Shown: one piece after another, positions 1-64,000 of the stretch
Layout of the letters: every line of letters begins with the position of its first letter
How positions within the stretch are numbered: position 1 is the stretch's first letter
Origin: Marnyiella aurantia
GTDB taxonomy: Bacteria > Bacteroidota > Bacteroidia > Flavobacteriales > Weeksellaceae
Assembly: GCF_014041915.1 (NCBI RefSeq)
Contig: NZ_CP059472.1
Coordinates: forward strand, 1,550,001 to 1,614,000
Direction of reading: 5' to 3'
Length of the DNA: 64,000 bases
Notes under the pieces: model-generated
Databases searched by the model: none
What the model was told of the DNA's origin: nothing
Seen by the model: only the letters and a program-made list of their open reading frames with translations
Program-made: the position numbers and the translations under genes

Positions 1-398
1 TCCTGCGGAAGAACGTGAATGATCTCTTCACCCGGAAGCATCACAAGTTTTTTCACCTGCTCTTTAAGTGCGTCAATATCGTCCTCACCGATAAATTTAT
101 CGGGGTTTTCCCTCATTATATAGTCGGAATGCTGCAGTGACCGGATATGTTTTCCGGCTATACCTACGGTAACTTTCTTAATTTCCACTCCGGAACTTGT
201 CTGGGCTTCTGCCACCGCTGCGCGTATGGAGCTGATGGTTTGTGAAATATTGTTCACGATTCCCTTATGAACACCCAAACTTTTGGCCTTTCCTACTCCC
301 AGAACTTCAATTTTTCCGTGAGTGTTGCGTCGGCCTACGATCGCAACAATTTTTGTTGTCCCGATATCGAGTCCTACTGAATACTCTTGATTTTCCAT
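1..398 (-). CDS. ftsA: Cell division protein FtsA, N-terminal part (cut by window edge)
   Basis: Actin-like ATPase that tethers FtsZ to the membrane and recruits later divisome proteins. Only the first 132 codons lie in the window; the rest is off the left edge. The N-terminus shows the actin-fold phosphate-1 motif (GLDIGTTKI, about residues 9-17), followed by sequence typical of FtsA (VGVHKG-like stretch and the GIAGKHIRS segment leading into the 1C subdomain). The ATG at 396-398 is the first in-frame start and gives the expected FtsA N-terminus. It is the last visible gene of the minus-strand dcw operon, 76 bases after ftsQ; ftsZ would be expected next, outside the window. Confidence 0.95.
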   Translation of the reverse strand, partial: MENQEYSVGLDIGTTKIVAIVGRRNTHGKIEVLGVGKAKSLGVHKGIVNNISQTISSIRAAVAEAQTSSGVEIKKVTVGIAGKHIRSLQHSDYIMRENPDKFIGEDDIDALKEQVKKLVMLPGEEIIHVLPQ

Positions 399-474
399 TA
401 TTTGCCGATTTGATTTTTTCTACTTTTCTCTTTCACTATTTACTCTTGCCCTCCACTCAGACTTTCTTAACCAC

Positions 475-1302
475 TTACCGGACTGTTGCCGTGCCGGAGG
501 TTCGCTGTGCCCGCTCTGCAGCATATTTAACCAATTCCTTGCTGGAAGCGGTAATCATGCTGTCATTCTTTCCGTAACCCGGATTCAGGGTGGTTACAAT
601 CTGGTTATCATATTTTACAGAAACCCGGCTGTACTTTTCCGGTTCCTGGAACACCAGGAATTTTTCCACAAATGTCCGGAAGCCTTTAACTTTAAGTTCT
701 ATTTTTTCCAATGAACCAAGTTCCACCCTATAGTGACCATCACTTGTAAGCAGGTTGTAATCTCCGCCTTCCTTTGCGATGCCTATAAAATATTTCCGGC
801 TGAAATCATCTTTCTCTATTTTCTTCACCAGCTCTGCTACCTGCAGATATTCGCTGCGTTTCACATCGCCCTGCACCAGCATTGTGGGATGAGAATATAT
901 TTTGGACAGGGGGAATTCATTCCCTTTTCTGTCTACATAAAAGTTTTCGCCACCCCTGTTCAGTCTGAAGGCAGGCACGCGCTGCATGATATCTACATTC
1001 AGAGCGCCGTTCAGGTTCAGATAAACATTGGCGCTGTCCACCGAGGGGAAATTATTTATCTCCTTTTCCAGTGCAGGAATATCAATATCGCCGATTTTCC
1101 GGGAAGGATTTGCCTTCCGTATAAAATCCATTACGTTTTTTTCGTCGATGAAGTATACCTTCTCCAGGCCTTTTGGATAGACCATGTTAATGGATACATT
1201 TTCCATAGGCGCATTATTGAAGCGCTTCAGGGAAAAGCTGAGCAGCAAGCCGAAAATGATTACGGTTGCCAGAATCTTCAGAAGTCTCCATTTTTTTTTC
1301 AT
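475..1302 (-). CDS. ftsQ: Cell division protein FtsQ
   Basis: Bitopic inner-membrane divisome protein linking the cytoplasmic Z-ring to the periplasmic septal synthase. The 275 aa protein has a short basic cytoplasmic tail, one membrane segment (about residues 7-25), then a POTRA-like region (about 45-105, starting near VYPKGLEKVYFID) and a beta domain. Sequence conservation of FtsQ is low, so the call rests on the topology plus its place between murC and ftsA, which is the standard dcw position. The 48-base gap to murC and same strand fit one operon. Confidence 0.88.
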   Translation of the reverse strand: MKKKWRLLKILATVIIFGLLLSFSLKRFNNAPMENVSINMVYPKGLEKVYFIDEKNVMDFIRKANPSRKIGDIDIPALEKEINNFPSVDSANVYLNLNGALNVDIMQRVPAFRLNRGGENFYVDRKGNEFPLSKIYSHPTMLVQGDVKRSEYLQVAELVKKIEKDDFSRKYFIGIAKEGGDYNLLTSDGHYRVELGSLEKIELKVKGFRTFVEKFLVFQEPEKYSRVSVKYDNQIVTTLNPGYGKNDSMITASSKELVKYAAERAQRTSGTATVR

Positions 1303-1350
1303 ATGCTTATTCCCAGTGGAATCAATCCTTATAAAAAGGTTTTCAATTTT

Positions 1351-2721
1351 TTAGACATTTACATCCTCAGTTTGAGACAGCCATGCCACAATCGGGTCAT
1401 ACAGCGTATCTATATTTCCGGCACCAACGGTAAGCAGGATGTCAAATTCTTTTTCTTTTATCTTTTCTAAAGCCGCTTCAAGACTGCTAACTTCTTTTGC
1501 TTTTGCCTGTACTTTATCAGCCAGCCAATAAGAAGTTATACCCGGAAAATTCTCCTGAATTTCGCGTGCCGGATAAATGTCCAACAACATTAATTCGTCT
1601 GAATTTTCAAGACTTCTTGCGAAATCATCAGCAAAATCACGGGTGCGGCTGAAAAGGTGCGGCTGGAAAACTACCAGCAGCTTCTTTGTAGGGTAGAAAG
1701 TCCTGATTGAACCTATCACCGCATCCAGTTCCGTGGGATGGTGTGCATAATCGTCAATGTAAATCCTGCCACTTTCAAAAAAATGCTTGGTATAGCGTCT
1801 TTTAATGCCTTTGAACGAAGCAATAGCCGATTTCAGGGTATTAAAGTCGACTCCTAAACTGTGCAGCAGTGCGATTGCAGCTGTAGCATTTTCCACATTA
1901 TGTATCCCTGGTATTTCCCAAACAAAATCCTTAACCACTTCTGTGGGCGTATGGAAATCGAAATAGATCCGGTCCCGGTCCATCCTGAGGTTATCTGAAT
2001 AATAATCTGCAGGCTCATTAACTGCATAGGACTTACCAGTCCTTCCAATATCTATTCCTTTACGCACAAACAGGTGATCATTATCCGGAACAAGGGCTCC
2101 AAACTGCCGGAATCCTTCTTCAATCGTCTCTCTGTCGCCATAAATATCAAGGTGATCCGCATCCGTAGATGTGATCACAGCCCAGTCGGGTGACAGTTTC
2201 AGGAAACTGCGGTCGTACTCGTCTGCCTCTACAACAGAATATTCGTTTCCGTTAAAGAGGAAATTGGATTTAAAGTTCTCTGCAATACCGCCCAGGAAAC
2301 AGGAGAACGGCAAACCGGCCTCTTTACACAGATGTGCAATCAGCGAGGAGGTTGTAGTTTTACCATGGGTTCCTGCAACTGCCAGACAATTAGTCTCGCG
2401 GGTAATTAAACCGAGTACCTCAGCCCGTTTAAGTATAGTGAAACCATTTTCCTGAAAATAATTCAGAATCCCAAGCTGTTTGATGGCTGGAGTATAAATA
2501 ACCAAAGTAGACGCTTTGTGGATCGTCTCAAAACCGGCGTCAACGATGTCTTCAAATGAAATCTCAACGCCTTCCAAAAGCAAAGCTGTTGTTAATTTGG
2601 TGGGCGTCCTGTCATAACCCAGGACGGTTTTGCCCGAAGCCTGGAAATAACGGGCCAGGGCACTCATCCCAATGCCGCCAATTCCTACGAAGTAGAAGTT
2701 TTGATACTGATCTACATTCAT
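1351..2721 (-). CDS. murC: UDP-N-acetylmuramate--L-alanine ligase MurC
   Basis: Cytoplasmic ATP-dependent ligase adding L-Ala to UDP-MurNAc, the first amino acid of the peptidoglycan stem. 456 aa, normal length. The N-terminal domain has the glycine-rich loop GIGGIGMS (13-20); the central domain has the Mur ligase P-loop GTHGKTT (117-123) and EADEYDRSF (165-173); HNVENATAA lies at 274-282; the C-terminal domain carries DDYAHHPTE (323-331), a MurC hallmark. The start overlaps the end of murG by 4 bases, indicating translational coupling. Confidence 0.97.
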   Translation of the reverse strand: MNVDQYQNFYFVGIGGIGMSALARYFQASGKTVLGYDRTPTKLTTALLLEGVEISFEDIVDAGFETIHKASTLVIYTPAIKQLGILNYFQENGFTILKRAEVLGLITRETNCLAVAGTHGKTTTSSLIAHLCKEAGLPFSCFLGGIAENFKSNFLFNGNEYSVVEADEYDRSFLKLSPDWAVITSTDADHLDIYGDRETIEEGFRQFGALVPDNDHLFVRKGIDIGRTGKSYAVNEPADYYSDNLRMDRDRIYFDFHTPTEVVKDFVWEIPGIHNVENATAAIALLHSLGVDFNTLKSAIASFKGIKRRYTKHFFESGRIYIDDYAHHPTELDAVIGSIRTFYPTKKLLVVFQPHLFSRTRDFADDFARSLENSDELMLLDIYPAREIQENFPGITSYWLADKVQAKAKEVSSLEAALEKIKEKEFDILLTVGAGNIDTLYDPIVAWLSQTEDVNV

Positions 2722-3827
2722 ATTTTCAGGGTTTTAAATATTTCATCTACTATCTGTACTGTCGCTTCAGGTTTTCTGAAAGCGTTCATATTCTTACTCA
2801 TCTCAGTGCGCAGTTCTGGATTTTCGCACATTTCGAGAAGCGTAGTCCAAAAAAGTTGGTTCATTTCGTTATCCTTTACCATTTTGGCGGCCTTCACAGC
2901 GACCAAACTCTCAGCATTTTTTGTCTGATGATCTTCTGCCGCAAAGGGAAAGGGCACTAAAAGAACGGGTTTTCCTGCAATGGCAAGTTCCGAAATCGCA
3001 ATAGCTCCGGCACGTGAAACAATTACATCGGCCGCTGAATAAGCCAGGGCCATTTCGGCAATAAACTCATGAAGCTGTATCTGAGAACCCGTGAGGTTAT
3101 TCAGCTGCGCATCTTTCATCAGATCGCTGTAGCCCGATTTACCGGTTTGCCAGATTAACTGGAAATCTTTCTTTAGAAGTTTATCAATATTCTTTTTCCA
3201 GGCCATATTCAGTGTGGCAGAGCCCAGTGAGCCGCCCACAGACAGAATTGTAAGTTTATTAGGGTCGAGGCCCATTTTTTCCTTTGCACTCTTTGTCTCC
3301 AGAAGACCATCTACAATGGTCTGACGTACCGGATTACCGGTGAAGACTGTCCTATCCTGCGGGAAACCGTTTACGTTCGGGTAAGCTGTGAAAACTTTTT
3401 TTGCTTTTCCACTAAGGATCTTATTCGTAATCCCTGCGTGGGAATTCTGCTCCTGTATAAAAACCGGTACTCCCAGGCGTGAAGCCGAGAACAAAGCCGG
3501 ACCACTGGCAAATCCTCCCGTTCCTACCGCGAAATCCGGTTTGAAATCCTTCAGGATCTTACGGGTTCTGCGTAAACTTTTCAAAACTTTAAAAGGTAAG
3601 CCAAAATTGGAAAGTAAGTTCCCACGGTCTATACCGGAAATATCGATTCCCTGTATAGCATAGCCTGCCTGCGGAATTTTCTCCATCTCCATCTTACCGT
3701 TCGCACCAATAAACAGAAAATCAGCATCCGGAAACCGCTTGCGGATCTCATCGGCAACAGCAATGGCCGGAAAGATGTGTCCACCTGTTCCGCCGCCGCT
3801 TAATACTATTTTCAGTTGTCTGGTCAT
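2718..3827 (-). CDS. murG: UDP-GlcNAc:undecaprenyl-PP-MurNAc-pentapeptide transferase MurG
   Basis: Membrane-associated GT28 glycosyltransferase converting lipid I to lipid II. 369 aa. The acceptor-binding glycine loop GGGTGGHIFPA starts at residue 10-11, the second Gly-rich loop (SVGGSLGS) lies near residue 200, and the C-terminal domain has the donor-binding AGAIAISELAIAGKP-type segment with LVPFPFAAEDHQ. It overlaps murC by 4 bases and follows ftsW after a 6-base gap, so it is embedded in the dcw operon. Confidence 0.97.
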   Translation of the reverse strand: MTRQLKIVLSGGGTGGHIFPAIAVADEIRKRFPDADFLFIGANGKMEMEKIPQAGYAIQGIDISGIDRGNLLSNFGLPFKVLKSLRRTRKILKDFKPDFAVGTGGFASGPALFSASRLGVPVFIQEQNSHAGITNKILSGKAKKVFTAYPNVNGFPQDRTVFTGNPVRQTIVDGLLETKSAKEKMGLDPNKLTILSVGGSLGSATLNMAWKKNIDKLLKKDFQLIWQTGKSGYSDLMKDAQLNNLTGSQIQLHEFIAEMALAYSAADVIVSRAGAIAISELAIAGKPVLLVPFPFAAEDHQTKNAESLVAVKAAKMVKDNEMNQLFWTTLLEMCENPELRTEMSKNMNAFRKPEATVQIVDEIFKTLKI

Positions 3828-3833
3828 ATACGC

Positions 3834-5069
3834 TTATGCAATATCATTAATTTCTTCAATGCTCTGTTTCTTGCCCATCCCTTCTTCATCAAAAACCTGG
3901 ATTCTTGAGCTCACGTTAAGTACCAGCCCCAGCTGTATATAGGTTACCAGCATGGAGGTACCACCATAACTGATAAGTGGCAAAGGCTGTCCGGTAACCG
4001 GAATAATATTTACGGCCACGGCTATGTTTACTGCCAACTGCACAAAAATCATTATTCCCATTGCGAGTACGAGCAGCGAGCCGAAGAATGCCGGCATTTT
4101 ACTGGCGATCATTACGATCCGTATTATAATGATCAGATAGAGTGCGATGAGAAATGCAGCCCCAAAAAATCCGTATTCTTCTACAATGATGGCAAAGATG
4201 AAATCCGAAGCAGACTGAGGCAGCATTTGCTTAAGTGCACTTTTGCCCGGCCCCATTCCTGTAATTCCGCCATGGACAATTGCTGCTTTGGCCTGCATCA
4301 CCTGGTAGTTCTTGGCTTTATCACTTTCGTCTTCAATCTGGGCACCCTGTTTAGAGTTCATGAAAACCTCTACACGGCTCATCCAGGTATGTACCCTGTT
4401 GCCGCCAATGAGGTTGGTATTCAAAGCCACCATGATGAAGAGGGTAATTGCAACTATTGAGGTACCAATGAATCCAGCGATATACTTCCAGTTCAGCTGC
4501 CCGACGATAAGAACCGCTACAGACACGATAAGTATCATAAGTGCTGTAGACCCGTTGTCCTTGCCTACCAGAAGCAGTACCAGAAGTATGGAGCCAAAAA
4601 TGTAAAATATGTTCTCTATGGGCAGCCGGTCCCGCTTTATCTTTTTCGTTAGATACCGGCACAGATAGATAATAAGCATCAGATAAGCGAATGAAGAAGG
4701 CTGGAAGGAAACCGGCGTTCCTGGAATCTTAAGCCAGCGGGAGGCACTGGCACCGTCTATAGTCTGGCCGGTAAACATGGTGATTCCCAGCAGGCCGATG
4801 GTTACTACCAGAAGTCCACTGCTCAGCTTGCCTATGACTTCATACTTTATCATGCCCACCATGCGCATGATTACAAGGCCTATAATCACAAAGAACATAT
4901 GCTTGATCACGTGACTGGTAGTAGTCCCGTTGTTTACGATATACTCCAGATTAGAACTGGCTGAATATACCGGGAATATGGAAAAGACAGAAATCACAAT
5001 AATAGCCATCCAAAGGACTTTATCGCCCTTAAGAAACTCCTTCCTGCTTTCTGCTTTTAATTCGTTCAT
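3834..5069 (-). CDS. ftsW: SEDS-family septal peptidoglycan polymerase FtsW
   Basis: Polytopic SEDS glycosyltransferase that polymerises septal glycan strands from lipid II together with the class B PBP encoded by the same operon. 411 aa with about ten hydrophobic segments. Visible SEDS features include FQPSSFAYLML (the FQPSE-like signature, here with Ser-Phe after Pro), a large extracytoplasmic loop after GNRVHTW, and the C-terminal PVTGQPLPLISYGGTSML motif. Gene order (murD-ftsW-murG) favours FtsW over RodA. Confidence 0.93.
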   Translation of the reverse strand: MNELKAESRKEFLKGDKVLWMAIIVISVFSIFPVYSASSNLEYIVNNGTTTSHVIKHMFFVIIGLVIMRMVGMIKYEVIGKLSSGLLVVTIGLLGITMFTGQTIDGASASRWLKIPGTPVSFQPSSFAYLMLIIYLCRYLTKKIKRDRLPIENIFYIFGSILLVLLLVGKDNGSTALMILIVSVAVLIVGQLNWKYIAGFIGTSIVAITLFIMVALNTNLIGGNRVHTWMSRVEVFMNSKQGAQIEDESDKAKNYQVMQAKAAIVHGGITGMGPGKSALKQMLPQSASDFIFAIIVEEYGFFGAAFLIALYLIIIIRIVMIASKMPAFFGSLLVLAMGIMIFVQLAVNIAVAVNIIPVTGQPLPLISYGGTSMLVTYIQLGLVLNVSSRIQVFDEEGMGKKQSIEEINDIA

Positions 5070-5094
5070 GACTTATACTTTTGTTTAATGCTGA

Positions 5095-6432
5095 TCAAAT
5101 AGTCACTTTTTGCAATACTTCTTTTTTGAACTGATCACCCCTGTCTTCATAGCTATTGAAGAGGTCGAAACTTGCACAGCACGGTGACAGAAGGACTGTA
5201 TCTCCTTTTTGTGCAACCGATCTGCTGATTTTGATTGCTTCCTCCATGCTCGAAGTATCGTAAATGTGATCTTTCTTGCCCTGGAAAAAATTGATGATTT
5301 TCTCATTATCCAGACCCAAGCAAATAATAGCCGATACCTTTCTTTTTACCAAATCTTCAATTTCGGTATAGTCATTTCCTTTATCTACGCCACCTACGAT
5401 CCAGACGGTAGGCCCCTTCATGCTCTCCAGCGCGTAATATGCCGCATTTACGTTTGTTGCTTTGCTGTCATTTATATATTTAACACCATCAACTTCGGTT
5501 ACTAGTTCCAGCCTGTGCTCTACAGCCTGAAAAGTCATCAGTGAGTTTCTTATACTTTCACTGGTAATATTTAATATCTTACCGGCGAGTGAGGCTGCAA
5601 GACTGTTAGCTATATTATGCTTGCCGATCAGGGACAGTTCGTCAATCTTCATTGAGAAGTGATCCTGCATTTTCACATAAATCTTATCCTCATCGGCATA
5701 CGCCCCCGGTTTTACCTTCTCTTTCAGGGAGAAAGGCAGCTTTTTGGCTTTAATCTCAAGTCTTTCCAGCAGGTTCAGGCTCATTTCATCATCACGGTTG
5801 TAGATGAAGAAATTATCATTCTCCTGATTTTCGGCGATACGGAACTTCGCAAGCGCATATTCTTCGTAATTATAGTTATACTGGTCCAGGTGGTCCTGAC
5901 TCAAATTCAGCAGCAGGGAGATATAAGGTCTGAAGTTCTGGATGTCGTCCAGCTGGAAAGAGCTAACCTCTAGAACATAGTATTCATGGTTTTCATCTGC
6001 CACCTGTTTTGCGAAGCTTTTTCCGATATTACCGCCCAAACCGACATTCATATTGTCATTCTTCAGAATATGGTAGATCAGAGAGGTAGTTGTAGTCTTT
6101 CCATTACTACCGGTAACCGCGATGATCTTTGCACTTGTAAATTCTGAAGCAAATTCTATTTCGGATGAAAGCCTGATGCCTTTTTCGTTAATCCTGACAA
6201 TCAGATCGGCTTTCTTAGGTATTCCGGGAGATTTTATAATCCAGTCTGCCTGCAGAATGCGTTCTTCATCATGGTTCCCTTCTTCAAATTCAATATTGTT
6301 TTCTGTAAGGATTGCTTTATACTCGTCCTTGATGATGCCTTTATCCGACAGGAATACGTCCAGCCCTTTTTTCATCGCCAGATACGCTGCTCCCACGCCG
6401 CTTTCGCCACCTCCTAAAACAACTATTTTCAT
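5095..6432 (-). CDS. murD: UDP-N-acetylmuramoylalanine--D-glutamate ligase MurD
   Basis: Cytoplasmic ligase adding D-Glu to UDP-MurNAc-L-Ala. The open frame continues 10 codons upstream (to 6462), but the ATG at 6430-6432 begins MKIVVLGGGESGVG, the canonical MurD N-terminal nucleotide-binding strand-loop, so this start gives 445 aa and is preferred. The P-loop AVTGSNGKTTTTS is near residue 110, followed by the lysine/ADP-binding NLSQDHLDQY region and the C-terminal domain with NDSKATN and LLSPCCASFD. It sits between mraY and ftsW. Confidence 0.95.
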   Translation of the reverse strand: MKIVVLGGGESGVGAAYLAMKKGLDVFLSDKGIIKDEYKAILTENNIEFEEGNHDEERILQADWIIKSPGIPKKADLIVRINEKGIRLSSEIEFASEFTSAKIIAVTGSNGKTTTTSLIYHILKNDNMNVGLGGNIGKSFAKQVADENHEYYVLEVSSFQLDDIQNFRPYISLLLNLSQDHLDQYNYNYEEYALAKFRIAENQENDNFFIYNRDDEMSLNLLERLEIKAKKLPFSLKEKVKPGAYADEDKIYVKMQDHFSMKIDELSLIGKHNIANSLAASLAGKILNITSESIRNSLMTFQAVEHRLELVTEVDGVKYINDSKATNVNAAYYALESMKGPTVWIVGGVDKGNDYTEIEDLVKRKVSAIICLGLDNEKIINFFQGKKDHIYDTSSMEEAIKISRSVAQKGDTVLLSPCCASFDLFNSYEDRGDQFKKEVLQKVTI

Positions 6433-6480
6433 CTCTCTTTCTTTAATCCTGTTAAATTTCACCAGCTATTTCAGGTGTAA

Positions 6481-7722
6481 TTACCTTACTTTCAGTGTAA
6501 TCAGGCATATAATTGCCATCATCACTCCAATAATGATCATTCGGTTTACAATCTTACTTTCATGATACCCGCTCTTCTGATAATGATGGTGAAGCGGTGA
6601 CATCTTGAAGAAGCGGTTGTTCTGTGCGTACTCCAGCCCAAATTTCCTTTTCCTGTATTTAAATACTGCAACCTGCAGCATAACTGATATATTCTCGACC
6701 AGGAATATTCCGCACAGTACCGGAATCAGTAGTTCCTTCCTCAGTATGATTGCAAGTACGGCAATTACACCTCCCAGCATTAAACTGCCGGTATCTCCCA
6801 TAAATACCTGTGCCGGGTAGGTATTATACCAGAAGAAACCGATGACAGCACCTACCAGTGCTACCGTAAATATGGTAGTCTCACCCATATTTGGGAGGAA
6901 CATTATGTTAAGGTAGTCCGCAAAAATTATATTCCCCGACACATAGGCCAGAAATGCAAGTGTCAGGAGTATGACGACACTTGTACCCGCGGCCAGACCG
7001 TCTATACCGTCCGTGATATTAGCGCCATTGGACACAGCTGTTACTATAAAGATTACAAGTGGGATAAAAATCGCCCAGGCCCATTCCTGCTGACCTTCCT
7101 CATCCATCCAGAAAAGGATTTTGCTGTAATCAAATTCATTATTCTTGAAGAAAGGCACCGTAGAAACCGTTGACTTTTCCGTAGGCATAAAGTTTCTTTC
7201 CACATTATTACGGTTCACCACAGGTGCATCTGCATATTTTCTTTTCACAGTGATGTCCGAATGAAAATACATGGTAACTCCTACAATGAGACCTAAACCT
7301 ACCTGACCGATCACCTTGAATTTACCCGAAAGTCCATCTTTATTTTTCTTGATTTTCTTCAGATAATCATCTATGAAACCTATGGCACCCATCCAAACCA
7401 CGGAGACAATCAGTAATGCGATATACACATTTAATATTTTGGTAAACAGGAGGACAGGAATCAGCGTAGCAATAATAATAATCAGGCCGCCCATTGTAGG
7501 TGTACCTTCTTTCTGCTTCTGACCTTCAAGGCCAAGATCACGTACCAGTTCGCCCATCTGACGGTTTCGTAGATAATTGATAATCCTTTTACCGTATACC
7601 AATGCGATTACCAAAGAGAACAGAACCGCCAACGCTGCTCTGAAAGAAATGTAACGCAACAGATTAAGACCCGGAATATGAATTCCGTTTGCAGTAAAAT
7701 ATTCGTACAGGTAGTATAGCAT
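6481..7722 (-). CDS. mraY: Phospho-N-acetylmuramoyl-pentapeptide transferase MraY
   Basis: Integral membrane enzyme forming lipid I from UDP-MurNAc-pentapeptide and undecaprenyl phosphate. 413 aa with about ten membrane segments. Catalytic and Mg-binding motifs are present: the first Asp pair in [36 protein letters not shown] and the histidine motif SPLHHHYQ near the C-terminus. It is longer than proteobacterial MraY because of an insertion of about 60 residues after [11 protein letters not shown], which I recall as usual in Bacteroidota. Located between murE and murD, without murF. Confidence 0.96.
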
Positions 7723-7757
7723 TATATCTGGTTAAATTAAGGGATCTGTTAATATTC

Positions 7758-9218
7758 TTACTTGGACATCTGTTTCCAAAGATGGCCAATGACCTCACGG
7801 TCGTCAAAATGGTGTCTTACTCCATTGATTTCCTGGTAGGTTTCGTGGCCTTTTCCGGCAACCAGAACAATGTCCTTCGGCTCGGCAAACTTAATAGCCA
7901 TTTTGATCGCCTCCTTTCTGTCGGCGATTACTGTATATTTACTAAAATACTGTGGCTCAATACCGGCTTCAATTTCCTTGATAATTAATTCCGGGCTTTC
8001 AGTACGTGGATTGTCGGATGTAAGAATGGCCAAAGTGGACTTACGGGCCGCAATCTTGCCCATCAAAGGTCTTTTTTCCCGGTCGCGGTCGCCGCCGCAG
8101 CCAAAAACGGTGATCAGCCTTTCATTTTTTGTCCGGATTTCGTTGATGCTGTCCAACAGATTTTCCAAAGCATCAGGTGTATGAGCGTAATCCACAACGA
8201 AGAAGATTCCGCCGTCAGACTTTATGATTTCAAACCGGCCGTTTACCCGTTTAAGCTCAGACATTGCTGTCAGTACCTCTTCCTCGGTCCTTCCCAACTC
8301 CACTGCGACAGCAAAGGCCAGTAACAGATTATATACATTAAACCGTCCGGTAAGGGTGGTCCAGAATTCTTTGCCGTTAAAATGGAGCATCATACCGTTA
8401 AAATCTGCTTCCAGCATCCTGCCATGATAGTCGGCCATGGTCTTTAGCGCATAGGTTTTCGTCTGAGCGGCCGTATTCTGCATCATGACACGTCCGTTTT
8501 TATCGTCCAGATTCGTAATTGCTACAGCATCGGAACTTAATCCGTCGAAGAAACTTTTTTTAGTGCGCAGGTATCCATCAAAAGTTTTATGATAGTCCAG
8601 ATGATCATGCGTAATATTGGTAAAGCCCGCAACACTAAAGGTAAGTCCTTCAGTTCTGTGCTGATGAATTCCATGCGAACTCACTTCCATAAATGCATAG
8701 TCGCAGCCTTGCTCCACAGCTTCTGCCATAATTCTGTTGATGGTCAGAGCATCCGGTGTCGTATGTGTTGAAGGCATCACCTTGTCGCCTATCCTGTAAT
8801 CTACAGTAGAAATCAGGACACACTGGTGGCCCAGTTTAGTGAAGATATCAAACAAAAGGGTACAAACTGACGTTTTACCGTTTGTTCCGGTGACTCCTGT
8901 AAGCTTGAGCTTTTGAGAAGGATTTCCATACCAATTGGAAGCAAGTGCACCCAAAGCCGTAGCGGTATCCTTTACGCGGACGTATGTTACCTGCGCATCC
9001 AGTTCCGCAGGAAATTCCTGGCAAACAATTACTGCTGCACCATTGCGTATTGAAGGATTAATAAACAGATGACCCTCTGCTGTCACACCTTTCAGCGCGA
9101 CATAGAGTGATCCCTCCACAGCCAGACGGCTGTCGGATACTACTGAAGAAACTTCACGGTTCAGTTCACCGTTAATTTCCAGCGTAGGGATTCTGCTTAG
9201 TAATGACTGTAAATTCAT
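7758..9218 (-). CDS. murE: UDP-MurNAc-L-Ala-D-Glu:meso-diaminopimelate ligase MurE
   Basis: Adds the third stem-peptide residue. 486 aa, normal length. The P-loop GVTGTNGKTS is near residues 113-122, followed by the THTTPD UDP-sugar segment and the carbamylated-lysine region. The substrate-selecting motif near the C-terminus reads DNPR (in TSDNPRTESPE), which in this family marks meso-DAP rather than lysine specificity and so predicts a DAP-type peptidoglycan. ATPases of this type end with an AGKGHETYQ motif, also present. Confidence 0.96.
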   Translation of the reverse strand: MNLQSLLSRIPTLEINGELNREVSSVVSDSRLAVEGSLYVALKGVTAEGHLFINPSIRNGAAVIVCQEFPAELDAQVTYVRVKDTATALGALASNWYGNPSQKLKLTGVTGTNGKTSVCTLLFDIFTKLGHQCVLISTVDYRIGDKVMPSTHTTPDALTINRIMAEAVEQGCDYAFMEVSSHGIHQHRTEGLTFSVAGFTNITHDHLDYHKTFDGYLRTKKSFFDGLSSDAVAITNLDDKNGRVMMQNTAAQTKTYALKTMADYHGRMLEADFNGMMLHFNGKEFWTTLTGRFNVYNLLLAFAVAVELGRTEEEVLTAMSELKRVNGRFEIIKSDGGIFFVVDYAHTPDALENLLDSINEIRTKNERLITVFGCGGDRDREKRPLMGKIAARKSTLAILTSDNPRTESPELIIKEIEAGIEPQYFSKYTVIADRKEAIKMAIKFAEPKDIVLVAGKGHETYQEINGVRHHFDDREVIGHLWKQMSK

Positions 9219-9267
9219 GAATCGGTTTTGCCGCTATCCGCGGCTTTATGTTTATTACTATTTCCAG

Positions 9268-11256
9268 TTATTGAAGCGTAAGATATACCTTCTGATTTTT
9301 CCCGATAACGGATCCAACTTCGGGAAACTGCTCACGGATCTTTCCTACACCCTTATAATCCACTCTATAACCGGCATTCTCCAGTTGTGGAATAACATTT
9401 TTTCCGATTAAACCCACGAGAGCCGGCATACGTCCGTCGGTGATGTTCAGTTTTATATTTCGGGCTGTCATTTTAGACAAGTCGACCTTTCGGTCAACCA
9501 GCATAGACTGTTCAATATTCTGAGGCGTCTTCAGGAAAGTTTTTCCGGCAATCTCTTTAAATACAGGCGCAGAAACCACCCCGCCATAGAAACCCTTGGA
9601 ATTATCCGGTTGATCTACCATTACGTAACAGGTATACTTTGGATTATCTGCAGGATAAAAGCCAGCAAATGATGCGCGGTACTTCATTGGTCCCGGCAAC
9701 CAATATTCGAATCTGGCCGTTCCGGTCTTACCGGCCATTTTTAAATTGGGTGTAAAGATGCTTCTGGCGGTTCCCTTCTCAACAGCTTTGGTAAGTGCGC
9801 TGGTCATCATGGATATTGCTTCCTGCGATGCCATTTTCTTCACCATTACTTCCGGTTTCGCTTCGTATACCGTTTTACCGTCTTTCATTATTCGGTCTAT
9901 AAACAGTGGCTTCAGCATTGTTCCCTTATTGGCCACTCCGTTATAAAATGTAGAAAGCTGCAGAAGATTAAAATTGGTTGAATATCCGTAGGAAATGGAA
10001 GCAAGCGTGGCTGCATTCCAGCGTTTGTGTTCCGGAGTGTATATAAACGGCTTCGTAACCCCTGGTAACTCAATATCCATCTTGTCAAACATCTTCCATC
10101 GTTTCAGATGGTTAAGGAAGATCTGAGGATTAGCTGCGTAATGCTGTGTGATCAGTTTTGCTGTTCCTACATTGCTGGATTTGGCCAGTACATCACTTAT
10201 TTCATAGGTACCACCACCATGACCGTCGGAAATACGCTGTCCGGCGTAAGTCCACACCCCATTGCCCACATTTACAGTTGATTTTTCGGTGATGAATCCA
10301 TCGTCCATTGCTGCAAGCAGTGAAACAGTCTTGAAGGTAGAGCCCGGCTCAATCCCATCTTTCAGGATATAATTATAGGAATCCACGTACATACCCGGTT
10401 CTGTACGGGTAAGGTTTACCATAGCGCGAACTTTTCCTGTAGCGACTTCCATGACCAAAACGCTGCCATGATGGGCATCAAACTTGACAAGTTGCTTCTC
10501 CAGTGCAGAGTGTGCTATATCCTGGATACGGAGGTCCAGGGTTGTAAACACATCATGACCGTCTACAGGTTCGATGGCTTTCCAAAAATCGATAGGTTTC
10601 CACTGACTGGAGTTTACGCGCTGTTCCAGCCGTGTGCCGTCGGTACCGGACAGGTATTTGGAAAATGCAGCTTCCAGACCGGACTTGTACTGACCGTTAT
10701 CCATTCCAATTGTTCCGGCCCCAATTTCCGTAGTTGCCAGTTCCCGTTTAAATTTACGGTCTACAATGAATCCACCCCGGTTTTTGCCCCGGCTGAAGAT
10801 CGGAAACTTACGTATACGGTCGTACTCATCGAAATCCAGACCCTTCACCAGTGCATAATACTGGTTTTTCTTTTTGCGCTGCTCATCAAAGCGCTGACGG
10901 TAAATATTTCTCGGCTTACCGAACATAACGTTCAGGGAGTCTGTAAGAGCGCCTATATTATTGCTGTATACACTGTCGCGAATAACCTTGAAGTCAATAT
11001 AAATATCATAGCGCATTACCGTGGTCGCCAGTATGGACCCGTCTGCGGCGTAGAGATTTCCACGTGCCGCTTTCAATTTGGCTTCCCGATAGTTTTTACT
11101 GATATAATCCTCTTTAATGGCCTCTACATTAGTATTCTGCAAAATGACTATCCGTACAAGGAAAAGCACAAACACAAGAAATGCTACCAATGCAAAAAGG
11201 TAGCCCCATCTTAACGTTTTACGTCTTTTTCTGTCGAAATCACTCTGCTTTTGCAT
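9268..11256 (-). CDS. ftsI: Division-specific class B penicillin-binding protein with PASTA domain (FtsI/PBP3)
   Basis: Septal transpeptidase that cross-links new peptidoglycan with FtsW. 662 aa: cytoplasmic basic N-terminus, one membrane anchor (about 18-38), pedestal domain, then the transpeptidase domain with catalytic Ser in STFK (306-309), SSN (360-362) and KTGTA (510-514). A single C-terminal PASTA domain (about 605-662) is present; PASTA repeats are rarer on Gram-negative FtsI but common on Bacteroidota homologues. The start overlaps ftsL-like by 17 bases, suggesting coupling. Confidence 0.95.
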   Translation of the reverse strand: MQKQSDFDRKRRKTLRWGYLFALVAFLVFVLFLVRIVILQNTNVEAIKEDYISKNYREAKLKAARGNLYAADGSILATTVMRYDIYIDFKVIRDSVYSNNIGALTDSLNVMFGKPRNIYRQRFDEQRKKKNQYYALVKGLDFDEYDRIRKFPIFSRGKNRGGFIVDRKFKRELATTEIGAGTIGMDNGQYKSGLEAAFSKYLSGTDGTRLEQRVNSSQWKPIDFWKAIEPVDGHDVFTTLDLRIQDIAHSALEKQLVKFDAHHGSVLVMEVATGKVRAMVNLTRTEPGMYVDSYNYILKDGIEPGSTFKTVSLLAAMDDGFITEKSTVNVGNGVWTYAGQRISDGHGGGTYEISDVLAKSSNVGTAKLITQHYAANPQIFLNHLKRWKMFDKMDIELPGVTKPFIYTPEHKRWNAATLASISYGYSTNFNLLQLSTFYNGVANKGTMLKPLFIDRIMKDGKTVYEAKPEVMVKKMASQEAISMMTSALTKAVEKGTARSIFTPNLKMAGKTGTARFEYWLPGPMKYRASFAGFYPADNPKYTCYVMVDQPDNSKGFYGGVVSAPVFKEIAGKTFLKTPQNIEQSMLVDRKVDLSKMTARNIKLNITDGRMPALVGLIGKNVIPQLENAGYRVDYKGVGKIREQFPEVGSVIGKNQKVYLTLQ

Positions 11257-11605
11257 AGCTGCTGTCCAGTTTAATCAATAATTTATGAGGATGACTCTCC
11301 AACGGTAGAAGTGAATCCTGGATCATTTCCTTTCCCAATTGGGATTCCATCTTCACCTTAATAAGTCGGCTCTGAGCATAAGCATTCCTCGATTTAAATT
11401 CTTCTGTCTGTTCTTTCAATTCATTAACAACCTCAATCTTCTGGTTTACCTTGTGATTACTGTAGATCATCACCATCATCAGCACAAAGAGCAGCAGGAA
11501 ATAGCGGTAATGCGTTTTGATCTCATCCCGGTTCAGGAAATTCCCCTTTATGATATCTATAAAGGTTAATTTTTTCTGAGGTTTGTATGTTGTTTTTTTT
11601 GCCAA
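11240..11605 (-). CDS. FtsL-like small divisome membrane protein
   Basis: A 121 aa protein with a basic N-terminus, one membrane segment (about residues 35-50, rich in Leu/Met/Val) and a heptad-like charged stretch afterwards (KVNQKIEVVNELKEQTEEFK), i.e. FtsL topology with a periplasmic coiled coil. The position between rsmH and ftsI is exactly that of ftsL in the dcw cluster. FtsL proteins share little sequence, so the assignment is by topology and context. The Bacteroidota family is usually named FtsL-like or 'S-adenosyl-methyltransferase' by neighbour transfer; the latter name has no support here. Confidence 0.82.
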   Translation of the reverse strand: MAKKTTYKPQKKLTFIDIIKGNFLNRDEIKTHYRYFLLLFVLMMVMIYSNHKVNQKIEVVNELKEQTEEFKSRNAYAQSRLIKVKMESQLGKEMIQDSLLPLESHPHKLLIKLDSSYAKAE

Positions 11606-11625
11606 TTGTCAATACCTGAGCTGCC

Positions 11626-12519
11626 TCAGAGTTTAATTCCTGTTCTCATTTTTGCACTTCTCGCACGCGAGTTGGTCTCTATTTCAGCCCCGTCGGGCAC
11701 AGTTGCTTTGCTTTTCAGCAGTTCGAAAGTTTTATTATAATTTCCGTAGATGTCTCTTGCTGGCTCACCTTCAAACATTCCGTTCTTCAGAAATCTTTTC
11801 ACCAGCCTGTCTTCCAGGGAATGGTAGGAAATAACCACCAAACGTCCACCCGGTTTAAGAACCGAGTAAGCCTGCTGAAGCATATCCTTCAAAACTTCCA
11901 GTTCCTGGTTTACCTCAATACGCACCGCCTGAAATAACTGCGCATAAAATTTATTCTGCTTAAACTGCGGTATATAACTGAAGATTTTTTTCAGGTCTTC
12001 CGTGGTCTCAATTCTTTTTATTTTACGGTGATGAACAATCTCCCGGGCTAACCTGCGTGCTTCACGAAGCTCACCATAATGATAGAAAATATCAGCAAGA
12101 TGCTCTTCTTCATAATCATTGATGACCGCTTTGGCATCCAGTTGCTGCAGGACATTCATCCGCATATCCAGCGGCGCGTCGCTTCGGGTGGAGAAGCCTC
12201 TTTCAGCAGCATCAAACTGATGGGACGAAACTCCCAGATCCGCCAGCACACCATCTACCTGGGAAATACCGTAAAGGAGCAGCGAGTTTTCCAGAAAGCG
12301 GAAATTCTGATTGACCAGCGTGAACCGCTCGTCTTCAATATTATTCTTTAATGCATCGAGATCCTGATCAAATCCAAAGAGTCTTCCCTGAGGCGAAAGA
12401 CGCTGCAGTATTTCGCTGGAATGCCCGCCGCCGCCGAAAGTGCAGTCCACATAAATACCGTCCGGACGGGTGACCAAATCATCTACGCTCTGCTTAAGAA
12501 GGACGGGATTATGATACAT
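11626..12519 (-). CDS. rsmH: 16S rRNA (cytosine(1402)-N4)-methyltransferase RsmH
   Basis: SAM-dependent enzyme methylating C1402 of 16S rRNA in the decoding centre (also called MraW). 297 aa, typical length. The SAM-binding motif VDCTFGGGGHS is near residues 24-34, with GFDQD as motif II, the ADLGVSSHQFD segment and the C-terminal ISYHSLEDRLVK motif specific to the family. Second gene of the dcw operon, 17 bases after mraZ. Confidence 0.97.
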   Translation of the reverse strand: MYHNPVLLKQSVDDLVTRPDGIYVDCTFGGGGHSSEILQRLSPQGRLFGFDQDLDALKNNIEDERFTLVNQNFRFLENSLLLYGISQVDGVLADLGVSSHQFDAAERGFSTRSDAPLDMRMNVLQQLDAKAVINDYEEEHLADIFYHYGELREARRLAREIVHHRKIKRIETTEDLKKIFSYIPQFKQNKFYAQLFQAVRIEVNQELEVLKDMLQQAYSVLKPGGRLVVISYHSLEDRLVKRFLKNGMFEGEPARDIYGNYNKTFELLKSKATVPDGAEIETNSRARSAKMRTGIKL

Positions 12520-12536
12520 TGATATAAATTCTGGTG

Positions 12537-13004
12537 TTAAATTTCTTCGTCGAAACTGATGTCGCCCATTACTTCTTCCGCAAGGTTTGCAAAATCGGCT
12601 TCGGTGGTCATGATCACTTTCTCATAGGCAGCCTTGTCCCATATTTCGAACAGTTCGCCGGCGCTTGTAATTACCACTTCCTTGCTAAGTCCGGCATAAA
12701 GCGTAAGATCTTTGGAAATCTGCAGCCTTCCGACTGTATCAGGCTCCACCGTTTTTAGTCCCGCAGTAAAGCTCCGGATGAAATCAGCATTTTTTTTCTG
12801 AAACCGGTTCAGGCGGTTAATCTTCATCATAAGCTTTTCCCAGGCGTCCATTGGATATACTTCAAGACACGGCTGGAATACGGAACGCTTTACTACAAAG
12901 GCATCACCACCAAAGTTCTCCATCTGCTTAGCCAGCGATGAAGGCAGCTTCAGGCGCCCTTTGTCGTCTATTTTGCATTCGTATGTGCCTATGAAATTAT
13001 TCAT
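12537..13004 (-). CDS. mraZ: MraZ, transcriptional regulator at the head of the dcw operon
   Basis: DNA-binding AbrB-like protein that in E. coli and Mycoplasma controls its own dcw operon. The open frame extends to 13043, but the start at 13002-13004 gives MNNFIGTYECKIDDKGRLKLP, the standard MraZ N-terminus, and 155 aa. The two tandem swapped-hairpin domains are visible: DDKGRLKLP in the first half and DTVGRLQISKDL in the second. The extra 13 upstream codons would include promoter sequence, which supports the shorter form. A two-copy 10-base repeat resembling MraZ boxes lies 32-52 bases upstream of the start codon. Confidence 0.96.
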   Translation of the reverse strand: MNNFIGTYECKIDDKGRLKLPSSLAKQMENFGGDAFVVKRSVFQPCLEVYPMDAWEKLMMKINRLNRFQKKNADFIRSFTAGLKTVEPDTVGRLQISKDLTLYAGLSKEVVITSAGELFEIWDKAAYEKVIMTTEADFANLAEEVMGDISFDEEI

Positions 13005-13010
13005 TTGGGA

Positions 13011-13018
13011 CAAATTTA
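13011..13018 (-). promoter_or_regulatory. Promoter -7 element of the dcw operon (TAAATTTG)
   Basis: Exact match to the Bacteroidota -7 consensus TAnnTTTG, ending only 6 bases before the mraZ ATG. Transcription would start at or within 1-2 bases of the start codon, so the mRNA is predicted to be nearly leaderless. No TTG is seen at the usual -33 spacing; that region coincides with the repeat pair at 13036-13056. Confidence 0.65.
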
Positions 13019-13035
13019 TATATTTATTTCCAAAA

Positions 13036-13056
13036 CCTCCCACTTTCTACCACTTT
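13036..13056 (-). promoter_or_regulatory. Probable MraZ operator: two 10-base direct repeats
   Basis: Read on the minus strand, AAAGTGGTAG is followed directly by AAAGTGGGAG and one more G. MraZ boxes described in E. coli (TGGGN with 5-base spacers) and Mycoplasma (AAAGTG plus G/T, N3) have the same core and 10-base period. The repeats cover the predicted -33 region of the mraZ promoter, so binding would be expected to repress. The repeat is seen; its function is inferred. Confidence 0.7.
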
Positions 13057-13235
13057 TTGCCTTATTGTTTATAACTTTTGGAATGATAAGTTACGGAACG
13101 GAAGTCGCTGGAATAAAAGCAGTTGTAAAAAGGCTTGTAACTGAGCAAAAAAGAACCGCCGGAATAGGCGATTTCAGAATAAAAGATTATTTTTATAAAA
13201 TGTTACGAATTATTCTGCACCATGGCTGTAATTCG

Positions 13236-13243
13236 TAATTTTG
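13236..13243 (+). promoter_or_regulatory. Promoter -7 element for the alpha/beta hydrolase gene (TAATTTTG)
   Basis: Exact TAnnTTTG match 19 bases before the ATG at 13263, giving a predicted leader of about 15 bases. The rest of the 258-base gap between mraZ and this gene holds the mraZ promoter and operator and nothing else I can name. Confidence 0.55.
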
Positions 13244-13262
13244 CAGTTACTGAACAAAATCT

Positions 13263-14024
13263 ATGATTTTTAAAACGAAAAAGAAGAAAAAATTTACCTT
13301 CATACAGGAGGGCGAAGGCAAACCGATTGTACTCCTTCAGGGGTTGATGGGTGGCTTGAGCAATTTTACACTGCTTATTGATTTTTTCTCGAAAAGAGGT
13401 TATAAGGTGTACTTCCCGGACCTTCCTATATATGATCTGCCTATTCTCAATACCAACTTATCAAGTCTGGCAAAATTTGTAGCTAAATTCATAGAGGAGG
13501 AGGTAGGAGAACCAGCCATCGTGGTGGGAAATTCGATGGGCGGACATGTGGGTCTTATTCTCACACTGTCCCGCCCAGATCTTGTGCGATATTTAGTGCT
13601 GACCGGGAGCTCAGGTTTGTATGAGCGCTCCTTTGGCGACAGCTTTCCGCGGAAAAATGACCGGGATTACATCCGGAAAAAGGCCGAAGAAGTTTTTTAC
13701 GACCCCTCTGTAGCCACTGAATCACTTGTTGATGAAGTTTTTTCTGTGGTCAATGACCGCAGCAAGGGCATCAAGACGGTGATGCTTGCCCGAAGTGCCA
13801 TAAAACACAATATGGAACCGGAACTTCACAGAATTACGACGCCTACCTGCATTATATGGGGTAAGCAGGATAATGTAACGCCCCCGGAGGTTGCCATTGA
13901 AATGGACAGACTGATCCCTGATTCCGATTTGTTCTGGATTGATAAATGTGGACATGCTGCCATGATGGAGAAACCCGAGACCTTCAATGAAATCCTTTAT
14001 GACTGGCTGAAAAGCCGCGAATAA
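13263..14024 (+). CDS. Alpha/beta-fold hydrolase
   Basis: A 253 aa cytoplasmic serine hydrolase of the alpha/beta fold. The nucleophile elbow is GNSMGG with Ser91; the acid is probably the Asp in WGKQDNVTPP near residue 205; the base is His231 in CGHAAMMEKPE. The oxyanion region is LLQGLMGG (about 25-32). The substrate cannot be told from sequence; similar proteins are annotated as MhpC-like C-C hydrolases or esterases. No signal peptide. It has its own promoter and a terminator before engB, so it is probably a single-gene unit with the opposite dcw operon starting divergently. Confidence 0.85.
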   Translation: MIFKTKKKKKFTFIQEGEGKPIVLLQGLMGGLSNFTLLIDFFSKRGYKVYFPDLPIYDLPILNTNLSSLAKFVAKFIEEEVGEPAIVVGNSMGGHVGLILTLSRPDLVRYLVLTGSSGLYERSFGDSFPRKNDRDYIRKKAEEVFYDPSVATESLVDEVFSVVNDRSKGIKTVMLARSAIKHNMEPELHRITTPTCIIWGKQDNVTPPEVAIEMDRLIPDSDLFWIDKCGHAAMMEKPETFNEILYDWLKSRE

Positions 14025-14037
14025 GGAATAATATAGG

Positions 14038-14065
14038 TGGAAGTGATTAACTTCCATTTTTTTTT
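14038..14065 (+). terminator. Rho-independent terminator after the hydrolase gene
   Basis: Stem TGGAAGT / ACTTCCA with a 5-base loop followed by nine T residues (14057-14065). It ends 11 bases before the engB start. Confidence 0.75.
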
Positions 14066-14076
14066 AAATTCAATAT

Positions 14077-14700
14077 ATGATTATCAAAACGGTTGAGTTC
14101 CTTAAAAGCTCACAAAGATGGCAGGACTGCCCCGAGCCCAACCTACCTGAGTACGCCTTTATTGGCCGCTCCAATGTGGGGAAATCTTCGCTTATTAATG
14201 CACTGATGAACCATAAGGACCTGGCAAAGACCTCACAGACTCCCGGCAAGACCCAGCTCATTAACCATTTTATTGTAAATGAAGAATGGTATCTCACTGA
14301 TTTACCCGGCTACGGATACGCACGTGTTTCTAAAGTAATGCGTAAGGATTTCGAGAAACTGAACACCAACTATATCCTGAACCGGAAAAACCTTGTTAAT
14401 CTGTATGTGCTGGTAGATGTGCGCCATACTCCACAGCAAATAGACCTGGAATTTATGGAGTGGTGTGGGGAAAGCGGCGTTCCGTTTTCAATTGTATTTA
14501 CAAAAGCCGACAAGCTGAGACCTAATGCCGCACTGAAAAACGTTGAGGATTATAAGACCAAACTGCTTGAAACCTGGGAAGAACTACCACCTGTTTATAT
14601 TACTTCGGCAGAGAAGAAGGAAGGCTGTGCCGAAATCCTGAAAAACATTTCCAAGACCAACGATCTTCTTAAAAAAAACAAAATCAGGTTTGATGGATGA
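14077..14700 (+). CDS. engB: Ribosome biogenesis GTP-binding protein EngB (YihA/YsxC)
   Basis: Essential GTPase acting in assembly of the large ribosomal subunit. 207 aa, typical. G1 motif GRSNVGKSS (30-38), G2 Thr region [10 protein letters not shown]3 [11 protein letters not shown]4 TKADK and G5 TSAEKKEG are all present and in order. The stop codon region overlaps the start of the downstream acetyltransferase gene, so the two are translationally coupled. Confidence 0.96.
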
Positions 14701-15142
14701 TGTTGTCTGGACTGTAAAAAGCTTTGGCGAACTTACCGCATCAGAACTCTATTCTGTTATAAAAGCACGGGTAGACGTATTTGTAGTAGAACAGCAGTGC
14801 CCCTACCCCGACCTGGACAGTTACGACCAGCAGGCACTGCATCTTTGGGCAATCAAGAATGGTGATGTTGCAGCTTACTGCCGGATATTTGCACCGGGGA
14901 TAAAATACTCTGAAGCTTCCATCGGCAGGGTTCTTACCAACCAAAACTACCGGCAAATGAAGTTCGGAAAAGTCCTGATGAAATTTGCCATTAACATTAT
15001 TGAAGCACGTTTCCGTACTTCCGCGATAAGGATTTCAGCACAGGACTACCTGCTTCGGTTTTATGGTGAAGTGGGGTTTGAAGACACCGGCAGGAAATAC
15101 CTGGAAGATAATATTCCGCACACGGAAATGGTAAGGAATTAG
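14693..15142 (+). CDS. ElaA-type GNAT acetyltransferase
   Basis: GCN5-related N-acetyltransferase of the ElaA subgroup, acetyl-CoA dependent, substrate unknown. 149 aa. Diagnostic stretches are [24 protein letters not shown] near residues 17-40 (given here as the ElaA-like RxxVFVVEQxCxYxExD pattern), the [10 protein letters not shown] acetyl-CoA loop near 83, and [11 protein letters not shown] near the C-terminus. The ATG at 14693 is preferred over a TTG one codon earlier; it overlaps the end of engB by 8 bases. Confidence 0.88.
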
Positions 15143-15155
15143 ACTAACGGGTTAA

Positions 15156-15189
15156 AACAAAAAAATGGCGAAGTTTGATCTTCGCCATT
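15156..15189. terminator. Bidirectional terminator between the ElaA-like gene and msrA
   Basis: Stem AATGGCGAA / TTCGCCATT with an 8-base loop. The A-rich side (15156-15165) provides a strong U-tract for minus-strand msrA transcripts; the plus-strand T-tract is weaker. Confidence 0.65.
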
Positions 15190-15193
15190 ATCT

Positions 15194-15847
15194 TTATTGT
15201 GCATCGGCTTCCAGCCAACCTTTTTCACCAAAATATTTTTTAAACTTCTGTATCTTAGGACCGACCACTGCTGAGCAGTAAGGCTGATTCGGATTCTGAT
15301 TGTAATATCCCTGATGGTAGCTTTCTGCAGTCCAAAATTTCTCCAAAGGAGCCAGTTCCGTAACATAAGTCCCGCTCCACTTTCCTGAGCTTTCAGAAAG
15401 TTTGATGGCTGCCTGGGCTTTTGCCTTCTCGGCTTCATCTTTATAGAAAATTACAGACCGGTACTGTGTCCCGACATCATTACCCTGACGGTTTAGCGTT
15501 GTAGGGTCGTGAAGGAAGAAAAATACTTCCATAAGCTGTTCGTACGAAATTACCAGAGGATCATAAGTGATCTGTACGACTTCGGCATGTCCCGTCTCTC
15601 CTGTAGAAACTTCTTCGTAAGTAGGATTATCCTTATGCCCGCCTGCGAAACCGGAGATTGCAGATTCTACACCATTCAGCATATTGAAACAGCTTTCGAC
15701 ACACCAAAAACATCCGCCACCAAATACAAGTTGTTCCATTTTTTTATTACTATTCATTTTCTTGGTTTTATTATTAACGGTTTTTCCTTCCTGCCCGTTG
15801 CAGGAAATTATTATTAAACTGATTACAAAAAACAGTATTTTTTTCAT
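15194..15847 (-). CDS. msrA: Peptide methionine (S)-S-oxide reductase MsrA, lipoprotein form
   Basis: Repairs oxidised methionine in proteins. 217 aa. An N-terminal lipoprotein signal ends at IISC (lipid-attachment Cys16), then a short Lys/Asn-rich linker leads to the MsrA domain with the catalytic GCFWC motif (45-49, nucleophile Cys46). GHAEVVQI and the C-terminal HQGYYNQNP segment complete the active-site region. The signal predicts export to the envelope, so it would protect periplasmic or surface proteins. No fused MsrB domain is seen. Confidence 0.93.
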   Translation of the reverse strand: MKKILFFVISLIIISCNGQEGKTVNNKTKKMNSNKKMEQLVFGGGCFWCVESCFNMLNGVESAISGFAGGHKDNPTYEEVSTGETGHAEVVQITYDPLVISYEQLMEVFFFLHDPTTLNRQGNDVGTQYRSVIFYKDEAEKAKAQAAIKLSESSGKWSGTYVTELAPLEKFWTAESYHQGYYNQNPNQPYCSAVVGPKIQKFKKYFGEKGWLEADAQ

Positions 15848-15862
15848 GATTTTTAATAAGCA

Positions 15863-16834
15863 TTATTTGTTGGCCCAAACCAATGCACTGGCGCCCAATA
15901 TGGCCGCGTCAGCTTCGCTAAGTTCACTGAGAACCAACTTTACCTTATTCCGGAAAACAGGCAGCAGATTCTGCTCCATATGAAGTTTTGCTGGCTTTAG
16001 GATAAAATCACCGGCCTTAATGACACCGCCAAACAACAGAATAGCCTCGGGTGATGAAAACATGACAAAATTTGCAAGTGCTTCGCCCAGTTTCTGCCCT
16101 GTGTAGCGAAATACTTCTATCGCTGTCGCGTCGCCCTGCAAAGCGCACTCGTAAACTGTTTTGGCGTTAATATCATCTTCTGAATATTCATTAAGCATAG
16201 ATGCCGGGTATTCCGCACGCATCTTTTTGGCAGTTATTGCAATTCCGGTAGCGGAAGCATAAGCTTCCAGACTGCCTTCAGAACCGGTACTCCAGTGACG
16301 GCGACCCCCGGGCTTCACGATGGTGTGTCCCAACTCACCGGCAAATCCATCGTGACCATACACAAGTTTACCGCCACAGATTACACCACCACCTACGCCT
16401 GTTCCCAGCGTTATCATTACAAAGTCCCGCATTCCGCGGGCGGCTCCGTACATCATTTCGCCAAGGGCAGCAGCATTGGCATCGTTTGTCATTGTGCAGG
16501 CTTTTCCGAATTTATGGCTCATAAGGTCAGCAAAAGGAACAATACCTTTCCAGTTCAGGTTTGGTGCCTGCTCTATTGTCCCTTTGTAGTAATTAGCATT
16601 AGGTGCGCCTACCCCGACACCTTCTACCATTGTCATTCCGCCATTCTGTATTATTAACGGCTCCAGGTGTTTGTAAATTTCCTCAATAAAACCCTCCACA
16701 TCCTCATGGACATCAGTTTTCATGGTTCCCTTTGCCAAAATCTCTCCGCGGTGGTTTACCAGTCCGAATTTTGTATTGGTTCCTCCGATATCCACTCCTA
16801 TGGCAATACGCCCGGACAAGTCTGTTAATGCCAT
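15863..16834 (-). CDS. ROK-family sugar kinase lacking the usual zinc-binding cysteines
   Basis: Cytoplasmic ATP-dependent hexose kinase (glucokinase-like) of the ROK family. 323 aa. The phosphate-1 loop GVDIGGTNTKFG spans 13-24, the catalytic Asp118 is in TNDANAAALGE, and the adenosine segment LGTGVGGGV is at 143-151. GELGH (166-170) retains the His that normally helps hold zinc, but the following CxCGxxGCxE motif is replaced by RHWSTGSEGSLE (179-190), with no Cys. The substrate could be glucose, N-acetylglucosamine or another hexose; context does not decide. It lies downstream of secA across a strong terminator. Confidence 0.85.
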   Translation of the reverse strand: MALTDLSGRIAIGVDIGGTNTKFGLVNHRGEILAKGTMKTDVHEDVEGFIEEIYKHLEPLIIQNGGMTMVEGVGVGAPNANYYKGTIEQAPNLNWKGIVPFADLMSHKFGKACTMTNDANAAALGEMMYGAARGMRDFVMITLGTGVGGGVICGGKLVYGHDGFAGELGHTIVKPGGRRHWSTGSEGSLEAYASATGIAITAKKMRAEYPASMLNEYSEDDINAKTVYECALQGDATAIEVFRYTGQKLGEALANFVMFSSPEAILLFGGVIKAGDFILKPAKLHMEQNLLPVFRNKVKLVLSELSEADAAILGASALVWANK

Positions 16835-16886
16835 ACGGTATAAATTGGATTCTAAAATTAGTAAAAATTAAAGCAAACATCGGGCA

Positions 16887-16917
16887 AAATAAAAAGCGGC
16901 GGAAAAATTTCCGCCGC
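16887..16917 (-). terminator. Rho-independent terminator of secA
   Basis: GC-rich stem GCGGCGGAAA / TTTCCGCCGC with a short A/T loop, followed on the minus strand by a T-rich tract. It separates secA from the ROK kinase gene. Confidence 0.85.
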
Positions 16918-16939
16918 AACTTATTGCAAATCTGTAATC

Positions 16940-19900
16940 TTACTGAGGAATTTCACCTTTATAAAGGAAAGAAATTGTTTCCTTATTCACCCTGTCCACC
17001 ATTTCGCTGAAGAGGTAAAAGGATTCCTGCTTGTAAATTACAAGCGGATCTTTCTGCTCATACACCGCGCCCTGTGAGGAGCGGCGTAAATCGTCCATTT
17101 CACGAAGATGCAGTTTCCAGTTCTCATCTATAAGAGAAAGGGTGATATTTTTCTCAAAATCATCAACCAAACTCTGGCACTTGGTATCATAAGCCTTCTG
17201 AAGATCTGTTACGATAGTCATCGTTTTAATCCCGTCTGAGAACGGCACCTGGATCATCTTGAACATACTGCCCTGGTTAACGAAAACATTCTCAATGATC
17301 GGGAACGATTTTTCCTTCATCAGTTCAAGCCTCTTGGTATAATCTTCCTGCGCAGCACGGTATACGGCTTCTGTAAGGTCGGCAACGGATTTGTTTTTGA
17401 AATCGCTTTCAGTAACAGGAGACTCCATTGTAAAGTTCTTGATCATCTCGAACTCAAAGATCTTATAATCGCCGTCAGCCTTGGTTTTGGAAACTATAGA
17501 ATGCGACACATCATAAATCATGTTGGAGATATCATACTTCAGGTGATCTCCGAACAGTGCATTCTTTCTTCTTTTGTAAATGACATCACGCTGCTTGTTC
17601 ATTACGTCGTCATATTCCAGAAGTCTTTTACGGATACCGAAGTTGTTCTCCTCTACTTTTTTCTGAGCTCTTTCGATAGATTTGGAAATCATAGAGTGCT
17701 GAATTACTTCACCGTCTTTATGACCCATTCTGTCCATCATCTTGGCAATCCTTTCAGAACCGAAAAGACGCATCAGGTTATCCTCCAGTGATACGTAGAA
17801 CTGCGAACTTCCCGGATCTCCCTGACGGCCCGCACGACCGCGCAACTGTCTGTCTACCCTTCTGGAATCGTGTCTCTCTGTACCAATAATCGCCAAACCA
17901 CCTGCTTCCTTCACTCCTTCGCGAAGCTTAATATCAGTACCCCTACCTGCCATGTTAGTTGCAATGGTAACCTGCCCGGGGCGGCCTGCCTCCGAAACAA
18001 TCTCGGCTTCTTTCTTGTGAAGTTTGGCATTAAGTACCTGGTGCTGTATTTTTCTAAGCTGAAGTGCTTTTGAAAGCAACTGAGAAATCTCAACTGAAGT
18101 TGTACCAACAAGCACCGGACGTCCGGCGGCAGTCAGCCTTTCAATCTCCTCAATTACAGCATTGTATTTTTCGCGGTTGGTCTTGAAAACCAAATCCTGT
18201 CTGTCATCTCTGATAATTGGCCTGTTGGTAGGAATTACCACTACGTCCAGTTTATAAATCTGCCAAAGTTCACCTGCTTCCGTCTCCGCTGTACCGGTCA
18301 TACCCGCAAGCTTGTTATACATACGGAAGTAGTTCTGAAGCGTAATTGTCGCAAAGGTTTGCGTGGCCGCTTCAATCTTTACATTCTCCTTAGCTTCGAT
18401 TGCCTGGTGAAGACCATCGGAGTACCTCCGGCCATCCATGATACGGCCAGTCTGCTCGTCAACAATCTTAACTTCACCGTCAATAACTACATATTCATCG
18501 TCTTTTTCAAAAAGAGTGTAAGCCTTAAGCAGCTGATTCATTGTGTGAACCCGCTCAGATTTTACGGCAAAGTCGCGGAAGAGATCCTCTCTTGCTGCAA
18601 ACTCATCATCTTTAGAAAGATTTTTCGCTTCAAGTTCAGCAATTTCTGTGGCGATGTCCTGAAGTACGAAGAAATCTTTATCGTCGTTACCCTGGGACAT
18701 GTATTCCACACCTTTGTCGGTAAGGTCTATCTGGTTATTCTTTTCGTCAATAACGAAGTACAGGTCCTTATCCACGATTGGCATATCGCGGTTGTTATCC
18801 TGCATATACTGTCCTTCCACTTTTTGCAGAAGAGCTCTGTTTCCACTTTCGGAAAGGAACTTAATCAGCTGACGGTTCTTTGGAAGTCCACGGTACGCCT
18901 GCAAAAGCTTAAATCCACCTTCTTTTGTATTTCCGGCCGCGATCAGTTTCTTGGCTTCATTAAAGATTTGCGAAACAGTTTGTTTCTGTACGGCTACGAT
19001 TCTGTCTACCGAAGGTTTCAGCACGTCAAATTCCTGACGGTCGCCCTGAGGAACCGGTCCCGAAATGATAAGAGGAGTTCTGGCATCATCAACAAGAACA
19101 GAATCCACCTCATCCACAATCGCAAAGTTAAGTTCACCCTGAACAAGTTCGTCTGGTGACGTTACCATATTATCTCTAAGGTAGTCAAAGCCAAACTCAT
19201 TGTTTGTTCCATAAGTAATATTAGAGTTATAGGCTTTCTTCCGTCCTTCGGAGTTAGGCTGATGATTGTCTATACAGTCAATGGAAAGTTGGTGGAACTG
19301 ATACAATGGGCCCATCCACGCGGAGTCACGCTTAGCCAAATAGTCATTTACTGTAACTACGTGTACCCCACGACCCGGAAGTGCATTCAGATAGATCGGA
19401 AGGGTACCCACGAGGGTCTTACCTTCACCTGTAGCCATTTCGGCAATCTTTCCGCTGTGCAGCACCACACCGCCGATAAACTGAGTGTCATAATGAACCA
19501 TATCCCAAACGACCTCGGTACCATGGGCATTCCAGCTTTTTTTCCAAACAGCCTCTTCGCCCTGGATTTCAACAAAATCCCTTGTTGCTGCAAGCTGTCT
19601 GTCCCAATCCGTAGCTGTTACACGTATTTCACCGTTCTGTGCCCACCTGCGCGCAGTCTCTTTAATCAAAGCGAAAGCTTCCGGAAGTATTTCTTCAAGC
19701 ACCTTTTCTTCGGCAGCATAGGCTTCTTTATTCAGCGTATCTACTTTAGTAAAAAGGGCTTCTTTTTCATCAATATTAGAACTGTTTTTTATCTGTTCCC
19801 GGGTGGTTTCTATCTGAGAGGTGATGTTAGCGGCAGCAGCCTTAATCTTTTCTCTGAACTCCGCGGTCTTACTACGCAAGCCATCGTCGCTGAGCTGCTG

Positions 19901-20011
19901 AATATCACCTTCCGCTGCTTTTATTTTTCCTACTACTTTTTTTACTTCCTTGAGATCGGAAACATTCTTGTCTCCCAGAAAGCCTTTAAGAACTTTGTTT
20001 AAAAAACTCAT
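16940..20011 (-). CDS. secA: Preprotein translocase ATPase subunit SecA
   Basis: Motor ATPase driving Sec-dependent export through SecYEG. 1023 aa. Nucleotide-binding domain 1 has Walker A in [13 protein letters not shown] (about residue 190-200) and Walker [17 protein letters not shown]; the preprotein cross-linking domain contains family-specific insertions of Bacteroidota; nucleotide-binding domain 2 has [22 protein letters not shown] and [15 protein letters not shown]. The helical scaffold/wing region runs to the end. The protein stops at YKGEIPQ with no C-terminal Cys-rich zinc/SecB-binding tail. It has its own promoter and terminator. Confidence 0.97.
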
Positions 20012-20070
20012 ATTGATTGATTTCTGCCTTCACCACCGGATCAGGCCACTAATAATAAATTAACATTACG

Positions 20071-20078
20071 CAAATCTA
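20071..20078 (-). promoter_or_regulatory. Promoter -7 element of secA (TAGATTTG)
   Basis: Exact TAnnTTTG match; a start about 5 bases downstream would give a leader of roughly 55 bases. The element touches the T-tract of the DUF2795-gene terminator, whose hairpin fills the -33 region. Confidence 0.6.
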
Positions 20079-20109
20079 AAAATAAAACGGATGCACCGAA
20101 ATGCATCCG
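20078..20109 (-). terminator. Rho-independent terminator of the DUF2795 gene
   Basis: Stem CGGATGCA / TGCATCCG with a 6-base loop, followed on the minus strand by a TTTTATTTTT tract. It directly abuts the secA -7 element. Confidence 0.8.
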
Positions 20110-20119
20110 ATTAACGGAT

Positions 20120-20341
20120 TTAGTATTCGTCTTCGTTCCACAGGAAGTCGTCATCTGTAGGATAATCGCTCCAGACTTCTTCTATGGATTCATAAATTTC
20201 ACCTTCGTCTTCAATGGCCTGAAGATTTTCCACCACTTCCATTGGCGCGCCGGTCCGGATGGCATAATCAATTAATTCTGCCTTTGTCATTGGCCAGGGG
20301 GCATCGCTCAAAAAAGAAGCTAATTCTAGTGTCCAGTACAT
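20120..20341 (-). CDS. DUF2795 domain-containing small acidic protein
   Basis: A 73 aa acidic protein with the DUF2795 pattern (SDAPWPMTKAELIDYA near residues 12-27, then GAPMEVVENLQ and an acidic tail). Members are small cytoplasmic proteins of unknown function found widely in Bacteroidota; some paralogues occur in actinobacteria. It is flanked by its own promoter and terminator, so it is monocistronic. Confidence 0.85.
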   Translation of the reverse strand: MYWTLELASFLSDAPWPMTKAELIDYAIRTGAPMEVVENLQAIEDEGEIYESIEEVWSDYPTDDDFLWNEDEY

Positions 20342-20367
20342 ATCCTTAAATGTATTTTAAATTTTTG

Positions 20368-20375
20368 CAAAAGTA
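20368..20375 (-). promoter_or_regulatory. Promoter -7 element of the DUF2795 gene (TACTTTTG)
   Basis: Exact TAnnTTTG match 26 bases before the ATG (20339-20341). The remaining gap up to 20498 is AT-rich and shows no further feature. Confidence 0.6.
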
Positions 20376-20498
20376 AAAAAATAGATGTGAAAAATAATCT
20401 TTTCCTATCTGATTTCCAATTAATTTGATTTTTCTTTAATGGCTGCTATGAATAATTTTGCGGGAACCGTCAAAGAAGACTTCAACACACAGCCGCAC

Positions 20499-21521
20499 TC
20501 ATTTTCTCAAAAACCATTCCACAAACTTTTTTATGCCATCGCGGAATTTTGTGGCAGGCTTATACCCCAGCATGCCACTTGCCTTGCTAATATCTGCGTG
20601 CGTTTGCGTAACATCTCCAGGTTGGTGCGGCAGCTCTATTTTACGGGATTTCTTCTGTAAAGTGTCCTCAATAGTTTTCAACATTTCATTTAGGGTAATC
20701 ACCTCATTTTCACCTAAATTAACAATTTCGTATACACCGGTATTCAACTCCAGATAATCTGCAGTTTTTAAAATTCCTGACACAATGTCGTCTATATAAG
20801 TGTAGTCGCGTGCAGTGGTGCCGTCTCCATAAAAAGGCACTTCCTGATCATCTGATATAAGGCCTGTAAATTTATGGATGGCAAGATCCGGCCGCTGGCG
20901 CGGCCCATATACTGTAAAGAAGCGGAGTTGGATCATATCGATCTGATACAGGTGATGATACACATGACCGATAATTTCACCACATCTTTTGGTGGCTGCA
21001 TATGGTGAAACAGGCCTGTCCACGGGGTCTTCTTCTGAAAAAGGAACCTTTTCATTATTACCGTAAACACTGGAAGAGGAGGCGCAGATAAATTTACTCA
21101 CCCCAAATTCGCGGCAAAGTTCCCAAATGTTCATAGTTCCCCTGATATTCACGTCCTCATAATCAAGCGGACGCTCAATGGACGGCCTAACTCCTGCCAG
21201 GGCTGCAAGGTGGATTACGAAATCCGGACGGTGCGCGCGAAAGATTTCTGCCAAGCCATCTTTATCCCTAATATCCTGGTAATAAAGTCGGTAGACATCT
21301 GAATACGTAGCTTTAACCGTTTTAAGAATATCCTTTTGCTTATCTTCAAACGAAAATGGCAAATCAATGCCTGCGCTCGTAAGAGTATTATTGATTTTAA
21401 TTCTGTAATCATAAAAATTATCAAAATTGTCAATGTTTATGACAGAATGTCCAACACTTAAAAGCCGCTCCACAAGGTGTGATCCAATAAAACCACTTCC
21501 GCCGGTAACAAGATATATCAT
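20499..21521 (-). CDS. NAD-dependent sugar epimerase, UDP-glucuronate 4-epimerase type
   Basis: Extended short-chain dehydrogenase that interconverts UDP-sugars for surface polysaccharide. 340 aa. NAD-binding GGSGFIGSHL is at 7-16; the catalytic Tyr/Lys pair is in SPYAATKR; the downstream LRFFTVYGPRQRPDLA segment is the pattern of UDP-glucuronate epimerases (CapI/WbpP-like). UDP-glucose or UDP-GlcNAc epimerase activity cannot be excluded. No sugar-biosynthesis neighbours are adjacent. Confidence 0.85.
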   Translation of the reverse strand: MIYLVTGGSGFIGSHLVERLLSVGHSVINIDNFDNFYDYRIKINNTLTSAGIDLPFSFEDKQKDILKTVKATYSDVYRLYYQDIRDKDGLAEIFRAHRPDFVIHLAALAGVRPSIERPLDYEDVNIRGTMNIWELCREFGVSKFICASSSSVYGNNEKVPFSEEDPVDRPVSPYAATKRCGEIIGHVYHHLYQIDMIQLRFFTVYGPRQRPDLAIHKFTGLISDDQEVPFYGDGTTARDYTYIDDIVSGILKTADYLELNTGVYEIVNLGENEVITLNEMLKTIEDTLQKKSRKIELPHQPGDVTQTHADISKASGMLGYKPATKFRDGIKKFVEWFLRK

Positions 21522-21539
21522 CTGATTTGTTTACTTGTA

Positions 21540-21547
21540 CAAAGCTA
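21540..21547 (-). promoter_or_regulatory. Promoter -7 element of the epimerase gene (TAGCTTTG)
   Basis: Exact TAnnTTTG match 18 bases upstream of the epimerase ATG (21519-21521). Confidence 0.6.
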
Positions 21548-21600
21548 TTAAATTTAGAGCGTGAAATCTTTATTCCGTATTTTTACTCAAAATATAAAAA

Positions 21601-22404
21601 ATGCAGTTCTCCGGACAGATCCTGAAGATGTGTACCCAAAACGGTAAACCAATTCAGTATTACCTTAATTTAGGCAATGACCTTATTATGATGAATCAAC
21701 TCATCGGCAAAACATTAACTATCCAACATATAGGATACCAGTGTCTATGCTGTGACAGTGATGAAAAAATATACCGCATGGGTTTCTGCAAAAAATGTTT
21801 CTTCGAAAGTCCATATGCCAGTGACACTATTATCCGTCCGGAACTTTCCACCGCTCATCTCGGAATTGGCGAAAGAGACCTTGAGGTTGAAAAGTCTATA
21901 CAGCTTCACCCTCATATAGTATATCTTGCTTATACAGGCGATGTAAAGGTGGGTGTAACGCGTGAAAGTCAAATTCCGACACGCTGGATTGATCAGGGAG
22001 CCACCTTTGCCCTTCCAATTGCCAGAACCGATAACCGGTACGAGGCCGGAATGATAGAAGTAGCACTGAAGGAGCATCTGGCCGATAAAACCAATTGGCG
22101 GAAAATGCTTGAAGATGATTTTGAAGATGATCTGGACCTCAAAGATTTCCGGGATAAGATCCGCGAGTATTTTCCTGAAGATTTCCAGAATTTCTATTCA
22201 ATGGAGCACGAAATGGAAAGGCTGGATTATCCTTATGAGGCTCCTGAGAAAATTGTGTCATTCACACTGGAGAAAAATCCGGAAATTTCCGGCACTCTGA
22301 CCGGTATAAAAGGTCAATATCTTTGTTTTGACGGTGGCCGCTTCCTGAACGTGCGTGCGCACGAAGGTTATGTGATTGAACTGGAGGCTGACACTACAGA
22401 GTAG
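21601..22404 (+). CDS. DUF2797 domain-containing protein
   Basis: A 267 aa cytoplasmic protein of unknown function. A zinc-ribbon-like Cys set (QCLCCDSD near residue 50 and GFCKKCF near 62) precedes a core resembling the GIY-YIG/T5orf172 fold: HIVYLAYTGDVKVGVTR followed by RWIDQGA. The similarity suggests a nucleic-acid-related role, but catalytic competence is not shown. The ATG at 21601 is the first plausible start. It is read divergently from the epimerase. Confidence 0.8.
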   Translation: MQFSGQILKMCTQNGKPIQYYLNLGNDLIMMNQLIGKTLTIQHIGYQCLCCDSDEKIYRMGFCKKCFFESPYASDTIIRPELSTAHLGIGERDLEVEKSIQLHPHIVYLAYTGDVKVGVTRESQIPTRWIDQGATFALPIARTDNRYEAGMIEVALKEHLADKTNWRKMLEDDFEDDLDLKDFRDKIREYFPEDFQNFYSMEHEMERLDYPYEAPEKIVSFTLEKNPEISGTLTGIKGQYLCFDGGRFLNVRAHEGYVIELEADTTE

Positions 22405-22422
22405 GACGTAATATTGTAAGAA

Positions 22423-22430
22423 TAATTTTG
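22423..22430 (+). promoter_or_regulatory. Possible distal promoter element for the AsmA-like gene (TAATTTTG)
   Basis: Exact TAnnTTTG match 58 bases upstream of the gene start. A second match lies 32 bases further downstream. Confidence 0.4.
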
Positions 22431-22461
22431 CATCGTATAAAAGGCGGCGAATTACGTGGGT

Positions 22462-22469
22462 TAATTTTG
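22462..22469 (+). promoter_or_regulatory. Promoter -7 element for the AsmA-like gene (TAATTTTG)
   Basis: Exact TAnnTTTG match 19 bases before the TTG start at 22489, predicting a leader of about 14 bases. Confidence 0.5.
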
Positions 22470-22488
22470 TCACAAACCATCAATCACT

Positions 22489-25140
22489 TTGAAAAACAAT
22501 AAGATACGCAAAACCCTTATAGTAATCGGAATACTGACAGTAATATTCCTGCTGGCAAATATTGGCATTAACCTGTGGTTAAAATATAAACTTCCGGACT
22601 ATGTGAAAAACAATTCGGATTACAAAATTGCTTACAAATCACTGAACGTATCTGTACTGACCGGAAATATATCTGCCACTGAAATATCTGTAAACAGTAA
22701 GAATCCCCAAAACCAGAATGTGATCGGTTTAACGGGCACATTGGCAAGACTGGAAGTAAGCAGACTGGGTATTTATGATGCTCTCTTTAACAAAAGAATC
22801 AATACGTCGGATTTGCAGATGATTAACCCAGACCTGAATGTTGTGCTGGCAAAACCTATTGATGACCGTACCGGAAGGAAGCGCAGCCCTTTCGTATTCA
22901 GCAATATAGAGATCGAAAACGGTAATATCAGAATTTTCAGGCATACAAAACAGAAGTTTATAGAAGTGCAGGATCTTAAACTGAAGGTAGAGAATCTGCA
23001 GATGACCGAGGAGTCTGTAGAGTCGCGCCTGCCGGTCGTATTCGATAAATATGACATCAGCGGTAAGAATTTCTACTTTCGGCCGGATGATATTTATGGA
23101 CTGACCGCCGACATAATCACAACGGAAAACGGCCTGATGAACATTAAGAATTTTAAGGTAACGCTCCTCTTAAGTCCTGCGCAGGCATTCCGTTCCAACC
23201 CCGCAAGAAACGCACTCTACGATTTCAAAGCCAGAGAAATGGACTTTAAAGATGTGCTTTTGGTTAAAAACAGGATTTCTCTCTCTAATTTTTCAGTTTC
23301 AAACCCCGACCTTAAGGTTTATACGTCCCCCACTGCCAGGAAAAACAAAAAAAAATTTAACTATGAGGTAAACCTGGAAGATATTGTTCTGGATAATGCG
23401 CATGTCGAAATCCTTAAGTCAAACGGCAGCAGGATATTTAACGCCAGGAACATGAACATCAACATTCATAAATTTCTGATGGACGAAGAGACATCCCAGG
23501 GAAACATCCCGTTCTCCTATGAGAAACTTGCACTGGCCGGAAAAGATGTTAATTACGCCACCGGTTCGCATATGATAGCAGCAGCAGATGTTTCCATTCG
23601 TCCAGAAAAGGCCGATATAAGAAATTTTTCGGTAAAGTCTTCAGGCAGCGGAAGTACGCAGGCAAACCTCAGCATCAGTCATGTGGCAGTGGCACTGGAT
23701 TACTGGGAATATAAAGACAGCAAACTGAAACTGAACGCACAAAGTGTATTAATTAATAATTTACGCGGCACACTGAATACCACGCCTTCCAAAGACGTAA
23801 AGAAAGCTGCTTATGACTGGATTTCTTTCCCGCTTACTCTAAAGAAAATGCAGGTTATCAGCCCCCACTTTACACTAACGTCACAGGGGAGAACTACTGC
23901 ATACACCAATCTGAACCTGAAGGCTCAGAATATCGTAATGGATGCAGAAACCGCAAAAGCACCCGTCCCCTTTAAGGCGCGAAACTACAGCTTAACTGTG
24001 AGCAGTTTTTCACGAAGACTCAATGAATTCTATAGCCTAAGCACCGGCCTGATGAAACTTCAGCCAAAAAATATGGTCATAAATAATTTAGTTATTAATC
24101 CTACTGTGTCGCGCTCCCAGTTTATCAGGATGATTCCGGCTGAAAAGGATCTTTACGATATTAAAGTCCAACAGATGACTGCTTCCGGAGACTGGGATTT
24201 AATTTCAGCAGACAAACATCTATATGCAGATGCGGTAACTCTAACAGGGATGAATGCGAATATCTTCCGGAGCAAAGTTCCTAAGGATGATCTTACCAGA
24301 AAACCGATGTACACGGAACTCCTGCGCAAAATAAAATTTCCTCTGGAGATAAAGACACTCGATGTAAAAAACTCGGTACTGGTCTATGAAGAAGATACCA
24401 AACAGAGCGAGGGACCCGGCAAACTGACTTTTGGCAATTTCAATCTGAATGCCCGAAACCTGAATTCAGCTAAGCCCAAAGGAAAAAGCACAAAAATCCC
24501 GATTACCGTAAGATGTAGTTTTATGAACGCGTCGCCCATGAATGTGCGCTGGACTATGGATACTGCCTCTCAAAATGATGAATTCAGCATCGCCGGAAAC
24601 ATATCAGATCTGCCGGCCGCCAGAATTAATGCTTTTATTGAACCCTACCTGAAAGCGAGGGCAACCGGAACCATTCAGGATCTTGTTTTCAATTTTCAGG
24701 GAAATGCTTCCGGACTTAACGGCACCTTAAATATGAAACATCAGGATTTGCAGGTTTCGCTACTGAAAGAGACCGGCGAAAAGAAAAAACTGCTTTCTGC
24801 AGTAGTGAATGTCTTTGTAAAGTCCAACTCCGGTGTGTTTCCTGCCTCCGTGGTGGTAGATGATGTAAAGCGGAACCCAACCAAATCCTTTTTCAACCTT
24901 TTTTGGCAGGGTATTCAGGAAGGACTCAAGAAAACCCTTATAGGTGCGAATGTAGAAAATACTGAAAAAACCCTTCGAAATACGGTAAAGGACACCAAAG
25001 CGACAGTGGAAGAAACAAAAACCTCGGTAAAAACCAAGGTTGAGAATGTAAAGGAGAAAATTAAAAAAGATGAGGAAGCGCCAGCTAAAAAGGAAGGGCT
25101 TCTGAACCGGATTTTTAAAAAGAAAGAGGAGCCGAAGTAA
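22489..25140 (+). CDS. Large AsmA/DUF748-like envelope protein
   Basis: An 883 aa protein with an N-terminal membrane anchor (about residues 8-32) and a long, beta-rich extracytoplasmic body, as in AsmA-like proteins that are thought to shuttle lipids between membranes or aid outer-membrane assembly. The body contains repeated short motifs such as 'N-x-x-L-x-I/V-x-N' (NNLVINPTVSR, LNLKAQNIVMD). The last 60 residues are Lys/Glu/Thr-rich and probably helical (TVEETKTSVKTKVE). The start is TTG: an in-frame stop lies 27 bases upstream and no ATG occurs before the anchor. Specific function is unknown. Confidence 0.75.
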   Translation: MKNNKIRKTLIVIGILTVIFLLANIGINLWLKYKLPDYVKNNSDYKIAYKSLNVSVLTGNISATEISVNSKNPQNQNVIGLTGTLARLEVSRLGIYDALFNKRINTSDLQMINPDLNVVLAKPIDDRTGRKRSPFVFSNIEIENGNIRIFRHTKQKFIEVQDLKLKVENLQMTEESVESRLPVVFDKYDISGKNFYFRPDDIYGLTADIITTENGLMNIKNFKVTLLLSPAQAFRSNPARNALYDFKAREMDFKDVLLVKNRISLSNFSVSNPDLKVYTSPTARKNKKKFNYEVNLEDIVLDNAHVEILKSNGSRIFNARNMNINIHKFLMDEETSQGNIPFSYEKLALAGKDVNYATGSHMIAAADVSIRPEKADIRNFSVKSSGSGSTQANLSISHVAVALDYWEYKDSKLKLNAQSVLINNLRGTLNTTPSKDVKKAAYDWISFPLTLKKMQVISPHFTLTSQGRTTAYTNLNLKAQNIVMDAETAKAPVPFKARNYSLTVSSFSRRLNEFYSLSTGLMKLQPKNMVINNLVINPTVSRSQFIRMIPAEKDLYDIKVQQMTASGDWDLISADKHLYADAVTLTGMNANIFRSKVPKDDLTRKPMYTELLRKIKFPLEIKTLDVKNSVLVYEEDTKQSEGPGKLTFGNFNLNARNLNSAKPKGKSTKIPITVRCSFMNASPMNVRWTMDTASQNDEFSIAGNISDLPAARINAFIEPYLKARATGTIQDLVFNFQGNASGLNGTLNMKHQDLQVSLLKETGEKKKLLSAVVNVFVKSNSGVFPASVVVDDVKRNPTKSFFNLFWQGIQEGLKKTLIGANVENTEKTLRNTVKDTKATVEETKTSVKTKVENVKEKIKKDEEAPAKKEGLLNRIFKKKEEPK

Positions 25141-25142
25141 AT

Positions 25143-25505
25143 CTAAGCATCACCGCTGTCTGCTTCGAAGTCATATTCATCCTGCTCTTCAATAGGAATA
25201 TCACGGATAAAACTGTCGAATGTGTCCCCCGGATAATTACTGTCGGCACCGTAAGAATCAATGAGCATTCCACGGTTACCATCCAGATCCTGGGCTACAT
25301 AAAGAACTTCATTATCGTCCGGGTTACTGAAACCTTCAAAACGGTAAGTTTTAAGAATTTTAAGTTCATTAGGCTGATAAACTTTCTCTGAACTGCTTAA
25401 CTTCATTTCACCGGATTCATTCATTCTGAATTCCTGCGTTACTCCTTTGTGCATCAGTTTGTGCATCACTTGGCTCATTGTGAGCATAGGTCTTGGGGTT
25501 TCCAT
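25143..25505 (-). CDS. Small conserved Bacteroidota protein (often labelled 'phosphoribosylpyrophosphate synthetase')
   Basis: A 120 aa acidic cytoplasmic protein. The core YRFEGFSNPDDNEVLYVAQDLDG (residues around 60-82, seen as RFEGxxNPDDNxVLY) matches a small family common in Flavobacteriia. That family is frequently given a PRPP-synthetase name by database transfer, but the protein is far too short and has none of the PRPP-binding motifs, so I treat it as unknown. ATG at 25503-25505 is preferred to an upstream TTG. It converges on the AsmA-like gene with 2 bases between stops. Confidence 0.7.
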   Translation of the reverse strand: METPRPMLTMSQVMHKLMHKGVTQEFRMNESGEMKLSSSEKVYQPNELKILKTYRFEGFSNPDDNEVLYVAQDLDGNRGMLIDSYGADSNYPGDTFDSFIRDIPIEEQDEYDFEADSGDA

Positions 25506-25526
25506 AATTATTTTGTATTTGATATT

Positions 25527-25534
25527 CAAAAATA
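25527..25534 (-). promoter_or_regulatory. Promoter -7 element for the small conserved protein gene (TATTTTTG)
   Basis: Exact TAnnTTTG match 21 bases upstream of the ATG at 25503-25505. It also argues against the upstream TTG start, which would lie inside it. Confidence 0.55.
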
Positions 25535-25576
25535 CGAAACTGCCGCAGCGATATGTTATAGAATTTAACTGATATT

Positions 25577-27574
25577 TTAAACTCCGGCCTTCAGTGTAGC
25601 TATCTCATCGCGCAGTTTAGCTGCCTTTATGAAGTCCAGATTTCGTGCAGCAGCTTCCATAGCTTTCTGCTTGTCTCCGATGAGTTTTTCAATATAATCA
25701 GAACCGTACGCCAGGCGCTCTTCTGCAACCTGCTTCATTATCGTTTTCTGTGTATACTTTTCATCCGGGAAATCCTTGGCACGTCCTACCAGCGCTTCCG
25801 ATATCTTCTTGTTGATCTGAACCGGAGTAATGTTGTTCGCGATATTATACGACATCTGCTTTTCACGGCGGTAATTTGTCTCGTCGATCGCTGCCTGCAT
25901 ACTTTTAGTAATCTTGTCCGCATACATGATTGCCTTACCGTTAATATTACGGGCTGCCCGTCCAATTGTCTGGATCATGGACCTCCGCGACCGCAGCATT
26001 CCTTCCTTATCTGCGTCCAGAATGGTCACCAGGGAAACTTCCGGCAAATCGAGCCCCTCACGAAGAAGGTTTACTCCTATCAGAACATCAAAAAGACCTG
26101 TACGCAAATCCTGCATAATCTGTATACGCTCCAGCGTTTCGACATCGGAATGAATATAGCGGCAACGTATGCCGAACTTTGTAAAATAGCGTGTAAGTTC
26201 CTCGGCCATTTTCTTGGTTAATGTAGTAACCAAAACACGTTCATCAATCTCTGCCCGCATCTGGATTTCTTCAATCAAATCATCAATCTGATTCATTGTA
26301 GGCCTGATGTCAATTACAGGATCTAAAAGGCCGGTTGGCCGTATGATCTGTTCTATATACTGCCCACCGGTTTTCTCAAGTTCATAGTCTGCAGGAGTGG
26401 CAGAAACATAAATAACCTGGTTCTGCATGCCCTCAAATTCTTCAAACTTCAGCGGACGGTTATCCATGGCCGCCGGCAAACGGAATCCATAATCTACAAG
26501 GGCCTCCTTCCGGCTTCTGTCGCCGCCATACATCGCATGCACCTGAGGAATTGTAACGTGACTTTCGTCAATAACCATGAGGAAATCTTTAGGAAAATAG
26601 TCCAGCAAACAGAAAGGTCGTGAACCGGGCAGACGTCCGTCCAGATATCTTGAATAATTCTCTATTCCGGAGCAGTAGCCCAATTCCTTTATCATCTCCA
26701 GGTCCAGTTCAGTCCTTTCCTGCAATCGTTTTGCTTCCAAAGGCTTTTCAATACTTTCGAAAAAATCCACCTGTTTTACAAGGTCGTCCTGTATGGCTCG
26801 TACAGCGCCTACCATTGTTTCCTTACTGGTTACAAACATATTGGCAGGGTAGATATTAATTTCCTCAAAAACCGAAATTGTATTTCCGGATACAGGGTCG
26901 AAGGATACAATTTTCTCTATCTGATCACCAAAAAACTCTATTCTTACTGCGTTGTCGGCATAGGCGGGATACACATCCACAACATCACCTTTTACGCGGA
27001 AAGTCCCGCGCTGAAACTCATTTAGTGTACGCGAATACAGTGCACTAACCAGCGAGTGCAAAAGTCCGGTCCGGGTCATTTTTTCGCCCATTTTAAGAGA
27101 CACCAGAGACTTGTGGAATTCCGACGGATTCCCGATACCATAAATGCAGGAAACCGATGCCACAATCAGTACGTCCCTTCTGCCCGACAGCAAACTGGCT
27201 GTTGCAGACAGCCGGAGTTTCTCCACTTCTTCATTGATGGAAAGGTCTTTTTCAATATATGTATTAGATGAAGCAATGAATGCTTCAGGTTGATAATAGT
27301 CATAATAGGAAACAAAATATTCCACCGCATTATCGGGGAAAAACTCCTTGAACTCCATGAACAGCTGTGCTGCTAAAGTCTTATTATGCGCCAGGACGAT
27401 GGTAGGGCGCTGCACGTTATTCACCAGGTTTGCCACTGTAAACGTCTTACCGGAGCCGGTGACCCCGAGTAAAGTCTGATATTTTTCGCCGGCAATAACC
27501 CCCTGTGTCAGCTGTGCGATAGCAGTAGGCTGATCCCCAGAGGGTTGAAAGTCGGAGTGAAGTTTAAATTTCAT
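25577..27574 (-). CDS. uvrB: Excinuclease ABC subunit B (UvrB)
   Basis: DNA-damage verification helicase of nucleotide excision repair, working with UvrA and UvrC. 665 aa. Walker A is GVTGSGKTF (39-47), preceded by the SGDQPTAI Q-motif; the beta-hairpin region YYDYYQPEAFI (around 92-102) is intact; Walker B is VIDESH; helicase motifs V/VI are NLLREGLDLPEVSLV and QTIGRAARN. The C-terminal UVR domain (about 625-665) ends with FIKAAKLRDEI. Its promoter lies directly against the ATG. Confidence 0.97.
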   Translation of the reverse strand: MKFKLHSDFQPSGDQPTAIAQLTQGVIAGEKYQTLLGVTGSGKTFTVANLVNNVQRPTIVLAHNKTLAAQLFMEFKEFFPDNAVEYFVSYYDYYQPEAFIASSNTYIEKDLSINEEVEKLRLSATASLLSGRRDVLIVASVSCIYGIGNPSEFHKSLVSLKMGEKMTRTGLLHSLVSALYSRTLNEFQRGTFRVKGDVVDVYPAYADNAVRIEFFGDQIEKIVSFDPVSGNTISVFEEINIYPANMFVTSKETMVGAVRAIQDDLVKQVDFFESIEKPLEAKRLQERTELDLEMIKELGYCSGIENYSRYLDGRLPGSRPFCLLDYFPKDFLMVIDESHVTIPQVHAMYGGDRSRKEALVDYGFRLPAAMDNRPLKFEEFEGMQNQVIYVSATPADYELEKTGGQYIEQIIRPTGLLDPVIDIRPTMNQIDDLIEEIQMRAEIDERVLVTTLTKKMAEELTRYFTKFGIRCRYIHSDVETLERIQIMQDLRTGLFDVLIGVNLLREGLDLPEVSLVTILDADKEGMLRSRRSMIQTIGRAARNINGKAIMYADKITKSMQAAIDETNYRREKQMSYNIANNITPVQINKKISEALVGRAKDFPDEKYTQKTIMKQVAEERLAYGSDYIEKLIGDKQKAMEAAARNLDFIKAAKLRDEIATLKAGV

Positions 27575-27578
27575 AGTT

Positions 27579-27586
27579 CAAAGGTA
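27579..27586 (-). promoter_or_regulatory. Promoter -7 element of uvrB (TACCTTTG), apparently leaderless
   Basis: Exact TAnnTTTG match with only 4 bases before the uvrB ATG, which is the usual distance from this element to the transcription start. The mRNA would then begin at or next to the A of ATG. Confidence 0.55.
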
Positions 27587-27669
27587 CAAAATCATGAGGC
27601 TAATCATTGACAGAATAGATTTTGATACATCATCCTCAAATCATATAAACAAAAAATGGGCAGTAAGTG

Positions 27670-27677
27670 TACTTTTG
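27670..27677 (+). promoter_or_regulatory. Promoter -7 element of the sugar dehydrogenase gene (TACTTTTG)
   Basis: Exact TAnnTTTG match 13 bases before the ATG at 27691. It overlaps an in-frame GTG at 27667 and so argues for the ATG start. Confidence 0.6.
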
Positions 27678-27690
27678 TAAAAACATCATT

Positions 27691-28923
27691 ATGCGGACAC
27701 CATTTATACAACTTACTATAGCAGTTTCCTGCTTAGCATTTTCCTGCCAAAACGGTACCAAAAGCCAGTCCACTACGGGAGGCGAAACTACGTTAGCACA
27801 GAACAGTAAAAATCCGGAACGCGGTTCACGTAATACGGACATTGCACCCGCCTTCAGCGGTCAAACCAGAATCGGCGGCGTTAGTACGGACTCACCGTAC
27901 AGTGTAAATGTAATTACCGAAAAGCTGGGTAAACCATGGGGTATCATTAATTTTCCAGGCGGAAGATTTCTTGTAACAGATAAATCCGGATTTATGAGCA
28001 TCGTTTCGGCTGACGGTAAAAATGTCACCAAAGTTTCAGGTTTCCCTAAAGTAGACAGCGATGGACAGGGCGGCCTGCTGGATGTGGTCCTTGACCCAGA
28101 ATTCAGCAGCAACAGAATGATGTACTGGACTTACTCGGAACCGGTAAGTGGTGGTAATCATACTGCTGTTGCAAAAGGAAAACTTTCCGCTGATGAAAAA
28201 ACAATTGAAAATGTATCGGTAATTTTCCGCGCTACACCCACTTATGATGGCGACAAGCACTTCGGAAGCCGCCTGGTTTTCGCAAAAGACGGCAGCCTCT
28301 TCATCAGTACAGGTGAGCGTTCCGATATGGAAACAAGGCCGCTGGCACAGGACCAGCAGAGCTATTACGGCAAAATCATAAAAATTAACAAAGACGGCAA
28401 AGCAGATGCAGCCAACCCTAAAATCAATGGATGGAAACCTGAAATATATACCACCGGCCACAGAAATCCGCAAGGTATTGCACTTCATCCACAAACAGGA
28501 GAGCTCTGGGTAGCTGAGATGGGTCCTAAAGGTGGTGATGAGGTGAACAGAATTACAGCGGGAAAAAATTACGGCTGGCCCACCATCACCTATGGCGAAG
28601 AATACAGCGGCATGACCATCGGTGCCGGAATTGGTCAGAAAGAAGGTCTGGAGCAGCCGGTTTATTTCTGGGATCCTTCAGTTTCACCAAGTGGTATCGA
28701 CTTTTATACAGGTACTATTCCGGAATGGAAAAACAATATGATGGTGGGCTGCCTTAGCGGCAAGAAAATCATCCGTCTTGTGATAGAAAATAATAAAGTG
28801 ACCGGCGAGGAATGGTTGCTTGGAGACCAGAATGAGCGTTTCCGGGATGTACTGAACGGCGCTGACGGCAATCTGTACGCTGTAACCGATAGTGGAAAAC
28901 TCTATAAAGTGGCCAAAAAATAA
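27691..28923 (+). CDS. PQQ-dependent aldose sugar dehydrogenase-like lipoprotein
   Basis: Periplasmic or surface six-bladed beta-propeller of the glucose/sorbosone dehydrogenase family (Asd/YliI-like), oxidising aldoses with pyrroloquinoline quinone. 410 aa from the ATG at 27691. A lipoprotein signal ends at AFSC (Cys about 19). Family motifs are GLLDVVLDPEFSSN, FGSRLVFAKDGSLFISTGER, TGHRNPQGIALHP and GKNYGWPTITYG; the His in the first part aligns with the catalytic region. No PQQ biosynthesis genes are in the window, so cofactor supply is unknown. A GTG 8 codons earlier is possible but lies in the promoter. Confidence 0.88.
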   Translation: MRTPFIQLTIAVSCLAFSCQNGTKSQSTTGGETTLAQNSKNPERGSRNTDIAPAFSGQTRIGGVSTDSPYSVNVITEKLGKPWGIINFPGGRFLVTDKSGFMSIVSADGKNVTKVSGFPKVDSDGQGGLLDVVLDPEFSSNRMMYWTYSEPVSGGNHTAVAKGKLSADEKTIENVSVIFRATPTYDGDKHFGSRLVFAKDGSLFISTGERSDMETRPLAQDQQSYYGKIIKINKDGKADAANPKINGWKPEIYTTGHRNPQGIALHPQTGELWVAEMGPKGGDEVNRITAGKNYGWPTITYGEEYSGMTIGAGIGQKEGLEQPVYFWDPSVSPSGIDFYTGTIPEWKNNMMVGCLSGKKIIRLVIENNKVTGEEWLLGDQNERFRDVLNGADGNLYAVTDSGKLYKVAKK

Positions 28924-28931
28924 TAAAAAGG

Positions 28932-28939
28932 TATCTTTG
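28932..28939 (+). promoter_or_regulatory. Promoter -7 element of the outer-membrane-type protein gene (TATCTTTG)
   Basis: Exact TAnnTTTG match 17 bases before the ATG at 28957, 8 bases after the upstream stop codon; the gene can be expressed independently of the dehydrogenase. Confidence 0.6.
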
Positions 28940-28956
28940 CCGTAGAAAAATAAATT

Positions 28957-29493
28957 ATGAAAAAGTTAATATTAACAGTGGCAGTAGCAGCTTTCGGGTT
29001 TGCAGGTGCACAAAGTGATAATGATGCATTCCGCGGTCCCGGTGACCTTCGTGTGAATGTGGGAGCTAATTTCCAGGCCGGTGGTACTGGTATCGCAGCG
29101 ATGCTTGACTACGGTTTAGGCGAAAGTTTCTCGGTTGGTGCACAGGCGGGATATCTGTTGGGCGTAGAAGAAAATCTGCTGGACGGAGATGTAAAAGCGG
29201 AGCACCGATTTGATGCTAAAGCCAGAGTAAGTGCGCACCTTGGAGACGTGATCGGCCTGCCGCAAAATTTCGATATTTATCCAGGTCTTAATTTAGGGCT
29301 GAAAAATTTCGGTGGACATGCAGGTGTAAGATATTTCTTCGATAAAGGATTTGGCGTATTTGCTGAAACGCAGTTTCCAATTGCCAAATACAACACTGAA
29401 GGTACAGGTTACAGAAGGCTGAACAACCAGTTTGCATTCCTGATAGGAGCTTCTTTCGATCTTGGGAGAAGAGGTGGATCAGTTGCTGAGTAA
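28957..29493 (+). CDS. Small outer-membrane-type beta protein (DUF6646-like)
   Basis: A 178 aa secreted protein: signal peptide MKKLILTVAVAAFGFAGAQ (cleavage after AGAQ, about residue 19), then Gly/Phe-rich alternating sequence consistent with a small eight-stranded beta-barrel (LRVNVGANFQAGGTG, FSVGAQAGYLLGV, GHAGVRYFFDKGFGVFAETQ). It matches what I recall as DUF6646 in Chryseobacterium. Function unknown. It has its own promoter and a terminator immediately after it. Confidence 0.75.
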   Translation: MKKLILTVAVAAFGFAGAQSDNDAFRGPGDLRVNVGANFQAGGTGIAAMLDYGLGESFSVGAQAGYLLGVEENLLDGDVKAEHRFDAKARVSAHLGDVIGLPQNFDIYPGLNLGLKNFGGHAGVRYFFDKGFGVFAETQFPIAKYNTEGTGYRRLNNQFAFLIGASFDLGRRGGSVAE

Positions 29494-29512
29494 TTGAATC
29501 ATTTAAAAAGAC

Positions 29513-29545
29513 AAAACCGGAAAATTAAATTTTCCGGTTTTTTTA
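29513..29545. terminator. Bidirectional terminator between the barrel protein and tryptophanase genes
   Basis: Stem AAACCGGAAAAT / ATTTTCCGGTTT flanked by A-rich and T-rich tracts (seven T on the plus side). It serves both convergent genes. Confidence 0.85.
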
Positions 29546-29568
29546 TGTCAAGTCCTGATACAGAAACT

Positions 29569-30948
29569 TTATTTTGCTTCTTCCAGCTTCACTGTAAAGT
29601 GTCTCAGGATAGCAGGTTCCCAGGTAATATTATATCCTTTTTTGATGTCTTCCCGTCGGTCAAAAACGTTCTTTAACCCAGCAGCAATATAATCCATGTG
29701 ATTGTTGGTGTAGGTTCTGCGCGGAATTGCCAAACGCAGAAGTTCAAGTTTCGGGTACCTGTTTTCCCTTGTTTCAGGATCCCGGTCGGCCAGAAGCGTT
29801 CCAATCTCTACACCGCGTATTCCGGCTTCCTTATAAAGTTCCAGGCCAAGAGTCTGGGCCGGGTATTCAGCCCGTGGCACATTAGGCAAGAACTTAAGTG
29901 CATCTACAAAAACTGCATGTCCGCCAATGGGTTTCTGAACCGGTATGCCGTATTCAATCAGCTTGTTTCCAAGATATTCCACCTGTGAAATGCGGCTGTG
30001 CAGATAGTCAAATTCCGTAGCTTCATCCAGACCCACTGCCAGAGCGTTCATATCGCGTCCCGCAAGCCCGCCATAGGTAATGAAGCCTTCATAGATAATT
30101 GTAAAGTTTGAGGCTTTCTGAAAAACTTCCTCGTTACGGAGCGCAATGAAACCACCGATGTTCACCAAACCGTCTTTTTTGGAACTCATTGTCATTCCTT
30201 CGCCATAAGAAAAGATTTCCTTACAGATTTCCTTAATGGTCCTGTCGGCCTGTCCAGCTTCACGGGTTTTAATGAAATACGCGTTTTCAGCATAACGGGC
30301 ACTGTCAAAATAAATAGGAATACCGTAATGGTCGGAAAGTGATTTTACCGCTTTAATATTCTCCAGGGATACCGGCTGGCCGCCTGAAGTATTACAGGTA
30401 ATTGTGATCAGACAGAAAGGAATCTGCTCCTTTGGGTACTCTTTATATATAGCTTCCAGTTTTTCAAGATCGATATTCCCCTTAAAGGGATGATCATTTT
30501 CAATGTCGAAAGCCTCGTCAATGGTACAGTCTACCGCATGTGCTTTACGGAATTCGATATGTCCTTTGGTAGTGTCGAAGTGTGAGTTACCGGGAATAAC
30601 ATCGCCATCCTTTACAAGAACTGAGAAAAGTACATTCTCCGCTGCTCGTCCCTGGTGAGTTGGTAACAGATAGGGGAAGCCTGTGATTTTATTCACGGTA
30701 TCATAAAGTGCCTGAAAGGAACGGGATCCCGCATAACTTTCGTCACCCGTCATCATCGCGCCCCACTGGGAGTCACTCATGGCACCGGTACCCGAATCGG
30801 TAAGCAGGTCGATGTATACCTGTGAAGATTTCAGGTTAAAAAGGTTATAATCTGCATCCTTCAACCATGCTACCCTTTCTTCACGGCTAGACTGGCGGAT
30901 TTCTTCAATCATTTTTATTCTGTACGGTTCTGCGTAAGGTAATTTCAT
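29569..30948 (-). CDS. tnaA: Tryptophanase (L-tryptophan indole-lyase)
   Basis: PLP enzyme splitting tryptophan to indole, pyruvate and ammonia. 459 aa. Motifs: LLTDSGTGAMS (49-57), THQGRAAEN (97-105), PLP-lysine pair in SSKKDG (Lys257/258), EGFITYGGLAGRD and GGHAVFVDA. Overall the sequence resembles tyrosine phenol-lyase in several places, but the two discriminating sites are of the tryptophanase type: HFDTTKGH (Asp125, where phenol-lyase has Thr) and GVEIG (Ile, where phenol-lyase has Arg). Indole formation is common in Chryseobacterium. No tnaB permease or leader peptide is nearby. Confidence 0.9.
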   Translation of the reverse strand: MKLPYAEPYRIKMIEEIRQSSREERVAWLKDADYNLFNLKSSQVYIDLLTDSGTGAMSDSQWGAMMTGDESYAGSRSFQALYDTVNKITGFPYLLPTHQGRAAENVLFSVLVKDGDVIPGNSHFDTTKGHIEFRKAHAVDCTIDEAFDIENDHPFKGNIDLEKLEAIYKEYPKEQIPFCLITITCNTSGGQPVSLENIKAVKSLSDHYGIPIYFDSARYAENAYFIKTREAGQADRTIKEICKEIFSYGEGMTMSSKKDGLVNIGGFIALRNEEVFQKASNFTIIYEGFITYGGLAGRDMNALAVGLDEATEFDYLHSRISQVEYLGNKLIEYGIPVQKPIGGHAVFVDALKFLPNVPRAEYPAQTLGLELYKEAGIRGVEIGTLLADRDPETRENRYPKLELLRLAIPRRTYTNNHMDYIAAGLKNVFDRREDIKKGYNITWEPAILRHFTVKLEEAK

Positions 30949-31029
30949 TATGATATTTAAGTTGAGTTATTATTAAAAGGAAATGAAGATGCTGAATGTG
31001 CATCATAAGTAGAATCTTTGGCGGAAGAG

Positions 31030-31647
31030 TTACTCAGGAGCTTTGAAAACGGCCTTATCACTGTGAAAACCGGCTACACCTCCGCTCACGGCAAATTTCA
31101 TGGCTGCGGCGGCACTCATGCCTGTAACTTCCTTCACGTTTTTTTCTTCGGTGATGATCACCCAGCCGGAAATGGCGTAAGAGTGCGGCAAATAAACCGC
31201 TACGTAATTTTCCTTATCCACGGCAGTCATATCTTCCTGAGTCAGGAAGCCAATACGCCAAACAACTGGGTTCTCAGATGTCCTGACCCACACGGGGCGC
31301 GTAAATTTCTTTTTGTCGCCTACGAACGAAGACATTACATCCTTGGTGGGGGTATAAATATGTTTTATGCCGGGCGTATTTTCCAGAAGTAAGTCCATAC
31401 GGTCCAGCAACAGGCGTCCCAGCAGAAATTTATTTCCCAGAAAGCCTAAAAGCGTAACTGTGCCGATGATTGAAAGGAAAACTACTCCCGGCCATTTCTC
31501 GGAAATTGCCGGATAAAGGTTGTCTACACTGGAAACTATATACCAGATAAAGAAGACCGTAAGTCCAAATGGCCCCACTATCATAAGACCCTGAAAAAAG
31601 GATTTCAGGAGCATATTAAATACCTGTTGGACCTGCTCTTTTGTCAT
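31030..31647 (-). CDS. DUF502 family membrane protein
   Basis: A 205 aa inner-membrane protein with two N-terminal membrane segments (about residues 16-38 and 52-72) and a soluble C-terminal domain with GIKHIYTPTKDVMSSF and VYLPHSYAISGWVIIT, the DUF502 pattern. Function unknown. It lies 16 bases downstream of miaE and is probably co-transcribed with it. Confidence 0.87.
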   Translation of the reverse strand: MTKEQVQQVFNMLLKSFFQGLMIVGPFGLTVFFIWYIVSSVDNLYPAISEKWPGVVFLSIIGTVTLLGFLGNKFLLGRLLLDRMDLLLENTPGIKHIYTPTKDVMSSFVGDKKKFTRPVWVRTSENPVVWRIGFLTQEDMTAVDKENYVAVYLPHSYAISGWVIITEEKNVKEVTGMSAAAAMKFAVSGGVAGFHSDKAVFKAPE

Positions 31648-31663
31648 GCTGAAAACTGTAAGG

Positions 31664-32242
31664 TTAACCGTGAATGGTTTCTTTCTTTCCGTATCCCTGG
31701 ATCACCTTTGCTTCATACTCCAGCCACTCTTCCCAACGCTTATTTACTTTTTCTTCGTTTCCCAGCTGTCTGGCGAATCCAATGAAGGTAGTATAGTGCC
31801 CCGCTTCAGAAATCATCAGTTCACGGTAAAATATCTTCAACTCTTCGTCCTTGATATTTTCTGTTAATACTTTAAAACGTTCACAGCTTCTGGCTTCAAT
31901 CATTGCTGCAAAAAGCATTTTGTCAATAATCAGGTCCTCGCGGCTTCCCTGAATCATAAATTTGGCAAGATCATTTACATAATCGTCCTTACGCGGGCGG
32001 CCCAGTTCATAACCACGAGCTTTAATGATTTCATGCACCTGACCGAAGTGATCCAGTTCTTCCTGAGCGATCTTCAGTAGCTCGGTAACAATTTCAGGAT
32101 ATTCGGGAAGTAAAGTAATCAGGGTTATGGAATTGGTCGCGGCTTTCTGCTCGCACCAGGCGTGATCGGTAAGTATCTCACTAAGATTTCCCTCTGCAAT
32201 ATTAGCCCAACGCGGATCGGTAGGGAGTTTCAGCTTAAACAT
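31664..32242 (-). CDS. miaE: tRNA-(ms2io6A)-hydroxylase MiaE
   Basis: Non-haem di-iron monooxygenase hydroxylating the isopentenyl group at A37 of tRNAs reading U-initial codons. 192 aa, typical. A four-helix bundle carries the iron ligands: Glu in WCEQKAATN (about 31), EELDH (about 61-65), the Glu in EARSCERF and EAGHY near 150. It depends on prior MiaA and MiaB modification, whose genes are not in the window. An alternative generic ferritin-like role is less likely given the close match. Confidence 0.9.
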   Translation of the reverse strand: MFKLKLPTDPRWANIAEGNLSEILTDHAWCEQKAATNSITLITLLPEYPEIVTELLKIAQEELDHFGQVHEIIKARGYELGRPRKDDYVNDLAKFMIQGSREDLIIDKMLFAAMIEARSCERFKVLTENIKDEELKIFYRELMISEAGHYTTFIGFARQLGNEEKVNKRWEEWLEYEAKVIQGYGKKETIHG

Positions 32243-32408
32243 GAACTTGATAATTTTTTGTAAAGTTACTATTATTCTGAATATCTGAGGGGCAATTGCT
32301 TCTTTCAGAATTTCAGTGATTCCTTACATCATTAGTATTTTAGGCAGGTGAGCACGTCTGTGTGGCATTCAAATTGGAAATATCAACTCAACATTAAAAA
32401 AATAAATT

Positions 32409-32654
32409 ATGAAAACGACTACAAGCCTTATCAAAAGAAGATCTGAGAAACTATTCCTCCTTACTGTTATGTTTTTCTCCAGCATCATCGCATTTGCACA
32501 GGATGCAACAGATGTAGATATTACAACATCTGAAACCACAACAACTACAACCACCGAAGAGTGGTTTACAAATCCGCTGTACTGGGTAGTGGGAGCGCTG
32601 GTACTGATTGTTATCATTGCTCTTGTAGCCCGAGGCAACAGAACAAACGACTAA
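32409..32654 (+). CDS. Small Thr-rich membrane protein, unknown function
   Basis: An 81 aa protein not recognised by family. A signal-like hydrophobic stretch (15-30, ending IAFAQ) is followed by an acidic/Thr linker with seven consecutive Thr (43-49), then a membrane segment (about 58-74) and a short basic tail. The ATG follows an A-rich leader typical of this genome and a strong terminator follows the stop, which supports a real gene. The 166 bases upstream contain no clear TAnnTTTG element. Confidence 0.65.
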   Translation: MKTTTSLIKRRSEKLFLLTVMFFSSIIAFAQDATDVDITTSETTTTTTTEEWFTNPLYWVVGALVLIVIIALVARGNRTND

Positions 32655-32677
32655 ATCACTTCATATATATTGTCACG

Positions 32678-32711
32678 AAACCGTCTCAGACTATTCTGAG
32701 GCGGTTTTTTT
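32678..32711 (+). terminator. Rho-independent terminator after the small membrane protein gene
   Basis: Stem AAACCGTCTCAGA / TCTGAGGCGGTTT (one G-T pair) with loop CTAT and seven T. The stop codon of the convergent acyltransferase gene lies inside the hairpin. Confidence 0.85.
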
Positions 32712-33782
32712 GCGAAGAAACTCAAGCGTTTTCCAGCCAAATGCATCTATCTTTTTCAATCCTTCTGCTATTAGTATGGCCAGCACAATATTGAAAAGAT
32801 AAATCAGAACCATCAGCACCCACCACGGCATCTGCTCCTTCAGTGGAACTACTGCAAAATAAACCAGCGACGAACTTATGCCCTGAGCGAAATAGAAAAA
32901 GATGGCATTGCGGCCAATGTAGGTAATAAAACTTTCCTTACTGATTTTCAAACGGTTGTAAAGTGCAAAGAGAGTGATAAGTGAAAAGGAGGACCAAAGA
33001 ATATATAGAGCCTTGGGAGGAAATTTGGCTTTATTCATTTTCAGGATATACTCTTTGCCTTCGTTCCAGTAAAGTACAGCCAGAATTATAAACATCAGGC
33101 CAAGAAGAGAAAGTACCCACGGCAAAGCAATCTTTTCACCTTTCAGGCGGTTGGCAATCAGGAATATACCCAGGTATAAAGTAACGTAGCCTACCTGCCC
33201 GCTGGGATAATAATGCGGAAGAAGATTAAAAACTACTGTCAGACCAAAGCATAAGGCAATAAACCAGTTTAGGTGTTTGGGAAAGAAGCGGATAATCAGC
33301 ACGCCCAGGACCGTGAGTATAAAATACACCTTCAGATACCAGAAACTGCCCATCACAACCGGGAAAGTGTCGGCATTGGTGTACTGATGCAGGTACCAGT
33401 TACCCAGGTTTTGCCACTGCGGCATAGTGGATATATTCTGCGGAACGTACTTGGCACCGAAGGTTGAATAGAATTCCTGCATCCAGGCAAGACCAAATAG
33501 GGTAAGCCCGAAAACCTTAAACAGGTAATCTAGAAAAAAGAGAAAGGTCACAAAAATCATAAATGTAATCTGAAGTTTCAGCAGCCTGTATAATGTCTTT
33601 TCCACATTACCGCCGGATGTTAGCCCCGATAATGCATAAAAAAGCGGCACATCAATAAGCAGTGAAAGCACCCGAATTTCAGTGGGAATATAAAACTGCC
33701 CGGACCAGAAAACAGTGTGAATAAAAATAATGGAAAGCGTTGCAAAACCCTTCGCAAAGTCAATGTAGAGGTCTCTTTTCAT
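32691..33782 (-). CDS. Membrane acyltransferase family 3 protein (OafA-like)
   Basis: A 363 aa polytopic inner-membrane protein with about ten hydrophobic segments, of the acyltransferase 3 family that O-acetylates or otherwise acylates envelope glycans. The N-terminus has MKRDLYIDFAKGFATLSIIFIH, where the Arg/Asp and the conserved His after the first helix are the family's active-site features. Substrate unknown; related proteins are annotated as fucose 4-O-acetylase-like. It has its own promoter and stands alone. Confidence 0.82.
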   Translation of the reverse strand: MKRDLYIDFAKGFATLSIIFIHTVFWSGQFYIPTEIRVLSLLIDVPLFYALSGLTSGGNVEKTLYRLLKLQITFMIFVTFLFFLDYLFKVFGLTLFGLAWMQEFYSTFGAKYVPQNISTMPQWQNLGNWYLHQYTNADTFPVVMGSFWYLKVYFILTVLGVLIIRFFPKHLNWFIALCFGLTVVFNLLPHYYPSGQVGYVTLYLGIFLIANRLKGEKIALPWVLSLLGLMFIILAVLYWNEGKEYILKMNKAKFPPKALYILWSSFSLITLFALYNRLKISKESFITYIGRNAIFFYFAQGISSSLVYFAVVPLKEQMPWWVLMVLIYLFNIVLAILIAEGLKKIDAFGWKTLEFLRKKTASE

Positions 33783-33798
33783 AGTTTCTGTTATGCGT

Positions 33799-33806
33799 CA
33801 AAGTTA
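33799..33806 (-). promoter_or_regulatory. Promoter -7 element of the acyltransferase gene (TAACTTTG)
   Basis: Exact TAnnTTTG match 16 bases upstream of the ATG at 33780-33782. Confidence 0.6.
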
Positions 33807-33888
33807 TTCTTTTTCAGCTCACAGAAAAATATACTTTTTGCAGAAATAAAAGGTGCGAATGACCACTTCTGTCTTTTTTGGCGAAGGA

Positions 33889-36475
33889 TTACTTCCCGAT
33901 CATTTTCTTTATGGAATTCAACTTCATTAAAGCCTCAATAGGCGTTAGCGTATTAATGTCGATTTTATGCAGTTCTTCACGGATGTTCTCCAACACAGGA
34001 TCGTCCAGCTGAAAGAAAGACAGCTGCAGATTTTCCTCGGTTAGTTTTTTAACAGATTCGCGCCCGTCGCCGGTATTTCGGCTTTGCTCCAGGGTCTTCA
34101 GGATTTCGCTGGCACGGTGCACAACCTTTGCCGGCATCCCTGCCAACTTAGCTACGTGGATACCGAAACTGTGTTCGCTGCCGCCCGGCAGCAGTTTGCG
34201 CAAAAAGATAATCGACCCCTTATTTTCCTGAATGGATACGTGAAAATTCCTGATCCTTGGAAAATTCAGGGTCATCTCGTTAAGTTCATGGTAATGAGTG
34301 GCGAAAAGTGTCTTGGCCTGAGTGGGATGCTGATGAAGATATTCCGCAATAGCCCACGCAATTGAAACACCGTCGTACGTGGAAGTTCCCCTGCCAAGTT
34401 CATCCAAAAGGATCAAACTGCGGTCGGTTATATTGTTAAGGATGCTGGCAGCTTCATTCATCTCCACCATGAAAGTAGATTCGCCGGCTGAAATATTATC
34501 AGTTGCTCCTACCCGGGTAAATATCCGGTCCAGCAAACCTATCTCCGCATATTTTGCAGGCACAAAACTGCCAATTTGAGCCAGCAGGCAAATCAAGGCA
34601 GTCTGCCGCAGTATCGCTGATTTACCGGCCATGTTAGGACCGGTAACCATTATGATCTGCTGCGTTTCGCGGTCCAGAAATACATCATTTGGAATGTATT
34701 TTTCACCCAGTGGCAATGCACTTTCGATGATGGGGTGCCTGGCTTCGCGGATATCGATCGCAAATCCTTCATTTAGAACAGGTCGGGTATAACTTTCGGA
34801 AACCGCAAGTTCAGAAAACCCTACAGCAACGTCCAGTTGGGCTACAAGTCCGGAGTTGCGCTGTATATCTGCCATAAACGACATCACATAAGCACAGATT
34901 TCGCGGTAAAGCCTGTATTCCATTACAGATATTTTCTCTTCAGCGCCCAGGATCTGGGTTTCGTATTCCTTCAGTTCCTCGGTGATATACCGTTCGGCGT
35001 TTACAAGCGTTTGCTTACGGATCCACTCGGCAGGTACCTTATCTTTATGCGTGTTCCGGACTTCTATATAGTAGCCGAATACGTTGTTAAAATCTATCTT
35101 CAGTGAAGAAATACCCGTTCTTTCCACTTCACGGTTACACATGTCATCCAGAAAGGACTTCCCTTTTTGCTGCAGTCCGCGCAGATAATCCAGTTCTTCC
35201 GATACGCCACCTTTGATTACATTTCCTTTGGAAAGCATCACGGGAAGTTCGGCGTTCAGATGCGACTCCAGATATTTTATAAGTTCAGTAAGATCTGTGA
35301 CCGGCTCCAGCCAAGCTGCAATTTCCTTATATGCGGAAAGTTTCCCGCTGATTTTCAGCTATGCTTTGCAAACTGTGGCGCAACGAACCCAGCTCCTTTG
35401 GCGAAATCTTCTCGGCGGCAAGTTTACCCATAAGCCGTTCCAGGTCAGAAATCGATTTCAGCAGGACCTGAATATCATATTTGAGGATATCCTGATCGTT
35501 AAAAAATTCTATCAGCGAAAGCCTGGACTGGATCTCACCTATATTTTTCAGTGGAAGGATGATTCTCCGTCTCAGCAAGCGTCCTCCCATAGGCGTGGAT
35601 GTTTTGTCAATGATATCCAGCAAACTCCGGCCTTCTCGGTGAGCGGGCGAAACTACTTCCAGGTTTCGTAGGGTGAACGGGTCCATCATCAGATAATCCT
35701 CCTGCGGGATCTTCTGAATTCGGGTAATGTGAGTCAGCAGATCGTGGTGCGTATCCTCTACCAGATAAGCAAATATGGCACCTGCGGCAGTTATTGCCAA
35801 CTGCAGTTCGTCCACCCCAAAACCCCGCAGAGAGGAAGTTTTAAAATGAGCTGTGAGTTTGTCGACTGCGTAGTTATACTGGAACGCCCAGTCCTCCAGC
35901 CGGAAAAAACTACGGTGATTCAGTTGGGATGGGATTTCTTTTGTACGCTGAAAAAGGATTTCGCTGGGATCAAAAGTGTTAACAATGTGCAGAAGCTTCT
36001 CCAGATTTCCCTCGGAGACAAGAAACTCACCTGTAGAGACATCAACAAGTGCCAGTCCGTACATTTCCTTTTCTCTGTGAACCGCGAGCAGGAAATTGTT
36101 CTTTTTTGAATTCAGCACCTGATCATTGAAAGTAACGCCGGGGGTAACCAGCTCTGTAACACCGCGCTTTACAATTCCCTTAACCGATTTAGGATCCTCC
36201 AATTGGTCACAAATGGCTACGCGGAGTCCTGCACGAACCAGTTTCGGCAGGTAGGAATCTACAGAATGATGCGGAAATCCTGCAAGTTCAATATGACCTT
36301 CTCCATTGGCCCGTTTCGTAAGTACGATACCCAGGATTTGGGAAGCGCGAACAGCATCCTGGCCAAACGTTTCATAGAAGTCCCCTACCCTGAAAAGCAG
36401 CAACGCATCCGGATATTTTGCCTTAATGGTATTGTACTGCAACATTAAAGGGGTCTCTTTCTTCGCTTTGGCCAT
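33889..36475 (-). pseudogene. mutS: DNA mismatch repair protein MutS, split by a frameshift
   Basis: Mismatch-recognition ATPase. The N-terminal part (36475 down to a TAA at 35327-35329) has the GDFYETF mismatch-reading motif and connector/core domains; the C-terminal part, whose frame is open from 35358, has the clamp, Walker [22 protein letters not shown] and FATHYHEL. The frames overlap at 35330-35358. Removing one base from the AAAA run (minus strand, 35352-35355) joins SIAE to [14 protein letters not shown] and gives one 861-residue protein of normal MutS length with every domain present. So either the gene has a very recent one-base insertion or the assembly has a homopolymer error. Confidence 0.9.
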
Positions 36476-36592
36476 TGTAATAGTTAAAATTGAGGGTAAA
36501 AATACAAATATTCTCAGGAAGCATTTCAGCAGGTGACGGATATATGACCGTTAAAACAGGGCATAATGTCCGCTCCATCCCCAGCGATAAAG

Positions 36593-36600
36593 TATCTTTG
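36593..36600 (+). promoter_or_regulatory. Promoter -7 element of the SpoU methyltransferase gene (TATCTTTG)
   Basis: Exact TAnnTTTG match 15 bases before the ATG at 36616; it rules out the longer upstream frame as the main product. Confidence 0.65.
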
Positions 36601-36615
36601 CGGTACAGAAAAATT

Positions 36616-37146
36616 ATGGCAAAGAAATTAAAACTTGAAGATTTAGGCCGTGTAGACAGGGAAACCTTTAAGCAGATTACAAAAATTCCGGTTACAGTGG
36701 TGTTGGATAATGTACGTAGCATGCACAACGTAGGTGCAGTTTTCCGTACTTCAGACGCTTTTATTGTAGACAGGATTATTCTTTGTGGCATTACTCCGGT
36801 ACCGCCTCACCGCGAAATTCACAAAGCAGCTCTGGGCGCGACCGAAACCGTGGACTGGATTTTCGTTAAAGATATTTCAGAAGCACTGCAAAACCTGAAA
36901 AATGAGGGCTCTACAATAGTTGGACTGGAACAGACCACAGCCAGTGTAAACATTGAAGAGTTTGAAGTACAGCACGACAGGAAATATTCCCTGGTATTCG
37001 GGAATGAAGTAGACGGTCTTAGTGAAGAGGCACTCCCTTTTTACGACTGTTTTCTGGAGATTCCTCAGTTGGGAACAAAACATTCGCTGAATGTGTCTGT
37101 ATGTGCCGGGATTGCCATCTGGCATTTCTTTAAAGACTTAAAATAA
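36616..37146 (+). CDS. SpoU/TrmH-family RNA 2'-O-ribose methyltransferase
   Basis: SPOUT-class, knot-forming SAM methyltransferase acting on tRNA or rRNA. 176 aa from the ATG at 36616; the frame extends 42 codons upstream but that part covers the promoter and opposite mutS leader. The three SpoU motifs are present: NVRSMHNVGAVFRTSDA (about 29-45), LVFGNEVDGLS, and IPQLGTKHSLNVSV. Length fits a single-domain TrmH/TrmL-like enzyme; the modified nucleotide cannot be told. Confidence 0.9.
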   Translation: MAKKLKLEDLGRVDRETFKQITKIPVTVVLDNVRSMHNVGAVFRTSDAFIVDRIILCGITPVPPHREIHKAALGATETVDWIFVKDISEALQNLKNEGSTIVGLEQTTASVNIEEFEVQHDRKYSLVFGNEVDGLSEEALPFYDCFLEIPQLGTKHSLNVSVCAGIAIWHFFKDLK

Positions 37147-37178
37147 AAACTGCAAAGCCCTGAAAGGCAGTGCAGTTT
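37147..37178 (+). terminator. Hairpin after the SpoU methyltransferase gene, possible terminator
   Basis: Outer stem AAACTGCA / TGCAGTTT begins right at the stop codon and encloses a smaller GCC/GGC stem. There is no T-run after it, so termination is uncertain. The rest of the gap to 37315 is AT-rich without a recognisable element. Confidence 0.4.
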
Positions 37179-37315
37179 GAAATAAATCTAATAAAAAGTA
37201 AAAATGAAAGGCGACAAAGATATCACATCCGCATAATATCTTCCAAACTTTTTGTCCGGATAAATCAAACTTTCACAAAAATCCTGCTAGTCTTCAAATT
37301 TTATTATTTTAGCAT

Positions 37316-37969
37316 ATGTTTATTAAAGATTATATTTCCAAGGATTATCCGGCTTTTAACGTGACCGATTCCGTAGAAGCGGCATCGGAATTTGCCAAAG
37401 AGTTTGGATATTCACATGTCTTCATAAAAAAGAAAGGTGCGTATGCAGGTGCCCTAAGCCAGAATTTTCTGGAGGAAAGTCCGGAAGGACCATTAGAAAG
37501 CCTGGAACTTCACTTCGAAAAATTTGCAATTAAGGCAGACGGAAGTATCCTGGACACGGTTAAGCTTTTTCACACATTCAACTCCAACGTGGTACCTGTG
37601 ATTGGAACCAACGAAAAATATTTGGGATACATTTCCTGTGACGATATTTTCAGTGAGTTCTCAAAATATCCGCTTTTCTCCGAACCCGGCGCCATCCTTA
37701 CCATTCAAACCAACTCAAAACATTATTCCTTCACGGAGATTTCGCAGATTGTGGAAACCAATAATGCCAAGATTTACGGTTGCTATGTAAGCGCCATCAA
37801 CGAAGATAATTTTTGGCTTACACTAAAGATCAGCAGTGAAAACCTGACGTCAATTGATGAGACCTTTGAAAGATATGGCTACAATGTAGTTCATAAGCAT
37901 TATAACGATGAGAAAGAGGATCTGCTGAAGGACCGTTTTGGTTTTTTTCAAAAGTTCCTGGAATTTTAA
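37316..37969 (+). CDS. CBS-domain protein with C-terminal ACT-like region
   Basis: A 217 aa cytoplasmic protein. The first about 120 residues form a CBS pair (MFIKDYISKDYPAFNVTDSV start; NVVPVIGTNEKYLGYIS at the end of the second CBS), which usually binds adenosyl nucleotides. The remainder (GAILTIQTNSKHYSFTEISQIVETNNAKI) looks like an ACT-type regulatory fold. The gene sits 13 bases before the NAD kinase gene, an arrangement I recall as conserved in Flavobacteriia, suggesting it senses a nucleotide relevant to NAD(P) level; that is inference. Confidence 0.82.
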   Translation: MFIKDYISKDYPAFNVTDSVEAASEFAKEFGYSHVFIKKKGAYAGALSQNFLEESPEGPLESLELHFEKFAIKADGSILDTVKLFHTFNSNVVPVIGTNEKYLGYISCDDIFSEFSKYPLFSEPGAILTIQTNSKHYSFTEISQIVETNNAKIYGCYVSAINEDNFWLTLKISSENLTSIDETFERYGYNVVHKHYNDEKEDLLKDRFGFFQKFLEF

Positions 37970-37982
37970 TAAACTGAGATTA

Positions 37983-38849
37983 ATGAAAGCTGCCATATAT
38001 TCCCAGAAAAAAGACCTGGACACTTTTTTATACCTAAGTAAGTTCATTTCTGAACTTGCAGGCCGGGGCATCGAATCCGTACTTCACAGGGACACCGCGC
38101 GGGACCTACAGTTTTCCCGCGATTTTGACACATTCAGTTCACGGGAGGAGCTCCAGACTTACGGCGTAGACTTCTTTTTCAGTTTTGGCGGAGACGGAAC
38201 TATTCTGAATGCACTTATCTACATTCAGGACCTCGAAATTCCGGTCATCGGTGTCAATACCGGCAGACTGGGTTTTCTGGCAAGCTTCAGCAAAGAAGAC
38301 ATCTTCAATAATATAGACAGTATAGTAAAGGGCGACCTGGTGCTGAGCAAACGGTCGGTCATTGAGGTCTTTACCGAAAAGAACAGCATCGCCTTCCCAT
38401 ACGCGCTTAACGATGTATCTATCAGCCGTAAACAGACCACCGCCATGATAACGGTAGACACCTATATAAACGATGATTTCCTGACGGTTTTCTGGGCAGA
38501 CGGCCTCATCGTTTCCACACCTACCGGATCTACAGCGTATTCACTAAGTTGCGGCGGTCCTATCATTTCGCCTACCAATGATAATTTTGTACTTACTCCC
38601 ATTGCGCCACATAATCTCAATGTTCGCCCAATCGTGGTGCAGGATGATGTGGAAATCCATCTGAAGGTAACCAGCCGGGTGCCTCAATATTCTCTTTCAC
38701 TGGATTCGCGCCTGTACGAGCTGGATATCGAGGAAGAGGTACGTCTGAAAAAAGCGCCATTTGAACTGAACCTGCTCTTGCCCAGAGACATTAATTTCTT
38801 CGACAAGCTAAGGGAAAGGCTACTTTGGGGAAAAGACAGACGCAACTGA
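37983..38849 (+). CDS. nadK: NAD kinase
   Basis: Phosphorylates NAD to NADP, the only source of NADP. 288 aa from the ATG at 37983; 15 upstream in-frame codons overlap the previous gene and add no conserved residues. The signature FGGDGTILNAL (about 63-73) and NTGRLGFLA are present, followed by the GSTAYSLSCGGPII diacylglycerol-kinase-type loop and the C-terminal beta domain with SRVPQYSLSLD. Forms a two-gene unit with the CBS protein. Confidence 0.96.
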   Translation: MKAAIYSQKKDLDTFLYLSKFISELAGRGIESVLHRDTARDLQFSRDFDTFSSREELQTYGVDFFFSFGGDGTILNALIYIQDLEIPVIGVNTGRLGFLASFSKEDIFNNIDSIVKGDLVLSKRSVIEVFTEKNSIAFPYALNDVSISRKQTTAMITVDTYINDDFLTVFWADGLIVSTPTGSTAYSLSCGGPIISPTNDNFVLTPIAPHNLNVRPIVVQDDVEIHLKVTSRVPQYSLSLDSRLYELDIEEEVRLKKAPFELNLLLPRDINFFDKLRERLLWGKDRRN

Positions 38850-38922
38850 GGTCATTCGCAAAAAAACCTTAACTTTACAAGATATTTCAAAACGCAAATT
38901 CAATCCTTAAAAAGTAAAAATT

Positions 38923-39993
38923 ATGAGTAGAATGTTTCCGGCAGGAGTTGCCACAGGTGAAATGGTAACAGACCTTTTTCAGTACGCTAAAGAAAATAAA
39001 TTTGCGCTTCCCGCTGTAAATGTTATTGGGTCCAGCAATGTAAATGCTACCATGGAAACCGCTGCAAAACTTAACTCGCCGGTAATTATTCAGTTTTCTA
39101 ACGGTGGTGCTGCTTTCAACGGTGGTAAAGGTCTAAGCGCCGATGCGCAAAAATCTGCCATTCTGGGCGGAATTGCCGGTGCTCAGCACATCCATACATT
39201 GGCAGAGGCGTATGGTGCGACTGTAATTTTACATACAGACCACTGCGCGAAAAAACTGCTTCCCTGGATTGACGGTCTTATGGATGCAAGTGAGGATTTT
39301 TACAAGAGAACAGGAAAATCACTGTACAGCTCTCACATGCTGGATCTTTCTGAAGAATCTCTGGAGGAGAATATGGAAATTTCCTGCAGATATTTTGAAA
39401 GAATGGCAAAGATGGGCATGACCCTCGAAATTGAGCTTGGAGTTACAGGTGGTGAAGAAGATGGTGTGGATAACACAGGCGTAGATTCTTCAAAACTTTA
39501 CACTCAGCCTGAGGAAGTAGCATATGCTTACGAAAAACTGAAGGCCATCTCTGATAACTTTACCATTGCAGCAGCTTTTGGAAACGTGCACGGTGTATAC
39601 AAGCCGGGTAACGTAAAACTTACACCGAAGATTCTGGACAACTCACAGAAATTCGTTCAGGAAAAATTTGGTACCGCCGAAAAGCCGATTAATTTCGTTT
39701 TCCACGGTGGATCAGGATCTACACTGGAGGAAATTAGAGAAGCGATTGATTACGGAGTGATTAAAATGAATATTGATACCGATCTTCAGTTTGCCTATAC
39801 CGAAGGTGTACGCGATTATGTAGCTGAAAAGATGGAATATCTGAAAGCACAGATCGGAAACCCGGACGGTGACGACAAACCAAACAAGAAATTCTACGAT
39901 CCAAGAGTATGGATCAGAAAAGGTGAAGAAACTTTCGGAACAAGACTGGTTCAGGCGTTTGAAGACCTGAACAACGTAAACACCTTGAAATAA
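38923..39993 (+). CDS. fbaA: Class II fructose-bisphosphate aldolase
   Basis: Zinc-dependent aldolase of glycolysis and gluconeogenesis. 356 aa, the size of the E. coli FbaA-type class IIA enzymes. Zinc-binding and catalytic motifs: HTDHCAKK (His110 region), ELGVTGGEEDGVD with the catalytic and metal-linked acidic residues, NVHGVYKPGNVKL and FHGGSGS for phosphate binding, and the NIDTDLQFAYT segment. An A-rich leader precedes the ATG; the nearest -7-like sequence (TAACTTTA) departs from consensus in one base. Confidence 0.97.
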   Translation: MSRMFPAGVATGEMVTDLFQYAKENKFALPAVNVIGSSNVNATMETAAKLNSPVIIQFSNGGAAFNGGKGLSADAQKSAILGGIAGAQHIHTLAEAYGATVILHTDHCAKKLLPWIDGLMDASEDFYKRTGKSLYSSHMLDLSEESLEENMEISCRYFERMAKMGMTLEIELGVTGGEEDGVDNTGVDSSKLYTQPEEVAYAYEKLKAISDNFTIAAAFGNVHGVYKPGNVKLTPKILDNSQKFVQEKFGTAEKPINFVFHGGSGSTLEEIREAIDYGVIKMNIDTDLQFAYTEGVRDYVAEKMEYLKAQIGNPDGDDKPNKKFYDPRVWIRKGEETFGTRLVQAFEDLNNVNTLK

Positions 39994-40075
39994 CATTTTT
40001 TGAATCCCGCAGAAACTCTTTATATCATTAATTTACAGCGTTTTTGCGGTATTCTATTTTAATAAATATTTGATA

Positions 40076-40927
40076 ATGGCATTTGACTGGTTTAAAAGAA
40101 AGGCGCAGAATATAACCACTTCCACGGAAGACAAAAAGGATGTTCCAAAAGGATTGTGGCACCAGACTCCTTCGGGAAAGGTGGTAGAACATGAAGAACT
40201 GAGGAAGAACAACTATGTTTCTCCAGAGGACGGCTTTCACGTACGTATAGGCAGTACAGAATTCTTTGAGATGCTTTTTGACGGAAACCAGTATACTGAA
40301 CTGGATAAAGATGTGGAAAGTGTGGATATCCTTAATTTTAAGGATACTAAATCCTATTCGGACCGTTTGAAGGAGGTGAAAGCCAAAACCAAACTTACTG
40401 ATTCTATCCGGAATGCTACCGGTACCGTTAATGGAGCACCCATGGTGATTTCCTGTATGGACTTTTCTTTCATAGGAGGATCTCTGGGTTCTGTAATGGG
40501 TGAAAAAATCCGCCGTGCGGTAGATTACTGTATGGCCAATAAGCTTCCCTACATGATCATCTGTCAATCCGGTGGCGCCAGGATGCAGGAAGCGACCTAC
40601 TCGCTGATGCAGCTGGCTAAAGTACAGAGTAAACTTGCACAGTTGTCCGAAGCCGGACTGCCGTACATTGCTTATCTGTGCGACCCGACTTTTGGCGGTA
40701 TCACAGCCTCTTTTGCGATGACAGCGGATATCATTATGGCAGAACCGGGAGCTCTGATCGGATTTGCAGGGCCGCGCGTAATTAAAGAAACCATTGGCCG
40801 TGATCTACCGGAAGGTTTCCAGACATCGGAATTCATTCAGGAAAAAGGATTCGTAGATTTTATCGTACGCCGTACCGAAATCAAGGAAACAGTTTCCAAA
40901 ACGGTTAAACTGTTAACCCCGGCTTAA
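40076..40927 (+). CDS. accD: Acetyl-CoA carboxylase carboxyltransferase subunit beta, zinc-finger-less
   Basis: Transfers the carboxyl group from biotin to acetyl-CoA in fatty acid synthesis, together with AccA. 283 aa from the ATG at 40076; a TTG two codons earlier is less likely. The crotonase-type core is normal (SFIGGSLGSVMGEKI, SGGARMQEA, GLIGFAGPRV motifs). The N-terminal segment GLWHQTPSGKVVEHEEL aligns with the E. coli zinc-ribbon region but has none of the four Cys. A terminator follows the gene. Confidence 0.94.
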   Translation: MAFDWFKRKAQNITTSTEDKKDVPKGLWHQTPSGKVVEHEELRKNNYVSPEDGFHVRIGSTEFFEMLFDGNQYTELDKDVESVDILNFKDTKSYSDRLKEVKAKTKLTDSIRNATGTVNGAPMVISCMDFSFIGGSLGSVMGEKIRRAVDYCMANKLPYMIICQSGGARMQEATYSLMQLAKVQSKLAQLSEAGLPYIAYLCDPTFGGITASFAMTADIIMAEPGALIGFAGPRVIKETIGRDLPEGFQTSEFIQEKGFVDFIVRRTEIKETVSKTVKLLTPA

Positions 40928-40946
40928 TCATAAATATACTCTATAG

Positions 40947-40975
40947 ATCTCACCCTATCGGGTGAGATTTCTTTT
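40947..40975 (+). terminator. Rho-independent terminator of accD
   Basis: Perfect stem ATCTCACCC / GGGTGAGAT with loop TATC, then a T-rich tract. It ends one base before the ATG of the next gene. Confidence 0.85.
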
Positions 40976-40976
40976 T

Positions 40977-41489
40977 ATGCGGAAGTTACCAACCATATTT
41001 GTCCGAACCATTTCAACATTAAGTTTTAAAAAGATTCTGATGCTGATCAGGGCTACAGCACCTCATCCATTATTTACACTTTTAAGTTTTTATGCAACCA
41101 TAAGATCTTTCGCACTGGCGCAGAAGCATTTCCCCAGAACCAGCTCGGCGAATGGCATCGGAAATGCCTACCGACACGCCTTATGGACTTGCCTGATTAT
41201 GATGTACTGCTGCAAGATTTCATCGCCGCAAAAGGCACTTAACTTCTGCAAAAAGATTACAGACCTTCATGAGGAGCTCTTTCCGAATCAACCATTGGAA
41301 AAGAAGATGGACCTTCATAACAACCAGGTAGGAATGGATCTTTTTATGGAACTTCTGCAGGGCATCCACCGTCAGTTTTTCGAAACTTCCTTTTTTGTAG
41401 AAAAATTAATGGTTAAAACTAAAACTGCAGTAGTACTTTCAGACATTGACCAGGAACCTGTTGAGGAACTGCTATATCTAGAGGAGTAA
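40977..41489 (+). CDS. DUF6973-like protein of unknown function
   Basis: A 170 aa protein from the ATG at 40977. Its core NGIGNAYRHALW (about 53-64) and MDLHNNQVGMD (about 105-115) give a His/Asp/Asn pattern I associate with DUF6973, where the conserved polar residues suggest a metal- or hydrolase-type site. An N-terminal hydrophobic stretch may contact the membrane. The start abuts the accD terminator; the in-frame ATG at 41040 is an alternative but would remove residues that look conserved. Confidence 0.65.
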   Translation: MRKLPTIFVRTISTLSFKKILMLIRATAPHPLFTLLSFYATIRSFALAQKHFPRTSSANGIGNAYRHALWTCLIMMYCCKISSPQKALNFCKKITDLHEELFPNQPLEKKMDLHNNQVGMDLFMELLQGIHRQFFETSFFVEKLMVKTKTAVVLSDIDQEPVEELLYLEE

Positions 41490-41563
41490 ACTGTTTCCGG
41501 AGTTCATTAACAAGACAGCCACTTCCTGAAGAAATGGCCGACCTGTCAATATTTAATCTAAAA

Positions 41564-43690
41564 TTAAACTTCAACTGTTGCTGCACGGTAATTATGCACC
41601 AAATCCTGCTGCACATTTGTGGGCACCAACTGATAATCGGAAAACTTCATGCTGAATTTCGCTTTACCACCCGTAAGGGACCTCAGCGAAGACCCGTAGT
41701 CATTCATTTCGGCCAGCGGCACTTCGGCCATAATTTTCTGGTAATGACCTTCACTGTCCATGCCGGTTATCATGGCGCGGCGGGTTTGCAGGTCACCCAT
41801 TACATCACCGGTGGTTTCTTCAGGGCAAAGAATTTCCACATGATACATTGGTTCCAGCAACTGCGGCCTGGCATTATTGAAACCGTCTTTAAATGCACCG
41901 GAAGCGGCCAACTGGAACGATATATCATTACTGTCCACACTGTGCATCTTTCCGTCGTATACCACCACGCGGACGTTCTGACAGGGAGATCCAGTTAAAG
42001 GCCCGTTTTTCATCTGCTGCATAATACCTTTTTTTATGGCTCCGATGTAACGGTTGTCAATGGCGCCTCCAACAATACACCAGTAGAAAGCCAATTTACC
42101 TCCCCAAGGCAGGTCTTCAATATCTTTCTGACGTATGCTCAGGCCTGCAGGTTCTTCCATTCCGTCGTTATAATTTTCAACACGCATATGAATTTCCGCA
42201 AACTGTCCTGCTCCACCTGACTGCTTTTTATGACGGTAATCTGCATCGGCGCGTCCCGTTATGGTTTCCCTGTACGATATTCGCGGATCCTTCATCTGCA
42301 TTTTTACACCAAAATCCCGTTCAAGTCTGTGCTTTAGCAAATCCAGATGCAACTGTCCCTGTCCTCCTATGATAGCTTCATGAGTGTCAGCATCAATATC
42401 AAGTTTCAGGGTTGGATCTTCTTCTTTCAGTTTGTTCAGAGCTGCAAACAGCTTTTCTGTATCAGCTGTAGTTTCAGCCCAAACAGCTTTTCTTACACGG
42501 CTTTCCGGAAACTCCATGGGTCTGATACTTCTACTGATCCCACGGGCATTAAGAGTGCAGTTGGTACGCGCAGATTTAAGTTTTACGGTAACTCCCAGGT
42601 CGCCGGCCTCCAGCTGTGTTACAGGAATACGTTCCTTCCCTTCCGATATAAAAAGCTGCGCAATGCGTTCCACTTCTCCTGTGTCGGCATTTACCAGTTC
42701 ATCTCCAGGTTTCAGAATGCCGGACATCACCTTAAAGTAGGAAAGCATGCCTACCTGAGGTTCGGAGGTTGATTTATAGATAAATACTGTCGTCTTTTCC
42801 GATGGATCGCAGTGCAGATCATTTCCATCCTGCAGCTTCCTTGCTGGCCGGTCCAATGGCGAGGGTGCAATATCGTCTATAAAGCCCATTATTCGGCCGC
42901 TGCCCATGTCTTTCAGACCGGAAGTCACGAACACGGGGAAAAACTGCTGATGAGCCAAAGCAATCGTTATCCCTTTTGCAAGTTCTTCTTCGGTAAGAGT
43001 TCCCTGCTCAAAGTACTTCTCCATCAGACCTTCTTCATTCTCGGCTGCAATCTCTACCAAAGCATTATGCAATTCATTTGCCCTGGACATTTCGCTTTCT
43101 GGAATAGGCTTCTTTTCCGGCTTGCCGCCACTTTCGGGAAATTCATACAGGACCATCCTCAATGCGTCCACAATCTGATTAAACTGTCCGCCTGAGCTTA
43201 GTGGATATTGTACAGGAACAACGCGCGAGCCAAATCTTTCACGAGCCTGCTGCAGAGTGCTGTCATAATCAGCCTTTGGGTGATCCATTTGATTGATTAC
43301 AAAAACAGCGGGGGTTTTATAATGCTGGAGATATTCCCACACAAGTTCGGTTCCTACCTCAACACCACTTGCCGCATTCAGTACAATAACAGCAGTATCC
43401 GAAACCTTCAGGGAAGATATCACCTCACCCACAAAATCATCGAAGCCCGGAGTATCCAGCACATTGATCTTGTTGTTTTTCCAGTTCACAAACATCTGGT
43501 GCGAGAAGATTGTGTTTTCCCGCTGATGCTCCAAATCTGTATTGTCACTCACAGTGTTGTGACTTTCTACACTACCACGGCGCCTTATGGCTCCTCCTTC
43601 ATACAACATTGCCTCTATAAGCGTGGTTTTGCCCGAACCGGAATGTCCCAGCATCACCACATTACGTAAATCTTTTGTTTGTGCACTCAT
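41564..43690 (-). CDS. Elongation factor G-like GTPase (EF-G paralogue)
   Basis: Translation-factor-type GTPase. 708 aa from the ATG at 43688-43690 (the frame extends 13 codons further without conserved residues). G1 is GHSGSGKTT (15-23), unlike the AHIDAGKTT of canonical EF-G; G3 is DTPGF and G4 NQMD. Domains II-V follow, with DTHEAIIGGQGQLHLDLL near domain III and a domain IV of KQSGGAGQFAEIH type. It belongs to the EF-G2/'EF-G-like' group, whose role is not settled. A canonical fusA is not in the window. Confidence 0.9.
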   Translation of the reverse strand: MSAQTKDLRNVVMLGHSGSGKTTLIEAMLYEGGAIRRRGSVESHNTVSDNTDLEHQRENTIFSHQMFVNWKNNKINVLDTPGFDDFVGEVISSLKVSDTAVIVLNAASGVEVGTELVWEYLQHYKTPAVFVINQMDHPKADYDSTLQQARERFGSRVVPVQYPLSSGGQFNQIVDALRMVLYEFPESGGKPEKKPIPESEMSRANELHNALVEIAAENEEGLMEKYFEQGTLTEEELAKGITIALAHQQFFPVFVTSGLKDMGSGRIMGFIDDIAPSPLDRPARKLQDGNDLHCDPSEKTTVFIYKSTSEPQVGMLSYFKVMSGILKPGDELVNADTGEVERIAQLFISEGKERIPVTQLEAGDLGVTVKLKSARTNCTLNARGISRSIRPMEFPESRVRKAVWAETTADTEKLFAALNKLKEEDPTLKLDIDADTHEAIIGGQGQLHLDLLKHRLERDFGVKMQMKDPRISYRETITGRADADYRHKKQSGGAGQFAEIHMRVENYNDGMEEPAGLSIRQKDIEDLPWGGKLAFYWCIVGGAIDNRYIGAIKKGIMQQMKNGPLTGSPCQNVRVVVYDGKMHSVDSNDISFQLAASGAFKDGFNNARPQLLEPMYHVEILCPEETTGDVMGDLQTRRAMITGMDSEGHYQKIMAEVPLAEMNDYGSSLRSLTGGKAKFSMKFSDYQLVPTNVQQDLVHNYRAATVEV

Positions 43691-43872
43691 AGTATTGATG
43701 GTTTTTAGTTTCTTGGAATCGGAAGCCACATTGGGGAAGACCCATCATCCGCATATTGGAAAACTAAAGTTACAAAACTTTAAAATGTGTTGTAAAAAAC
43801 TTTCCATGGTTTATCCATGATATTTAACATTGTTTTCCGAAAAGGCCTATTTTTAACGAAATTTTCATAAGA

Positions 43873-45276
43873 ATGGTTTTAAGCAGAATCTGGTCGGCCT
43901 TCATTATTGTAGCCATTGTAGTAGCGAGCATAAAATACCTGTTTTTTCCGGCGTACGGTGATATTTATAACGACATGGTTGTTGGTAAGGGTGGAGACAC
44001 CGTCCAGATTGCGCAGCAACCGCTTGCGGGTATGACTCCCTCGGTTCAGGAAGCACTGAAAACGACCGATCTTTACGAAGAGCAGCATATTTCCTATAAA
44101 ACGGACAGCCTGAAGCAGAGTGTTCAGGTCTATCGGGTGCAGGCCACAGACGGTGTGATCGGGACTTCCGAAACGGCGGTGAAAATCTGCTTAGGACTTA
44201 TTGGGATTATGACGCTGTTTATGGGCTTTATGAGTATTGCCGAAAAGGCCGGTGGCATTAACCTGCTTTCGCGTATGATCCAGCCGTTTTTTTCCAGACT
44301 GTTTCCTGAAGTTCCTAAGAACCATCCTTCATTCGGTCATATGATGCTGAATTTCAGCGCGAACCTGCTTGGACTGGATAATGCGGCCACTCCTTTTGGA
44401 CTGAAAGCTATGGAAAGCCTGCAGACCTTAAACCCATCTGCCGAGCGTGCCAGTAACGCGCAGATCATGTTTCTGTGTCTTCACGCAAGTGGTTTAACGC
44501 TTATTCCGGTTTCCATAATTGCGATCCGGGCATCCATGAACGCGCAGAACCCAACCGATATATTCCTGCCCTGTCTTATTGCGACATTTGCTGCTACGAT
44601 GGCTGCTATGATAATCGTATCCATCAAACAGAGAATAAATCTGTTTCAGCCTGTGATCCTTGCCTATATCGGTGGAATCTCAGCGGTGATTGCTGCGCTG
44701 GTTGTATTTCTGCTCAGACTTAACCAGTCTGAACTCGCCGGTTTCTCAAAAGTGCTGAGCAACGGGATTATCCTGCTGATATTCTTCGCCATTATCCTGG
44801 GCGGAATTTATAAAAAGATCAATGTATTTGATGCCTTTATCGAAGGAGCAAAAGAAGGCTTCTGGACCTGTGTGAAAATCATTCCTTATCTGGTGGGGAT
44901 GCTCATCGCCATCTCGATGCTGAGGACGTCCGGTGTGTTTGAGGTCATCATAGACGGCATGAAATGGCTTGCTGCCGCTGCAGGTACCGATACACGGTTT
45001 GTAGATGGACTACCTACGGCACTTATCAAACCCCTTTCCGGATCAGGAGCTCGTGGAATGATGGTGGACACTATGGCTACCTTCGGCGCCGACTCCTTCC
45101 CATCGCGTTTGGCGGGAATCCTTCAGGGAAGCTCCGATACCACGTTTTATGTTATTGCGGTATACTACGGCGCTGTAAACATCAGGAACACACGGTATAC
45201 GGTGGGAGCCATGCTGCTTGCGGACCTGGTGGGTATTATAACGGCAGTTATACTGGCCTATATGTTCTTTGGCTAA
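43873..45276 (+). CDS. Nucleoside-recognition (Gate) domain membrane protein, SpmA/SpmB fusion type
   Basis: A 467 aa polytopic inner-membrane protein with two Gate-domain halves: the first has LGLDNAATPFGLKAMESLQ and ASGLTLIPVSIIAIR (SpmA-like, about 165-220) and the second has PTALIKPLSGSGARGMM and SSDTTFYVIAVYYGAVNIRN (SpmB-like, about 375-430). In Bacillus the separate proteins affect spore maturation; in non-spore-formers the function is unknown, possibly small-molecule transport. The gene is single and convergent with guaC. Confidence 0.85.
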   Translation: MVLSRIWSAFIIVAIVVASIKYLFFPAYGDIYNDMVVGKGGDTVQIAQQPLAGMTPSVQEALKTTDLYEEQHISYKTDSLKQSVQVYRVQATDGVIGTSETAVKICLGLIGIMTLFMGFMSIAEKAGGINLLSRMIQPFFSRLFPEVPKNHPSFGHMMLNFSANLLGLDNAATPFGLKAMESLQTLNPSAERASNAQIMFLCLHASGLTLIPVSIIAIRASMNAQNPTDIFLPCLIATFAATMAAMIIVSIKQRINLFQPVILAYIGGISAVIAALVVFLLRLNQSELAGFSKVLSNGIILLIFFAIILGGIYKKINVFDAFIEGAKEGFWTCVKIIPYLVGMLIAISMLRTSGVFEVIIDGMKWLAAAAGTDTRFVDGLPTALIKPLSGSGARGMMVDTMATFGADSFPSRLAGILQGSSDTTFYVIAVYYGAVNIRNTRYTVGAMLLADLVGIITAVILAYMFFG

Positions 45277-45315
45277 GAAAATAAAACCGCCTTTGTTTAG
45301 GGCATTATGTCTGTT

Positions 45316-46356
45316 TCAGTCGCCGAAAACTTCATTATGCTGTTCGGCGACACGTATAAAAGTAGTTCTTTTTGAAAGTTCCTTAAGCTGGGATGCCCCG
45401 ACATAAGTGCAAGCAGAACGCACTCCGCCTAAAATATCTCTAACGGTATCGGCAACAGCACCACGGTAAGGCACCTGTACTGTCTTCCCTTCGGAGGCAC
45501 GGTATTCGGCTACACCTCCGGAATGTTTGTCCATGGCCGTTTTTGAGCTCATACCATAAAACTGGCGGAACTTCCTACCGTCAACCTCAACAATCTCACC
45601 CCCGCTTTCTGCATGGCCGGCCAGCATACCTCCCAGCATCACGAAATCGGCACCGCCACCGAAGGCCTTGGCAACATCACCAGGAATACGGCAGCCACCA
45701 TCGGAAATAATATGACCGCCCAAACCGTGCGCGGCGTCGGCACATTCAATAATGGCAGAAAGTTGCGGATAGCCCACACCTGTCTTTATTCTGGTGGTGC
45801 ATACGGAACCGGGTCCAATGCCAACTTTAATCAGATCTGCACCGGCGAGTATCAGTTCTTCCACCATTTCACCGGTCACCACATTTCCCGCAATAATTGT
45901 TTTAGCAGGAAAATTATGTCTCATTTTCTGAACAAATTCTACAAAATATTCTGAATACCCATTTGCCACATCAATGCACAAAAATTCAAGTCGCGGATGG
46001 TTTTGAAAGATGGTTTTAACCTTCTCCTCATCTTCCTTACCTGTGCCTGTACTCACTGCAATGTGTTCATAAATTCCCTCTGGGGGCGTGCCAAGAAAAT
46101 GATCCCATTCCTGAAGCGAATAATGTTTATGAATGGCAGTCACCAAACCTTCTTTTGCCAGTGCATTGGCCATCTGGAATGTACCAACCGTATCCATATT
46201 AGCTGCAATCACCGGTACTCCACTCCAGTTTTTCTGTGAATTCCTGAAGGTGAAGTTGCGGGATAAATCTACTTCGGCGCGGGATTTTAGTGTAGAACGC
46301 TTAGGCCGGATCATCACATCCTTAAATCCAAGTTTTATATCATTTTCAATTCTCAT
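45316..46356 (-). CDS. guaC: GMP reductase
   Basis: NADPH-dependent deamination of GMP to IMP, used to rebalance purine nucleotides. 346 aa, matching E. coli GuaC. IMP dehydrogenase-like barrel with the catalytic Cys186 in [24 protein letters not shown] for phosphate binding and the MLGGMLAGH segment. No CBS domains, which separates it from IMP dehydrogenase. It follows the HD-domain gene after 20 bases on the same strand. Confidence 0.95.
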
Positions 46357-46376
46357 TTTACTTTACTTGATCAATA

Positions 46377-46934
46377 TCAATCCTGATCAGCAATAGCCTG
46401 ATTCACCACGCGCAGTGCTTCATTCCTTAAAGCGACATTCCCACGGTTAAGTTCCAGAATTATTTTACGGACTTCCTGCAGATAAACACGTGCAAAATCG
46501 GTATCCTCTTCAGAAATTTCCTGTGCATTATCCATTATGTCGGCGTACTTTATTGTCTGCCCGTCAGGTGATATCCGGGCTAACCGCTGGAGTTCTTTTT
46601 CTTTACGGGTCCGGCGGTTCAAACGGGGATAATTCTTTTTAACATAAACATCCGTCAGCTCAATCACGAGATCCACTGTTCGGTCTGCCTCCTCTTCATT
46701 TAGATATTTATTTAGGAATTTCCGGATTTCTTCTGCCGTCACGGGCGTATCTTCCAGTACATCATGCAGTAGCGCGGCTGCGAGAACACAAATATCACCG
46801 GTGTGGGATTTCATTGTTTCCATAACCCTGATTGGGTGTACCATATACCGGTCCGGTGAATATTTCCGAAGTTGCTCCCCGTGGGCTGTATCTCCGAAAT
46901 CAGTAATATGCTTAAGAATATCGTCCATGCTCAA
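46377..46934 (-). CDS. HD-domain phosphohydrolase, resembling small alarmone hydrolases
   Basis: A 185 aa cytoplasmic HD-superfamily protein. Metal-ligand pattern: His33 in YMVHP, HDVLED (57-62) with His57/Asp58 and Glu61/Asp62, and Asp132 in IKYADIMDN. The 24-residue step between the first two His and the HDxxED form match the (p)ppGpp hydrolase domain of RelA/SpoT and MESH1-type hydrolases. No synthetase domain is present. A nucleotide hydrolase with another substrate is possible. It is upstream of guaC in the same unit. Confidence 0.75.
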   Translation of the reverse strand: MSMDDILKHITDFGDTAHGEQLRKYSPDRYMVHPIRVMETMKSHTGDICVLAAALLHDVLEDTPVTAEEIRKFLNKYLNEEEADRTVDLVIELTDVYVKKNYPRLNRRTRKEKELQRLARISPDGQTIKYADIMDNAQEISEEDTDFARVYLQEVRKIILELNRGNVALRNEALRVVNQAIADQD

Positions 46935-46942
46935 GAATTAAA

Positions 46943-46970
46943 TGTTGGCAGAACATTACCTGGGCCAACA
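46943..46970. repeat. Inverted repeat between fdhA and the HD gene
   Basis: TGTTGGC / GCCAACA around a 14-base loop. On the minus strand it could be a weak terminator for the formate dehydrogenase operon or a structure in the leader of the HD gene; no strong T-run is present. Confidence 0.4.
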
Positions 46971-47022
46971 AAATCTCCAGAAGTAACGGCAAAATTCATT
47001 CCCTAACAGTTGCTTACCAAAA

Positions 47023-49764
47023 TCAGTATTTCTCCTGCGCTTTCATCATTTTCTTAAACTTTCCTTTGCTTTTCCGGATCCGGCAGCTTACCACCTTATA
47101 TTCCGGACACATTGCTTCGGAGCAGTGTTCATCTGAGGTGATTATATTAAGCATAACTTCGGGGAAATGGAATGTGGAACTGAGAATACCGGGTTTCATC
47201 TCGTCCGTGATCCTGGCTTTGATGTCTACTTTTCCGCGCGGAGATTCAACACAAACGAAATCTCCGTCCATTATTTTTTCGCGGGCGGCATCATCGGGAT
47301 TGATGAGCAGAACATCTTCGGTGAGAATTTCCACATTACCGGTCCGCCTCGTCATTGCGCCACAGTTATAATGTTCCAGTTCGCGATTGGTTGTGATGAT
47401 ATAGGGATAGTCCTTACCATGCTTTTCAACCTCATTGGACTCCTTAAAATCAATGAAGGTAAATTTTCCGAGACCCCGGTTAAATTTTTCGGTATGTAAA
47501 AGTTTTGTGTCGGTACCGTCCGGCGCAACAGGCCATTGCTTACCGCTGTTTCCCAGTTCGGTCCATTTTACGCCCGCAAAGAAGGGGACGATTTGCGAGA
47601 TCTCCTGCAGCATTCCATCAGCGGTATAATCTGGCTGAGGATAACCCATGAGATTCATAATATCTACAATGATCTGACCGTCGGTCTTTGTTCCTTCCAA
47701 TGGCTGCACTACCTTTTGGACCCGCTGGATTCGGCGCTCGCCATTCGTAAATGTACCCTCTTTCTCCAGAAATGAGGTTCCGGGCAGAATTACTGTAGCA
47801 TGGCGGGCAGTTTCAGTCATGAAAAGTTCCTGAACTATGAGCAAGTCCAGGCTGTCCAGCGCTTTCATCACTTTTTGGGTATTCGGATCGGTCTGTACCA
47901 CATCTTCGCCGATAAGCCAAAGGGCTTTTAATTTACCGCTGATCGCAGCATCAAACATTTCAGGAATTTTATAGCCAATATGTGCAGGTATTACACGCCC
48001 GTAAAACAGATTATAGCTTTCGTTAATTTCCGGATCGGTTACATCCAGATAGCCTGCGCCCTGATGAGGCTGGCAACCCATATCTGCAGCTCCCTGTACA
48101 TTATTCTGGCCCCGTAAAGGATTTACGCCGGAGCCCTTTTTTCCAATATTACCTGTTATCATAGCCAAATCGGCAATAAGCTGCACTGTAAATGTGCCCT
48201 GCAATTGCTCAGTAACACCCAAGCCATGAAATTCCATGGCGGCCGTGGCCGTAGCGTAGGCAATTGAGGCTTCGCGAACCAGATTTTTATCAACGCCGGT
48301 GATACGCTCCAACTCATCTATGTCGAGCTTCAGTATTTCGGTTTTCATTTCGTCATAACCCTCTGTCCTGGTTCCTATAAAATCCCGGTCTTCCAATTCT
48401 TCACTGATAATATAATAGAGCATCATATTGAGCAGCGCGACGTTTGTTCCGGGCCTGAGCTGAAGGTGATATTTTGCGAATTTGGCCAGCTCAATTTTCC
48501 GCGGATCGATCACGATACCAGTAACACCCTTCATCATTCTCTGCTTAATCCTGGCACCTGTAACGGGATGTGCGACTGTAGGATTGGCTCCAATCACAAG
48601 AATACAATCCGTGTAAGCCAGGTCTTCAATTGAATTGGTGGCCGCTCCGGTACCAAAGGCACGCTGCATACCCAATGCAGTAGGTGAATGACAGACTCTG
48701 GCACAACAGTCTATATTATTGGTTCCGATCACGGCGCGCATAAATTTCTGCATCAGATAATTCTCCTCGTTAGGAGTCCGAGCAGATGATATTCCTGCAA
48801 TGGCATCCGGTCCGTCGTGGGCCAGTATTTTTTTTAAGCTTTCAACAATAAATGAGTAAGCCTCCTCCCAGCTAACCTCCTCAAAATGGCCGTTCCTTTT
48901 AATCATAGGACTTCTAAGCCTGTCCGGATGATTGTAAAATTTAAATGCGTAACGTCCCTTCAGGCAAGTATGACCCAAATTGGCTTCAGCATCATAAGGA
49001 CTTGTTATTGAAATTATCTCCTCTCCTTTTGTGGCTACATTCAGGTTACAGCCTACCCCACAGTATGTGCACACAGTTCGTGTTACTTTTTCCGGTACCG
49101 TTTCGGACATCTGGAAAATATCGGTGATTGCATCCGTAGGACAGGTTTGTGAACAGGCCCCACAGCTCACACAGTCGGATTCCATAAAACTTACGTCCAT
49201 TCCTTTAATGATGTGCGAATCGTAACCTCTGCCTGCCATATTCAGCACCATTTGACCCTGTACCTCATCGCAGGCACGGATACACCGGAAGCAATTGATG
49301 CACATATTGAGGTCCGACCGCATATACGGATGACTTGTATCCGGAAGAAAATGATTTTTGCCTGAGGTTTCATATCTGACTTCCTGTAAGCCACTTTTGC
49401 GAACCACCAGGTCAAATTCGGAAGGTTGTTCAGCTGGTACAAACCTCTTTTCTTCCGGCAGATCAGAAAGCACCAGTTCAAGGATATTTTTCCGAAGGTT
49501 AATGATATTCGGCGAGTCCGGGTAGATGTAAAGGTTTCCGGTCACCGGAGAATGGCACGAGGCCATTGCCTTAGTTTTCCCGTCCTGCTCCAGTGCCACA
49601 TCAACACAGCAAACCCTGCAGGATCCGAAAGGCTCCAAATTAGGTGCATCGCAGAGTGTAGGAATGGATTGCTGGCCTTTATGCCGCCTGATGAAGGAAA
49701 GCATGGATTCGCCGGGATAGAATTGAAAAGGCTGGTTGTTGATGTAGGCAATATTTTCCATCAT
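47023..49764 (-). CDS. NAD-linked molybdopterin formate dehydrogenase, alpha subunit
   Basis: Oxidises formate to CO2 at a molybdopterin centre. 913 aa: N-terminal 2Fe-2S ferredoxin-like domain (Cys38, 49, 52, 70), two 4Fe-4S clusters (CINCFRCIRAC at 155-165, CVSCGACSQTC at 198-208), then the MopB domain with its own 4Fe-4S (CTYCGVGC, 232-239) and molybdopterin-binding regions. The catalytic position is Cys358 in CARVCHSPT, not selenocysteine. No NuoG-type His-Cys3 cluster is visible. Paired with the flavin subunit gene upstream. fdhD, molybdenum uptake and cofactor genes are outside the window. Confidence 0.92.
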   Translation of the reverse strand: MMENIAYINNQPFQFYPGESMLSFIRRHKGQQSIPTLCDAPNLEPFGSCRVCCVDVALEQDGKTKAMASCHSPVTGNLYIYPDSPNIINLRKNILELVLSDLPEEKRFVPAEQPSEFDLVVRKSGLQEVRYETSGKNHFLPDTSHPYMRSDLNMCINCFRCIRACDEVQGQMVLNMAGRGYDSHIIKGMDVSFMESDCVSCGACSQTCPTDAITDIFQMSETVPEKVTRTVCTYCGVGCNLNVATKGEEIISITSPYDAEANLGHTCLKGRYAFKFYNHPDRLRSPMIKRNGHFEEVSWEEAYSFIVESLKKILAHDGPDAIAGISSARTPNEENYLMQKFMRAVIGTNNIDCCARVCHSPTALGMQRAFGTGAATNSIEDLAYTDCILVIGANPTVAHPVTGARIKQRMMKGVTGIVIDPRKIELAKFAKYHLQLRPGTNVALLNMMLYYIISEELEDRDFIGTRTEGYDEMKTEILKLDIDELERITGVDKNLVREASIAYATATAAMEFHGLGVTEQLQGTFTVQLIADLAMITGNIGKKGSGVNPLRGQNNVQGAADMGCQPHQGAGYLDVTDPEINESYNLFYGRVIPAHIGYKIPEMFDAAISGKLKALWLIGEDVVQTDPNTQKVMKALDSLDLLIVQELFMTETARHATVILPGTSFLEKEGTFTNGERRIQRVQKVVQPLEGTKTDGQIIVDIMNLMGYPQPDYTADGMLQEISQIVPFFAGVKWTELGNSGKQWPVAPDGTDTKLLHTEKFNRGLGKFTFIDFKESNEVEKHGKDYPYIITTNRELEHYNCGAMTRRTGNVEILTEDVLLINPDDAAREKIMDGDFVCVESPRGKVDIKARITDEMKPGILSSTFHFPEVMLNIITSDEHCSEAMCPEYKVVSCRIRKSKGKFKKMMKAQEKY

Positions 49765-49774
49765 TCTGAGGGTA

Positions 49775-51427
49775 TTAATTGAAATGCAGGTTCAGTTCGT
49801 CGGCAAAATACATAAGTGCATTTCGGGCCGGCAAGGGGATACCGCCGCCATGAGCACAAAGTGAGCCCTGCTGTAAAGTACTGAGCAGATCCATAAACAG
49901 TTCCCTGTTCACAGTCTTCATATTATGAGCCGCTTCATGCAGCATTTCGTGCGCGCGTTTCGTTCCCAAACGACAGGGGAAACACTTTCCGCAGCTTTCA
50001 AGTGCAGCGAATTCAAAAAGATGCTCCAGATATTTTATCATCGGGAAATCCGACGGTATGCAGACCACCGATGCATGCCCCAGCAGAAAACCTTCTGTCG
50101 CAAAAGATTCAAAATCAACTGAGAGCGCCGGAATCTTTTCCACGGGTACAATTCCGCCTAACGGTCCACCAATATGAAGGGCTTTTACCGGTTTTCGGAA
50201 GCCGCCACCGTATTCATAAATGACTTTTTCCATTGTGGTGCCCATTTCAACTTCAACAATGCCGGGCTTATTGAAAATACCGTCCAGTGACACCAGTTTC
50301 GTACCTCTGGATTTTTCAGTTCCCAAAGCAGCGTACGCATCACCGCCGTTGCGCACAATCCATGCGGCAGCAGCCAATGTTTCCACATTATTCACCACCG
50401 TTGGCTTTAGGAAAAGCCCCTGCTGCGTGGGGAAGGGCGGTCTCGTGCGTACTTCCGGGCGCTGCCCTTCTATGGCGTTTATTAGTGCGGTTTCCTCGCC
50501 ACAAATGTAAGCGCCCTGAGCTTTTATAACTTTAAAATTAAATGAAAAGCCTGAGCCTATAATATTGCTGCCAATAAGATTATTTGCATAAAGCTCCCGG
50601 ATTTTCTCTTCAACCACACGAACAGCTTCGGGATACTCCGCCCGGATGAAAAGTACACCCAAGTTAGCTCCGGTACAAATCCCGGCTACGAGCATACCGA
50701 AAAGCACCAACAAAGGTCTTTCTTCCAGAAGATAACGGTCTGAAAAAGCTCCCGGGTCACCTTCATCGGCATTACAAATGATGAATTTATCATCGGAGAT
50801 TTCATTCCGACAGCCTTCCCATTTTATTCCCATTGGAAAACCGGCACCTCCCCGGCCGCGGATCTGTGATAATTTTATTTCATTCAGAAGATCCGCTGAA
50901 GGCCGCTGTAAAGAATGCTGCAGTAATGTTTTAAATTCCTTTATGCTGTTAAAAGGTTCAGTGAGCAGCCGTACAGCAGAGGTCACAGAATAATGACCGT
51001 TTTGATTACCCTTTCCGGAGCTCACTATATTTTCAAGATCTTCGATGCTGCTGCCGGAGTAGTTCTTTCCGTTAAAATGAAAAGATGAATTCTCATGACA
51101 GCGACCCAAACACGTCATATGACCTACAGAATCTGCATCAAAATGCTGCATCACTTTTTCCAGTACATTGTCCTGTGTGCCGGCACACAAACAGGCAGAG
51201 CCGTTGCAGATATAAATTTCCTTACCCCTGTTTTCGGGTTTCATAAAATCATAAGCGGTAATACTGCCGTAGGTATTGGCTTCGCCCATCAGGAATTCGT
51301 CTGCCAACTGGCTGAGGGCTTCCGGCGTTGGTGTTCCGTTACCGCTTACAGCTGCATTTCCCATTTGCTCAAACAGGTTTCTGTGCAATCCTTTGCGGCC
51401 GGACAGGGCACTTAAATTCTTGGACAT
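49775..51427 (-). CDS. Formate dehydrogenase diaphorase subunit, NuoE-NuoF fusion type
   Basis: Transfers electrons from the molybdenum subunit to NAD+. 550 aa. The first about 150 residues contain a NuoE-like thioredoxin-fold 2Fe-2S site (CNGSAC and CLGRC). The NuoF part has the FMN/NAD loops GRGGAGFPMGIKWE and NADEGDPGAFSDRYLLEERP and the C-terminal 4Fe-4S site ESCGKCFPCRLG plus Cys in SLCAHGGG. The order flavin subunit then molybdenum subunit with a 10-base gap indicates a two-gene operon, as in FdsBA-type cytosolic formate dehydrogenases, here with the NuoE part fused. Confidence 0.92.
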   Translation of the reverse strand: MSKNLSALSGRKGLHRNLFEQMGNAAVSGNGTPTPEALSQLADEFLMGEANTYGSITAYDFMKPENRGKEIYICNGSACLCAGTQDNVLEKVMQHFDADSVGHMTCLGRCHENSSFHFNGKNYSGSSIEDLENIVSSGKGNQNGHYSVTSAVRLLTEPFNSIKEFKTLLQHSLQRPSADLLNEIKLSQIRGRGGAGFPMGIKWEGCRNEISDDKFIICNADEGDPGAFSDRYLLEERPLLVLFGMLVAGICTGANLGVLFIRAEYPEAVRVVEEKIRELYANNLIGSNIIGSGFSFNFKVIKAQGAYICGEETALINAIEGQRPEVRTRPPFPTQQGLFLKPTVVNNVETLAAAAWIVRNGGDAYAALGTEKSRGTKLVSLDGIFNKPGIVEVEMGTTMEKVIYEYGGGFRKPVKALHIGGPLGGIVPVEKIPALSVDFESFATEGFLLGHASVVCIPSDFPMIKYLEHLFEFAALESCGKCFPCRLGTKRAHEMLHEAAHNMKTVNRELFMDLLSTLQQGSLCAHGGGIPLPARNALMYFADELNLHFN

Positions 51428-51517
51428 GAGTGCTTTATTTTTGTAGAGTGAAGTTAAGGAATTTTATCTGCGGACTCAACTTTTATCAGAAATCCCGCTG
51501 ATATGGGCTGAAGCGTC

Positions 51518-51525
51518 TATATTTG
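51518..51525 (+). promoter_or_regulatory. Promoter -7 element of the CPBP-like gene (TATATTTG)
   Basis: Exact TAnnTTTG match 15 bases before the ATG at 51541. The minus-strand formate dehydrogenase operon must also start in this 113-base divergent gap, but no matching element is visible for it. Confidence 0.6.
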
Positions 51526-51540
51526 CGAAAATTCGCAGTT

Positions 51541-52182
51541 ATGGCTCCCTTCATTATCAGCATCGTTATTTTCACTCTTGTTCTTCTGACTGCATACAGA
51601 AGAGATTCTCTGCGGCTTCTGAATGCGGACTCCGATGTAAGAAGTCCGTTGCTGCTCATTTTGCTGAATGTGACCGGTATCCTTGTTTTTGGGCTTCTGC
51701 CACTGCTCTATTATCCTCTGCCAGAAATACTCCCAGCAGAACTGACTACTTTACAATGGCTTTCGCTTGGCGGCTTGGTCCTTCTCACCTCATGTTTCGC
51801 TTATTTCATTGCTGATAAGGACCTAAGGAAAAATGTTGTGAACGTTAATCCGGCAATATTGAAAAGCGGATTCCTGAGCCTGTATTTCACTGTGCGGATC
51901 ACCTTTATCGCAACCTATGAGATCTGGTTCAGGGGATTTTTCCTCTTTTTCTGCATCGAAAGTTTCGGCACCGCTACCGCTGTTGCTATAAATGTGGCAC
52001 TGTATGTTCTGCTGCATGCTGTAAACGGAAAAAGGGAAATGCTGTCCTGCATTCCCTTTGGTATACTGCTTTGTGCGGTGGCTGTCTGGTTTGAATCTCC
52101 TCTTCCTGCAGTACTGATTCATCTGGCACTTACGGTGCCGTATGACGTTCAGTTTGTAAGGATTAAGTCTAAGAGCCGCTAG
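51541..52182 (+). CDS. CPBP/CAAX-like intramembrane protein with altered active site
   Basis: A 213 aa polytopic membrane protein (about six hydrophobic segments). The arrangement YEIWFRG (126-132), Leu-rich helix ending LLHA (His159) and IHLALTVP (His194) is that of CPBP (Abi) intramembrane proteases, whose first motif is EExxxR. Here the first Glu is Tyr126, so the protein may be an inactive or divergent member. ATG at 51541 is preferred over a TTG inside the promoter. It overlaps surE by 14 bases tail to tail. Confidence 0.65.
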   Translation: MAPFIISIVIFTLVLLTAYRRDSLRLLNADSDVRSPLLLILLNVTGILVFGLLPLLYYPLPEILPAELTTLQWLSLGGLVLLTSCFAYFIADKDLRKNVVNVNPAILKSGFLSLYFTVRITFIATYEIWFRGFFLFFCIESFGTATAVAINVALYVLLHAVNGKREMLSCIPFGILLCAVAVWFESPLPAVLIHLALTVPYDVQFVRIKSKSR

Positions 52183-52951
52183 CTTCGGTATTCAAAATCC
52201 GTCCGAGACTTATCATATGCTCATGAGCGGTTAGGTCAAACTTCACCGGAACAACAGAAATATATCCATCAGCGAGTGCGTTCTCATCTGCATCTGCGCC
52301 TGAGTCCATATTATTGAAATATCCGGTTAACCAGTAATATTTCTTACCGTGTGGATTAATCCTTTCGTCAAAATTTTCCTCCCACTTGGCTACTGCCTGA
52401 CGGCATACCTTAATACCCTTGATCCGGTCTTTTTCAAGTTTAGGGATATTCACATTAAGCACCACTCCTTTCGGCATTGGGTTCTCCAGCGTCTTTCTTA
52501 CTATTTCCTGAATAAATCCCTTTGCCTGACTGAAATCGGCATCCCAACTGAAGTCCAGCAGGGAAAAACCTATGGCCTGCAAACCTTCCACACCGGCCTC
52601 AACCGCTGCAGACATGGTTCCGGAGTAGATTACGTTAATTGACGAATTGGCTCCATGGTTAATTCCGGAAACCACGATGTCCGGACGGCGTGTAAGTATC
52701 TTGTCCAAGGCGAATTTTACGCAGTCCACCGGAGTGCCGCTAAGCGAATAATCCTTCTGTGGTCCGTCCAACTGTATTTCCTCGAAAGTAAGTGTGGAGT
52801 TAATTGTGATTGCATGACCTTTACCGCTTTGGGGAGAGTTGGGCGCAACAACAGTCACATCACCTATCTCGTTCATAAATTCAACCAGGTTCCGGACGCC
52901 CGGAGCGGTAATGCCATCATCATTGGTAACTAATATCTGAGGTCTCTGCAT
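52169..52951 (-). CDS. surE: 5'/3'-nucleotidase SurE
   Basis: Metal-dependent phosphatase on nucleoside monophosphates, linked to stationary-phase survival. 260 aa from the ATG at 52949-52951, which is preceded by AGGA and starts just before ILVTNDDGITAPG (metal site, Asp8/Asp9 of that start); the frame extends 7 codons upstream. Further family motifs: APNSPQSGKGHAI, VSGINHGANSS and YSGTMSAAVEA. Confidence 0.95.
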   Translation of the reverse strand: MQRPQILVTNDDGITAPGVRNLVEFMNEIGDVTVVAPNSPQSGKGHAITINSTLTFEEIQLDGPQKDYSLSGTPVDCVKFALDKILTRRPDIVVSGINHGANSSINVIYSGTMSAAVEAGVEGLQAIGFSLLDFSWDADFSQAKGFIQEIVRKTLENPMPKGVVLNVNIPKLEKDRIKGIKVCRQAVAKWEENFDERINPHGKKYYWLTGYFNNMDSGADADENALADGYISVVPVKFDLTAHEHMISLGRILNTEASGS

Positions 52952-52969
52952 ATTCCTTTCTATTTTTAA

Positions 52970-52977
52970 CAAAATTA
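52970..52977 (-). promoter_or_regulatory. Promoter -7 element of surE (TAATTTTG)
   Basis: Exact TAnnTTTG match 18 bases upstream of the surE ATG, and a second reason to prefer the shorter start. It is divergent from the Prc gene's element 33 bases away. Confidence 0.6.
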
Positions 52978-53010
52978 CTTAAAAAACCCTGTTATCTTGC
53001 AATTAGGTAT

Positions 53011-53018
53011 TAAATTTG
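53011..53018 (+). promoter_or_regulatory. Probable promoter -7 element of the Prc protease gene (TAAATTTG)
   Basis: Exact TAnnTTTG match 65 bases before the ATG at 53084, giving a leader near 60 bases. Confidence 0.45.
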
Positions 53019-53083
53019 AAGTTCTGATCCGCTGTGTAACATCCACAGTTATATATTTACTAATAACAGCATAAGTTTACAAT

Positions 53084-55204
53084 ATGTTTAAAAAATCTAA
53101 ACTAAATAAATTACTTCTATTTGTTCCGTTAATGAGTCTGATGTTCTGTTTCAATGCAGCCCAGAATGACGACGAAAAGATGCAAACCATTATGGTAAGT
53201 GTGAAAAACACTCTTTCTTATCTGCATTACAGCCCGAAACCCATTAATGATGCGTACTCCCAGGAGGTTTACGATAAGTATTTTGAGATGGTGGATTTCG
53301 GCAAGAGATATTTTCTCCAGTCCGATATGGCTGAATTCAGCAAACACCGTACAAAACTTGATGATTATCTGAACCGTGGCGACCTTACCTTCTACAAACT
53401 TACCGTGGACAGGCTTTATCAGCGTGTTGATGAAATCGACAAGATCAGTCAGGAAATCTTCAGCAAGCCTATAAATCTTGATGAGGATGAAGTGCTTGTA
53501 CTGGAGCACAAAATAAAGAAGGCACCGGCTAACCGCGAGGAGCAGTACAATGAATGGAAGAAATTCATCAAATACAATATCCTTCAGGAAATGGAAACCC
53601 TGAACAGCAGGGAAGAGACCCAGCGTAAGAAAAAAGACAGCGTACAGAAATTCGGCCTTAAGGATACAATTAAACTTGAAATCCTGACGCCCGAACAGAA
53701 ACTTACAAAAGCGACAGGTGAGGTGAAGGATCTTATGGGCGAAACTTTTACCCGATTCAAGAAAAGAAAGAAAATGGACTGGTTTACGGTCTATATGAAT
53801 GCTTATTCAGAGGTTTTCGATCCACATACCAACTATTTTTCGCCAAGAGATAAGGAAGATTTCGATGTTAACTTCACCGGAAAGGTTATAGGCATCGGAG
53901 CAATTATTCAGGAGAGAAAAGGAAACCTGTTTTTGGGAGCACTTACCGTTGGAGCACCCGCTTGGAAATCCAAACAACTTTCGGAAGGCGACAAAATCCT
54001 CAAGGTAAAATCACTGCCAAATAAGGAAGCCGTAAATGTAGTTGGAATGCTGTCCGATGAGGCGGTAAGGCTTATTCGCGGTAAGGAGGGAACTGCAGTA
54101 ACTTTAACTGTAGAAAAGAAAGATAAAACCGTCAAGGAAGTGACTATGATCCGTGAGGAAGTAGCGATGGAAGATACCTATGCAAGAAGTATCATCATTA
54201 ACTCAAAAGACGGGAAAAAGTTTGGCTTTATCAATCTTCCCGGATTCAACGCCGAGTTTGATAAAGAAGACGGCAGAAATGCATCTGACGATATTAAGAA
54301 CGAAATCATTAAGCTGAAGGCACAGAACGTTCAGGGAATCATTCTGGACCTCAGAAATAACGGTGGCGGCTCTCTTACAGAGGTTGGCGACATTATGGGC
54401 CTTTTTATGAATGCAGGTCCTTATGTGCAGGTAAAAGACGGACAGGGAAAGATACAGACGCTCAGGAATAAAACCAACAGTCCGATTTGGAATGGACCGC
54501 TGGCCATTATGCAGAACGAACTTTCCGCGTCCGCTTCAGAGATTCTTGCCGGTGCCATGCAGGATTATGGCAGAGCGGTTGTAATTGGCTCGCCACAGTC
54601 CTTTGGTAAAGGAACGGTGCAGACTTTTGTAGACCTGAACCGTTTCCTGAATACGAACGACGATTTTGGTTCTCTGAAACTGACTATACAGAAATTTTAC
54701 AGGATTACCGGCGAATCCACCCAGAAAAAAGGCATTGAATCGGACATTCAAATGAAAGACTTCTTTACTTTTTCTGAAATTGGTGAACGTTATGATGATT
54801 ATGCGCTGGCATGGGACAAAATTCCAAACGTAGCCTTTAATAAAGTAAACGGCATCAATATTCCCAAAATGAAGCAGAACAGCGCCCAGCGGATGAGTGT
54901 AAACTCCAACTATCAGTTGCTGCTGGAATCTGCACAATGGAAAGAAGATATGGGAAAAGAGCAAAGCATAACCGTAAATCAGACCAAGTTCTTTGAATTG
55001 ATGAAACAGCGTAAGGAAGAAATCAAGAAATTTGAAAAACTGGACAAATTTAATAACGGACTGGTTCTTTCCATTTTCCCGCAGGAGATGCAGCGTGAGA
55101 AAACCGATGAGGCCTTTAAAAAGAAGACCGAAAACTGGAAAAAACTGCTGTCAAAAGATGTTTATCTGGAAGAAGCGGTGAACATAATCTCTGAAATGAT
55201 ATAA
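53084..55204 (+). CDS. prc: Tail-specific carboxy-terminal processing protease (Prc/Tsp)
   Basis: Periplasmic serine protease cleaving C-terminal tails. 706 aa: signal-type N-terminus (about 9-26, LLLFVPLMSLMFCFNAAQ), Tsp N-terminal domain, PDZ domain (GVGAIIQERKGNLFLG-like region GIGAIIQ onward, about 275-350), then the catalytic domain with Ser in ELSASASEILAG and Lys in FGKGTVQTF. Ends with the DUF3340-type C-terminal region. Length and the domain order are those of the Prc branch rather than short CtpA. Followed by a strong terminator. Confidence 0.92.
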   Translation: MFKKSKLNKLLLFVPLMSLMFCFNAAQNDDEKMQTIMVSVKNTLSYLHYSPKPINDAYSQEVYDKYFEMVDFGKRYFLQSDMAEFSKHRTKLDDYLNRGDLTFYKLTVDRLYQRVDEIDKISQEIFSKPINLDEDEVLVLEHKIKKAPANREEQYNEWKKFIKYNILQEMETLNSREETQRKKKDSVQKFGLKDTIKLEILTPEQKLTKATGEVKDLMGETFTRFKKRKKMDWFTVYMNAYSEVFDPHTNYFSPRDKEDFDVNFTGKVIGIGAIIQERKGNLFLGALTVGAPAWKSKQLSEGDKILKVKSLPNKEAVNVVGMLSDEAVRLIRGKEGTAVTLTVEKKDKTVKEVTMIREEVAMEDTYARSIIINSKDGKKFGFINLPGFNAEFDKEDGRNASDDIKNEIIKLKAQNVQGIILDLRNNGGGSLTEVGDIMGLFMNAGPYVQVKDGQGKIQTLRNKTNSPIWNGPLAIMQNELSASASEILAGAMQDYGRAVVIGSPQSFGKGTVQTFVDLNRFLNTNDDFGSLKLTIQKFYRITGESTQKKGIESDIQMKDFFTFSEIGERYDDYALAWDKIPNVAFNKVNGINIPKMKQNSAQRMSVNSNYQLLLESAQWKEDMGKEQSITVNQTKFFELMKQRKEEIKKFEKLDKFNNGLVLSIFPQEMQREKTDEAFKKKTENWKKLLSKDVYLEEAVNIISEMI

Positions 55205-55220
55205 TTAATTATTCCAAACA

Positions 55221-55254
55221 AAAAAAATCGTCATTTTTTAATGACGATTTTTTT
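55221..55254. terminator. Bidirectional terminator between prc and sodC
   Basis: Stem AATCGTCATT / AATGACGATT with loop TTTT, flanked by A-run and T-run, so it works for both converging genes. Confidence 0.9.
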
Positions 55255-55269
55255 GTTATTGATAACGGA

Positions 55270-55776
55270 TTATTTTATAACCACACAACCTACTCTGCCA
55301 CCCGCATTTCCTGTGGGCTGGGTTTTGAAATCATCGGCCTGAGCATGGATGATAATTGACTTACCATACAGATTTTTAGATGGGTCACTGCAGCCCAGAC
55401 ACCATTTATCGGTTTTCATTACCAGCCTTGAAGTTCCCTGAGCGTTCGCTTTCAAATTGCCTAAGTCGCCGGTATGGTGCTCACCCATACCCCACTTACC
55501 ATGGTCGTGTGAAGTCGGATTCCAGTGACCGCCTGCCGAACTTCCATCTGGAGCACTGCAGTCCCCGTTTTCATGGATATGTGCTGCATGTACACCGTTA
55601 GGATTAAGCTTAAGCACGTTCATATCCAGTTCTACAGTGTTACCTTTCTGAGTAAACATGGCAGTACCCTGAACTTCAGAATTGCTCTTGGATTCGATGG
55701 TGTAGGTCTTTGTTGTTGCACATGAAGTCAGCAATAAAGCCAAAATTCCGGCTAGGGATAAAGTTGTTTTGTTCAT
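55270..55776 (-). CDS. sodC: Cu/Zn superoxide dismutase, lipoprotein form
   Basis: Detoxifies superoxide outside the cytoplasm. 168 aa from the ATG at 55774-55776; the upstream 15 codons would put charged residues before the signal. The lipoprotein signal ends LLTSC (Cys19). Copper/zinc ligands: HIHENGDC, GGHWNPTSHDHG, the Asp in TGDLGN and HAQADDF; the substrate-guiding Arg and disulphide Cys are in GNAGGRVGCVV. It stands next to no other oxidative-stress gene except the lipoprotein MsrA far upstream. Confidence 0.93.
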   Translation of the reverse strand: MNKTTLSLAGILALLLTSCATTKTYTIESKSNSEVQGTAMFTQKGNTVELDMNVLKLNPNGVHAAHIHENGDCSAPDGSSAGGHWNPTSHDHGKWGMGEHHTGDLGNLKANAQGTSRLVMKTDKWCLGCSDPSKNLYGKSIIIHAQADDFKTQPTGNAGGRVGCVVIK

Positions 55777-55883
55777 TTTGGAAAATTTTACCTGTAAATT
55801 TAGGGCTAATTCGCTTCGCACTCAATTGAAAATGGCGAAATTGAAAGCTTCGCTTTAAATTGTATAATGCCAGCTCGCCAGAG

Positions 55884-57071
55884 CTATGAGATTACACCGC
55901 TGCCCAGAAGTTCATCGCCAGCATACCAGGCTGCAAACTGACCTTCCGCAATCGCCGACTGTGCCTGATCAAACTCCATATAAAGGCCATCTTCAAACTG
56001 ATAAAGCACCGCTTTTTCCAACGTCTGCCTGTACCGGATTCGTGCCTGTACCGGCATAGATTCGCCATTTTTAAGCCGATGATCTTCACGCACCCAATGA
56101 ACGTCATCATTTTGGATTTTTAGCGCTTTACGGAAAAGCCCGGGGAAATTCCGGCCTTCACCTACATAAATGATATTGTGTTCCATATCCCGTGAGACAA
56201 TGAAACAGCTTTCCTTATGACCACCGATTCCCAGGCCTTTACTCTGTCCAATTGTAAAAAACTGGGCGCCCTGATGAGTACCAATCACCTTTCCGTCTTC
56301 TTTATTATATTTTGTTTTAGCAGAAAGATACTGCAGTTCTTCAAGCTTTGAGGCAAATTGAGGACTCCCGCGGTGAAAGTCCGGGAAATCATTAAATATC
56401 TCAACAATTTCACCTGTTTTTGGAACCAGTTGCTGCTGCAGGAAAGTAGGTAAACTTACCTTGCCGATAAAACAAAGTCCCTGCGAATCTTTCTTTTCTG
56501 CAGTAACCAAACCAAGTTCCTTAGCGATTTCGCGAACTTCGGGTTTTGTAAGGTCACCAATCGGAAATAAAGCTTTAGAAAGCTGTTCCTGATTGAGTTG
56601 ACAAAGAAAATATGACTGGTCCTTATTAGTGTCCTTACCTGCAAGCAAACGGTATGTTTGCCCGCCGTTTTCACTCTCAAATGAATCTACCCGCGCGTAA
56701 TGTCCGGTAGCTACTTTATCGGCACCCAGGGAAAGTGCTGTTTGGAGAAAAACATCAAACTTAACCTCACGGTTACACAGAATATCGGGATTAGGTGTAC
56801 GTCCGTTCTGATATTCGGCAAACATATAATCGACGATCCGCTCTTTATACAGATCACTCATATCAATCACCTGAAAAGGTATTCCTAATTTTTGGGCTAC
56901 CATCAGCGCGTCATTGCTGTCTTCCACCCAGGGACATTCGTCTTCCAGCGTTACAGAGGCATCATTCCAGTTGCGCATAAAGAGGGCGATGACCTCATGA
57001 CCCTGCTGCTGAAGCAGATAAGCAGCAACAGAAGAATCAACCCCGCCGGAAAGCCCTACTACAATCTTCAT
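55884..57071 (-). CDS. mnmA: tRNA-specific 2-thiouridylase MnmA
   Basis: Thiolates U34 of tRNA for Lys, Glu and Gln. 395 aa. ATP-pyrophosphatase P-loop [15 protein letters not shown] (5-19), the catalytic Cys in LCNREVKFD near residue 100 and the second Cys in SQGLCFIGK near 199, plus the C-terminal beta-barrel. It has its own promoter and is separated from clpC by a terminator. Confidence 0.96.
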
Positions 57072-57088
57072 CTTAAAAATAATTTATG

Positions 57089-57096
57089 CAAAATTA
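57089..57096 (-). promoter_or_regulatory. Promoter -7 element of mnmA (TAATTTTG)
   Basis: Exact TAnnTTTG match 17 bases upstream of the mnmA ATG. Confidence 0.6.
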
Positions 57097-57195
57097 CGGA
57101 AATAAGAATGATTAAAGTGTGCACCGGCATTTATGCTGTGGATGGTAACGATTGACGGATAAGGTTATATCAACAAAATAATAATGCTATATACA

Positions 57196-57221
57196 CAAAA
57201 AAGGCCGCATTTCTGCGGCCT
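57196..57221 (-). terminator. Rho-independent terminator of clpC
   Basis: Stem AGGCCGCA / TGCGGCCT; on the minus strand the loop is a GAAA tetraloop and is followed by six T. Confidence 0.88.
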
Positions 57222-57242
57222 CACGAAATCATAATTTAAATA

Positions 57243-59765
57243 TTACACTTTCTCCTTCTTTGCTTTTGGCGCTTCCTCTTTTTCCAAAGCATCTTTCTCC
57301 TCATTCAATTTAAGGACAAGGGTCTGACCTTCGGAAATCTGCTTATTTACAAGCATTTCGGCAATAAGGTCTTCAATATACTTCTGAATAGCTCTCTTCA
57401 GCGGTCTTGCACCAAAGTCTCTGTCCCACCCTTTTTCTGCAATGAAATCCTGTGCTTCTTCTGTAAGCTCAACAGTATAACCCAGTTTTTCTAGTCTTGC
57501 ATAAAGTTTAGAAAGTTCCAGATTAATAATTTGCTTAATATCTTCTTTAGACAGTGAATTAAAGATAATGATATCATCAATTCTGTTCAGGAATTCCGGC
57601 GCGAATGCTTTCTTAAGCGCATTCTCAATTGTAGCTCTGGCTCTTGCGTCGGAAGACGATTTCTTAGCAGTAGTGCCGAAACCAACACCGTCGCCAAAAT
57701 CTTTAAGATCTCTGGTTCCGATGTTGGATGTAAGGATTATAATGGTATTCCTGAAATCGATCTTACGTCCCAAACTGTCGGTTATATGGCCTTCGTCCAG
57801 AATCTGCAGCAATATGTTGAATACATCCGGATGCGCTTTTTCAATTTCATCAAGAAGCAGTACTGCGTAAGGTTTTCTTCTTACGGCTTCAGTAAGTTGT
57901 CCGCCTTCTTCATATCCCACGTATCCCGGAGGCGCACCTACCAGTCTGGAAACAGCGAATTTCTCCATATATTCACTCATGTCAATACGGATAAGTGCAT
58001 CGTCACTGTCAAACAGTTCGCGGGCCATTACTTTTGCAAGCTCAGTCTTACCAACACCTGTGGTACCCAGGAAGATAAATGTACCGATAGGTCGGTTAGG
58101 ATCTTTCAGTCCGGCGCGGTTTCTCTGTATGGCCTTTACTACTTTTTTCACCGCTACCTCCTGTCCGATGACCTTGCCGTTCAGTTTATCATCCATCTGC
58201 GCGAGCTTGTCAAGTTCGTTTTTACCTACTTTGGTCACAGGTATTCCACTCATCATGGACACTACCTCGGCTACACTTTCCTCGCTAACAACTTCCTTCT
58301 TTTCCTTCACATCCTTATCCCACTGTTCCTGGGCTGAAGCCAGTTCACGGGTAAGTCTTTCCTCCTCATCTTTAAGTTTACGGGCTTCCAGGTAATCCTG
58401 TGCCTTTACTGCCTGTTGCTTCTGAGTTTTGATTTCTTCAATTTTCTTCTCATTTACAATTATTTCAGTAGGCACCTTCATATTCTTGATGTACACCCGC
58501 GAGCCTGCTTCATCCATGGCGTCAATGGCTTTATCGGGCAGAAAACGGTCCGTAATATATCTTGAAGTCAGGTTTACACAGGCATTTATGGCCTCGTCTG
58601 TATAAGTTACATTGTGATGATCTTCATATTTATCTTTAATCTGATTCAGGATAAGGATGGTCTCATCAATTGAAGTTGGTTCAACCATCACTTTCTGGAA
58701 CCTTCTTTCGAGGGCACCGTCTTTTTCAATATACTGGCGGTACTCATCCAGAGTAGTGGCTCCAATGCATTGAATTTCGCCCCGTGCCAACGCCGGTTTA
58801 AACATATTGGAAGCATCCAGGCTGCCTGTGGAGCTACCCGCACCTACAATGGTATGAAGCTCATCAATGAACAGAATTACGTCGCGGTTCTTTTCCAGCT
58901 CGGTCATGATGGCTTTCATCCGTTCTTCGAACTGACCACGATATTTGGTTCCAGCCACCAAACTGGCCAAATCCAGTGTAATCACACGTTTGCCATATAA
59001 TACCCGCGAAACTTTTTTCTGGTGAATACGAAGAGCAAGACCTTCGGCAATTGCCGATTTACCCACACCAGGCTCACCAATAAGCAGCGGATTATTCTTT
59101 TTGCGGCGCGACAATATTTGTGAAACCCGTTCAATCTCTTTTTCACGTCCGATTACAGGGTCCAGCTTACCGTCCTTTGCAAGGGTTGTAAGGTCTCTGC
59201 CAAAATTATCCAAAGTAGGAGTTTTACTTTTACCCGAGCCTAAACTTGCGCCCGGCTTACGCATCTGGCCGTATTCTTCCCTCTCATCATCATCATCATA
59301 AGCGCTCATCTTTGGGGTTTCACCGGAGTTCTTAAGCATAAGCTGATATTCACGTGACACGCCTTCATAGTCTACATCATAAGCGCTCAAAATGCTTGAA
59401 GTTGGATCCTCAAACTTATAAAGAATACCCAAGAGCAGATGCACGGTATTAATCTCCGCGCTTTTATACTGGCGGCATTCCAATTCGGACCGCTTCACGG
59501 CCTGATCGGCCAGTTTGGTAAACGATATGTTTGGTATTTCATCACTGAGTAAATTGACTCCCGAAACAGTCATGGTTTCAATCTTCCTGCGGATCTGGGT
59601 AAGATCTGCATTAAGATTCTGCAGAATTTCACGCGCTGAATTATCGGTTTTTATGATTCCCAAAAGCAGATGCTCGGTATTCAGGAATTCACTTTTCAGC
59701 CGTCGTGCTTCGCTTTTGCTGTGTTTGAAAACTTTGTCCAAACCATCTGAAAATTTATAATCCAT
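57243..59765 (-). CDS. clpC: ATP-dependent Clp protease ATP-binding subunit ClpC
   Basis: AAA+ unfoldase that feeds substrates to ClpP. 840 aa: ClpN repeats at the N-terminus ([15 protein letters not shown] and [12 protein letters not shown]), first AAA+ domain with [13 protein letters not shown], a UVR-type coiled middle region ([20 protein letters not shown]), second AAA+ domain with [12 protein letters not shown], and the ClpP-binding tail region. The presence of the UVR middle domain indicates ClpC rather than ClpA or ClpB. No ctsR/mcs genes are adjacent. The 155-base gap upstream shows no consensus promoter. Confidence 0.95.
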
Positions 59766-59894
59766 AATTAGGTTCTCATTAATAATAAGGCGGCGAATTC
59801 CAGCCTTAATTACATTCTAAGTTACAAATACTTTACCAAAAACCAAATAATGACTTTCTGGCAGGCAGGTTTTTATCATCTTACTGGAATTGAT

Positions 59895-59902
59895 TAGATT
59901 TG
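59895..59902 (+). promoter_or_regulatory. Promoter -7 element of the SemiSWEET-like gene and its cluster (TAGATTTG)
   Basis: Exact TAnnTTTG match 18 bases before the ATG at 59921. It probably drives the four-gene plus-strand cluster ending at 62639. Confidence 0.6.
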
Positions 59903-59920
59903 CGTACCTAATCCACTTCT

Positions 59921-60151
59921 ATGAGCCCAGAAATTGCAAGTTACTGCGGATATACAGCCTCAGTATTTATCGTTTTAAGTTTCGTGCTGAAAGACATAAA
60001 AAAGATCCGGTTTGTTAATATGATCGGATGCATCCTTTTTGTGCTTTACGGAATATACAGCGGAATGCTTTGGCCAATAATTATACCTAATGCGATCCTT
60101 TGCTTTGTCCAGATTTATCATCTCATCAAGAAAGAAAAGGTTTCCTCATGA
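59921..60151 (+). CDS. Small three-helix membrane protein, SemiSWEET/YgjV-like
   Basis: A 76 aa protein with three hydrophobic helices (about 6-22, 32-48, 52-68). The pattern KDIKKIRFVNMIGCILFVLYG and WPIIIPNAILCFVQIY fits the SemiSWEET sugar-transporter fold and the YgjV family; in databases such proteins are sometimes mislabelled as uroporphyrinogen decarboxylase. Sugar transport is a possibility, not shown. It shares a 4-base ATGA overlap with the downstream glycosyltransferase gene. Confidence 0.65.
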   Translation: MSPEIASYCGYTASVFIVLSFVLKDIKKIRFVNMIGCILFVLYGIYSGMLWPIIIPNAILCFVQIYHLIKKEKVSS

Positions 60152-61248
60152 AAGTTTTAGTTTCTGCGTTCAGCAGTCTTTATACAGATCAACGCATTGA
60201 AAAGGTTTGCCGGACTCTTCACAATAATGGCTACAGCATCAGTTTGATCGGCAACAACTGGGATGGCGCCGGAAAAATGGAAAGGCCCTATCCCTTTTTC
60301 AGGATTTCAATGACTTCCACTGTTCTGCGCTATGCCTATCCCGAATTCCAGTGGAAACTTTACAGGGAATTGGACCGGAGAGTTGATAAGGAAACAGTCC
60401 TGTTGGCAAATGATCTGGATGCACTGTTACCCAATATGCTTATTGCCAGAAAGTATAAGATACCAGTGGTTTTTGACAGTCATGAGATTTTTACTGAAAT
60501 GCCTGCCATCCAAGGTCGCTGGACGCAGAAAGTATGGAAGTTCCTTGAAAAAAAACTCGTGCCTGGCATGAAATACATGATGACCGAAAGTGAGAGTTAT
60601 GCAGAATGGTTTACGAACACATACGGGGTAAATCCTGTGGTGGTCCGCAACATACCACGCGTCATTAAAGAACCAATAACGCTTACTGAAAACGACACTA
60701 AGATTATTCTCTATCAGGGTGCAATAAACAAGTCACGAGGCATACCGAGCATTATACTTGCAATGCATCATATTAGCGGTGCGAAGCTGATTATTGCCGG
60801 CGACGGGCCAATGCGTACTGAGTATGAGAAACTTTCTGCCGATGAAGGCCTGGAGAGCAAGGTCCATTTTACCGGAAGACTGCATCCCGACGAACTACGA
60901 AAAGTTACGCGCACAGCAGATGTTGGAGTGAGTGTAGAGGAAAACGGCGGCGTAAGCTACCTTTATTCACTCCCAAACAAAGTTGCCGATTATATACAGT
61001 CACGGGTACCTTTAGTCATGATTAACTTTCCTGAAATGAGAAAGGTATACAGTCAGTTTAAAGTTGGAGAAATGGTAGATAATCATAATCCTGAAAATCT
61101 GGCTGCCAAAATAAAAACCGTTCTGGATAAAGGCAGATTATATTATCAGTCTGAACTTCATAAGGCCGCCGAGGCTCTGAACTGGGAGAATGAGGAGGAT
61201 AAGATCATAGGTCTCTTCGAAAAAGTTCAAAAGGAAAACTTTCGCTAA
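60148..61248 (+). CDS. Glycosyltransferase, GT4 type
   Basis: A 366 aa GT-B fold glycosyltransferase for surface glycan or glycolipid, sugar unknown. The ATG at 60148 overlaps the previous stop (ATGA) and starts MKVLVSAFSSLYTDQRIEKV; a frame 16 codons longer is not needed. The second domain has IILYQGAINKSRGIP, AGDGPMRTEYEKL, the ENGGVSYLYSLPNKVADYIQS donor-binding segment (written here only as a pattern) and the C-terminal helix. Confidence 0.85.
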   Translation: MKVLVSAFSSLYTDQRIEKVCRTLHNNGYSISLIGNNWDGAGKMERPYPFFRISMTSTVLRYAYPEFQWKLYRELDRRVDKETVLLANDLDALLPNMLIARKYKIPVVFDSHEIFTEMPAIQGRWTQKVWKFLEKKLVPGMKYMMTESESYAEWFTNTYGVNPVVVRNIPRVIKEPITLTENDTKIILYQGAINKSRGIPSIILAMHHISGAKLIIAGDGPMRTEYEKLSADEGLESKVHFTGRLHPDELRKVTRTADVGVSVEENGGVSYLYSLPNKVADYIQSRVPLVMINFPEMRKVYSQFKVGEMVDNHNPENLAAKIKTVLDKGRLYYQSELHKAAEALNWENEEDKIIGLFEKVQKENFR

Positions 61249-61253
61249 TTTTG
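61246..61253 (+). promoter_or_regulatory. Possible internal promoter before sufE (TAATTTTG)
   Basis: Exact TAnnTTTG match ending 4 bases before the sufE ATG; it includes the stop codon of the glycosyltransferase gene, so a chance match is possible. If real, the sufE transcript would be leaderless. Confidence 0.35.
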
Positions 61254-61257
61254 CAGC

Positions 61258-61677
61258 ATGACGATTAAAGAGAAACAGCAGGAATTAGTTGATGAGTTTG
61301 AATTTCTGGAAGATTGGGAACAGAAATACGAATATCTGATAGATCTGGGTAAGCAGTTAAACAACTTCCCGGAAGACAAAAAGACCGATGACAATCTCAT
61401 TAAAGGCTGCCAGTCCAAAGTGTGGATAGACGCCAGTTTCCGGGACGGAAAGCTGTTTTTCAATGCAGATTCCGACGGTATTCTGCCCAAGGGCATAGTT
61501 GCGTTGCTTACTTCCATTTATAGTGGCCATACCACTGAGGAAATATTAGGTTCAGATTTCGAGTTTATCTCCCGTATTGGCCTGCAGGAATTTCTCTCTC
61601 CCTCACGGGCCAACGGACTGATGGCCATGACTAAGCAAATTAAATTTTACGCCGTAGCATATCAACTGAAATCGTGA
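61258..61677 (+). CDS. sufE: Cysteine desulfuration protein SufE
   Basis: Accepts sulfur from SufS and passes it to the SufBCD scaffold for Fe-S cluster assembly. 139 aa, typical length. The sulfur-carrying Cys51 is in KGCQSKVW, the same position as in E. coli SufE, and the C-terminal part has LSPSRANGLMAM. It is placed between two glycosyltransferase genes rather than with sufBCDS. Confidence 0.95.
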   Translation: MTIKEKQQELVDEFEFLEDWEQKYEYLIDLGKQLNNFPEDKKTDDNLIKGCQSKVWIDASFRDGKLFFNADSDGILPKGIVALLTSIYSGHTTEEILGSDFEFISRIGLQEFLSPSRANGLMAMTKQIKFYAVAYQLKS

Positions 61678-62639
61678 GTACCGTCCTTGCATACCGGTTT
61701 TCAGCGTTTGGCGATGTAGCCATGACGGCAGTAGTCATACGTGAATTTCTGGAACAAAATCCGGACACCGGGATGGTCATGGTTTCCCGGGAGCATTTCA
61801 AACCGCTTTTTAGCAGCATACCAAATCTCGTTTTCAAAGGAATTAATTTGGACGATTATAAAGGTTTCTTTGGGATGCAGAGACTTGCCACCCAGTTAAT
61901 CGGTGAATTTAATCCTACTCATATAGCAGATCTACATGATGTGATCCGCACTAAAATCCTTAACAGGAAGTTCGCCAGGAAGGGCTTTAATGTTGCAGTG
62001 ATAGATAAGGGCAAAGAAGAAAAAGAAGTGCTTACCGACATTTGGAACCTAGGGAAGCAACCGCTCCGCACTACAGTGGAACGTTATGCGGATGTTTTTA
62101 GAGCCCTGGGTTTCGGACTGACACTTTCGCATACTCTCAGACCCGACAGTGCCCCCAGGTCAGGAATCGGATTTGCGCCTTTTGCCCAGCATAAAGGCAA
62201 GATGCTTCCATTGGATAAATCATTTGAACTCGCCAGGCTTCTTTCGCAAAAAAAGGACATCTATTTTTTCGGCGGAGGTAAGGAAGAGATAGATACATTG
62301 GCTCAGTGGGAAAAGCAGATACCAAATACAAAAAGTCTGGCCGGTACCCTTTCGCTGAGTCAGGAACTGGAAAAGATCTCAAGTCTGGAGGTGATGATCT
62401 CAATGGATTCGGCAAATATGCACCTTGCCAGCCTGGCAGGCACACGCTGCATATCCGTTTGGGGCTCTACACACCATTTTGCCGGCTTTCTGGGATATGG
62501 ACAGAGCGAAGATGACATCGTGCAGGTAAAAGACCTGACCTGCAGGCCCTGCTCGGTATTCGGGGACCGCGAATGCTTTCGCGGAGATTATGCGTGCCTG
62601 GAGGAAATCCACATTCAGCAGATACTTGAAAAACTCTAA
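61674..62639 (+). CDS. Glycosyltransferase family 9 (heptosyltransferase-like)
   Basis: GT9 enzyme transferring ADP-heptose or a related sugar to lipopolysaccharide core. 321 aa. The start is GTG at 61674, overlapping the sufE stop by 4 bases (GTGA), so translation is coupled. N-terminal AYRFSAFGDVAMTAVVI and the donor-binding pattern SMDSANMHLASLAGT with WGSTHHFAG are characteristic of the family. A terminator follows. Confidence 0.88.
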   Translation: MSTVLAYRFSAFGDVAMTAVVIREFLEQNPDTGMVMVSREHFKPLFSSIPNLVFKGINLDDYKGFFGMQRLATQLIGEFNPTHIADLHDVIRTKILNRKFARKGFNVAVIDKGKEEKEVLTDIWNLGKQPLRTTVERYADVFRALGFGLTLSHTLRPDSAPRSGIGFAPFAQHKGKMLPLDKSFELARLLSQKKDIYFFGGGKEEIDTLAQWEKQIPNTKSLAGTLSLSQELEKISSLEVMISMDSANMHLASLAGTRCISVWGSTHHFAGFLGYGQSEDDIVQVKDLTCRPCSVFGDRECFRGDYACLEEIHIQQILEKL

Positions 62640-62644
62640 ACATA

Positions 62645-62672
62645 AAACCTCAGAAAGCTCTGAGGTTTTTTA
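62645..62672 (+). terminator. Rho-independent terminator of the glycosyltransferase cluster
   Basis: Stem AACCTCAGA / TCTGAGGTT with loop AAGC, followed by TTTTTATTT. Confidence 0.88.
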
Positions 62673-62724
62673 TTTGAATGTGTTTGCTGTTTCAAAGGAC
62701 AGTATAAAACCACCAGACTTTAGC

Positions 62725-62755
62725 AAAAAAAAATCTCAGATTTCTCTGAGATTTT
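62725..62755 (-). terminator. Rho-independent terminator of tRNA-Val
   Basis: Stem AAATCTCAGA / TCTGAGATTT with a GAAA loop and a T-run on the minus strand, directly after the tRNA 3' end. Confidence 0.88.
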
Positions 62756-62756
62756 G

Positions 62757-62831
62757 TGGGCCCTGAGGGATTCGAACCCCCGACCCTCTGGGTGTAAACC
62801 AGATGCTCTGAACCAACTGAGCTAAGAGCCC
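62757..62831 (-). tRNA. tRNA-Val (anticodon TAC)
   Basis: A 75-base cloverleaf without encoded CCA. Acceptor GGGCTCT / AGGGCCC (one G-T pair), D-arm GCTC/GAGC, anticodon stem TCTGG/CCAGA with loop TTTACAC (anticodon TAC, reading GTA/GTG), five-base variable loop, T-arm with TTCGAAT loop. Read on the minus strand from its own promoter, with a terminator directly behind. Confidence 0.97.
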
Positions 62832-62866
62832 TAAACCGTTATTTGATGTCTCAAATTTTGGTGTTG

Positions 62867-62896
62867 CAAATATACAAGCTTTTTTTATTTCTCCAA
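62867..62896 (-). promoter_or_regulatory. Promoter of tRNA-Val (TTG, 19-base spacer, TATATTTG)
   Basis: The only promoter in the window with both Bacteroidota elements at standard spacing: TTG at 62894-62896 and TATATTTG at 62867-62874. Its upstream half lies inside the 3' end of folC. The start would be about 30 bases before the tRNA. Confidence 0.75.
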
Positions 62897-64000
62897 ATTT
62901 TTTTCTAAAAATTCTCCAACAATAAAGTTGCTTCCACCAATAAAAATCATTTCTCCGTCGCTAACATTTTGTAAAGCAGCAACATATCCATCCTGTAAAT
63001 TTTGATAAATTTTATAATTTATTTTAGCGTTTTCCAGTAAATTCCGGTACTCGGCCGGATTTCTGCCGCGTTCAATGTTCGGCTTTACAAAATAGTACGA
63101 TGAGTTAGGCGGTAAAATCTTTAAAACCTCATCAATTTTTTTGTCATTAACAAAGCCTAACACAATATGTTTACGGCAGTCCATGCTGTTTAACTGCTCA
63201 AAAACTTCAGTTAGCCCAGCCTGGTTATGGGCGGTATCGCAAATCGTAAGCGGATCTTCTGAAAACTTGAACCACCGTCCGATGAAGCCCGTGTTTCTGT
63301 ATACATTCAGCATCCCTGAAGCTATATGTTGAGGGGCAATGCTGTATCCAACCTTCCGGAGTTCTTCAACAAGAGCAACTGCAACCTTAATATTCTTTTT
63401 TTGATAGTTTCCTGTAAGGTCCGAGGTTAAGGTGGTTTCAATGGCTGTGGCATCAATAAATGGAGCGTTCTTTTCCAAAGCTCTCGCCCGCATAATGCTA
63501 TGTACCGTGAGGTCGTCATCTCCGCAAATAATGGGTGTCTTACTTTTTATGATACCAGCTTTTTCGGCAGCAATTTCTTCCAGAGTATCACCCAGGATGT
63601 TCTGGTGGTCCAGTGCCACATTCGTAACGGCACTTACTAAGGGCTGAATTATATTCGTAGAGTCCAGCCTGCCACCCAGGCCAACTTCTATAATTGCCAG
63701 ATCTACATTGTTGTGATGAAAATATTCGAATGCCATTACCGTGGTGAATTCAAAAAATGAAGGACGGATGTCTGTGGGCAAAGTTTTAAGTTTCTGTATG
63801 AATCCGCAGACAAATTCCTTTGAACAGTTCTCACCGTTAATCTTTATCCTCTCCGTAAAATCAATCAGATGCGGCGAGTTATAAAGTCCTGTTCTGTATC
63901 CGGCTTCCTGCATTACCGATGCCAGCAGGTTACTTGTAGAACCTTTACCATTGGTACCTCCAATATGTACTGTTTTTATCTTATCCTGTGGATTTCCGAA
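62885..64000 (-). CDS. folC: Folylpolyglutamate/dihydrofolate synthase FolC, 5' end cut by window edge
   Basis: Adds glutamate to dihydropteroate and folates. The frame is open to the right edge; 372 codons, including the stop, are visible. The Mur-ligase-like P-loop HIGGTNGKGSTS lies near the truncated N-terminus, followed by YNSPHLIDFTERI, the ALDHQNILGDTLEEIAAEKAGIIK segment (key residues Asp and Lys in DHQ and EKAG) and the C-terminal domain with CDTAHNQAG. The real start is outside the window. Confidence 0.95.
   Translation of the reverse strand, partial: FGNPQDKIKTVHIGGTNGKGSTSNLLASVMQEAGYRTGLYNSPHLIDFTERIKINGENCSKEFVCGFIQKLKTLPTDIRPSFFEFTTVMAFEYFHHNNVDLAIIEVGLGGRLDSTNIIQPLVSAVTNVALDHQNILGDTLEEIAAEKAGIIKSKTPIICGDDDLTVHSIMRARALEKNAPFIDATAIETTLTSDLTGNYQKKNIKVAVALVEELRKVGYSIAPQHIASGMLNVYRNTGFIGRWFKFSEDPLTICDTAHNQAGLTEVFEQLNSMDCRKHIVLGFVNDKKIDEVLKILPPNSSYYFVKPNIERGRNPAEYRNLLENAKINYKIYQNLQDGYVAALQNVSDGEMIFIGGSNFIVGEFLEKNLEK

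Follow-up and report, generated by a model that had tools for sequence, protein, structure and literature searches.

A putative composite regulatory site precedes the dcw cluster of Marnyiella aurantia, in which an MraZ autorepression operator would be joined to a site for a second regulator, most likely DnaA; we hold this explanation as a whole with moderate confidence. As judged from the promoters compared, the putative composite site is a feature of the class Bacteroidia. Its elements are conserved in sequence and in register, and the upstream one persists in some genomes that lack MraZ. The initial annotation of the window (the whole 64,000-nucleotide stretch of DNA that was analysed) had described the MraZ operator, which is supported here, and had missed a third, degenerate repeat and an upstream box, TTATAAACA. 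The box, a second conserved element, is more surprising than the repeats themselves. The features of the locus are the following:

13066–13074 (−), DnaA-box-like element TTATAAACA (class pattern TTWTNMACA), at approx. −68 to −60 relative to the predicted start
13047–13056 (−), MraZ repeat AAAGTGGTAG, approx. −50 to −41 from the predicted start
13037–13046 (−), MraZ repeat AAAGTGGGAG, approx. −40 to −31, spanning the −33 position
13027–13036 (−), degenerate third repeat GTTTTGGAAA, in register, with the core TTGG (13033–13030) in place of GTGG
13011–13018 (−), −7 promoter element TAAATTTG, which fits TAHHTTTG (PMC6847099)
13005–13010 (−), spacer TCCCAA between TAAATTTG and the ATG at 13004
13005–13006 (−), predicted 5′ leader of 1–2 nt, with +1 at 13006 or 13005 from the spacing given in PMC6847099
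12537–13004 (−), mraZ coding sequence with an ATG start, 155 aa (TIGR00242, PF02381)
11626–12519 (−), rsmH (mraW; TIGR00006)
11240–11605 (−), gene of an FtsL-like protein (PF19579)
9268–11256 (−), gene of a penicillin-binding protein (PBP) with a PASTA domain, a division PBP by its place
1351–9218 (−), murE, mraY, murD, ftsW-like, murG and murC in a closely spaced row, the rest of the dcw cluster

The first gene, directly downstream of the repeats, encodes MraZ (TIGR00242, 102.6 bits; cut-off 98.35), with two PF02381 stretches. The gene heads a closely spaced row on one strand comprising rsmH, the FtsL-like gene, the PBP gene, murE, mraY, murD, an ftsW-like gene (whose ftsW match is below its cut-off), murG and murC. 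Immediately 5′ of mraZ there are at least two direct repeats with a GTGG core and a 10-bp period, the arrangement expected of an MraZ operator. The two 10-base direct repeats of the initial annotation are present on the minus strand at 13056–13047 and 13046–13037, where they overlap the −33 region of the TAAATTTG promoter, and GTTTTGGAAA is a one-mismatch member of the same GTGG array. In the whole 2.6-Mb genome an exact copy of AAAGTGGNNNAAAGTGG (0 mismatches) occurs in a single place, the mraZ upstream site; looser matches are not enriched, since with up to two mismatches there are 28 places versus 66 for the reversed control.

Eraso (2014) reportedly described MraZ boxes in E. coli. TGGG repeats were read directly in the sequence of E. 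coli K-12 at −43, −33 and −23 from the mraZ start, again with a period of 10 bp, in agreement with the shared period proposed for the window. Comparison of mraZ upstream regions, along the lines suggested at the outset, showed that 101 of 109 Bacteroidia genera have at least two exact GTGG cores at a 10-bp period (all 17 from Weeksellaceae, 31 of the 32 from other Flavobacteriales and 53 of the 60 from the rest of the class), although the invariance of GTGG in the genus and column counts is partly by construction, because GTGG was the anchor by which arrays were chosen. These counts are based on one locus per genus, the first one fetched, with genera as labelled by the search tool; three of 186 mraZ loci without a readable start (L139, L219 and L279) were left out, and some genomes were retrieved twice. 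All 80 named Weeksellaceae loci, the best of 204 candidates, share the repeats, the promoter and their spacing; these loci are mostly from Chryseobacterium and Kaistella and are not part of the genus counts.

The class-level set comprised the 30 best-scoring loci and hand-picked ones, mostly one per family, among the matches listed. Of the 39 loci from other Bacteroidota classes, three lacked a usable anchor (L412, L422 and L429), and 29 of the 36 usable ones carry MraZ repeats by our own count. Since the repeats are kept across Weeksellaceae, Bacteroidia and other Bacteroidota classes, the objection that they lack conservation is excluded. Taken together with the identical period in E. coli, this conservation means that the box is kept in Bacteroidota with another type of promoter, as had been claimed. 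In one family from another Bacteroidota class (f90; L423–L425, L427, L434 and L435) the MraZ repeats follow TACATT, and TTGACA lies upstream in five of its six loci (by eye), which is a different promoter arrangement.

The −7 element TAAATTTG (13018–13011) has the TAHHTTTG form of sigma-ABfr promoters and, as stated in the initial annotation, ends 6 bases before the ATG (13004). In Flavobacterium johnsoniae this element is separated from the start site by 4–5 nt (according to PMC6847099), which is why +1 is predicted at 13006 or 13005, with a leader of 1–2 nt. From this predicted +1 it follows that the −33 position assigned to the repeats was right, the second of them lying over it. In the named Weeksellaceae loci (best 80 of 204 candidates), TAAATTTG or TAATTTTG serves as the −7 element in 80/80, in each case exactly 6 nt before the mraZ ATG.

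In the genus set, where the −7 element was sought solely as TAHHTTTG, a match was found in 17/17 Weeksellaceae genera. Its distance from the ATG in these representatives is 6 nt in 12, 7 nt in one and 9–14 nt in three; for the remaining genus (g2) the scan gave no sensible start, and in three further members of the genus the ATG follows after 6 nt. Among other Flavobacteriales a match occurs in 21 of 32 genera (18–34 nt to the start in 19, no sensible start in two), and among other Bacteroidia in 13 of 60, with 13–67 nt to the mraZ start. Within the limits of the TAHHTTTG scan, the predicted near-leaderless start of mraZ is thus seen only in Weeksellaceae. Leaders of 1–2 nt are uncommon according to the figures given for Bacteroidota: 5.5% are leaderless in F. 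psychrophilum (PMC9723704), 87% of the leaders are longer than 10 nt in F. johnsoniae (PMC6847099) and approx. 3.7% are shorter than 10 nt in Bacteroides thetaiotaomicron (PMC7366714). The main text of these three transcriptome papers, which deal with non-Weeksellaceae species, does not name mraZ. We also looked by eye, in several loci, for a divergent promoter, and found no TAnnTTTG reading away from mraZ through the upstream box.

The box itself is widespread. In 80 of the 109 genera (16/17 Weeksellaceae, 29/32 other Flavobacteriales and 35/60 other Bacteroidia genera) a match to TTWTNMACA falls in the 54 nt that precede the first exact GTGG. By comparison, 2000 column-permuted motifs averaged 1.3 (at most 23) and 300 shuffles averaged 1.4 (at most 6); since the pattern was framed after many of the same loci had been viewed, these permutation values serve as description. 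The gap between the box and the first exact GTGG is 1–3 or 11–13 bp in 77 of these 80 genera, i.e. it takes two states one helical turn apart. In the named Weeksellaceae loci (best 80 of 204) the box is found in 79 of 80, and every gap is 12 bp. Of the 29 genera without a forward box, 17 carry it reversed (permuted mean 0.35, maximum 7 of 2000), although some of these hits may be MraZ repeats, since TGTGGAWAA shares GTGG with the repeat. In 10 of the 17 the reversed box reads TTATCCACA or TTTTCCACA. Twelve of the 109 Bacteroidia genera lack the box in both orientations; in its forward orientation it is absent from all 36 usable loci from other Bacteroidota classes, and E. coli has no such box beside its mraZ repeats.

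The DnaA consensus is TTWTNCACA, with up to one mismatch allowed (PMC7561715). The window copy, TTATAAACA, has A instead of C at position 6, which leaves it one mismatch from the strict consensus and within the tolerance of that source; we therefore call it DnaA-box-like rather than a DnaA box. Among the genera with the box, 64 of 80 carry A at position 6 and 16 carry C (the strict form). In unfiltered columns A or T occupies position 3 in 54 of the 58 genera, and position 5 is variable, a pattern which the DnaA consensus allows. The strict sequence TTATCCACA occurs in the genome of the window in 31 places (14 for the reversed control), and the DnaA encoded by this genome carries the C-terminal motif DHSTV. 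The counterpart motif in E. coli DnaA is DHTTV.

DnaA is our leading reading of the second binder, and on the sequence evidence a fairly probable one. Its main competitor, which we consider unlikely, is a non-DnaA regulator, new to Bacteroidia, that would bind the box and control dcw together with some replication genes. Such a protein might explain the preference for A at position 6, the conserved A-tract located 5′ of the box and the many copies that read GTTNNNAAC, a short palindrome. It would also fit the distribution of the 13-mer AAAGTTWTCMACA, which was found 106 times in 40 genomes (judged by coordinates, 19 of these hits fall in the mraZ promoter): by our own sums it is enriched in 7 Weeksellaceae genomes (44 versus 11 for the reversed control), but not in the 33 genomes from outside the family (62 versus 84). 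However, positions 3 and 5 vary as they do in DnaA boxes, and the strict forms TTATCCACA and TTTTCCACA occur at mraZ in both orientations. The palindrome was rejected as a requirement, since the base before the TT of the box varies (G 50, T 15, C 12 and A 3 in the 80 named Weeksellaceae loci, the best of 204).

Also against such a regulator, the same variants are shared by dnaB promoters and by box clusters. Among dnaB promoters of non-Weeksellaceae Flavobacteriales the box was found in 11 of 14 (permuted mean 0.94, maximum 7 of 1000), in a count for which 18 of 29 loci passed the search expression, none of them from Weeksellaceae. Five genomes of one family (f3; L325, L326, L331, L335 and L339) carry a TTATNMACA pair exactly 20 bp apart at dnaB, approx. 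110 and 90 bp before the start, and the dnaB gene of the window's own genome has TTATCAACA at −105. No box was present within 260 bp in 5 of the 27 dnaB promoters shown (of 29 loci). TTATCMACA pairs within 30 bp gave 11 matches in 7 of 20 genomes, versus 2 for the reversed control. In two genera of family f3 (L284 and L291, at approx. 1500–1530) an HU-like gene (named by eye) is preceded by a TTATCAACA pair with a spacing of 20 bp, and the two genera have the same gene order there.

In one Weeksellaceae genome (L288, 1349–1518) six DnaA-like boxes with an AT-rich core, and with both C and A at position 6, are packed into 170 bp. This cluster, which mixes TTTTCCACA, TTTTCAACA, TTATCAACA and TTATCCACA, is perhaps the origin of that genome. 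In the genome of the window dnaA is located at the start of the contig, and the stretches read beside it contain no box cluster. As origin candidates we inspected two pairs of TTATCCACA (1.10 and 1.18 Mb), and we found no origin marked by a box cluster in this genome. Sampling of the GC skew gave mostly negative values up to the window and mostly positive ones from approx. 1.64 Mb, and this change of sign near 1.6 Mb suggests that the origin may be close to the dcw cluster, despite the position of dnaA.

Could the box be an inherited sequence without function, the ordinary MraZ operator alone being of importance? Conservation alone is no proof of function, and close relatives have whole promoter regions in common. 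Nevertheless, in unfiltered columns from 58 non-Weeksellaceae genera with three exact repeats, the top base reaches 0.64–0.81 in six of the nine box columns versus 0.28–0.52 in columns −45 to −17, and the box survives both a 10-bp shift and inversion, so that we consider this explanation very improbable.

Genomes without mraZ bear on the nature of the binding protein. There were 59 genomes without an MraZ match; 17 of them were searched, and 15 of these gave an rsmH locus. TTWTNMACA is present within 200 bp before rsmH, on either strand, in 8 of the 15 (1000 permutations: mean 1.0, maximum 5), and the extended form AASTTWTNMACA in 4 (permuted mean 0.04, maximum 2); all 15 were counted, including a stretch that lies inside rsmH (G208), three loci of one genus (f52) and a hit near the start codon (G380). 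A GTGG pair before rsmH was found in none of them. In one Weeksellaceae genome without a detected mraZ (G025, locus L442) the box and a single relic GTGG are kept before rsmH. Since the box stays in place at rsmH after the loss of mraZ and the repeats, it is probably not an MraZ site, and a factor other than MraZ most likely reads it. We regard it as least probable that the box is an inverted half-site of the MraZ operator itself: on the opposite strand it reads TGTTGATAA, which is similar to TGTGGTAAA, and it stays in register with the repeats, but the would-be core G positions vary (any base at position 5, mostly A at position 6) in contrast to the retention of the exact GTGG repeats, other-class loci have the repeats and no forward box, and the rsmH loci without mraZ and repeats disfavour it further.

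The repeats resemble known MraZ boxes in being direct, in their 10-bp period and in their position before mraZ. In Mollicutes the MraZ boxes are AAAGTG[T/G] repeats (Fisunov 2016, as cited in PMC8475190), and in Mycoplasma genitalium a single exact site is found, likewise at mraZ, according to the same source. Unlike in E. coli and Mollicutes, the promoter here is of the sigma-ABfr type (TAnnTTTG), the predicted start is near-leaderless and a DnaA-like box adjoins the array. A link between DnaA and division is already known in kind, since in Bacillus subtilis DnaA binds the ftsL promoter region, as detected by ChIP (Goranov 2005, as cited in PMC8203912); RsmH and PbpB are encoded in the operon of FtsL (PMC11019786). 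That case shares with ours a replication initiator at a division-gene promoter, but it rests on ChIP in a Firmicute, whereas here the site is read from sequence, in Bacteroidia, and stands in register with an MraZ array. DnaA is also linked to a division gene in Caulobacter, where the ftsZ promoter is bound by DnaA in vitro and is DnaA-dependent in vivo (Hottes 2005, as cited in PMC8203912); the gene is a different one, no MraZ repeats are reported for it, and in vitro binding there contrasts with sequence evidence here. Our searches of the open-licence PMC literature showed no DnaA box paired with an MraZ operator.

In the explanation that we favour, MraZ, the product of the first gene, would bind the GTGG repeats spaced at 10 bp, cover the −33 position of the sigma-ABfr promoter and repress its own operon; by analogy with E. 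coli and Mycoplasma, MraZ binding and autorepression at the repeats are very likely. A second DNA-binding protein, most likely DnaA, would bind TTWTNMACA at approx. −60, beside the array, and either help or antagonize MraZ, which would tie dcw transcription to the replication cycle. The transcript would start 1–2 nt before the mraZ ATG and be translated almost without a leader; both this start site and the direction of regulation are predictions.

These results extend the MraZ operator to the phylum, with a promoter type of its own, and the retention of operator and box by many related genera hints at a link between DNA replication and division. Tentatively, and with slightly less than even confidence, we propose that in most of Bacteroidia a DnaA–MraZ switch with a fixed helical register may couple dcw expression to the initiation of replication, and that DnaA may have outlived MraZ in some lineages. 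With a DnaA-like site in MraZ register across much of the class, a change of a few bases in Flavobacterium or Chryseobacterium would put the timing of division relative to replication to a direct test.
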